Shown here: one piece after another, positions 1 through 39,124 of the stretch | Layout of the letters: every line of letters starts with the position of its first letter | How positions within the stretch are numbered: the first letter of the stretch is position 1 | Origin: a bacterium | GTDB taxonomy: Bacteria; Patescibacteriota; Gracilibacteria; Peribacterales; Peribacteraceae | Length of the DNA: 39,124 nucleotides | Assembly: GCA_027592135.1 (NCBI GenBank) | Contig: JAQCIJ010000007.1 | Location: 1-39,124 of the forward strand | Direction of reading: 5' to 3' | The notes under the pieces: generated by a model | The model's database searches: none | Told to the model about the DNA's origin: nothing | What the model saw: only the letters and a program-made list of their open reading frames with translations | Translations under genes and position numbers: made by a program

Positions 1-40
1 GTTTTTGATTCTAATTGCTTAGAAAGTATCCGTAGGTCGA

Positions 41-3000
41 TTAGCTGTTGTAGCTAGTAGACTTAACAGTTGTCTCTGGGTATTCAATCCAAAGGAACCT
101 AGCACCACTTGCGTAAGTGTTAGTTTGGTCCTTATCGAGCCACTGAACGTGTGATCGACCTGAGGCAGCTCCTTGTGCACCAAATGGTGTTGCAGAGATG
201 TCATCAAAGTTTTGAATAGTTACCTGGAGAACAGAAACACCACCATCTGTAGAAGCGGTGTTCGGGTTAGTGATATCTGCCTGAAGAACGAATGTAGCGT
301 CTGATCCTTCGTCAATTTCAGTATCGACTGTGGAAGCATCTAGTCCGACACATTCAACAAGAAGTGTTCCAGAAGCTACACCAACCATTGCAAGACCGGT
401 GTCTGCGTAGAAATCACTACACGTTACCGTCTTTGTTTGGTCGGCTTTGTTGTACATCTTGAATGTACCAGTGCTGATAGCTACGTTCGTAGCGTTAACA
501 TTGAACACAACACCAGAAAGTGTTACATCGTTATCTCCATTCTTCGAGTTGCCATGAGCGGCAGCTGACACCTTAAACTGTCCGATAGCAGAGATACCAG
601 TAGGTACTGATGTACCGTTAGCATCTGGGTTAGCGTTCGTAATAGAGGTGATCTTAGAAAGAACAGAGATGTTCTTGTTACCAGTGACAGTAGAGTTACT
701 GTTAGAGTTTGATGTTGCAGTTTCTGCACCAACAAAGATTTCTCCTTCAGCAGTACCATCTTGGTCACTCATAGTAAGGTCGTTTGACGACTCACCACCA
801 CGAGCTTGTACAACAATGTTGTTGTATGTCGCTGCACCAGAACCAATAAAGAGAGCGATGATTTGGTTGGATGTTCCACCCTGTTCATCAGTCTTCATTC
901 TTGGTCGGACGATAACATCGACGTCTGATCCGTCCGGAACAACAAGTTGCTGGTTTTCCATGTTTACACAGAATGTGGTTACTGAACCTGAACCAACTTG
1001 ATCCTGAGTAGTACCACCAGAGGTAGCCTGCTTAGGGTTGTGATCAAGCTTTGTATCAGATCCACAGCCACCCTTTGTTGCTTCTGCGAACTTTGTCGCT
1101 TCACCGTCACGGTAGAGCTCCAATCGGTCGATAGAAGTAGCGGTAGCACCAGATGATGTGAACTGAATGTCCGTTACATCGATAGATTCGTGCTCAGCGT
1201 GTAGCTCTAGACGAAGGATAGCTTCACCAAGACTTCCACCAAGCAGTTGACGGGAACGCAACGGCTGTGAGTCCTTTGTTACGAACAAGTCACCCTGACT
1301 TCGGAGAGTGAATAGCTCAGAATATACCGTTGTGGTAACAATGTCACAAGAAGTAGCTTCAACATGGTCAGAATCGCGACATGTTCCGTTTGTCTTGAGG
1401 TTACTCAAGTTAGAACCGTCATCAAGCTCTTCAGCCTCAATATACGTAATAGTGGAACCCGTGTCGAAACGGATTTCAAGGTCGTTATTTGTAAGACTAG
1501 AAGAAACGTCAGAGTGTACTTCGAATACGACAGTCTCTTCGGCAGGGATAACGTATCCACCACCAGCAAGGTCGTTAAAGCTAACCTGACTAGACTGTGA
1601 AGCAACACCGTCCTCGAGGATAGTGTCTACTACACCGTCTCCATCTGTATCAACCCATAGAGCGTAGTTCTGTCCATTGTTCAATGAACCAGAAGCAGAC
1701 GCGAATATAGCCTTCGTGAAGAGGATGTCCTCGGCTTCACCAGCACGAGCCTCGAATCGGAAGAGGTTGATGTTCTTCGCGTTCTCAACCGCTGTGTCAC
1801 CTGTACCAATTTCCTTAACAGAAACTGTAAGGGTAGCAGTAGCGATCTGGTGGAAGTTACCAGCGATGTTCCCACGAGGGCGAACGTCACCGACCTTGTC
1901 ACCAGTGGAAAGTCCTTCAATTTGCATTTGGTATGCAGTTGAAGAAGCGATAAGACCACCGAAAGTACATCCAGTTGCGTTGGTTGTTAGAGAACCAGCA
2001 GAAAGGATGTGGGTTGGTTCACCACAAATGTGAACGCGGAATTTATCACCGTTTAATGGGTGCTTATCTGCACCATTATCAATGAAGTCGACACGGAATT
2101 CCCACGTTTCGTCTCCACGAACAATGAAGTCATCAAAGCGATATACTTGGTATGTACCAGATCCTGTGCTGAGTTTAGCGTGTCCAGAATCTGTAGCACC
2201 TGTGAGACGCACACCATCGATCGTACGACCAGTAGCCTTGTTGCGGATTTCTACATCTTCAAGAACTTCCAGAATAGAGTCAGCAGTAGCGTCGGAACCA
2301 TCGAAAGTAAGACCAGCACTTGTCTGAGCCTGAACAAGAATGAAGAAGTCTTTTGTGTCGATGTCCTCACCACCAGTTTGGAAGGTGATGTTTGCAAGAA
2401 CAGCGTCGTTATCGTCACGGGTGTATTCCTCTTGAGCAGGTCCGTCGACACCGATAGTGAATTCACCAGCGTCGATAGAAACTGTGTCAGGAAGAGTGGC
2501 AGTCTCAGTAGGCAGAGAAATCTGTGAACCGTAGAGCTGTCCGTTTACACCGTAACCGTAGAGAGAACCAACCGCAAAGAGGTCAGATGACTCTTCGAAG
2601 TGAACGATGATTTGGTCTCCAGCACCACCAACAACGTCGGCGATAACCTCAAGAGTGATTTTGTCACCCTCAAGTACGGTGAATGGAGGATCGAATACAA
2701 CAGTAATAAAGTCACCAACAGTCTGTGAAACAGTGTTGGTAAGGATAGTACCGTCTGTTCGGCGTACTGCGATGTTTACGAAATCACCATCAGATGCAGA
2801 ACTGTTCTGCTCCAAAGTCATGGAGTAGAATGTCTGGTCTTCTGTTGAGTTCACAGAAACTTCGTACTTACCGATAACCACACCTACGTCACCAACCTCT
2901 ACTTCATCAGGAGAGACAGTTCGGTATGTCAAGCTAACGATACCACTTGTTACAGCAGCCATACGGAATGTATCACCGCGAAGTGGGAAGTTTCCAGCTA

Positions 3001-4369
3001 CAGACTGAGCGTTTCCGAATACATCGGAAGGAAGCTCAACAACAAGGTTGTGCTCAGCTGAAGTTTCAGCAGTTGAAGAGAAGTCCATCACGATGTCCAC
3101 TGTCACTGTCTCACATGGATCAAGGATCAATGGAGAAGAGAAGCGAAGATCAGATGTCTGGTCTTCAGAGTCGATTGTACGCTTACGTGTAACACGAGCG
3201 CCGTTTACCGCTGCGTAGATACCGTCGATGTCTATCTCATCACCGAATCCTTCGTGAAGGATCGTGAGGTTTTCAATAGCAACAGAGTCATCACAAGAAG
3301 CAGTGAAGTCTACAGAGAGACCTACTACACCAACAGCACCTTTAGGCACTGTGTCTCCTACTGGGTTAGAAGCACCAAGCGAAAGCTCAAGTGTTCCGTC
3401 TCCCTGTACGAAAGCGGTGTAACCTGTGAATCCAACACTGTCAGAGAAGACAGTGCCGTCTGCAGTCATAAGATCAGAAACTGAAAGCGTGTAGCTGTGG
3501 CTAGCATCCATTGCCACTCCGAGCGTGAGCTCAACAGTGCTTGTACCAAGAAGGTTAGCACTTGTAACAGCAACGTTAGCAGAGTTTGTCACTGTGTAGT
3601 TACTTGTGTCTTCTGCTGCAGATTGGTCAAGAGTCATGTTGAACTCAACCTCAAGTGTCGTAGAAGAAGTAGCAACTGCATCAGTCACCATAGGCTCGCC
3701 GCTTACACCGCCTGTACCACAGTCCACTCCGTAAGAGAGACCTTGGTCAACACGGTAAAGCATGACAACCATCTCAGCACGGTTCATGTTGTCACCAGGA
3801 CGAACACGGCCGGTAGAGTCGTCACCCTGAAGTACACAGTGATCAGCCGCAGTCTGAATGACATTGGTGTACCACTGTCCGCTTGGGTTGTCGACGAACT
3901 GAGAAGCGTCACCTGTTGGAGCAAGTCCAAAGGCGCGAGTGATAAGGGCAGCAGCTTCAGCGCGGTTAATGTTTGCGCCAGGACGAGAGTAGCAAGGGTG
4001 GCTGCCGTAGCAGTCGCCGTCACCACGTACCCATCCCTCTTTACCTGCTTCCTCAAAGTAACCGTAATACCAGGCAGAAGTCGAAACGTCATCGAAGCTT
4101 GCAACAGCTGGAGGAGTGGAAAGAATTCCACCGTTCAGCTCTACAACCAACTTAACGAATTCAGCACGGTTGGCAGGATTGCCACCGCGAAACCTGGCTT
4201 GTGTAGCATCGAGGTAACCTGCGTCAACGAAAGCGTTAACTGAGTCACCGTACCACACACCCGCTGGAACATCGTTGTAAGCCGCTAGCACTGTACCCAC
4301 TTGAGTAAGTGAAAGAGCTGCAACCGATACTCCTGCGAGGACCTTCTTCAATCGAAGAGAAAAGTCCAT
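41..4369 (-). CDS. Large secreted surface protein with three N-terminal SLH domains and a following Ig-like region
   Basis: ORF 41..4597; likely start at 4369 (MDFSLRLKKVLAGVSVAALSLTQVGTVLAAYNDVPAGVWYGDSV...), signal peptide then three SLH-like repeats (NRAEFVKLV, NRAEAAALI, NRAEMVVMLYR). Confidence 0.85.
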   Translation of the reverse strand: MDFSLRLKKVLAGVSVAALSLTQVGTVLAAYNDVPAGVWYGDSVNAFVDAGYLDATQARFRGGNPANRAEFVKLVVELNGGILSTPPAVASFDDVSTSAWYYGYFEEAGKEGWVRGDGDCYGSHPCYSRPGANINRAEAAALITRAFGLAPTGDASQFVDNPSGQWYTNVIQTAADHCVLQGDDSTGRVRPGDNMNRAEMVVMLYRVDQGLSYGVDCGTGGVSGEPMVTDAVATSSTTLEVEFNMTLDQSAAEDTSNYTVTNSANVAVTSANLLGTSTVELTLGVAMDASHSYTLSVSDLMTADGTVFSDSVGFTGYTAFVQGDGTLELSLGASNPVGDTVPKGAVGVVGLSVDFTASCDDSVAIENLTILHEGFGDEIDIDGIYAAVNGARVTRKRTIDSEDQTSDLRFSSPLILDPCETVTVDIVMDFSSTAETSAEHNLVVELPSDVFGNAQSVAGNFPLRGDTFRMAAVTSGIVSLTYRTVSPDEVEVGDVGVVIGKYEVSVNSTEDQTFYSMTLEQNSSASDGDFVNIAVRRTDGTILTNTVSQTVGDFITVVFDPPFTVLEGDKITLEVIADVVGGAGDQIIVHFEESSDLFAVGSLYGYGVNGQLYGSQISLPTETATLPDTVSIDAGEFTIGVDGPAQEEYTRDDNDAVLANITFQTGGEDIDTKDFFILVQAQTSAGLTFDGSDATADSILEVLEDVEIRNKATGRTIDGVRLTGATDSGHAKLSTGSGTYQVYRFDDFIVRGDETWEFRVDFIDNGADKHPLNGDKFRVHICGEPTHILSAGSLTTNATGCTFGGLIASSTAYQMQIEGLSTGDKVGDVRPRGNIAGNFHQIATATLTVSVKEIGTGDTAVENAKNINLFRFEARAGEAEDILFTKAIFASASGSLNNGQNYALWVDTDGDGVVDTILEDGVASQSSQVSFNDLAGGGYVIPAEETVVFEVHSDVSSSLTNNDLEIRFDTGSTITYIEAEELDDGSNLSNLKTNGTCRDSDHVEATSCDIVTTTVYSELFTLRSQGDLFVTKDSQPLRSRQLLGGSLGEAILRLELHAEHESIDVTDIQFTSSGATATSIDRLELYRDGEATKFAEATKGGCGSDTKLDHNPKQATSGGTTQDQVGSGSVTTFCVNMENQQLVVPDGSDVDVIVRPRMKTDEQGGTSNQIIALFIGSGAATYNNIVVQARGGESSNDLTMSDQDGTAEGEIFVGAETATSNSNSNSTVTGNKNISVLSKITSITNANPDANGTSVPTGISAIGQFKVSAAAHGNSKNGDNDVTLSGVVFNVNATNVAISTGTFKMYNKADQTKTVTCSDFYADTGLAMVGVASGTLLVECVGLDASTVDTEIDEGSDATFVLQADITNPNTASTDGGVSVLQVTIQNFDDISATPFGAQGAASGRSHVQWLDKDQTNTYASGARFLWIEYPETTVKSTSYNS

Positions 4370-4620
4370 AAGAATAAGGTGTAAAGAAAAATAAAAGACT
4401 ATATAAGGAAGTATGTTTGAAAGATCTCTAACAATCTTTGCCCTTGTGAGGAGAGAACGAACTAGCGCTACTCTTCTCCTTATATATAAAGAGAGCACAC
4501 GAGCTTTGTAAAAATTGTTATAATGAAATATATCAAATATACAGAAAGCACGACGCAACAACTGCGTGTGAGAAACTTGTCTTTGAAGTAAAGGCAAGGT
4601 GCCGATGCGTAAAGGAGCGT

Positions 4621-4714
4621 GTACACGGATCAGACTCTATGTGAGCATAGAGGCGGATCAGCGATATTTAAGCGTTCCTAGAGCATTTAATCAAGGGCAA
4701 CGCACTGATCCGTG
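4621..4714. other. Structured intergenic element with alternative pairing partners
   Basis: cacggatcag (4624-4633) pairs with ctgatccgtg (4705-4714); internal hairpin ctctatg-tgag-catagag (4635-4652); a second cggatcag copy at 4654-4661 competes for the same 3' strand. Confidence 0.5.
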
Positions 4715-4966
4715 CAATACATCAAACGCCCTAGGGGGAGGTTTGTTACACAAAAAGAAATGCATATATAGTGGGTTTAAGAAGCATATATTGTACTGAA
4801 TAGGGTATTTCAATAATGATATCTTGAGAGAAAGGGGGTATTTTTGATCAAAAATGGACCGAAATTTACTATTGCCAAAACTGTGTTTTGTGGTGTTCGG
4901 AAACAGGTTACGCTAAGGAGAGCCGACATGGGGTAAGGGATCGTTTGCTTTTCGGTGGTTCGTGAA

Positions 4967-5023
4967 TCGTTTATTCGTTTTTTCGAATAAACGAATCAAC
5001 GAATCAACGTTTCACCGTTTCAC
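4967..5023. repeat. Octamer array (CGNNNNNN period 8) containing an 11-bp hairpin
   Basis: cgtttatt|cgtttttt|cgaataaa|cgaatcaa|cgaatcaa|cgtttcac|cgtttcac; tcgtttattcg-tttttt-cgaataaacga hairpin at 4967-4994; the array extends into the end of cysS. Confidence 0.8.
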
Positions 5024-6463
5024 GAGCTTCTGACCATCCGAAGTGTCTTTTACCTCCCAGCCAAGCGTAATGATTTGATCTCGCAAACTATCCGATGCAG
5101 TGAAGTCTTTGCTTGCACGGGCAGTCTCACGTTGATCTACTAAATCCTGAACCTCTACGGGCACGGATGCCCGCTCTTCAGGGGATTGATCGAAGCAGCC
5201 GAAGGTCTCTTGGATGATACGCACAAACTCCTTGCATGATCCCAGTGTGCCCTTATTACGAGAAGAGGACATTAGATCAAAGACGACGGCTAATGCCGCT
5301 GGAGTATTGAGGTCGCTGTCCATAGCCTCTGTGAATTTTTCGATCCAGCTTTGAATATCGCTTGCGTCACTTTCCACTTGCGGGGAAGTATCCCCGCGCT
5401 CCACCTCCCCTATCCATTCGAGGATCTTTCGCCGTGCTTTGTGTGCATCTTCGAGTCCCTTCTGCATAAACTTCAGGTTCGTTCTGTAGTGCACAGAGAG
5501 TAAGTAATACCGCAGGTCGAGCGGGCTGAAGCCCATGTTTTCTATATCTGGTAAACATAACACGTTGCCAAGACTCTTTGACATCTTGGTGTCTCCCATG
5601 TCGATGAACCTCTTGTGCACCCAGTAGTTCACATGTGGCTTTCCGTCGCCACTTCCGACTGATTGTGCGATCTCACATTCATGGTGTGGGAAGATTAAAT
5701 CCTCTCCACCCGTATGAATATCAAACGGTGACCCTAAAAACTTGTCACTCATACAACTACATTCGATGTGCCAACCGGGAAACCCCTCTGCCCACGGAGA
5801 CTCCCATCGCAAGATGTGATGTTCATTTTCGCCAACACATTTTTTCCAGAGTGCGAAGTCGGCAGCGTTCTTCTTTTTTTCGTCGACGGCGATACGCGAT
5901 CCCGATGATAAATTTTCTACCGTGTTTCCAGAAAGTTTTCCGTACCCTTCAAAAGTTGTGACATCAAAGTACACACCGTCGTCGGTTTCGTAGGCGTGAC
6001 CACGGTCGATAAGTGTCGCGATCATTGTCAGCATTTCTGGAATCGTTTCTGTTGCGAGTGGCCGGTGTGTAGGCTCTCTAAAATTCAGTGCTTCTTCATC
6101 AGCGATATATTGATCGGAATATTTTTTAACGATTGCCATGACATTTTCTTTTGTTACCTCTGCACCTTCTGCACCTTCTGTCGTAGCTTGCCGTTCAATT
6201 TTGTCGTCACCTTCTGCATCCGCGACGTCGTCTCCTGCAAGATGCCCTACGTCCGTAATATTTTTTACGTGCGTCACCTTCATACCGTGACCGGCTTCTA
6301 ACCACCGTCGCAAGAGATCTGCGAGTAAGAACGAACTATAGTTTCCGATGTGTGGTCGCCCATAGACCGTCGGCCCACACGTATACATCGATACCTCTCC
6401 TTCTTTTATGGGAACGAACTGTTCTTCTTTTTTGCTGAGTGTGTTGTAGAGTTTGAGTGGCAT
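5012..6463 (-). CDS. cysS: Cysteinyl-tRNA synthetase
   Basis: YTCGPTVYGRPHIGN (HIGH-like), GWHIECSCMS, HTGGEDLIFPHHECEIAQ, KMSKSLGN. Confidence 0.96.
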   Translation of the reverse strand: MPLKLYNTLSKKEEQFVPIKEGEVSMYTCGPTVYGRPHIGNYSSFLLADLLRRWLEAGHGMKVTHVKNITDVGHLAGDDVADAEGDDKIERQATTEGAEGAEVTKENVMAIVKKYSDQYIADEEALNFREPTHRPLATETIPEMLTMIATLIDRGHAYETDDGVYFDVTTFEGYGKLSGNTVENLSSGSRIAVDEKKKNAADFALWKKCVGENEHHILRWESPWAEGFPGWHIECSCMSDKFLGSPFDIHTGGEDLIFPHHECEIAQSVGSGDGKPHVNYWVHKRFIDMGDTKMSKSLGNVLCLPDIENMGFSPLDLRYYLLSVHYRTNLKFMQKGLEDAHKARRKILEWIGEVERGDTSPQVESDASDIQSWIEKFTEAMDSDLNTPAALAVVFDLMSSSRNKGTLGSCKEFVRIIQETFGCFDQSPEERASVPVEVQDLVDQRETARASKDFTASDSLRDQIITLGWEVKDTSDGQKLVKR

Positions 6464-6512
6464 AACAAAAGCATACCAAGTGTTCGCGCTCCTTTATAGA
6501 AGAAACTGAACC

Positions 6513-6797
6513 TTACGCAACCCAACGTACACCTTCTTCTTCATCATTATCATCAGGATTTCTTTCCATATCCCTTGATGTCTCTTCTTCAATCTCCGCA
6601 AGAAGTAGATCAATCTGGTTTGCATCAACACCAATACGCTTAAAATACAAACGAACAGCAGCTATCTCATCCATAGGAATAATGTCTGAACTCGATGGCT
6701 CTGGCCAATCCATATCTGATTCCTCCACTATATTAATAAGTTCTTCTGCAGATAGACGACCGTCCTCCGTGCCTATATTTGGATCAAATATGTCCAT
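6513..6797 (-). CDS. Hypothetical acidic protein (94 aa)
   Basis: ORF of 94 codons downstream of csrA on the same strand; no recognised motif. Confidence 0.5.
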   Translation of the reverse strand: MDIFDPNIGTEDGRLSAEELINIVEESDMDWPEPSSSDIIPMDEIAAVRLYFKRIGVDANQIDLLLAEIEEETSRDMERNPDDNDEEEGVRWVA

Positions 6798-6969
6798 AGA
6801 TTGACCGCATCATACGAATTTATTGCTACTGTGCAAGGAGATTTCAGAAGAAATCATTCCCCCTCTAGAGGCATAAATTCTTCACGCAAGCGGAAAAGGC
6901 TTTGGAATGCATGAGGATAAGCTGCGTGACGTTGTCAACCAGACTCCGCCAAAGGCGGAAATTATACAG

Positions 6970-7004
6970 AAAAAAGACCGGTGCACGCATTACACATGCA
7001 CCGG
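6970..7004 (-). terminator. Rho-independent terminator downstream of csrA
   Basis: Minus strand ccggtgca-N11-tgcaccgg followed by tcttttttct. Confidence 0.8.
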
Positions 7005-7060
7005 GGGTCGGGAGGTGGCTGTCGTAGGAGAACGTCAGCCTAGAATGACTTTAGTCACCC

Positions 7061-7252
7061 TTACTCCGACTTTGATGAGGGTGCAGCAGGTGCAGCACCA
7101 TCGGATTCCAGTAGTTCGGATCGAACGACCCGAACCTCTTTTGGTGCGTCTATTCCTAGACGCACTTTGTCTCCCCTAATTTCGATCACTGTTATGGTGA
7201 TAGTGTCACCAATAAGGATCTTTTCCCTCCGCTTCCGAGAAAGAACGAGCAT
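7061..7252 (-). CDS. csrA: Carbon storage regulator CsrA
   Basis: MLVLSRKRREKILIGDTITITVIEIRGDKVRLGIDAPKEVRVVRSEL is the classic CsrA sequence; start at residue 13 of the listed ORF. Confidence 0.95.
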   Translation of the reverse strand: MLVLSRKRREKILIGDTITITVIEIRGDKVRLGIDAPKEVRVVRSELLESDGAAPAAPSSKSE

Positions 7253-7260
7253 GGCTCTAC

Positions 7261-7270
7261 TCCTTGTTGT
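7261..7270 (-). promoter_or_regulatory. SD region with CsrA-like binding core
   Basis: Minus strand ACAACAAGGA-GTAGAGCC-ATG; contains ACARGGA, the core of the CsrA consensus, overlapping the SD. Confidence 0.45.
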
Positions 7271-7404
7271 GAGCCAACCGTAACCCACCGAGGCTTCATG
7301 CCAACGGATCGACGGCTAGCCAGGATTATACAGAATATTTATTAAGATAACAAGATATTTTATAGTTATTGTCAAATCAAAGCAGCAACTGCAAAATTAC
7401 GAGG

Positions 7405-7616
7405 TAACTTCTCACTGACCCTGCAACCGACCTCACCCCCTGTCCCCCTCTCCTTTGCGAAGGAGGAGGGGGGAGCCCTCATTATCCTTAATAGCAATTC
7501 TGAGTAATTGTTCTTGTTTTCTTCTTAAGCAGAGCTCCCTTCTCCACCGCAGTGGAGAAGGGTTGGGGGATGAGGTCGTTAGCGCAAAAAAGCCTACAGA
7601 GTTAGTGAGCAGTTAC
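7405..7616. mobile_element. MITE-like element with TIRs and flanking 9-bp direct repeat
   Basis: TIR gtaacttctcactgac (7404-7419) vs gttagtgagcagttac (7601-7616), 14/16 inverted; direct repeat attacgagg at 7396-7404 and 7617-7625; sub-terminal inverted repeat cgacctcaccccc (7428-7440) / gggggatgaggtcg (7565-7578). Confidence 0.65.
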
Positions 7617-7673
7617 ATTACGAGGTTTTGCTCAAAATTAACAATAAAGCTATAATATTAACAACAAACACCT

Positions 7674-8261
7674 ATGTCCGAATCCCCAGACGAATTCGTA
7701 GTTTTGCAGTCAGTCGTAGAGCAACTGCAAAATGGCGGCACTGTTCTTACTCTCCCCGATGCACATCGCACCGTATTCTTACAAATTATGGAACAAAGTA
7801 TAGGACACTCTACGGATGAAATTGCAGAGCGAATGCTTAGAACGTTTGAAAATCAAAAAGGAGAGAGTGTGCAGTTAGATGCTCTAGATGCATCTGCTAT
7901 TCTTCAGGAAATACGACCGCTTGTTCCAAGCTCTCCAAAAAATGCACTAATCACAATGCCAGTGTTTACAACACGTATGGATGACATGGAGCTCTGCGAA
8001 ATAATTTGTACACAATTGGGTGAAAAAGGAGAAGAGATTATTCTTCCTGAGACAGAAATCTATCAACTTGTTGATATTATCAATAGGTCGTATCAAGAAC
8101 ATCCTGAAATGGAAATATTTAAAAAAGTTGGCAGTTGTTTGCGACACCTGAAGATACATTCCATCCTTCCGTCTGGAGAAAAAATGATAAGCATTGCATT
8201 ACCCTCTCCAGTGGCGAGAGAATTTTATACAATGATAATAGATGCGAAACCGAAGCCTTGA
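7674..8261 (+). CDS. Hypothetical protein (195 aa)
   Basis: Long ORF in good context; no recognised family. Confidence 0.7.
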   Translation: MSESPDEFVVLQSVVEQLQNGGTVLTLPDAHRTVFLQIMEQSIGHSTDEIAERMLRTFENQKGESVQLDALDASAILQEIRPLVPSSPKNALITMPVFTTRMDDMELCEIICTQLGEKGEEIILPETEIYQLVDIINRSYQEHPEMEIFKKVGSCLRHLKIHSILPSGEKMISIALPSPVAREFYTMIIDAKPKP

Positions 8262-8319
8262 TCGAATAATGTGATCGACACTCTTTTAATGCCTCTTTTC
8301 TTTTGATACTGTATGAGGC

Positions 8320-9204
8320 ATGACTATCCAAACAGCACTCGAACGTATTTCTGGTAATGGTTTTATTGCAGCACTCGACCAAAGTGGAGGCAGTAGCCCA
8401 AAGGCACTTGCTGCGTACGGCGTTGATGAGAGTGCATGGGAAAATGATGAACAGATGTTTGAAAAAATTCACGAGATGCGCACGCGTATCATTATCAATC
8501 CAAAATTTGATGAACGTATTTCTGGTGCGATTTTATTTGAACGCACCATGAATAGTGAAATTAATGGTATGCCTACTGCGCAGTACTTATCAGAAAAGAA
8601 AAACATTGTTCCGTTTCTTAAGGTCGATGAAGGCTTGCAAGACGAAGTTAACGGTGTGCAACTTATGAAAGATATGAAAGGCCTCACGAAGCGCCTTGCC
8701 GACGCGAATACGCACGGCATTTTCGGGACAAAAATGCGTTCGGTTATCAACAGCGCGAATGCCGAAGGAATTGCCGCGATTGTTGCCCAACAGTTTGAAG
8801 TGGGGGGAGTGATTATCGATGCAGGCCTGATGCCAATCATCGAACCAGAAGTGAACATCAAGTCTGTAGAAAAGGCTGCATGCGAAGTACTGCTTCGTAA
8901 AGAACTTATAAAGGCTCTTGATGCACTCCCAGAAGACAAGCACGTGATGCTTAAGCTGACACTCCCCGAAGAAGCAGGGTTGTACGACGTACTCATTAAT
9001 CACCCACGCGTTTTACGTGTTGTAGCGCTCTCTGGTGGATATAGCTGTGACGAAGCAAACAAAAAGCTCGCTTTGAACCACGGCATGACTGCAAGTTTCT
9101 CCCGTGCTCTTGTACAAGACCTAAGGGCCGATCAGAGTGAAGAGGAATTCACTGCAGCACTCGACAGTGCAATAGAAAGTATTTATCAGGCTTCGACGAC
9201 GTAA
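8320..9204 (+). CDS. fda: Fructose-bisphosphate aldolase class I
   Basis: GFIAALDQSGGSSPKAL, GAILFERTM, VPFLKVDEGL, LKLTLPEE, VVALSGGYS motifs. Confidence 0.93.
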   Translation: MTIQTALERISGNGFIAALDQSGGSSPKALAAYGVDESAWENDEQMFEKIHEMRTRIIINPKFDERISGAILFERTMNSEINGMPTAQYLSEKKNIVPFLKVDEGLQDEVNGVQLMKDMKGLTKRLADANTHGIFGTKMRSVINSANAEGIAAIVAQQFEVGGVIIDAGLMPIIEPEVNIKSVEKAACEVLLRKELIKALDALPEDKHVMLKLTLPEEAGLYDVLINHPRVLRVVALSGGYSCDEANKKLALNHGMTASFSRALVQDLRADQSEEEFTAALDSAIESIYQASTT

Positions 9205-9205
9205 A

Positions 9206-9237
9206 CGTTGGTTCGTTTTTTCGTTGGTTCGTTGATT
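9206..9237. repeat. Octamer array cgttggtt|cgtttttt|cgttggtt|cgttgatt
   Basis: Four exact-length 8-mers directly after the fda stop codon. Confidence 0.85.
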
Positions 9238-9359
9238 CGGTGTTCCATTGTGATGTGGAACTTAAATAATGGCTCTATAAAGAGCTGTTTGCAACGTTGT
9301 AACTATTATTACTCTGTCTCATTATTTCCATAATGTTTTCGGCTAGACATACTATTCTC

Positions 9360-9761
9360 ATGACGCAATTTAGGAATTTTGAAGAAATACATGCATGGCA
9401 AGAAGCACGGAAATTGGTTCGAGAAATTCGTAGAATTTGTAAGCGAGAACATGTAAAAAGAGACTTTTCATTTATTGATCAAATTACACGTTCAGCTAGA
9501 TCTGTATCCGCAAACATCGCTGAAGGTAATGATGCAATGACCATACCTAGTTTTATTGAATTTCTTGGATATGCAAAGAGATCATGTGCTGAAGTACGTT
9601 CTCATTTATACGACGCACTTGATGAGCATTACATTACACAAAATGAGTTTGTTAGATATGCAGATCACACAAAGAAAATCTGCGCCATGCTTGCAAAACT
9701 TATACATCACTTACAATCATGCAATACAACGTTAAAACGCACTCTCAAGGAATCAGATTAA
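9360..9761 (+). CDS. Four-helix-bundle protein (23S rRNA intervening-sequence/TIGR02436-like)
   Basis: MTQFRNFEEIHAWQEARKLVREI...FIDQITRSARSVSANIAEGNDAM...EFLGYAKRSCAEVRSHLYDAL is typical of the family. Confidence 0.88.
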   Translation: MTQFRNFEEIHAWQEARKLVREIRRICKREHVKRDFSFIDQITRSARSVSANIAEGNDAMTIPSFIEFLGYAKRSCAEVRSHLYDALDEHYITQNEFVRYADHTKKICAMLAKLIHHLQSCNTTLKRTLKESD

Positions 9762-9769
9762 CAACACTT

Positions 9770-9819
9770 CGAACAAACGAACCAACGAACCAACGAAAAA
9801 ACGAACAAACGAACAAACG
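9770..9819. repeat. Octamer array cgaacaaa/cgaaccaa x6
   Basis: cgaacaaa|cgaaccaa|cgaaccaa|cgaaaaaa|cgaacaaa|cgaacaaa|cg; inverted relative to the 9206-9237 array. Confidence 0.9.
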
Positions 9820-9822
9820 TCG

Positions 9823-11043
9823 TTACACCTTCCTATTCACATACACCTGCTGCCCAATTGCAAACACGGTAGAAGCTGCCCAGTAGAGCGATACTGCAGC
9901 TGGGAACTGGATAGCAAAGAATCCAATCATAAGAGGAAGTCCATACATCATCATCTTCTGCTGCATCTCCTGCTGACTAGCAGCTTCTTTCTTCTTCTTT
10001 TTACCACTCTTCTCTTCCTTCTTCTTGTTCATCGCAAACGAAAGTTTCATCTGATAAAACTGCATTGCAACAAGCAAGATAGGCATCACTGTCTTGTTTG
10101 GAAGTGTAAGATCCATGCCTAAGAACTGAGTCCCAAAGTCCCAGGTAAGGTTTTGGTACGGTGCGTAGAGCAGGTGCTCGGAGAGTGCCAAAATCGAACC
10201 ATCACGAATGGTGAAGAAGAGGCCGATAAGAATCGGGAACTGAATCAGCATCGGTAAACACGATTGCATTGGATTTACTTTGTGTTCTTTCCAGAGCTTC
10301 ATTGTTTCCTCTTGAAGTTTTTTTGGATTGTCTTTGAACTTTGCTTTCATTGCATCCATCTTTGGTTGTACAGCCTGCATCTTTCGCTGCCCTTCCATTG
10401 CATGCTGTGTCGGCATAAACAACATCAGCTTTACAATAATCGTTAACAGAATGATCGCGACTCCTAAGTTGTAACCCGGTGTGTGAGACGCAACAAAGAT
10501 CAGACCATTAAGAAGTGGTTTTGTAATAAATGTGCGAAACAACTGCGTCATTACTCCTACTTTGTAAATACTAAATTGTGCAGTTGCCTCTTCGAGATTT
10601 TCTGTAACGGGAAGTTGCACTTCGTATGAACCGAAGTCTCCAAAGAGTGAATACTTCCACGGTCCAAGATCAATTGTTACAGTCTCTCCAGCTTTCACCT
10701 CTGTTAATGCAACACATAGAAGAGCTGTCTCGTCTGTCGCCAGCTCTACTTTTGATTCTTCATTTCCAACATTCCCAACCTTCCAAACTTTCACCGGTGG
10801 CATTGGGCAACGGTCTTCGAGAACGAGATCTGTCTCTGTGCGATTTTTTATAGTAAGGATAGGATGATGTTGTCCCTTTATCGTCTTATCCGTCGCTTGG
10901 AGCATCACTGCAGAAATACCTTTTTCTGGTCCGTACCTGTCCGGAAAAAAATACCGAAATGACATCTGCGTTATCAGATAGACAAGCAAAAATATTATTC
11001 CGAACTGAAACATGGAACCTGCACGGCTTGTAGATGCACTCAT
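9823..11043 (-). CDS. yidC: Membrane protein insertase YidC
   Basis: NLGVAIILLTIIVKLMLFMPTQHAMEGQRKMQAVQPKMDAMKAKFKDNPKKLQEETMKLWKEHKVNPMQSCLPMLIQFPILIGLF. Confidence 0.95.
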   Translation of the reverse strand: MSASTSRAGSMFQFGIIFLLVYLITQMSFRYFFPDRYGPEKGISAVMLQATDKTIKGQHHPILTIKNRTETDLVLEDRCPMPPVKVWKVGNVGNEESKVELATDETALLCVALTEVKAGETVTIDLGPWKYSLFGDFGSYEVQLPVTENLEEATAQFSIYKVGVMTQLFRTFITKPLLNGLIFVASHTPGYNLGVAIILLTIIVKLMLFMPTQHAMEGQRKMQAVQPKMDAMKAKFKDNPKKLQEETMKLWKEHKVNPMQSCLPMLIQFPILIGLFFTIRDGSILALSEHLLYAPYQNLTWDFGTQFLGMDLTLPNKTVMPILLVAMQFYQMKLSFAMNKKKEEKSGKKKKKEAASQQEMQQKMMMYGLPLMIGFFAIQFPAAVSLYWAASTVFAIGQQVYVNRKV

Positions 11044-11396
11044 AATTGTGAGAGAAAGGATTCGACATCTGTAATGATATCTTCAAAATCGCAATTCAGA
11101 CTAGCGGCGCGCGGCGCAACTAACAACTGGATGGTAGGAAGTTTTTCGTGACTTTTTAACGTTCTTCGAAATGCCTCACGGCATCTACGACGCATGCGGT
11201 TGCGTTTTACAGCAGATTTATCAAGCTTTAAGGATGCTGCAGTTCCCATATATATTGCCATTATTAATGGATCGACATTTGGATTCTTCGGTGCACCATA
11301 AAGCCATTTAATCGACATGGTTTTTCCTTTCCACGACTTTCCCTTTCGGCGAAGATAGTCGTTTACTTTGCGGCCGGAGAGTCGGGAAGGCTTCAT
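11040..11396 (-). CDS. rnpA: Ribonuclease P protein component
   Basis: AVKRNRMRRRCREAFRR plus 4-nt overlap with yidC. Confidence 0.88.
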   Translation of the reverse strand: MKPSRLSGRKVNDYLRRKGKSWKGKTMSIKWLYGAPKNPNVDPLIMAIYMGTAASLKLDKSAVKRNRMRRRCREAFRRTLKSHEKLPTIQLLVAPRAASLNCDFEDIITDVESFLSQL

Positions 11397-11504
11397 GTGG
11401 GAATTAGTATCTAGTAGCTATGGGTTAGGGGGAACAAAAAACCCTAGATACTCACTACTAGCCCCTTACCCCTTATCCTATTTTTCGCTATTCTCCGTAT
11501 TGTT

Positions 11505-11801
11505 ATGGCTACTCTCAGCGACGACGACGTACGACATATCGGGAAACTCTGCAGGCTTAACCTGACAGAAGCGCAAGTGCAAAAATTTGGCCCAGAGCTT
11601 AATTCCATTATTACCTATATCGAAAAACTCCAAGAAGTAGACACCAGTAACGTAGAAGCAACTCCACAATCAACCGGAATAGTAAACCGATTCCGTGAGG
11701 ACGTCGTGGTCTCTGATGGTCCATCAAGAGAAGAGCTTCTGGCAACAAGCCCTCTTCCTATTGTGGATAATCAAATTCAAACACCATCTGCACATGGGTA
11801 A
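11505..11801 (+). CDS. gatC: Asp/Glu-tRNA amidotransferase subunit C
   Basis: DDDVRHIGKLCRLNLTEAQVQKFGPELNSIITYIEKLQEVDTSNVEAT; overlaps gatA start. Confidence 0.92.
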   Translation: MATLSDDDVRHIGKLCRLNLTEAQVQKFGPELNSIITYIEKLQEVDTSNVEATPQSTGIVNRFREDVVVSDGPSREELLATSPLPIVDNQIQTPSAHG

Positions 11802-13248
11802 CACCCTCACAATTACTGGCGCTCATCAAAAGTTAAAAAATGGAGACATTACATCTGAGCAACTCGTACAATCGTGTATCGATCGCATTGAATCTGTAGA
11901 CAATCAACTGAATGCAGTTGTTCATAAAAACTTTGACCAAGCCCTTGCAAGAGCCAAAGAGATTGATGCCGCAGGAAAATTTGATCATCCACTGACTGGA
12001 ATTCCGTATCTTGCAAAAGATGTGTACTGTGAGCAAGGTGTGCCTACAACCGCGTGTTCCAATATCCTCAGAGATAAAGACTACATTCCAGCATTTGATT
12101 CTACGACGACAAAGCGACTACATTCCGTAGGAGCAATCAGTATAGGGAAAACGAACACTGATGAATTTACCCAAGGTGCAAGTACAGAAACTTCCTGTTA
12201 TGGCGTCACGAAAAACCCGTGGGATACAACACACGTTGCAGGAGGCTCCTCTGGAGGATCTGCTGCTGCAGTTGCTGCTGATGAATGTTTGTTTGCACTA
12301 GGGACTGACACTGGAGGATCTATACGGCAACCCGCAGCGTTCTGTGGCATCACTGGTATTCGACCAACCTACGGACGTACCAGTAGGTACGGTGTTATGA
12401 GTATGGCGAGTAGTCTTGATACTATTGGCCCTCTCTGTAAATCTGTTGAGGATATGGCGATAGTGTTAGAAGCGATATCTGGAAAAGATATTCTTGATGC
12501 TACGACAGGAGAAAGTGATGTCCCCCATTACACCGAGTCTCTCACGGGTTCTATCAAGGGGATGAAAATCGGACTTCCTCAAGAGTATTTTGCGGATGGT
12601 CTGGATGAAGAAGTCCATCAATCCCTGAAAGATTCTGTAGAAGTGCTAAAAAGTTTAGGAGCAGAGATCATCGATGTTTCATTGCCACACACAGAATACG
12701 CAACACCATGCTACTACGTTATTTGCCCATCAGAAGTAAGTTCGAATATGGCTCGATATGATGGAATTCGCTTTGGTCACCATGCCAGCAGCCCTGATGA
12801 TCTCGTCGACTACTATCATACAGTACGCACAGAAGGATTTGGCGATGAGGTAAAACGTCGCATTATGATTGGTACGTATGCACTTTCTGCAGGGTACTAC
12901 GATGCCTATTACAGACAGGCTCTCAAAATCCGCACCCTCATTAAGCAAGATTTTGATGAGGTCTATAAGACCGTTGATGCAGTACTCTCTCCGGTAACTC
13001 CCACTGCAGCATTTTCTATTGGTGCACATGAAGGAGATCCCGTTGCGATGTACTTAGAGGATATCTTCTTGGATCCTCAGGTCATGGCTGGAATTCCTGC
13101 CCTCTCTGTACCCTGTGGATTTACAAAAGCTGGTCTGCCATTGGGGCTACAGATTATGGGAAGACAATGGGAAGAAGCTACCATCCTCAATATTGCCTAT
13201 GCGTATGAGCAGGCGACGGCTTGGAATGAAGCAAAACCATCTCTATAG
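11794..13248 (+). CDS. gatA: Asp/Glu-tRNA amidotransferase subunit A
   Basis: Amidase signature GGSSGGSAAAVAADECLFALGTDTGGSIRQPAAFCG; start at 11794 (MGNTLTITGAHQ). Confidence 0.95.
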   Translation: MGNTLTITGAHQKLKNGDITSEQLVQSCIDRIESVDNQLNAVVHKNFDQALARAKEIDAAGKFDHPLTGIPYLAKDVYCEQGVPTTACSNILRDKDYIPAFDSTTTKRLHSVGAISIGKTNTDEFTQGASTETSCYGVTKNPWDTTHVAGGSSGGSAAAVAADECLFALGTDTGGSIRQPAAFCGITGIRPTYGRTSRYGVMSMASSLDTIGPLCKSVEDMAIVLEAISGKDILDATTGESDVPHYTESLTGSIKGMKIGLPQEYFADGLDEEVHQSLKDSVEVLKSLGAEIIDVSLPHTEYATPCYYVICPSEVSSNMARYDGIRFGHHASSPDDLVDYYHTVRTEGFGDEVKRRIMIGTYALSAGYYDAYYRQALKIRTLIKQDFDEVYKTVDAVLSPVTPTAAFSIGAHEGDPVAMYLEDIFLDPQVMAGIPALSVPCGFTKAGLPLGLQIMGRQWEEATILNIAYAYEQATAWNEAKPSL

Positions 13249-13317
13249 GGCATAATATTAGTATTTTACATATTATTTTAAATATTGTATAATATTATTA
13301 TATTCACAAATACATAT

Positions 13318-13734
13318 ATGAAAAATTTGCCAGAGTCAGCAGAGTCAGAACTAGACTATATTGCTAGTCTTGAAAAACTTTTAGGACAGGCTGCTCCACC
13401 AGAAGATCTCTACGAAGCCTTAGAAACAATTTTTGGAGGGTCTGATACTCGTGAAGATTTTAAAGGAACGATGATGATATTGCGAAAGCATAATGAACAA
13501 GATCTTGTATGGGATCTTATGAACTCTCTCGAAAATGCAGCAAAAGAAGTAGAGGACGTAGAAGATCGAGCACTGTATGAGAACATGATTGCGACAGGTC
13601 TTGATGTTCTTGATGCTGTAGAATCAGTTTCAAATCACAAAACTTTAGATGCAAAAATAGAAGTCCGTAATACTCTGAGGAAAGCAGGAGATGACTTCAG
13701 ACGCCAAGTACACAGTATTGAGAGAGCTGCCTAA
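13318..13734 (+). CDS. Hypothetical protein
   Basis: MKNLPESAESELDYIASLEKL...; tataat-like box upstream. Confidence 0.6.
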   Translation: MKNLPESAESELDYIASLEKLLGQAAPPEDLYEALETIFGGSDTREDFKGTMMILRKHNEQDLVWDLMNSLENAAKEVEDVEDRALYENMIATGLDVLDAVESVSNHKTLDAKIEVRNTLRKAGDDFRRQVHSIERAA

Positions 13735-13746
13735 TCCGGATGAAGC

Positions 13747-14043
13747 CTACGTTGTAGCCTCCTGCATCAGTTCTCCGGCATGCAAAGCAACTGATGATCC
13801 TTTAACGAATGGTTCTACATACTCATCTTCTCCAAATACTTCGACCTTTGTAACCTGTGTATCATCGAGTACTTGTAATCTAAACGTAACACCGTTAAAC
13901 ATTGATGCAGCGACCCTCTCTCGTATTTCGCCTATAGTCATTCGATCTTGTGATTCTGCCTCCTGTGCCTCATGCAAATGATCAACAAGTTGCTCGAACC
14001 CTGGGGATTGCAAATGGTTAATAGTTTCTAAAAATGTAGGCAT
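13747..14043 (-). CDS. Hypothetical protein
   Basis: MPTFLETINHLQSPGFEQLVDHLHEAQEAESQ...; start at internal Met. Confidence 0.5.
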   Translation of the reverse strand: MPTFLETINHLQSPGFEQLVDHLHEAQEAESQDRMTIGEIRERVAASMFNGVTFRLQVLDDTQVTKVEVFGEDEYVEPFVKGSSVALHAGELMQEATT

Positions 14044-14326
14044 AGTAAAAAGGGGGAAATGAAGAAGAGAATCTAGCAAGATGTTCGACTAGAGGATGCT
14101 TGCGAATCTCTTCTCGGGCTCTTTCGTGAATTGCTTGAACAGAAATATCTCTGTGAGCACTACCGCAAAATTCATTCCAAAGCGCTTTCAGTACTAATTC
14201 AGCATGTTCTAAGCTGATTCTATGTAACCCATTTATGACAGCTATGCCACTAACTATCGGCTCGATAATATGCAATCTCGAGTCCAGTGTTCTGCCGGTT
14301 ATATTGGTTGCAACCTCAGTGCTCAT
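14018..14326 (-). CDS. Hypothetical protein
   Basis: 102-aa ORF overlapping the start of the downstream same-strand ORF by ~26 bp. Confidence 0.45.
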   Translation of the reverse strand: MSTEVATNITGRTLDSRLHIIEPIVSGIAVINGLHRISLEHAELVLKALWNEFCGSAHRDISVQAIHERAREEIRKHPLVEHLARFSSSFPPFYYAYIFRNY

Positions 14327-14443
14327 ACTATTGAAGCTACTCTACTACCTATACTATACTTGTCAATTATAGAAGCCAAAAGATCTCCATTCCATCTGGG
14401 AGCGTTTGTGGTAGAATCCAAACCAATATTCCCCTTTACCCTC

Positions 14444-14896
14444 ATGAACATGATTCAAGACTATATAAAAAAGTGGTACAAAAACGAATACACCTTTGGT
14501 GCGCAAGTTCTCCGTATCGCTTTTGGTATGTTATTCCTCCTCGTCGGTATCAAAAAGTTCCGTATGGGCTTTACCGGTTTTGCTGATACTATCAGCAGTG
14601 GAGACGGGCATTTAGCTCAAGAAATTCCAAGTATTTTTCTGTACATCTACGGACTCGCACTACCATTTGCAGAATTTGGAGCTGGTCTTTGCTTGTTGCT
14701 TAATAAACACATAAAAGAAGCGTACTTTGCGATCGCCATCATATACCTCACGTTTGTCTTCGGGCAGCAGTACGACGGTAACACTGCAAAAGTTGGAACA
14801 GAGTATCTCCCTGCTCTTCTTACCCTTGCTCTCGCAGTGTTTTTCACCATCAAGTCCGGTGAAAGTACTACGACCAAAGCGAAGAGTACAAAATAA
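14444..14896 (+). CDS. DoxX-like integral membrane protein
   Basis: MNMIQDYIKKWY...VLRIAFGMLFLLVGIKKF...IYGLALPFAEFGAGLCLLLN, multiple TM segments. Confidence 0.65.
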   Translation: MNMIQDYIKKWYKNEYTFGAQVLRIAFGMLFLLVGIKKFRMGFTGFADTISSGDGHLAQEIPSIFLYIYGLALPFAEFGAGLCLLLNKHIKEAYFAIAIIYLTFVFGQQYDGNTAKVGTEYLPALLTLALAVFFTIKSGESTTTKAKSTK

Positions 14897-14901
14897 GCAC
14901 T

Positions 14902-16389
14902 ATGAAACGTTCTTCTTACGCCCTCGAAATCACTGTGTTTATTGTAGGCGCGGTGATCATGATATTTGAACTTACCGGGTCCAGAGTACTGGGCCCGTAT
15001 TTTGGTACATCGATTTTCGTATGGACCAGCATCATTGGTATTATCCTTGGGTCACTAAGCCTTGGATACTATTACGGGGGACGCATTGCAGATAAACAAC
15101 CAAGCTTTACCAAGCTATCATTTATTATTTTTCAAGCAGGAATCTTTATCGGTCTGATGATTATTTTTAAAGAAGCCCTGCTCAATTTTTTACATACCAC
15201 AATGCCCGGTATTCGCATGGCATCTGTGGTTGCGTCGGTTATCTTATTTTTCCCTGCAAGTTTTTTGCTGGGCATGGTTTCTCCGTATGCCGCTAAGCTC
15301 AAACTCAGTGACCTCAAAAGTGCTGGAACTACTCTTGGAAACCTCTACGCTATTTCTACATCAGGAAGTATCTTTGGTACGTTTCTCTGCGGGTTTTATC
15401 TTATTCCACACTTCGGAACAAACACCCTACTGATGACCCTATCTCTCGCACTGATTGCTCTATCTCTTCTTCTCTTTGTCCGCGCACCTACAGTAATAGA
15501 AGTCTGCATTGTTGTTGCATGTGTAGTGGGTTGGAACTCAGCAAGTGCCTTACCATTTGTTGCAAAGCACGATGCATTTATCGATATCGATACCGCATAC
15601 AATCGTATTTGGATCTACGATGTAACCCATCCCATCACACAAAAGAAGATGAAGATTCTTGGGATCAATAATGAGAATCACTCAGCGATGTATCTTGATA
15701 GTGATGAACTCGTCAATGAATACACAAAGTTCTATCACCTCGCAAAGCACTTTCGCCCAAGCTTCGCCTCTGCTGTGTTATTTGGAGGGGCAGGCTACTC
15801 GTTCCCCAAAGACTATCTCGTGCAGTACCCAGAGGCCACACTGGACGTTGTAGAGATAGATCCAAAGATGACAGAGCTTGCAAAGCAATACTTTCGCCTT
15901 AAGGATGATCCTCGGCTGACAACCTACCATCAAGATGGCAGAGTGTTTTTAAATAAGACTGATAAGAAGTACGACGTCGTCTTTGGCGACGCCTTTGGCT
16001 CACGATATTCGATTCCCTATCAACTGACGACCCAAGAAGCTGCACAGAAAACATATGATATCCTGAACGAGGATGGTATCGCGGTGCTTAATGTCATCAA
16101 TGCCATAGAAGGTAAAGGTGGGAAGTTCCTCAGGGCTGAATATGCTACATTCAAGAGTGTCTTCCCGCAGGTCTATGTCTTTCCTGTAAGCCACCCAGAC
16201 GTAGCAACTGCTACCCAAAACATCATCCTTGTAGCCCTTAAGACAACCGAGAAGCCTTCCTTTACGAGTAGCGATTCTGTGATGAATGAATACCTCAGCC
16301 ACCTCTGGACTGCAGATATCCCTTCTGATGTACCTATTCTCACCGATAACTTCGCTCCAGTAGACCATTACGTTAGTAAGGCTTTTTAA
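14902..16389 (+). CDS. Membrane-fused spermidine synthase-like protein
   Basis: N-terminal TM segments (ELTGSRVLGPYFGTSIFVWTSIIGIILGSLSLGYYYGGRIAD) and C-terminal aminopropyltransferase-like Rossmann region (LFGGAGYSFPKDYL, DVVEIDPKMTELAKQYF, DVVFGDAFGS). Confidence 0.85.
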   Translation: MKRSSYALEITVFIVGAVIMIFELTGSRVLGPYFGTSIFVWTSIIGIILGSLSLGYYYGGRIADKQPSFTKLSFIIFQAGIFIGLMIIFKEALLNFLHTTMPGIRMASVVASVILFFPASFLLGMVSPYAAKLKLSDLKSAGTTLGNLYAISTSGSIFGTFLCGFYLIPHFGTNTLLMTLSLALIALSLLLFVRAPTVIEVCIVVACVVGWNSASALPFVAKHDAFIDIDTAYNRIWIYDVTHPITQKKMKILGINNENHSAMYLDSDELVNEYTKFYHLAKHFRPSFASAVLFGGAGYSFPKDYLVQYPEATLDVVEIDPKMTELAKQYFRLKDDPRLTTYHQDGRVFLNKTDKKYDVVFGDAFGSRYSIPYQLTTQEAAQKTYDILNEDGIAVLNVINAIEGKGGKFLRAEYATFKSVFPQVYVFPVSHPDVATATQNIILVALKTTEKPSFTSSDSVMNEYLSHLWTADIPSDVPILTDNFAPVDHYVSKAF

Positions 16390-16394
16390 GTTTG

Positions 16395-16455
16395 TCTAGA
16401 AGTGGCGGGGTTGACGGAGCCTAAAACTTAGGCTTCCTCTCACTTCACTTCTACA
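16395..16455. terminator. Hairpin at the 3' end of the spermidine synthase-like gene
   Basis: tagaagtg ... agcctaa-aac-ttaggct ... cacttcta nested inverted repeats; no U tract. Confidence 0.4.
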
Positions 16456-16696
16456 GATTCTTATACGTACCCTCGTCACGTTTGGTAATTCTGCGGATCT
16501 GTACATCGTTTCCCTTTCGTACTTCGAAGATGATGCGATAGCGCCCCATGCGGATACGATATCTATTTGCAGCTCCCTGAAGCTTTTTTAGCCCCGGGAT
16601 CTCGCGATAATCTTTGTGTAACTGCGACAGAAGAGCATCCCATACATCTTTCTCTTTTCCGTGCAGTTTCCTGAGAAATTTAGTGATTCTATCCAT
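16451..16696 (-). CDS. RelE/ParE-family toxin
   Basis: LLSQLHKDYREIPGLKKLQGAANRYRIRMGRYRIIFEVRKGNDVQIRRITKRDEGTYKNL. Confidence 0.82.
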   Translation of the reverse strand: MDRITKFLRKLHGKEKDVWDALLSQLHKDYREIPGLKKLQGAANRYRIRMGRYRIIFEVRKGNDVQIRRITKRDEGTYKNL

Positions 16697-16698
16697 TG

Positions 16699-16935
16699 CT
16701 ATTTTTTACGCAGAATACTGAGCATGTCTTTCACGGAAATGCCGTCTCCGCCATTGTCACGATCCGCATCAAAGATGACTTCTTCCGCTTCAGCCGACTG
16801 TATATCCAAAGGTTTAATGACGAGCATATCGTCGCTCATCTGGACGATATAACTATCGGTATTAAACCGTGTGCGCCAGGTTTTGGGCAAGGTAATTTGC
16901 CCACGAGAGGTACTTTTGACGACTTTGGATCCCAT
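16699..16935 (-). CDS. AbrB/MazE-type antitoxin
   Basis: MGSKVVKSTSRGQITLPKTWRTRFNTDSYIVQMSDDMLVIKPL, swapped-hairpin AbrB motif, directly upstream of the toxin. Confidence 0.8.
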   Translation of the reverse strand: MGSKVVKSTSRGQITLPKTWRTRFNTDSYIVQMSDDMLVIKPLDIQSAEAEEVIFDADRDNGGDGISVKDMLSILRKK

Positions 16936-16989
16936 ACATAAGAAAGTAAGAAAATACGAAAGTAAGTATATCATACTGCAGCACTTTTT

Positions 16990-17062
16990 GCAATACTCTA
17001 AGATTAGGCCTCCTCTCACTCCAATCCATAGCCTGCTCATACGCATGGGCGACTCTCAAAAC
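16990..17062 (-). pseudogene. Fragment of the gatA C-terminus
   Basis: Minus strand encodes GVVLRVAHAYEQAMDWSERRPNLR, matching the window's GatA end ATILNIAYAYEQATAWNEAKPSL and typical GatA C-termini. Confidence 0.7.
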
Positions 17063-17063
17063 T

Positions 17064-17224
17064 ACTCCTCAATCAAGACGGTATCGCGGTGCTCAATGTC
17101 ATCAATGCCATAGAAGGTAACGGTGGGAAGTTCCTCTGGACTGAAGATATCGCTTCTGATGTACCTATTCTCACCGATAACTTCGCTCCAGTAGACCATT
17201 ACATTAGTAAGGCTTTTTAAGTTT
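17064..17224 (+). pseudogene. Diverged, internally deleted copy of the spermidine synthase-like 3' end
   Basis: LLNQDGIAVLNVINAIEGNGGKFLWTEDIASDVPILTDNFAPVDHYISKAF* vs parental ILNEDGIAVLNVINAIEGKGGKFL...LWTADIPSDVPILTDNFAPVDHYVSKAF*. Confidence 0.9.
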
Positions 17225-17309
17225 TTATTGTTGTTTGCAAAAAACTAAAATGGTACTGTTTCTCCGCTTCAAGATGACAATTGGAGTTTAATTAGACATT
17301 AACCCAAGT

Positions 17310-17386
17310 GGGGTTGTAGCTCAGTTGGTTAGAGCGCCTCCCTGTCACGGAGGAGGTCGCGGGTTCGAGTCCCGTCAGCCCCGCCA
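17310..17386 (+). tRNA. tRNA-Asp (anticodon GTC), CCA encoded
   Basis: Acceptor ggggttg / cagcccc, D arm agctcagttggttagagc, anticodon arm cctccct-GTC-acggagg, T arm gcgggttcgagtcccgt, gCCA. Confidence 0.96.
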
Positions 17387-17387
17387 T
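17336..17387. repeat. 52-bp direct repeat, copy 1 (3' part of intact tRNA-Asp)
   Basis: gcctccctgtcacggaggaggtcgcgggttcgagtcccgtcagccccgccat identical to 19811-19862. Confidence 0.97.
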
Positions 17388-17498
17388 CCTTCGCAGAAGG
17401 ATGCCCGCCGTAGCCTTGGCGAAGGCAGGCCTACATCACCGAACCCGCAGGGCCTTCTGCTACGGCTGGCAAGCCATTTTGTGATATGCTGGTTTACT

Positions 17499-17735
17499 AT
17501 GCATTATGTCTATATTCTGAAAAACCAACGTGGGAAGAAATACGTTGGTTGCACGGATGATCTCAAAGATCGACTCGCACGACATAATCGAGGAGAAGTT
17601 CCTTCCACAGCTAAACTTATACCATGGCATGTTGCTCACTACGCAGCTTTTCTAGATCGCAAGAAGGCGTATGACTATGAAAAATATTTGAAGTCAGGGT
17701 CTGGGAGGAGTTTTGTAGAGAGACATTTATTATAG
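17499..17735 (+). CDS. Small GIY-YIG nuclease-family protein
   Basis: MHYVYILKNQRGKKYVGCTDDLKDRLARHNRGEVPSTA...AFLDRKKAYDYEKYLKSGSGRSFVERHLL. Confidence 0.9.
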   Translation: MHYVYILKNQRGKKYVGCTDDLKDRLARHNRGEVPSTAKLIPWHVAHYAAFLDRKKAYDYEKYLKSGSGRSFVERHLL

Positions 17736-17790
17736 TCCCGCTTGCCCTTCCGTAGCCACGGCGTAACAAAGTGGAGCCGTGCGAAGGAGG

Positions 17791-17804
17791 GTCAGTCCCG
17801 CCAT
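17791..17804. repeat. Possible third, degenerate tRNA 3'-end remnant
   Basis: gtcagtcccgccat vs tRNA-Asp gtcagccccgccat (13/14). Confidence 0.45.
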
Positions 17805-17810
17805 TAATAA

Positions 17811-19751
17811 TCAAAAAATTGAAACCTTCTTTTGTTCTAACTTAAATTGAAAAAAAGTCTTTTTCCTGTTCTCCATCCAAATATTTCTAGCATTTTGCAA
17901 TGCAGCATTTAATCGACTAAAACGACTTGGCATCTCATTCCACATGCGTTCTTCATTGCTCCCTTCTCTAAGGAAGAGTGAGTTTGAGTCTTGTAACACT
18001 ATTCCCAGTCTTCTTATGAAGTCTTCCGCATCACCATAATACCCTTGATTAATCATATTTTGTCCATCTAGCCCAAGATTATAAGCTTCGTCTACAATAA
18101 CTTTATTCTTAATATGTAAGCTAGCTAATTCTCGGTTCAAATCCTCTTTCCGCTTATTTGCAAACCTTTGCTCTTCCACACCTTCCCGAATCGGACCTTT
18201 TATCCGTTCAGTATAAACAGCTAATTCATCGTATACTCTTTTTTTATCATCTGAATCAAGGTTGTCTCTATTTATTCGACCTGCGGCATCTAGCTTAGAT
18301 GATGCACTTTCAAATTTATTGTTAATCATAAAATACTCTGCGCATTTTGCAGCAAAAAATGCATTCACTACCGACGATTCTGTATTTTGAAATAACTTAG
18401 AATTTACACTTCGATCAACATGAGTAAAAGCAGATGGATTAATGCCCGCAAGAAAATTTTGTCTACTACAGAAACTGTCTTGGTGATGAAGAAAATTATT
18501 TTCCATCTTTTCAAATGCGTGCAATTGCAAGGGATGAGGCTCATCTCGATGTAATAATAAACGCATAGTCTCTATCCAAATTTCTGTTGCATGAAAATAG
18601 CTCTCCTTTATTAACTCCTCTGTTCTTGGATTGTCAGGGTCATTTTCTATGAGAAATCGCATTAATCCCATATTGCGTTTATTACCTAAAGCCTCTTTGT
18701 ATAAAGGATTACTTGACCCTTGGCTCAAGACATAATATGTAACACTGTCCTCATCTAATTTTTGAGTCATAAGCTCTTGCATACGATCACTATCTTGCAA
18801 TTCTTTTGAAATCTGCATCGTATTTTTTACGGTTCTTACATCAGGTGCAGACCAATTCACATCTTCAAGCCTTATGCCTGTTTGACGTTCAATAAAAGAG
18901 CGGTACTGATCAATTTGTTGACCAATAATTTCACGTGTTCGATTATTCCCTCTTGGATCATCATCCATTACGCGAAATGCTGATTCGTGCGCATGAAGAT
19001 TGAATACAACTTTTTTTAGTGCAATATCAGCACCGTCTTTCGGCGTATGTCCGGATTCCATCCTTTGATGAATAAGATTCCATAAAGACTCTCTACGACA
19101 ATTGATTGCCTCAAAAAACGCTTGAGCTTCCGCTTCGTACAACGAATACAATAGGTCTGCTTCATCAGGATTCAACTCACCCATATGAGTGGAAATTGCC
19201 ATGCCTTCTAGTAATGACTTCAGTTTCTCTGCCCTGCTTCGCTCAGCGCGATTTATGGATTCAACTTCATCAAGTAGCACTTCGTGTGAAGATGTGCCTT
19301 GATATTTTTTTACTTTTGCAATTTTGGATAATGCTTTTGCAATCTTCTTATCTCCTTCTAAGATCGAATCTGCTAAATATGCAATTGCATTGGAAATAGC
19401 AAATCCCGATTCCATAATTGCACCTGCCTGCAAATCGGCAGCTTCTCGAAGGCCACTACGTAAACTTTCTGCAATTTGCTGATTTGTATCATTAATACAG
19501 TTATAAATTGCTTCAGTAAGTTCCACTTTTCCTTCGTGTATTTGTTCAAATATCGGGAATTCGACTGATGACCTAGCAATTACTTGTAAATAATTGCTGA
19601 CTTCTTCCATATGCCTTGATGCATCTCTTTGATACTTCAACTCCAAACCTCTGTCACTCATTATAAATCCGAACGGCGCACCAGTTAGCACACCTTCTGT
19701 TATTTTCTGAAAATACGGCCGCTCATTGGAAGTGCGTTGAATTTCCTTCAT
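17811..19751 (-). CDS. Hypothetical helical protein, ~646 aa, possibly TPR-like near the C-terminus
   Basis: MKEIQRTSNERPYFQKI...; long uninterrupted ORF between the two tRNA-Asp 3' copies; predicted mostly helical by eye. Confidence 0.8.
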   Translation of the reverse strand: MKEIQRTSNERPYFQKITEGVLTGAPFGFIMSDRGLELKYQRDASRHMEEVSNYLQVIARSSVEFPIFEQIHEGKVELTEAIYNCINDTNQQIAESLRSGLREAADLQAGAIMESGFAISNAIAYLADSILEGDKKIAKALSKIAKVKKYQGTSSHEVLLDEVESINRAERSRAEKLKSLLEGMAISTHMGELNPDEADLLYSLYEAEAQAFFEAINCRRESLWNLIHQRMESGHTPKDGADIALKKVVFNLHAHESAFRVMDDDPRGNNRTREIIGQQIDQYRSFIERQTGIRLEDVNWSAPDVRTVKNTMQISKELQDSDRMQELMTQKLDEDSVTYYVLSQGSSNPLYKEALGNKRNMGLMRFLIENDPDNPRTEELIKESYFHATEIWIETMRLLLHRDEPHPLQLHAFEKMENNFLHHQDSFCSRQNFLAGINPSAFTHVDRSVNSKLFQNTESSVVNAFFAAKCAEYFMINNKFESASSKLDAAGRINRDNLDSDDKKRVYDELAVYTERIKGPIREGVEEQRFANKRKEDLNRELASLHIKNKVIVDEAYNLGLDGQNMINQGYYGDAEDFIRRLGIVLQDSNSLFLREGSNEERMWNEMPSRFSRLNAALQNARNIWMENRKKTFFQFKLEQKKVSIF

Positions 19752-19810
19752 AGAAAGGAATTTTGCACATATACAAAAATATGTCAAATATACTTATCAA
19801 AATAAGAACG

Positions 19811-19862
19811 GCCTCCCTGTCACGGAGGAGGTCGCGGGTTCGAGTCCCGTCAGCCCCGCCAT
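19811..19862. repeat. 52-bp direct repeat, copy 2 (orphan tRNA-Asp 3' half)
   Basis: Perfect copy of 17336-17387; lacks the 5' acceptor strand and D arm. Confidence 0.97.
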
Positions 19863-19879
19863 TCCTGTACAATACTCAG

Positions 19880-21571
19880 GTGAAATTCGACCGAAAGCAC
19901 CTGCCTTACCTCGCCTTCCTCGTCGCCTTCCTCGGTATCTTTTTTTGGGGACTCAATTACGGGGATCTGATAGGCCATGACTACAACTACTTCTTCCCAA
20001 AGCTGCTCGATGGAAACTGGCACTTTATGCGCCAAGGGCTCGCACCGTTTCTCTATACCCCGCACTACTGTGGAGGGTTCCCAGAATTTGGGAATCCGCA
20101 ATCGATGTACTACTCGCTGTTGCAACTCCTAAGTCTTACACTTGATCTGTGGATTGCTGCACAGCTTGTAATGGGCATTGCGATGCTGATTGGGTACTGG
20201 GGATGGTATTTGTTTGGACGCGATATCCTCAAAATGAGCCTCGACTGGTCCCATGTGTTTGCGCTGATCGTTACTGCACACGGTTTTTATCTGATGCACA
20301 TGATGGCAGGGCACATTATTTATCATACGATGCCACTGATAGGCCTCATGCTTTGGCTACTACTTGAACGTAGTCGAGACACAAAGCGTTCACTGATATT
20401 AAAGGCATCCGCATTTGGATGTATCGCCGCAAATAGTATTCACAGTGGAGGGTTTATGGTGGGTGTATTTGGAGCACTAACACTCCTCCTCTTCTTGCCA
20501 TTTGTCATAATACTGCACGATCGCAAGGGCTTACGTACACGCATTGCAGCCTGCACAGTTGCAGCCCTTTTGATGACGGGCGGAAAGGTATTCGCCATCG
20601 CAAGTGTGATGCGATTTTTCCCGCGCAACTTACCATTCAATCAGCTACCAGAAGGCAGCAGTACGCTTGGATATATTGCAACAACACTCTGGGGTTTTCC
20701 GCAAAGCGAAGGGCTCTATAAAAATTACGGTATACCCGATTGGGGCGCATTACATGAGTACAGTATGTACCTCTCACCAGTCGTAGCACTCGGGCTACTA
20801 TTTGGTCTGTGGCTCGTCATACAACACCGCAAGAACATGAATATTCCCATGGTACTTATCACTATTGCTCTTCTCTTGTTCTTCATCCAACTGATTCAAG
20901 GTCACGGCATCTTCGTAGACTGGTTAAAACATGTTCCGGTGTTTAAATCTCTTCGAATGAACACGCGTTTTGTGTATCCACTTTCTCTCCTTCTTAGTGC
21001 TGCAGGTGTTTGGAGTTTGCAACGCACAATGCCTTTTGCTTCACGTATTACTTATTACGCATCACTCCTCACAATCCTTGCCTTTCTCTCTGCATACGTA
21101 CCAATGCTGATTGATGTAGCGCCACCTCGCTCTCTCCATTACACCGAAGTCCAGTATCACCTAGAGCGCAATGCAGGATTTTTAGAACTGAATGTGGAAC
21201 AAAATATTGATATGCGCGGCCTAGGCCAGGCGGAATTTGTCCCTCTCTTTGTAGGAGCAAACCATGTGTATTGCGAAGAGCCGCTGCTCTGGGGAGATAA
21301 GCCGCAAATGGAAGAATTGAAAGCCGGTGACGTGTACTTAGGATGGGATGATCACTTGAATCTCTATAACCCTGCATGCTTTATCTATCCGGAAGTTAAT
21401 GACTGTGAACCGGGTGATCGTATTGCAGTTGATGATATGGAAAACTTCAAAAGCTTTATTGCAGGAGAAAAAACGGAATGGAATGTGCCGATCTTCCAAA
21501 GAATTCTCAACTGGATAAGTATACTTACTCTTCTTGCAGCAATAGGAATTGTTGTACCATGGAAGAGATAA
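19880..21571 (+). CDS. Polytopic membrane protein (GT-C/YfhO-like), paralog 1
   Basis: GTG start VKFDRKHLPYLAFLVAFLGIFFWGLNYGDLIGHDYNYFFPKLLDGNWHFMRQGLAPFLYTPHYCGGFPEFGNPQSMYYSL; many TM segments. Confidence 0.8.
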   Translation: MKFDRKHLPYLAFLVAFLGIFFWGLNYGDLIGHDYNYFFPKLLDGNWHFMRQGLAPFLYTPHYCGGFPEFGNPQSMYYSLLQLLSLTLDLWIAAQLVMGIAMLIGYWGWYLFGRDILKMSLDWSHVFALIVTAHGFYLMHMMAGHIIYHTMPLIGLMLWLLLERSRDTKRSLILKASAFGCIAANSIHSGGFMVGVFGALTLLLFLPFVIILHDRKGLRTRIAACTVAALLMTGGKVFAIASVMRFFPRNLPFNQLPEGSSTLGYIATTLWGFPQSEGLYKNYGIPDWGALHEYSMYLSPVVALGLLFGLWLVIQHRKNMNIPMVLITIALLLFFIQLIQGHGIFVDWLKHVPVFKSLRMNTRFVYPLSLLLSAAGVWSLQRTMPFASRITYYASLLTILAFLSAYVPMLIDVAPPRSLHYTEVQYHLERNAGFLELNVEQNIDMRGLGQAEFVPLFVGANHVYCEEPLLWGDKPQMEELKAGDVYLGWDDHLNLYNPACFIYPEVNDCEPGDRIAVDDMENFKSFIAGEKTEWNVPIFQRILNWISILTLLAAIGIVVPWKR

Positions 21572-23316
21572 TGAAACTCTCTCGTCGCCACATACCGTAT
21601 GTCTTCCTTCTCGGTGTGTTTTTATGCGCCTTTTTCTGGGGTCTCTCTGCAGGAATACTCGGACACGATTATTTCTATTTCTTCCCGAAACTTCTCGAAG
21701 GTAAATGGCACTTTATGCGCCAAGGGATTTCGATGTTTTATTACACCCCACACATGTGTGGAGGGTTTCCGGAGTACGCAAATCCCCAATCCATGTACTA
21801 CTCACTGCAGCAGTTGCTGGTCTTATTTTTGGACATGTGGCTTGCGGTGCAACTCACGATGCTTATTTCGATGCTTATCGCCTACGTTGGTTGGTATCGA
21901 TTTGGAAGAGATCTCATCAAACTTAATCTGCACTGGGCACACCTCCTTGCATTGATTATTACCGCACATGGGTATCACTTTATGCACATGATCCCTGGGC
22001 ACATTGTTTTCCATAGTATGCCAATTCTCGGATGGCTCCTGTGGCTACTCTTTGATCGACGTAATCATTCACTAAAAGGATTGATGATAAAAGGATCGTG
22101 GTTTGCTCTCGCTACTGCCTACATCCTCTACAGCGGTGGCTACATGGTTGCTGTTATGGGCATGTTTGCTGTTCTCGTATTGCTTCCGTACGAACTGATA
22201 TTGCATCACCGCACTCTGAAGTCTCGACTACGTGTGCTTGCAAAATCCGTTGCTGCCTGTGCAATTTCGGGCCTACTCATTAATGCCAGTAAGCTCGTCG
22301 CTACCTTTAGTTTTTTACGATATTTCCCACGCGAAGTAGCATTCGAACGCCTCTGGGATGACACCAATATCTTGGTCTTCATTGTGCGAGCACTCTTTGC
22401 ATTACCACAGAATAAGGATTTGTTTTTGGAATTTGGTATGGGCAACTGGGGTGCATTTCATGAGTACAGCTTCTTGGTATCGCCGATGATACCCGTTGGT
22501 CTTTTCTGTGGTGTGATCCTGCTCTGGAAAAATCGCGCTACTGTTGCACAGCATATGTATCAATTCCTCATCTTGACCGCAGTATCTATAGCTTTATTGG
22601 CATTTTTGATGCAACTGATGCAGGGGTATGGCTGGATGGTAACACCACTCGAGAGCCTGCCAATTTTTCGAGGACTGCATGTTAATATGCGCTGGTTGTA
22701 TGCATTTTCATTTTTACTTATTGCCGTAGGTGTGTGGTGTTTACAGGAATGTACCCGTCACAGCTCTTTTCATCAGTACTCTCCGTGGATAGCGCAGCTC
22801 GGTGGAGTGATTACTATCGTTGCATTTGTCGGAGGATATTACGGCGTTCTCCATACAAATACTCTCCCACGTACTCTGCCGTATAGCGAAATCGTTACCG
22901 CACTGGATTCTGTTGAAGGGTATATGGATCTTGATGTTGACGAAGCTTTTGATATGCGCGAGATGGGTCACTCTGGATTTATCCCTCTGATATTTGGTGG
23001 GAACCACATCTACTGTAGCGAACCAATGCTTCTGGGTACCTCAGTATTGCCAAATACTATTACCGTAAATCCTGTTATGCACGAGAGTGACGGATATCTG
23101 AATATGTATAACCCTGCATGCATGGTGTATCCAAAGATAAACAATTGTGAGTCTGGTGATCGTGTTCTTGCATCCGACAACGATAACCTCGAAGCGTTTC
23201 GAACGGGAAAGCCTACGACATGGAAGATGTCTGGCTTACAACACATCACAAACTGGATTAGTGTTCTTACACTATTTGGAAGTATTGCCCTGTTAACTGT
23301 TCTTCGAAAAAAATAA
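21571..23316 (+). CDS. Polytopic membrane protein (GT-C/YfhO-like), paralog 2
   Basis: MKLSRRHIPYVFLLGVFLCAFFWGLSAGILGHDYFYFFPKLLEGKWHFMRQGISMFYYTPHMCGGFPEYANPQSMYYSL; TAATG overlap with paralog 1. Confidence 0.8.
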   Translation: MKLSRRHIPYVFLLGVFLCAFFWGLSAGILGHDYFYFFPKLLEGKWHFMRQGISMFYYTPHMCGGFPEYANPQSMYYSLQQLLVLFLDMWLAVQLTMLISMLIAYVGWYRFGRDLIKLNLHWAHLLALIITAHGYHFMHMIPGHIVFHSMPILGWLLWLLFDRRNHSLKGLMIKGSWFALATAYILYSGGYMVAVMGMFAVLVLLPYELILHHRTLKSRLRVLAKSVAACAISGLLINASKLVATFSFLRYFPREVAFERLWDDTNILVFIVRALFALPQNKDLFLEFGMGNWGAFHEYSFLVSPMIPVGLFCGVILLWKNRATVAQHMYQFLILTAVSIALLAFLMQLMQGYGWMVTPLESLPIFRGLHVNMRWLYAFSFLLIAVGVWCLQECTRHSSFHQYSPWIAQLGGVITIVAFVGGYYGVLHTNTLPRTLPYSEIVTALDSVEGYMDLDVDEAFDMREMGHSGFIPLIFGGNHIYCSEPMLLGTSVLPNTITVNPVMHESDGYLNMYNPACMVYPKINNCESGDRVLASDNDNLEAFRTGKPTTWKMSGLQHITNWISVLTLFGSIALLTVLRKK

Positions 23317-23337
23317 ATTGGAAACGTACCAAACCTT

Positions 23338-24381
23338 CTATTCCAGATACAACACAGGATTCTTCTTTACTCCTCCAACACGTACTTCGAAGTGCACGTG
23401 AATTCCTGTTGCTCCATACACTTGGCCAGTGTTTCCCATCCAAGCGATCTTCTGTCCACGTTGTACACGATCCCCTTCTTTGACATACAATTCTTTGTTG
23501 TGTCCGTAGAGGGTCACCAGCCCATTACCATGATCTACCTCTATCACATTTCCATACCCACCATTCCAACCTTTTGCTGCACGAATAACCGTACCATCTT
23601 CTGAAGCGTAAATTGGTCCACCAAGTACTCCATTTGATTTATCCTGCATGTCTACAGCGTAGTGCCCTGCACGATAGTGTTGCGTGTAGTAGCACGTCAG
23701 TGCACACGGCTTTTGTAGTACTCCAGGAGTCGGTGTCGGTGTAAATGGTGCAGTGGGTTGCACTACAACAACTACTGGTTTTTTTGTAGGCTTTGTAGGT
23801 TCGTCTGTCGGTGTCTCCGCATCTACAGTAGCAACCTGTACCTTCTTTTCGATAATGGGACGTCCATTCGGAACAATTAATTGTTGTCCTGCCATAATAA
23901 ATTCACTCTTCAGGTCATTTTGATTAAGGATATCTATCATGGGTATATCATACAGCTGTGCAATACGCGAAAGTGTTTGTCCACGAGATACGGTGTGCAG
24001 CACTCCATCTACAGGCAATATCAATAGCTCATCTCCTGGGCGAATGGGTTGTCCTTCCTGTAAGTTGTTGGCCCATCGAATAGTTTCAACACTCACAGGA
24101 TACCAACGCGAAAGACGTTCGAGACTATCACCATCTTTAACCGTGAGAATTGTTCCTTTCGCATATGCACGACGATCTCCCTGCCGTGTAAGTGGAGATG
24201 TTTTCTTTAGGAATCCTTCTTCGACTAATAAAAACTTCTGTGTCGCAAGAGATGGATCTTGCTGTGCAAAAGCTGCTTTTGGAATGAACGGTGGAAGAAA
24301 TGCTCCCGCAGCAAACGCTATGACACATGCTATGCGTATACGCTTTATCAGCCAGAGGTGCGTTGGAGAAAGAGGGCTCAT
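23338..24381 (-). CDS. LysM-containing M23 family metallopeptidase
   Basis: LysM-like VKDGDSLERLSRWYPVSVETIRWANNL and HTVSRGQTLSRIAQLYDIPMIDILNQN; M23 GHYAVDMQ...GNGLVTLYGHN...GIHVHFEV. Confidence 0.9.
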   Translation of the reverse strand: MSPLSPTHLWLIKRIRIACVIAFAAGAFLPPFIPKAAFAQQDPSLATQKFLLVEEGFLKKTSPLTRQGDRRAYAKGTILTVKDGDSLERLSRWYPVSVETIRWANNLQEGQPIRPGDELLILPVDGVLHTVSRGQTLSRIAQLYDIPMIDILNQNDLKSEFIMAGQQLIVPNGRPIIEKKVQVATVDAETPTDEPTKPTKKPVVVVVQPTAPFTPTPTPGVLQKPCALTCYYTQHYRAGHYAVDMQDKSNGVLGGPIYASEDGTVIRAAKGWNGGYGNVIEVDHGNGLVTLYGHNKELYVKEGDRVQRGQKIAWMGNTGQVYGATGIHVHFEVRVGGVKKNPVLYLE

Positions 24382-25244
24382 TGGGAAGCAACAGGCTCCG
24401 GTTCAGTCTTCAAAGAAGAAAGGATTATACGCATATCCTTGTATCGCTGATTGGAGTTAAAAAGAACAACGATATATTGTTGATCGACACCTTCGACAAG
24501 AGACATTAAGCACTGGCCCGCATCTGTCGTTGTTCCTGTCTTCCCTGCAAGGACAGGGCTAACTTCATGCATCAGTGCGTGTGTATGATACAACGAAATA
24601 TTATCACCTTCTACGCTGGCAATACGCTCCCCTGAACTACTAAGGCGGCTTGCAATTTCTTCGTAGCGCAAACTAAACATCGTCAGCCATGCAATATCCT
24701 GAGGCGTAGACCAGTGAGCAGGATGGTCGAGTCCTGCAGGGTTGCGAAATGATGTACCCGTCATTCCCAATTGCAATGCTCTATTGTTCATCTCTCCAAC
24801 AAAAGCCGATACGCTACCACTGTGGAACTGTGCCAACGTTGTTGCTGCATCATTTGCAGAATTGATCAGCAGTGCAGAGAGTAAATCACCAACAGTGTAG
24901 TGCTTACCAGGTTCGAGATATGCTTTATTCCCTGTGACATCTACAACATTCCTTGGAATGGATACCATTTCATCAAGATCATGATTCTCCACAATGAGCA
25001 AAGCGGTCATTAATTTTGTCAGACTTGCCATCGGGCGTTGGGTTCGTGCCTGCTTTGCGTAGAGTCTTTGTCCACTACGTGCATCAAAAATCACTACTCC
25101 AGATGCAGAAAGTGGCTCTGAGATCTCTATTGCTTCACTTGAAGGTGCTATTTGTATGCTCTCCAACGTTGAAACATCGAAAGATTCCGTGTCTACGGTC
25201 GGGAACAAGCCCAAAAGGAGCGCTGAAAGTAGCGATAAATACAT
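24378..25244 (-). CDS. Serine-type D-Ala-D-Ala carboxypeptidase (PBP5-like)
   Basis: SxxK (ASLTK), SxN (INSANDAATTLA), KTG (AGKTGTTTDAG). Confidence 0.92.
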   Translation of the reverse strand: MYLSLLSALLLGLFPTVDTESFDVSTLESIQIAPSSEAIEISEPLSASGVVIFDARSGQRLYAKQARTQRPMASLTKLMTALLIVENHDLDEMVSIPRNVVDVTGNKAYLEPGKHYTVGDLLSALLINSANDAATTLAQFHSGSVSAFVGEMNNRALQLGMTGTSFRNPAGLDHPAHWSTPQDIAWLTMFSLRYEEIASRLSSSGERIASVEGDNISLYHTHALMHEVSPVLAGKTGTTTDAGQCLMSLVEGVDQQYIVVLFNSNQRYKDMRIILSSLKTEPEPVASQ

Positions 25245-25353
25245 CTGTAATATGATAGTCCTGATTACACAAGAGTAGAAGTGATATATCCAATTTCATT
25301 TGGTTGTAACTGGTGCGTAGTCAAGCGCTTAAGCTTGGCAGATTAGCAATTTA

Positions 25354-26310
25354 CTACTGATACATCACCCTGTCTGTAACCCGAAGATCGATATACTCCT
25401 TTACCTCTTCGAAACCAATTTCTTTGAGGAAGGTTCTGTATCGCTCCATTTGTTCTTCTAGAGGATTTCTTAGATCAAACCACAACTCTTTTTGGTCGAC
25501 GAGTAAGTGAAACTCCTGAGCGCGTAAATACACTGTCCTGCGCGACACTTCCTGTCCAAACTGTCGCAGTAGTGTCAGCTCTGCAGCATTCATACGCTCC
25601 AGAAACGTTGGTTGAATAAGTAGTTGCCCAGGATCTGGCCGCACCCCCCAGTCGACAATAGAAAACTGTGGTAGCGTCTCTGTATCACGTGCTGCAGTTG
25701 TTGCTACATATATTCCCTGTTTGGTTAAAAAATCGATACTGCTGCCAGTACCAGAGCTTCCTGCACTATCAGGCTCTTCGATATTTAAGCGTGCTACAAG
25801 TGGATGCAGTTGTATACGTACATGCAGTGTGCCTGGGTATGTTTTTCCGATACGTAATTCATCGATGTCTGGAATGCTTTCACGAAGCAGTCCTGCAATT
25901 TCAAATGAGGAAAGAAAGAACAGGTGTCTGCCAAATATTGGAGAAAGTGCATCCTGAACTTCTTCGATATCGAGCCTCGGACTCAGCCTGCTTACGGTAA
26001 TTTCTCGCACCTCTATTGCTGACGAAAACAAGAGAAATCCGAATGCGACAACACCAATAAAAATAAGGCTGATCATCGTCCATCGCACAGCACTTTTGCG
26101 AAATCCATCTCTCCATACTTCTATTCTTCGCTTGAGTCTGCGCCATTTTTCTTTTCTGTGACTGGTCTTTCTATTCATGCATCGTTTAACATAACGCTTT
26201 GTATCAGGCGATATGCGTCTGGCAAATTTTTTGGGAAGCCGCTGAGAACGCTGTAATGGCATAAATGTATTATGAGGTACTCTCGAGTATGGTAACGATT
26301 CATTAGTCAT
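25354..26310 (-). CDS. FtsQ-like protein with POTRA region
   Basis: Basic N-terminus, one TM, FSSAIEVREITVSRLSPRLDIEEVQDAL...IPDIDELRIGKTYPGTLHVRIQLHPLVARL; start may be 26310 or 26262. Confidence 0.7.
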   Translation of the reverse strand: MTNESLPYSRVPHNTFMPLQRSQRLPKKFARRISPDTKRYVKRCMNRKTSHRKEKWRRLKRRIEVWRDGFRKSAVRWTMISLIFIGVVAFGFLLFSSAIEVREITVSRLSPRLDIEEVQDALSPIFGRHLFFLSSFEIAGLLRESIPDIDELRIGKTYPGTLHVRIQLHPLVARLNIEEPDSAGSSGTGSSIDFLTKQGIYVATTAARDTETLPQFSIVDWGVRPDPGQLLIQPTFLERMNAAELTLLRQFGQEVSRRTVYLRAQEFHLLVDQKELWFDLRNPLEEQMERYRTFLKEIGFEEVKEYIDLRVTDRVMYQ

Positions 26311-26368
26311 TAGTCATTAGCCGTTGGTTTTTCTGATTGACTATTGACTATTGACTATTGACTATTGA
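26301..26368. repeat. Two heptamer arrays: cattagt x3 and ctattga x4
   Basis: 26301-26321 cattagt/cattagt/cattagc; 26341-26368 four exact ctattga; between divergent genes. Confidence 0.92.
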
Positions 26369-26378
26369 CACTGAAGTT

Positions 26379-27530
26379 ATGAAACTCGCTATCGTCGCCG
26401 ATTGGCTCCCCGTATTCGCCGGAGCAGAACATGTCATTGCAGCGATGCATGATATTTGGCCCGAAGCTCCTATTTTTACAACGGTTGCAAACCGTAAAAA
26501 TGTTGGTCCTCTTTCGCATGCAGACATTCGTACAAGCCCTCTGCAAAAGTGGTACTCGCTTACGGGGAACCATCAGTGGATGCTGCCATGGATGCCGCGT
26601 GCAATAGAAAACATCGATCTGCGTGAATTTGATACAATCATCAGCTCATCACATGCGATAGGCAAAGGGATTATTCCTCCGAGTACCGCGAAACATATTT
26701 GCTACTGCCATACACCAATGCGCTACGCATGGGAGATGGAAGACGAGTATCTTGATGATTTTAATGTCCCGCATTTTTTGCGCAGGATGATCAAAGAAAA
26801 ACTTAAACAAATTCGTAAATGGGATCTTACCACTGCACAAAGAGTGGACCAGTTTGTGGCAAACTCCACAACAGTGCAAGAGAGGATCAAAAGGGTGTAT
26901 AACCGCGAAAGCATTGTGATTCATCCACCTGTAAATGATCGATTTTTCGAAGTTCCCAACCCCCAACCCCCAACCCCCAAATCCTACTACCTTACCGTCG
27001 GTCGTCACGTCCCCTACAAACGAACCGATCTTTTGATTCAAGCGGCAAATGCGATGAAGATTCCGCTTAAGGTTGGAGGGTCCGGAAAAGATTTTGAAAG
27101 ACTGAAGGCGATGGCAGGACCAACGGTCGAGATGCTCGGCTTTGTACCAGATGAAGATCTTCCTGAATTATATGCAAACGCAAAAGCCTTTTTGTTTGCA
27201 CCATTCGAAGACGCTGGAGTTGTGCCATTAGAGGCGCAAGCGTGTGGCACACCGGTTGTGGCATTTGGCAAAGGAGGAGTGCTGGATACCGTCGTTAATG
27301 GAGAGACAGGAGTGTATTTTGCTGAGCAATCTGTCGATGCCGTGACAGATGCTATCGGGAGATTTGAGAAGATGAATTTTGATACAGAAATTATTCGGGA
27401 GCATGCGAAAAAATTTAGTGCAGAGCGGTTTAGGGAGAAGATGCTTCAATCTTCAACATCTGTCTCATCCTCTATTTCTCCAACTAATTCTTCTAATACG
27501 TCCTCGAGAGTAACGAGCCCCACAGTGTGA
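26379..27530 (+). CDS. Glycosyltransferase family 4 (GT-B)
   Basis: [32 protein letters not shown]...[24 protein letters not shown]...[33 protein letters not shown]. Confidence 0.9.
26958..26978. repeat. Intragenic heptamer aaccccc x3
   Basis: Three exact copies within the glycosyltransferase gene, encoding part of NPQPPTPK. Confidence 0.9.
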
Positions 27531-28414
27531 TCGTCCTCTTGTACAACTGCTTGATGCGTATTTTTATCACGAAATAGTGAAAGTAATTCATCACTGCGCA
27601 TGTCCGCCTGTACCGTAAGTGTTTCCCGCATAATAGATTCTACTGGTGCATCCGTATTTTCATACAATGCTTGTAACACATCCTGCTTGAGAATCATTCC
27701 CTCAACTTCGTGCATAGATGTACCAAACACGGGATATCGAGAATGTGGTTCATGATCGATTTGATCCCATATCTCTTTTAAAGAATCTTCAAGAGTAAGA
27801 CCAATAATATCTTTCAGTGGCGTCATAATATCCGCTGCATTTTTATCGTTAAGAATAAAAGCACGGTGGATGAGTCTTCCTTCGTCACTTTCGATGTGTC
27901 CTTTACGACGACCAAGGGTAACAAGAGACCGGATCTGTTCTTCGGTTCCTACTTTGCGCTCTCCTCTTTTAAAGAGATTGGTGATCCATTCAAGCCCAAC
28001 AATGACAGGAAGCATGAGGATAGTTAGGGCTAAAACAAATGGTGCAGTTATAAGGGCAACGCGCTCTGCGTAATGAATACCAATCGCCTTTGGGATAATC
28101 TCTGAAAAAATAATGATACCAAATGTTAATGCTGTAGTGATCACCGCGAGCACAGCATCGCCATACATGTTAATCACGATTTGACCCACTACGATAGAAC
28201 CAACAATATTTACGACGTTGTTCCAAACCACAATTGTTATCACCGATCGATTCAGCTGTTTATTTACACGATGAAGAATAGAAACACCTACACGCTTCTT
28301 TTCCATCATCGAATGCACCTCTGCATCTGTGATGCTTACAATTGCAGCCTCTGCCCCAGAGAAAAACCCCGAGAAGAGAAGGATGATGGCGATGACGACG
28401 ATAAGCTCGAACAT
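27446..28414 (-). CDS. CNNM/CBS-domain membrane protein (HlyC/CorC-like)
   Basis: [44 protein letters not shown] pair with [16 protein letters not shown]. Confidence 0.92.
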
Positions 28415-28447
28415 GGACGGAAGTGTAGCAGAGGAAAGAGTATCCGT

Positions 28448-28514
28448 ATTACTTATTACTTATTACTTATATCTCTTTACTCTATACTTTCTACTTTCCA
28501 CTTTCCACTTTACA
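28448..28514. repeat. Heptamer arrays attactt x3 and ctttc(t/c)a x4
   Basis: 28448-28468 attactt x3; 28487-28514 ctttcta/ctttcca/ctttcca/ctttaca, between divergent genes. Confidence 0.9.
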
Positions 28515-28522
28515 ATTCCCCC

Positions 28523-29296
28523 GTGCAACGCGACTCCTCCTCCCACAAAGGCGATAACGGAAAAGTAGCTGTTGTTGGTGGTAGTACCTACATCCATGGT
28601 GCACCTATCTTAAATGCACTAGCCGCGGAGGCGAGTGGGATCGATACGCTCAGTATTTGCTTGCCTGCTCTGCATGCAGAAGCTGCCAAGAGTTGGATGC
28701 TCAATGCGTTTATCCATCCATTTGCCGAAGATGATATTACCAATGCTGATATTGAAATTATTTTGGAACTCATTGCCCCTCTCGATTGTGTAGTGATTGG
28801 TTCGGGGATTGCAAAAACCGGAGAACGCGTACCTGCCCTCGAAGAAATTATCGCTTCGTGCACAACGCCAATGGTATTGGATGCGACAGCTCTTCAGAAA
28901 AACACGTTAGATCTTGTTCGTGGAAAACAAGCAGTGCTTACTCCACACCTCGGCGAACTCGAACGCATGGGTGTCAACGAAAATGATTTACAGGATATCG
29001 CCAACGAGTATCAAGCGATAATTGTTCTTAAAGGCCAGACAGACAAAGTGTTTAGCAGTCATGCAACCGATGAAATTACCGGAGGAAACGCAGGTCTTAC
29101 TACTGGTGGCACAGGTGACGTTCTTGCAGGGCTTATTGCAGGGCTGATCGCCCAAGGCATGGCGAGCATCGATGCGGCAAAAGATGCGTGTACAATTATG
29201 AAAAAGGCAGGAGAGAAGTTGGAGAAAGAAAAGGGATATAGTTATACAGCGGAAGATATTGTGGCGGAGATTCCAGGACTGCTATCTTCTCTGTAG
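28523..29296 (+). CDS. nnrD: ADP-dependent NAD(P)H-hydrate dehydratase (YjeF C-terminal domain)
   Basis: GTG start; GKVAVVGGSTYIHGAPILNALAA, DCVVIGSGIAKTGE, VLDATAL, LTPHLGELERM, GLTTGGTGDVLAGLIAGLIAQG. Confidence 0.88.
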   Translation: MQRDSSSHKGDNGKVAVVGGSTYIHGAPILNALAAEASGIDTLSICLPALHAEAAKSWMLNAFIHPFAEDDITNADIEIILELIAPLDCVVIGSGIAKTGERVPALEEIIASCTTPMVLDATALQKNTLDLVRGKQAVLTPHLGELERMGVNENDLQDIANEYQAIIVLKGQTDKVFSSHATDEITGGNAGLTTGGTGDVLAGLIAGLIAQGMASIDAAKDACTIMKKAGEKLEKEKGYSYTAEDIVAEIPGLLSSL

Positions 29297-29931
29297 TGAT
29301 CACGCTCTTCTCTCAATTCTCGGATCGAATTGACTGCCGTTTTTTAACAAAAGACGATGACCTCGAAGTACCAAAGCCCCGCGTGCGTCTTACCCAAGTG
29401 CACGGCAATCGCACGATTATTTCTCGCGAACCGATGGAGAATACCGAGGAAGCCGACGGTGTGATTACGGATCAAAAAGGATTATATTTGATGGCCCGCG
29501 CTGCCGACTGTCAGAACTTCGCGGTGTATGATTCGCGACTGCATATTGGTGGTGTTTTACACGCCGGTTGGAAGGGGCTTTTGGCGGGTGCCATTCCGGA
29601 GTTTTTTCGCACATTTTCCAAAGAATTTGGCAGTGATTTTTCTGATATTTTCGTGGCTGCAGGCCCCTCACTATGCATAGGTTGTGCCGAGTTTTCGGAC
29701 CCTGCGATAGAGCTTCCTGGCATCGACCAGAAGTACTTCGATGGGAGGCACGTCAACCTGCAACACATCGCTACAGATCAGCTGGTTTCCGCAGGTATTT
29801 CTCCACGAAACATCGAGCGAAGCCCCGACTGCACCTGTTGCCACCCCGAAATGTATTGGAGCTATAGAGGTGGGGATACATCTCTTGTCCAATCGGGCGT
29901 GAGTAACGTTTTAGTTCTCTCACTGCTCTAA
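29296..29931 (+). CDS. pgeF: Laccase-domain/YfiH family protein
   Basis: TQVHGNRTIISRE, ADGVITDQKGLYLMARAADCQ, GGVLHAGWKGLLAGAI, AAGPSLCIGCAEF; GTG start overlaps the nnrD stop. Confidence 0.88.
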   Translation: MITLFSQFSDRIDCRFLTKDDDLEVPKPRVRLTQVHGNRTIISREPMENTEEADGVITDQKGLYLMARAADCQNFAVYDSRLHIGGVLHAGWKGLLAGAIPEFFRTFSKEFGSDFSDIFVAAGPSLCIGCAEFSDPAIELPGIDQKYFDGRHVNLQHIATDQLVSAGISPRNIERSPDCTCCHPEMYWSYRGGDTSLVQSGVSNVLVLSLL

Positions 29932-29949
29932 TACGTTGATCAGACTTTT

Positions 29950-30292
29950 GTAAAGCTCACTGGGCTTCGTGTGCACTTTACTTACTGGTAGTCACACTCA
30001 ACAAACACACGTTTCGCACCGAGACTACGGCTAGGTGCAAGGCATCTTCTTGGACAGAAAAGATCTGGTTCTCTACCATAAGTCCTGTTCTAGATGACTC
30101 GTTAAGAACCGGTTACGTTTCTTCTCTATCACCGTTCCCAGGGAGGTTAACTCATGGAGGTCTGCGGACCGTCATTGCAACCACCCACTTAAGCTCACAG
30201 GGGACAGGCGTAATCGGACGACGGTCACCCGGAGAAAGTACACGGATCAAACCTCGCCCATGCGGATCAAATGCTGACGGTGAGGTTTTTCT
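29950..30292 (+). ncRNA. Candidate GGA-rich structured RNA (CsrA-sponge-like)
   Basis: About nine GGA motifs on the plus strand against about two on the minus strand (TCC), local hairpins, and a terminator at the 3' end. Confidence 0.45.
30250..30292 (+). terminator. Rho-independent terminator
   Basis: aacctcgcc (30250-30258) / ggtgaggtt (30279-30287), then ttttct. Confidence 0.7.
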
Positions 30293-30308
30293 ATATACTA
30301 AACATCCT

Positions 30309-31400
30309 ATGGAATCTCTCACTAATAGAATCGTCAAAGCCAATACACTTTTAGCCTCCTATGCCGTCCCCCACGAGGGAAAGCTCGGCAGAGTGATACC
30401 AGAGCCTCCTGATGCCACGAGGTTCCCGTTTCAGCGTGACCGTGACCGTATCATCCACAGTAGATCCTTCCGGCGCTTAAAAGGCAAAACTCAGGTGTTT
30501 GTCTCGGGAATAGGAGACCACTACCGCACGAGGCTGACACACACCCTCGAAGTCTCACAGGTCAGCAGAGATATATCGAGGACGCTCGGTCTTAACGAAG
30601 ACCTGGCAGAGTGTATCGCCCTCGCGCATGATCTTGGACATCCGCCCTTTGGTCATGCAGGAGAAGATGCATTACATACTTGGATGGGCGAACAGGGTTC
30701 GGGGTTCGAGCATAACCAGCAGTCGCTGCGTATCGTGACGGTTCTCGGGAAACGCAGCTCCCAATACGTGGGTCTTAATCTGAATAAAGAAGTCCTAGAG
30801 GGATTGATGAAACATAGCACGCCTTTTGATGAGGTGGCAAAGGATACAGAGGGTACAGAGGGTACAGAGGTTCGCGTGCCTTCTTTGGAGGCGCAAGTCG
30901 TGAATATTGCTGATGAGATCGCCTACACCGGACACGACGTCGATGATGGCTTGAGGGCAGAGCTCTTTACGGAAGACGATATGCGAGACATAAAGTTGAT
31001 TCAGGATGCACAGAACATGGCAGTCGATCATGATACTTCGCTGCGAGGAGCGCTGATTCATATGCTGGTAAGCGATATTTATACCCAAACAGAGCTACAT
31101 CTTTCAGAAGGGATTTTTGATCATGCTGTGGATTTTTCTTCTTCTATACGCACAAAGCTTGATGCATTGCGCGGTTTCTTATGGCAGAACATGTATCTGC
31201 ACCCAGAGGTTTTAAAAAAAGCGAATCACGGAAAAGAGATTGTCATAAGACTCTGCAATCACTTTCTCGCTTCCAATTCATCAAAAGTAGATGAACTGAT
31301 GGAATTGCATAGCTCAACGAGAGTAGAAGCGGTGAAAGATTATGTAGCAGGAATGACAGACAGCTTTGCCATGCAAAGCATCGCAATGTTGAAATGTTGA
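30309..31400 (+). CDS. dgt: dGTP triphosphohydrolase-like HD-domain protein
   Basis: RFPFQRDRDRIIHSRSFRRLKGKTQVF, RTRLTHTLEVSQVSRDI, ALAHDLGHPPFGHAGEDAL, FEHNQQSLRIV. Confidence 0.93.
   Translation: MESLTNRIVKANTLLASYAVPHEGKLGRVIPEPPDATRFPFQRDRDRIIHSRSFRRLKGKTQVFVSGIGDHYRTRLTHTLEVSQVSRDISRTLGLNEDLAECIALAHDLGHPPFGHAGEDALHTWMGEQGSGFEHNQQSLRIVTVLGKRSSQYVGLNLNKEVLEGLMKHSTPFDEVAKDTEGTEGTEVRVPSLEAQVVNIADEIAYTGHDVDDGLRAELFTEDDMRDIKLIQDAQNMAVDHDTSLRGALIHMLVSDIYTQTELHLSEGIFDHAVDFSSSIRTKLDALRGFLWQNMYLHPEVLKKANHGKEIVIRLCNHFLASNSSKVDELMELHSSTRVEAVKDYVAGMTDSFAMQSIAMLKC
30845..30871. repeat. Intragenic 9-mer tacagaggg x3
   Basis: tacagaggg/tacagaggg/tacagaggt in frame in dgt (TEGTEGTEV). Confidence 0.9.
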
Positions 31401-31457
31401 AAAAACCACTCATGTCTACAATAGACTCTTTCAATATTTCAGAATTTCAACATTTCT

Positions 31458-32327
31458 TTATTCACGCAGTTTAACTCCTGCGGCAGGTAAATGTTTCAAT
31501 GGGTTGATGTGACCAGCTCCAGTAATCAGCTCGAAGTGTAGATGAGGACCTGTCGAAAGGTTTCCCGCACCTTTCGTTCCTGGCATTCCACCGCTTAAGC
31601 CGATGGGATCTCCACGCAGTACCTGTTGTCCTTTTTGTACATCTAGCTCACTGAGGTGACCGTACAACGTGACGTACCCTGCATGACGAATAGTGATGAA
31701 ATTATATCCAAGACCGTTATCAGTAACGGATTCAACTACCCCATCATCAGCACTCGTAACTGGTGTTCCTTGGAGGGCTGGGATATCGATCGCGTCATGC
31801 TCTATGCCAAAGAACTGTTTGTATTCTGGGTCCCGAAAGATTGCAGAAATACCATACGTCGGTTCGATGGGCCACGATATTGTGATGACAGGATTTTCAT
31901 CACTGAGTGTCGCCCCTGCAAGTCCGAGGCGCTTTGCTTCCCACATTTCTTTAAATGTCTGCACCATCTTGTCGTCTGCTCTGCGTTTTCCCTCGATAAG
32001 CTCGACGATACTTCGCAACCCCGCACGAAACTGTTCGTTGCGCTCTTCACTAAGATCTGGCCCCATCAGTTTTCGTTCTTCTTCGAGTCGCAATAACTGA
32101 AATGTAAGTATTTCGATGTGTCTCTCGGCGATTTCACTTTCGATCTTTGCCCTGCGGATCTCATCTTCTGCAGTATAAATGGCTATTTGTGGTGGCTCAT
32201 CTCCTCCTTGTGCATCCAGTAATTGCGCTGGCTGAGCTGGATTCATCATGTGTGAAAGCCCAAAAAACGTCGCCCCGACGATGATCATAAGGGAGAACGG
32301 CCGACTGATTTCGATGTGGGCAGGCAT
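31458..32327 (-). CDS. M23 family metallopeptidase with coiled-coil region
   Basis: FFGIEHDAIDIPALQGTPVTSADDGVVESV...GYVTLYGHLSEL...TGPHLHFELI. Confidence 0.9.
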   Translation of the reverse strand: MPAHIEISRPFSLMIIVGATFFGLSHMMNPAQPAQLLDAQGGDEPPQIAIYTAEDEIRRAKIESEIAERHIEILTFQLLRLEEERKLMGPDLSEERNEQFRAGLRSIVELIEGKRRADDKMVQTFKEMWEAKRLGLAGATLSDENPVITISWPIEPTYGISAIFRDPEYKQFFGIEHDAIDIPALQGTPVTSADDGVVESVTDNGLGYNFITIRHAGYVTLYGHLSELDVQKGQQVLRGDPIGLSGGMPGTKGAGNLSTGPHLHFELITGAGHINPLKHLPAAGVKLRE

Positions 32328-32533
32328 AGTTGCTGTGTATTGTAGCAGATAGCAATATCAGAAAAATGCTGCATCTATGCATTCCCCTATTGGTGTCAAA
32401 CATCTATAATGATAGAGGTAAAGGTGCGTAGCTCCCACCTTCGTCCGCCTCGGCGGACTACGGCGGGCAGGCAGTTTCCAACCTCGCTTGGCTTCATAAG
32501 AGCAGAAACGTATGTATAGTTCATTTATCTCGT

Positions 32534-32609
32534 AGGCGCTTAGCTCAGTTGGTAGAGCGCAGGTCTCCAAAACCTGAGGTCGTAGGTTCGATCCCTACAG
32601 CGCCTGCCA
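32534..32609 (+). tRNA. tRNA-Trp (anticodon CCA), CCA encoded
   Basis: Acceptor aggcgct / agcgcct, anticodon arm caggt-ctCCAaa-acctg, T arm gtaggttcgatccctac, gCCA. Confidence 0.95.
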
Positions 32610-32617
32610 TTCCTCCA

Positions 32618-34378
32618 CTACTGGATAAACCCATTTACTTGGTGATTCCACAAATCCGCATAGACACCGTTTTTCTTTAGAAGATCTTGGTGATTACCGT
32701 CTTCTACTATTTGCCCTTTGTGCATCACGAGGATTCTATCCATTTGGCTAATAGTAGAAATACGGTGAGCAATAGCCAAGACTGTTCGGCCTTTCATCAG
32801 GGTTTCTAAATTATCCTGAATATATTTTTCACTGATAGAGTCCAGAGAACTTGTTGCCTCATCCAGTAAAAGCAGTGGTGCATCTTTCAGCATGACACGT
32901 GCGAGAGCTATCCGTTGACGCTCTCCACCACTGAGCTTAATTCCACGTTCTCCTACGAGCGTTTCATAACCCTTTTCTAAACCAGAAATAAATTCATGTG
33001 CGTGTGCTTGCAGCGATGCCTGCATGACGTGCTGGCTCGTTGCATCATGCTTTGCATACGAAATATTTTCGAAGAGTGTGCGATGAAACAAAATAGGATC
33101 TTGTGGCACATAACTAATACTTCTACGTAAATCATTCTGCGTGATAGTAGTGATATCTTGACCATCAATACTGATGGTACCCGCTTGCAGATCTGCAAAA
33201 CGTAGAACTAATTTAAAGAGTGTCGATTTCCCTGCACCGCTGTGACCCACAAGGCCAACGCGTTGACCCGCAGGAATTTCTAAAGAAAAATTCTGCAATA
33301 TTGGTGCACCACCTTGATAGGAAAATTGTACATCAGAGAATGCAATGCTTCCCGTGTGAATCCGCAAAGCTTCTGGAACATCAGGATCTTGTACCTCTAT
33401 TGGCTGCATGATGATTGATGTCATTTCATCTGCATCGGCAAGTGCTCTTGTAAACTCCGCAACCGACCGCGCCAATGACCATAGTTCCTGTACCAGCATG
33501 AGAAGCATGCTTTGAATAAGCACGAGTGACCCCACTGTTAAGCCTCCATTAAGCCAAAGAAGCAACGCATAATACATAATACAAAACTCAATAATCATCA
33601 TAGAGATTGCCTTACATCCATCTACCACTGTTTTAAAATTCCACGCTCTACTGCGCGCTCTTCGTTGGCGCTGCACGTAGGTATCAAAATTGTTCCGCTC
33701 GGCATCTCTTGTCCCAAACATTTTAATATTGAGTACACCGGTAATAGCATCAGCGAGTTGACCCGTTACCTTCGTATCGGATGTTGCATTATCAAGATCT
33801 CGACGCAATTGATATGGCAGTAGTACAACAATCATAAGAACGTACGTTACGATCCAACCAAGCATCATAAGGCCGAGCACAGGGTGTAGCCAAGAAAGTA
33901 CTACTAAAGCGCCTATAGCTTTGACCACAGAAAACCACAGTGCGTAGATCATTTTGTCGTGCATGGCTTCGAATGACCGAACGAAACGACGCGTTTTCGC
34001 AACGAGACTCCCCGTAAAACTATTACTAAAAAACGTGTAGGAATGTTTTGTCAGTACTGCGAAACAGTGATTTGTGAGGTCTGCCATTATTCGTGCTTGC
34101 CCATAGACAATGGCCCAGTCTCCAATGCGAAAGAAGATGATTCCTATAAGCATCGAGGCAAATCCCATCAATAGATACAGAGATGCCTCTTGCCATCCAG
34201 AGAAAGAAACCGTTTGAAGAGATAGGGCATCAATGACTTTCTTCATAAAAAAGGCAAAGCCGAAGTCTGCAAAGATAAATGCCGTTGCGAAGCTTAAAAA
34301 CATGGTTACCGTCGATTTTGGATACTTTTTTAGGGCATTCCAAAAGAGGAAAAACGTTGATTTGTAGTGGTTTCCCAT
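32618..34378 (-). CDS. ABC exporter, fused permease/ATPase
   Basis: Walker A GLVGHSGAGKST, signature LSGGERQRIALARV, Walker B LLLLDEATSSLD. Confidence 0.94.
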   Translation of the reverse strand: MGNHYKSTFFLFWNALKKYPKSTVTMFLSFATAFIFADFGFAFFMKKVIDALSLQTVSFSGWQEASLYLLMGFASMLIGIIFFRIGDWAIVYGQARIMADLTNHCFAVLTKHSYTFFSNSFTGSLVAKTRRFVRSFEAMHDKMIYALWFSVVKAIGALVVLSWLHPVLGLMMLGWIVTYVLMIVVLLPYQLRRDLDNATSDTKVTGQLADAITGVLNIKMFGTRDAERNNFDTYVQRQRRARSRAWNFKTVVDGCKAISMMIIEFCIMYYALLLWLNGGLTVGSLVLIQSMLLMLVQELWSLARSVAEFTRALADADEMTSIIMQPIEVQDPDVPEALRIHTGSIAFSDVQFSYQGGAPILQNFSLEIPAGQRVGLVGHSGAGKSTLFKLVLRFADLQAGTISIDGQDITTITQNDLRRSISYVPQDPILFHRTLFENISYAKHDATSQHVMQASLQAHAHEFISGLEKGYETLVGERGIKLSGGERQRIALARVMLKDAPLLLLDEATSSLDSISEKYIQDNLETLMKGRTVLAIAHRISTISQMDRILVMHKGQIVEDGNHQDLLKKNGVYADLWNHQVNGFIQ

Positions 34379-34451
34379 AGGCTTGTTTAAACGAATAATA
34401 TTGCTTTGTGTTACTAAAAAACCGTAGTTAATTGTAGTAATATGCTATCCT

Positions 34452-34472
34452 CTTTCCACTATCCACTATCCA
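34452..34472. repeat. Heptamer array ctttcca/ctatcca/ctatcca
   Basis: Three 7-nt units immediately 5' of the 34481 start codon, between divergent genes. Confidence 0.85.
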
Positions 34473-34480
34473 CTTTTTTT

Positions 34481-34627
34481 ATGACTCACTTTATCTGTAC
34501 CGGAACCTGTAAAGGCAAAACTGATGATGCTACTGTTGGCACGTGCCAAGCGGAGACTTGCGATAAGTACGGCGAACCACTTACGGAGTGTGATTGTGAG
34601 GATGGGGAGCATGGGGCAAGTGTGTAG
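34481..34627 (+). CDS. Small cysteine-rich protein, possible metal-binding
   Basis: MTHFICTGTCKGKTDDATVGTCQAETCDKYGEPLTECDCEDGEHGASV; six Cys in paired CxxxC/CxC spacing. Confidence 0.7.
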   Translation: MTHFICTGTCKGKTDDATVGTCQAETCDKYGEPLTECDCEDGEHGASV

Positions 34628-34889
34628 CCAAAAGAAGTTCTGCTTCTATCAGCAATCTTCGTTCCGTTTCGGTGAAAGTAGAACTCTTGCGTAACTCTGC
34701 AGTTTTGGCCCTTAATTCTACTGGCGATAGTTTATCTATAACACCAGGTTTGTTATGTGCATCGAGTATACGTTGTTGTTCTGTAGGAGAAAGGGGGATG
34801 TTCTTCGTTAGAGATAGCATCTGCATTATCTTTACAATACTGTTTAAGTGACTCTTTGGTAGAGGTTTTATTCTTTGTGCCTTGAGCAC
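34581..34889 (-). CDS. Hypothetical protein
   Basis: 102-aa ORF, helical; 3' end overlaps the Cys-rich gene by 47 bp. Confidence 0.45.
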   Translation of the reverse strand: MLKAQRIKPLPKSHLNSIVKIMQMLSLTKNIPLSPTEQQRILDAHNKPGVIDKLSPVELRAKTAELRKSSTFTETERRLLIEAELLLATHLPHAPHPHNHTP

Positions 34890-34912
34890 TCGTAGCAGCA
34901 GAAGCTAGATCT

Positions 34913-37900
34913 CTACCTTCCAGTAGAGTTAGGTGCCGTTTGATAGGATACAGAAACCTCTCCTTCTCCAAGGTATGTCTCGATCGCTATGAGCATTGCT
35001 ATATAACCATCTTCTGTAAGATAACGAACGTAATCGTCATGCTTCAAGTCTCGAAAATTAACACCAGGATTCAATATAGAATATTTTGCTTTAAATTCAT
35101 CCAGTGGAATTCTGGTGCCTTCAGAACTTAGGGCAGCCGCTTTAAATGTTCTACACGCCTCGACAAAATTTCCGCCATTCATCAGTATCCAGTTCTCTAC
35201 TCCAATTCCCCCAAACCCTCCATTTTCTACTTTTTTGTATGCCTTTCCATCTTTTAGTATTTGCTTTGCAAGCAGAATGTTCGCCCTTGTCTCTAGATAC
35301 ACCTCTTCACCATGATGACGACGAATATGTTCAAATCGTGCTTCCACTGCTTCATGTGATGGTATGTAATTAATCTCAGAATTCGGCATGATAGCAATAT
35401 CGACATCGACAGACTTTCCATTAATCATGCAATCTGTAATACGAATTTGAAAGCCGTCATCGCGAAGAGGATGCGACTCTGCACTACCTCCAAGTGCATC
35501 GCCAAAAGATGTATCAATTTGCTTTACCTTCTCAAAGTCAGAATGCTCACCACTATCATCTATACGTAATGTATAGTCAAAATCATATCCTCCACCTGGA
35601 AGATACGTACCGCGTCCAGTAGAACCAATATCAAACAAGCGAGCACCGCCTAAGCTGTGATCTAGCGGATTCTTCATCTCTACACCAAATGTAGCGAGTT
35701 GTGTTTCAATTGTTGTTTGCACGGATGCTCCAATAGCATTGGTTTCAGGATCTCCAGCACGTAATACCGTTACATATTGATCGATATTTGCTGAATGCTT
35801 CGCAAACAATTCAGGACTTGTATTAGCATCTATTATCGCCATATCAAAAGCAGCACCATTACGAGCATCGAGCCCTACAAAGTTTCGACGCATAGTGTCA
35901 AATTGTTCAGCAGTAAAAACAAGTTTTCCATCTTCATTAAAAATAGGGATATATACTCCATGCTCAACAATATCGATGTATATCGTCGCCATTTCTCTTG
36001 GGTCTGTAAGCGTTTGAGAGAATACGACAAGTCCATCTATTTCTGACGAGGGTAGTCCAGTGCGAATCCCAAAATGAGAATCATTTACATAGGGTGTATG
36101 GAATGTTTCGTATCCTCCCTCTACGCGCATAGGACTTTCGCCATCCATATTTCTCGATAGATCAAATTGTCCTCTATTACGAGAAAGAAAAAGAACGTGT
36201 CCATGACTATTTGCATACAAAGTTGCAGGCGATCGAGATAATGGTGTTTCTAGCCTATCGGTTGATAGGTGACTTGATAGTACACGTCCGAAATCTACGT
36301 CGAACGGAGTGAAATCAGAATCTGCGTCCTTTGCACCAAGCATTTCTCCACAGGTTAATCCTCGTGACAATATCCCTCCTAAATATTGAGCATCGGCACC
36401 GTGCATCATATCACCCTCACTCAACTCTAACGATGATTCACCTGTAAACCCAGAAGCAAAATCTCGATTTCTGGTATCTGCTTCAGTACGAGCAGTGTTC
36501 ATCATATCAATAGCCTCTTGCACCGTGTTAATCCCCAAAGGACGAAGGAATATTTGAGCAAGTCTATCGGTTGCAGTTTGCTGGCCTTCAGCCCCCAGTG
36601 ATTCTCGTAAGCTCCTAATTCTTTGCTCGATAAGAGCAGGGTTTGCTTGTGCTTCATAGCCTTGACGCTGCCCCAAACGAGAATGGCCAAGTAATGTTTC
36701 AAGTTTTAATAGGCCAAAATGTAATACCTCTTGTTGTTGTGCGGTAAGAGTGTTCACTCCATCGCGTTCTGCCACTAGTAACAACTCTTCTATCCCAGAT
36801 GAAGACTCCAAAAACTCTCTTAACGAGTTTTCCCCAGAACGAACATGAATAAGCATAAGATCTCGTATCATCAGATCCTGTACCCTTCTTGCAGACCGTT
36901 GCTTGCTACTAGTACTAGTATCACCCCTTTCCGTTAACTGCAAAATCTCTGGAGAGGTTCTATCATACACCTCATGATAAATCCTACTTGCAGGATAAAG
37001 CACCTGAAATGCTACCGCAATTTTTGCTGCTATCGGTAAATTATTCTTCTCAAATACCGAAGCAATCTTTTGGTATGCTGCCAATGGCTTATCCAAGTTA
37101 ATAAGCTGCATCGCTAATTGCTCATCTAAAAAGCGTAACTCTGAAGAAGGGCTATGACTCAAGCTTTTAAAAATAGTGACAAAATCCATCCTTTTGGAAG
37201 GATTACATTCAATAATTAAGTTAAGATACTTCAAAGTAAATTTACGTTCAGTTTCGCTAAGATCTACAAGTGTATTTTCAAAGTTAGCCTTGGCAATTTT
37301 AAGAAGCACATCTCTCTGTGTAATAATATGAAAGTCTAGACCTGCATTATGTAGTGTAGTAGCAGCTCTTAGCACTAGGGCATCATCCCCTGTTGAGTAA
37401 TCTGTAGAGGATATTATCTCTACATCACGAAGCCTCATAGAATAACCTGCATTCTCGCTAAGCATGCGAACAGTGGTACGTAATTGAGGATTGTCTTCTG
37501 TGAATTGAGAACGAAAATCTGCATCAGATAGATATTGCCTTACGCCCTCAAGCTGTTCTTGCTCATCACGATAAAATTCTTTATCATTCATGTTTTCTGT
37601 ATCACTGCGAGCTATAATAGAAAGAGTAGACGGTTTGATTTCGAATCCATACTGCGTACTAAGAACATCAAGCTGTGCAGCCAGTTCTGGGTATTTAGCC
37701 TGGAGCGTAAAAACTATTTCCCAGCAATCCTTCGATCCTGCACCATGCCACGTTTTTCTACTACTTCCACCAAAGTAGTGCCGTGCAATGTGCGCTCCTT
37801 CTCCATTAAGAATTCGAGTTCTCATTTCTCGGTCTCTCCAAAGCGGTGCAAGTTCCTTATGCAAAACATGCGTATTTATGCCAAGTGAATACTCTTGAAC

Positions 37901-39019
37901 AAGATGATTGCAAAAACTACGAAACTCGCTGTCTTGCATTAATACTAACAAACTGGTGTCCGAAACGACTAAACCAGCATCAGAACCCCCTGTAGAAAGT
38001 TCCCTGTTGAGCGACTGTGAAAAACCAAAGGTTTCTGCAAATTCCTCTATGACATTCCAGTTATCCGTACTGGTATACATATCTACAAAAGTCTCTAAAC
38101 CTCGATCGGAGAATGATTGCTGACCTCCACGAACTACCCTCAATGCTGCAGCCCGTAGTGACGCATTGCTTACGAGCAAAGAATGAGGGGGTTTTCTTAG
38201 CGAAAACTCTATAGAGCTAATTTCAACCCCCTTGAGAGATGAGCAAATTTCTAGGATATCTCTTACAGCAGTGATATCTAAATCTCCTAGAATGAATATT
38301 TTGTCCAATTCCACTAAAGATTGGAAACCACCATTGGGCTGAGTGGTAAAAAGAAAGTCAAGAACATCGGGGTTACTCGCCACACTTAAGTACATATACA
38401 AGCTTCCAAACGATGGATTTTTACCTATATGTCTTGCTATACGCTTTATGTCATTGCTATGTATTTTTAATTCTGCCAATTGATCCATAGCAAAGAATAC
38501 CTGCCCAAAATCCCTTCCTCCAGACATTTCTGGTTCCTGCTCTTGAAATAGATCAAGAAATTCTTCTGCCTGTGGACGACGTAATAATCCAGAGATAAAA
38601 ATAGCGTATTCCCCAAAGTCTTCCGCCGTTAAATCAAGACCAGCAGCTCTACACTTCTTAAAAAGTTCTATAGGATTTTTTATATCCTTAGAAGCTCTAG
38701 CCAAGATTCTCTGAGCATGTGGAGCGACACGCATAGGCTTCTGCCCTATAAGGGTGACTGATTTTTCTCCGTACTTATCTGCTTGTACTTGAATATCTAC
38801 GTACCCTTCAGATTGCATCTCCTGAGTCCTGCTCTCTACCTCATTAGCATCTACAGTTGCTCGTTTTTCTTGAACAATATTCGATTCTAGATAATCGAGC
38901 ATTTTTTCAAATTCTTCCACGCGTGCATCAGAATCAAGTAGAGCTCGTGCTTCTGGAGAAACGCGTTCTACAGGTGGTGCTTTGGGGGGGGGGTTTTTGT
39001 GACTAATCTTCGCATCCAA
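34913..39019 (-). CDS. Giant multidomain protein with C-terminal class I CCA/OAS-like nucleotidyltransferase region
   Basis: GSTGRGTYLPGGGYDFDYTLRIDD (GS...DxD), third acidic motif SVDVDIAIMP, and ANILLAKQILKDGKAYKKVENGGFGGIGVENWILMNGGNF resembling archaeal CCA-adding enzymes. N-terminus uncertain because of the C10 tract. Confidence 0.8.
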   Translation of the reverse strand: MDAKISHKNPPPKAPPVERVSPEARALLDSDARVEEFEKMLDYLESNIVQEKRATVDANEVESRTQEMQSEGYVDIQVQADKYGEKSVTLIGQKPMRVAPHAQRILARASKDIKNPIELFKKCRAAGLDLTAEDFGEYAIFISGLLRRPQAEEFLDLFQEQEPEMSGGRDFGQVFFAMDQLAELKIHSNDIKRIARHIGKNPSFGSLYMYLSVASNPDVLDFLFTTQPNGGFQSLVELDKIFILGDLDITAVRDILEICSSLKGVEISSIEFSLRKPPHSLLVSNASLRAAALRVVRGGQQSFSDRGLETFVDMYTSTDNWNVIEEFAETFGFSQSLNRELSTGGSDAGLVVSDTSLLVLMQDSEFRSFCNHLVQEYSLGINTHVLHKELAPLWRDREMRTRILNGEGAHIARHYFGGSSRKTWHGAGSKDCWEIVFTLQAKYPELAAQLDVLSTQYGFEIKPSTLSIIARSDTENMNDKEFYRDEQEQLEGVRQYLSDADFRSQFTEDNPQLRTTVRMLSENAGYSMRLRDVEIISSTDYSTGDDALVLRAATTLHNAGLDFHIITQRDVLLKIAKANFENTLVDLSETERKFTLKYLNLIIECNPSKRMDFVTIFKSLSHSPSSELRFLDEQLAMQLINLDKPLAAYQKIASVFEKNNLPIAAKIAVAFQVLYPASRIYHEVYDRTSPEILQLTERGDTSTSSKQRSARRVQDLMIRDLMLIHVRSGENSLREFLESSSGIEELLLVAERDGVNTLTAQQQEVLHFGLLKLETLLGHSRLGQRQGYEAQANPALIEQRIRSLRESLGAEGQQTATDRLAQIFLRPLGINTVQEAIDMMNTARTEADTRNRDFASGFTGESSLELSEGDMMHGADAQYLGGILSRGLTCGEMLGAKDADSDFTPFDVDFGRVLSSHLSTDRLETPLSRSPATLYANSHGHVLFLSRNRGQFDLSRNMDGESPMRVEGGYETFHTPYVNDSHFGIRTGLPSSEIDGLVVFSQTLTDPREMATIYIDIVEHGVYIPIFNEDGKLVFTAEQFDTMRRNFVGLDARNGAAFDMAIIDANTSPELFAKHSANIDQYVTVLRAGDPETNAIGASVQTTIETQLATFGVEMKNPLDHSLGGARLFDIGSTGRGTYLPGGGYDFDYTLRIDDSGEHSDFEKVKQIDTSFGDALGGSAESHPLRDDGFQIRITDCMINGKSVDVDIAIMPNSEINYIPSHEAVEARFEHIRRHHGEEVYLETRANILLAKQILKDGKAYKKVENGGFGGIGVENWILMNGGNFVEACRTFKAAALSSEGTRIPLDEFKAKYSILNPGVNFRDLKHDDYVRYLTEDGYIAMLIAIETYLGEGEVSVSYQTAPNSTGR
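38984..38993. repeat. G10 homopolymer tract in the 5' coding region
   Basis: tttggggggggggttttt; C10 on the coding strand. Confidence 0.95.
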
Positions 39020-39124
39020 CCCATAAATTTTCCAGGCATTCCTGCAAGTCCTGTCTCTAATAGTAGGTCTGCTTCTGCTCGTGAGAAAAACGGTTTACCA
39101 TCACTATCTTTAGCCATCAGAATT

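Follow-up and report, generated by a model that had tools for sequence, protein, structure and literature searches.

The window analysed here, 39,124 bases long, makes up the whole of contig C13, one of 54 in a draft genome. Near its right end the minus strand carries a homopolymer of exactly ten C (38984..38993), which comprises three CCC proline codons and one additional C. Upstream of it lies a coding fragment (38994..39123, minus strand) that ends in a proline-rich linker. Downstream follows an ORF (34913..38983, minus strand) of about 1355 residues past the tract, in which a long, probably helical region precedes several conserved domains. Entering from the right, the upstream phase translates as ILMAKDSDGKPFFSRAEADLLLETGLAGMPGKFMGWMRRLVTKTPPPKHHL*; with C10 as assembled this translation stops four residues past the prolines (PPPKHHL*). 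The downstream ORF, 1368 aa in all, opens in another phase at TTG 39019. A tract longer by one base or shorter by two than C10 would join the upstream and downstream frames. A preliminary description of this DNA had stated that the C10 tract splits the frame, that C11 would restore it and that C10 ends in PPPKHHL*. Counting and translation reproduced each of these statements: there are ten C, and the phase differs on either side of them.

Both flanks were then scored by codon log-odds trained on the ORFs of the window. The 131 upstream bases gave +13.8 bits in the MAKDSDG phase and -38 and -23 bits in the other two; for comparison, the median of true coding windows this long is 9.9 bits (5-95%: 1.6-16.8). 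Directly downstream of the tract, the phase of the 1368-aa ORF scored +19.2 bits, and no other damage was seen along its 1368 codons. Thus, both flanks are coding, in different phases, and the switch occurs at the tract.

Relatives of this gene are few. A search with a profile built from two of them found it in 3 of the 74 genomes of the family and in none of the four congeners. For a comparison of tract lengths the viral contigs contained no relative and the genome contigs one distant locus; the only named relative is a contig of a Patescibacteria MAG (L004), of the same length and with the same protein as G093:C24 and apparently identical to it. The protein of G093 has about 3079 aa from stop to stop and aligns with the window from its residue 1759 onward (31% identity). 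That of G089 has at least 1758 aa, is open at the contig start and aligns from residue 415 onward (38.9% identity). Accordingly, the homologues extend upstream by about 1758 and at least 414 residues, respectively. Both proteins are uninterrupted across the position equivalent to the tract. The 43 residues encoded upstream of it match the preceding segment in both: FSRAEADLLLETGLAG aligned with FTREQALELLRMGVCG in G089, where within the linker 1 of 500 shuffles did equally well, and in G093 with SRADDSYL...MDAGLVG (9 of 500 shuffles). The two wrong phases of the upstream piece had no match in these linker segments. With the whole G089 protein as the target the best local match of the short piece fell elsewhere, therefore the support for the upstream match rests on colinearity; strong homology sets in about 44 residues past the motif in the window and 45 past it in G089. 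Because the codon phases differ and the relatives read through, the 1368-aa ORF is truly severed from upstream coding sequence. Codon usage as well as two relatives thus back the joined frame of the preliminary description. A remnant of the upstream 'LKMI...SRKDAL..AKEQMDAGLI' module, broken by TAA, is located downstream of the giant gene in G093:C24 (23889-24125, L031); it is possibly a decayed duplicate.

The same alignments bear on where the gene begins. With C10 as assembled, the 1368-aa ORF has no start upstream of the tract other than the TTG (39017..39019, minus strand). As the opening of an ORF this earlier observation is correct, and the phase is closed further upstream. Yet homology to the relatives sets in only at residues 20-23, i.e. 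downstream of the tract, and judged from the sequence the TTG is probably not a genuine start. No stop interrupts the upstream frame before the contig runs out (39124), so MAKDSDG is merely the first visible Met and the true start of the fragment is outside the contig. The placement of the tract at the N-terminus, near the start of a gene, therefore had to be abandoned: the contig ends 131 bases upstream, and the relatives locate this spot in mid-protein. Going by these alignments, the tract occupies an interdomain, proline-rich linker of a giant multi-domain protein, a tolerant site for such a tract. Searches of the same genome with the upstream DNA, the upstream peptide, the N-terminal half of the G093 protein and a scaffold profile did not recover the 5' part of the gene, nor did the 3-kb ends on both sides of the contigs yield a join. 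The right end of C26, 451 aa running off the contig, was considered as the 5' part and rejected, as it has no similarity to the family.

No other homopolymer found in the 1.12-Mb draft genome is as long as the C10 tract. All other C/G runs found were at most 8 and A/T runs at most 9 bases long; hence, with a single C/G run above 8 and no A/T run above 9, the genome was not enriched in long tracts. Markov models of order 1-5, from which the tract itself was left out, predicted 0.0004-0.013 C/G runs of at least 10 for the window and 0.01-0.37 for the genome. The tract is more than chance. CCC is the rarest proline codon in the window (43 of 380), so three consecutive CCC are not expected from protein selection alone. 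At the equivalent spot no C tract was present in G089 or G093, which are only 39% and 31% identical; proline runs of G093 lie about 150 residues further upstream, and its proline runs and linkers use mixed codons. C runs of nine or longer occurred in 62 of the 74 family genomes, and among the 30 of these genomes that were inspected they showed no consistent pattern of split frames. C/G runs at extreme contig ends of other genomes of the family (G080:C44, 11-52; G081:C43, from base 1) look like artefacts of sequencing rather than biology.

The part that the frame change cuts off consists of the long region, a shared segment and a C-terminal domain. By BLAST, residues 613-1065 (35825..37183, minus strand) recur in giant proteins from other families of the class (G228 and G303), which are different in the rest of their sequence. 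The end of this region (MHGADAQYLGGILSRGL ... SSEID) is possibly ADP-ribosyltransferase-like, a guess from the motif only; a structure model of the candidate region was unusable (pLDDT 34). Residues 1085-1368 (34916..35767, minus strand) form a C-terminal nucleotidyltransferase-like domain with the motifs DIGSTGRGT..DFDYTL and DVDIAI. It has the GS motif (DIGSTGRGT) and three catalytic acidic residues (D1146/D1148 and D1207). Pfam gave no hit for the copy in the window; a tandem copy in G089 passed the cut-off of NTP_transf_2 (PF01909) with an E-value of 6.8e-5. With a view to a Pol-beta-like fold, a moderate-confidence model of the domain (pLDDT 63) was compared with known structures; its best matches, Cid1, NF90 and OAS, were weak, with E around 1e-3 and TM below 0.3. 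The label 'NTase-like', assigned earlier, is supported by the GS-x4-GT...DxD...DVDIA motif, by the NTP_transf_2 match of the relative and by the weak resemblance of the model to Cid1/OAS. With the nucleotidyltransferase superfamily (NTP_transf_2/OAS/Cid1) the domain shares the GS-x4-GT motif, the DxD and the strand with the third Asp; unlike its members it is fused to the C-terminus of a giant protein of the Patescibacteria type. The giant ORF of G089 (L038, G089:C26, 1-5274) carries a tandem pair of nucleotidyltransferase-like domains, of which the contig start truncates the first. A common giant-protein scaffold with hydrophobic, membrane-like segments was seen in L026 (G000:C26, 730-6627), in L051 (G011:C12) and in the N-terminal half of L039; the giant proteins of C26 and G011 contain HD-like motifs. 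The scaffold appears to be modular, with swapped C-terminal enzyme domains, and the giant protein is possibly membrane-anchored.

How did the frames come to differ? On general grounds slipped-strand mispairing is expected at a C10 tract. It would alter the length of the run in the linker between the upstream module and the 1355-residue C-terminal part. The assembled allele, being out of frame, would yield a short product ending at PPPKHHL* and lacking about 1355 residues; lengths of +1 or -2 relative to C10 would yield the full-length protein. The gene would then alternate between two products, one full-length and one short that lacks the C-terminal part; given its position in the proline linker, slippage would add or remove the part that includes the nucleotidyltransferase domain. 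The tract, the frame change, the coding sequence on both sides and the uninterrupted homologues are seen directly; a tract length that is real in cells, its reversible variation and the production of the short form are inferred. In favor of slippage, the tract sits exactly at the change of coding phase and the downstream frame is otherwise intact; the continuity of both relatives across the spot, the record length of the run and its threefold use of a rare codon likewise count for it. In Neisseria, homopolymers of at least 8 were mostly found to be variable, and G/C runs dominate the strong candidates for phase variation (PMC5084427). The tract of the window, a homopolymer of at least 8 inside an ORF, has the property of a contingency locus that a change in length shifts the frame, here at a change of coding phase. 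Several points speak against a switch. The tract is 131 bases from a contig end, where an assembly is least trustworthy. Genomes with phase variation usually have several tracts and here there is one; switches are usually close to gene starts and this tract is in mid-gene. The absence of a C tract from G089 and G093 and the frequency of long C runs across the family, with no consistent splitting of frames, also weigh against it. We consider real length heterogeneity by slippage in the cell the leading explanation, at somewhat short of even chances. The more specific proposal, architecture phase variation in which a reversible poly-C switch in mid-gene decides whether the giant protein carries its C-terminal nucleotidyltransferase part, is rather doubtful.

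A one-base error in assembly or sequencing is nearly as likely as an on/off switch. The true tract length would then be in frame and the gene an ordinary, uninterrupted giant gene, which is a serious possibility although not the favored one. This is a single draft genome with the contig end close by; indel errors arise most often in homopolymers, both relatives have the joined frame and the rest of the ORF is intact. Conversely, unsystematic inspection of the window turned up no second frameshift, and the contig ends point to a kind of assembly in which a C10 is usually called by majority. For many contigs exactly 69-71 or 98 terminal bases are found again elsewhere, and end-to-end overlaps of about 99-159 bases with 1-3 mismatches connect C21R/C30L, C15R/C17R, C3L/C32R, C10R/C23R and C37R/C41L (G000). 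This suggests a short-read de Bruijn assembly with k of about 70 and 100, broken by some strain variation. From the tract start to the contig end (38984-39124) are exactly 141 bases, a number that is also the highest k used by default in a common assembler. A de Bruijn branch at k=141 caused by length variants was rejected, because 69-71 and 98 bases, not 141, are the lengths at which overlaps between contig ends cluster; since the overlaps of the assembly show other k values, the distance is probably a coincidence.

The remaining explanations carry less weight. A real but non-reversible recent slip may have split the gene, its C-terminal part being lost or decaying. The gene may be dispensable because it is patchy (3 of 74 family genomes, none of the 4 congeners), which fits such a loss; but the 1368 codons are still open, with normal codon usage just past the tract, so a fixed frameshift would have to be very recent, and we regard it as unlikely. 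Still less probable is that RNA polymerase slips on C10 and restores the frame in some transcripts, by which one DNA length would give both products. This is documented for homopolymer frameshifts in the reduced genomes of endosymbionts (PMC3017870), where, however, the known cases are A/T tracts. The least probable reading is that of two genuine, separate genes, an independent one being followed by that of the 1368-aa protein, which would start from TTG 39019 or an internal ATG. The ORF from the TTG does exist, but similarity to the relatives is absent before residue 20, the relatives are fused across this point and the start would fall inside the upstream coding sequence of another phase. 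Overall, the locus as assembled has its frame broken at a tract prone to slippage, in a giant gene of patchy distribution; that it belongs to a contingency system is plausible but unproven.

Slippage within the cell, if it takes place here, has counterparts elsewhere. As in the G/C contingency genes of Neisseria and Campylobacter, a C/G run of at least 8 lies inside an ORF and a change by one base toggles the frame; in contrast, here a single mid-gene locus of an uncultured small-genome bacterium is concerned, the tract is not conserved and it is known from one assembled length. The frameshifts that transcriptional slippage corrects in Blochmannia and Buchnera (PMC3017870) similarly combine an otherwise intact ORF, one homopolymer frameshift and a reduced genome, yet there the tracts are poly-A/T in AT-rich genomes and some of the frameshifts are conserved, whereas here poly-C is present in one genome. 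In Gracilibacterium BD1-5 a hypervariable Pro-Thr-Asp repeat gene with 9-mer repeats was documented from reads to vary while keeping its frame (PMC6851277). Like the locus described here, that CPR gene has a proline-coding region prone to repeats and linked with assembly breakage; the mononucleotide run of the window shifts the frame and is known from an assembly alone. In Vampirococcus giant proteins were inferred to mediate host attachment (PMC8080830). We found no report of homopolymeric phase variation for a Patescibacteria-like group. If real, the switch would be an example of it in a candidate-phylum symbiont or epibiont, and one that adds or removes the enzymatic part of a giant protein rather than silencing the gene. 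Otherwise, the locus illustrates how, in giant genes, a spurious 'N-terminus' and a spurious 'TTG start' can arise from a contig end together with the call of one base.

Two further contig ends may be mentioned. Near the opposite end of the window (41-4597, minus strand) is an ORF of 1518 aa that starts with TTG and contains an S-layer homology domain. At the right end of contig C53 of G000 an 866-aa open frame runs into a tandem (TPPNTPAAQGQ)n repeat, which is reminiscent of the proline-repeat hypervariable genes in CPR bacteria.
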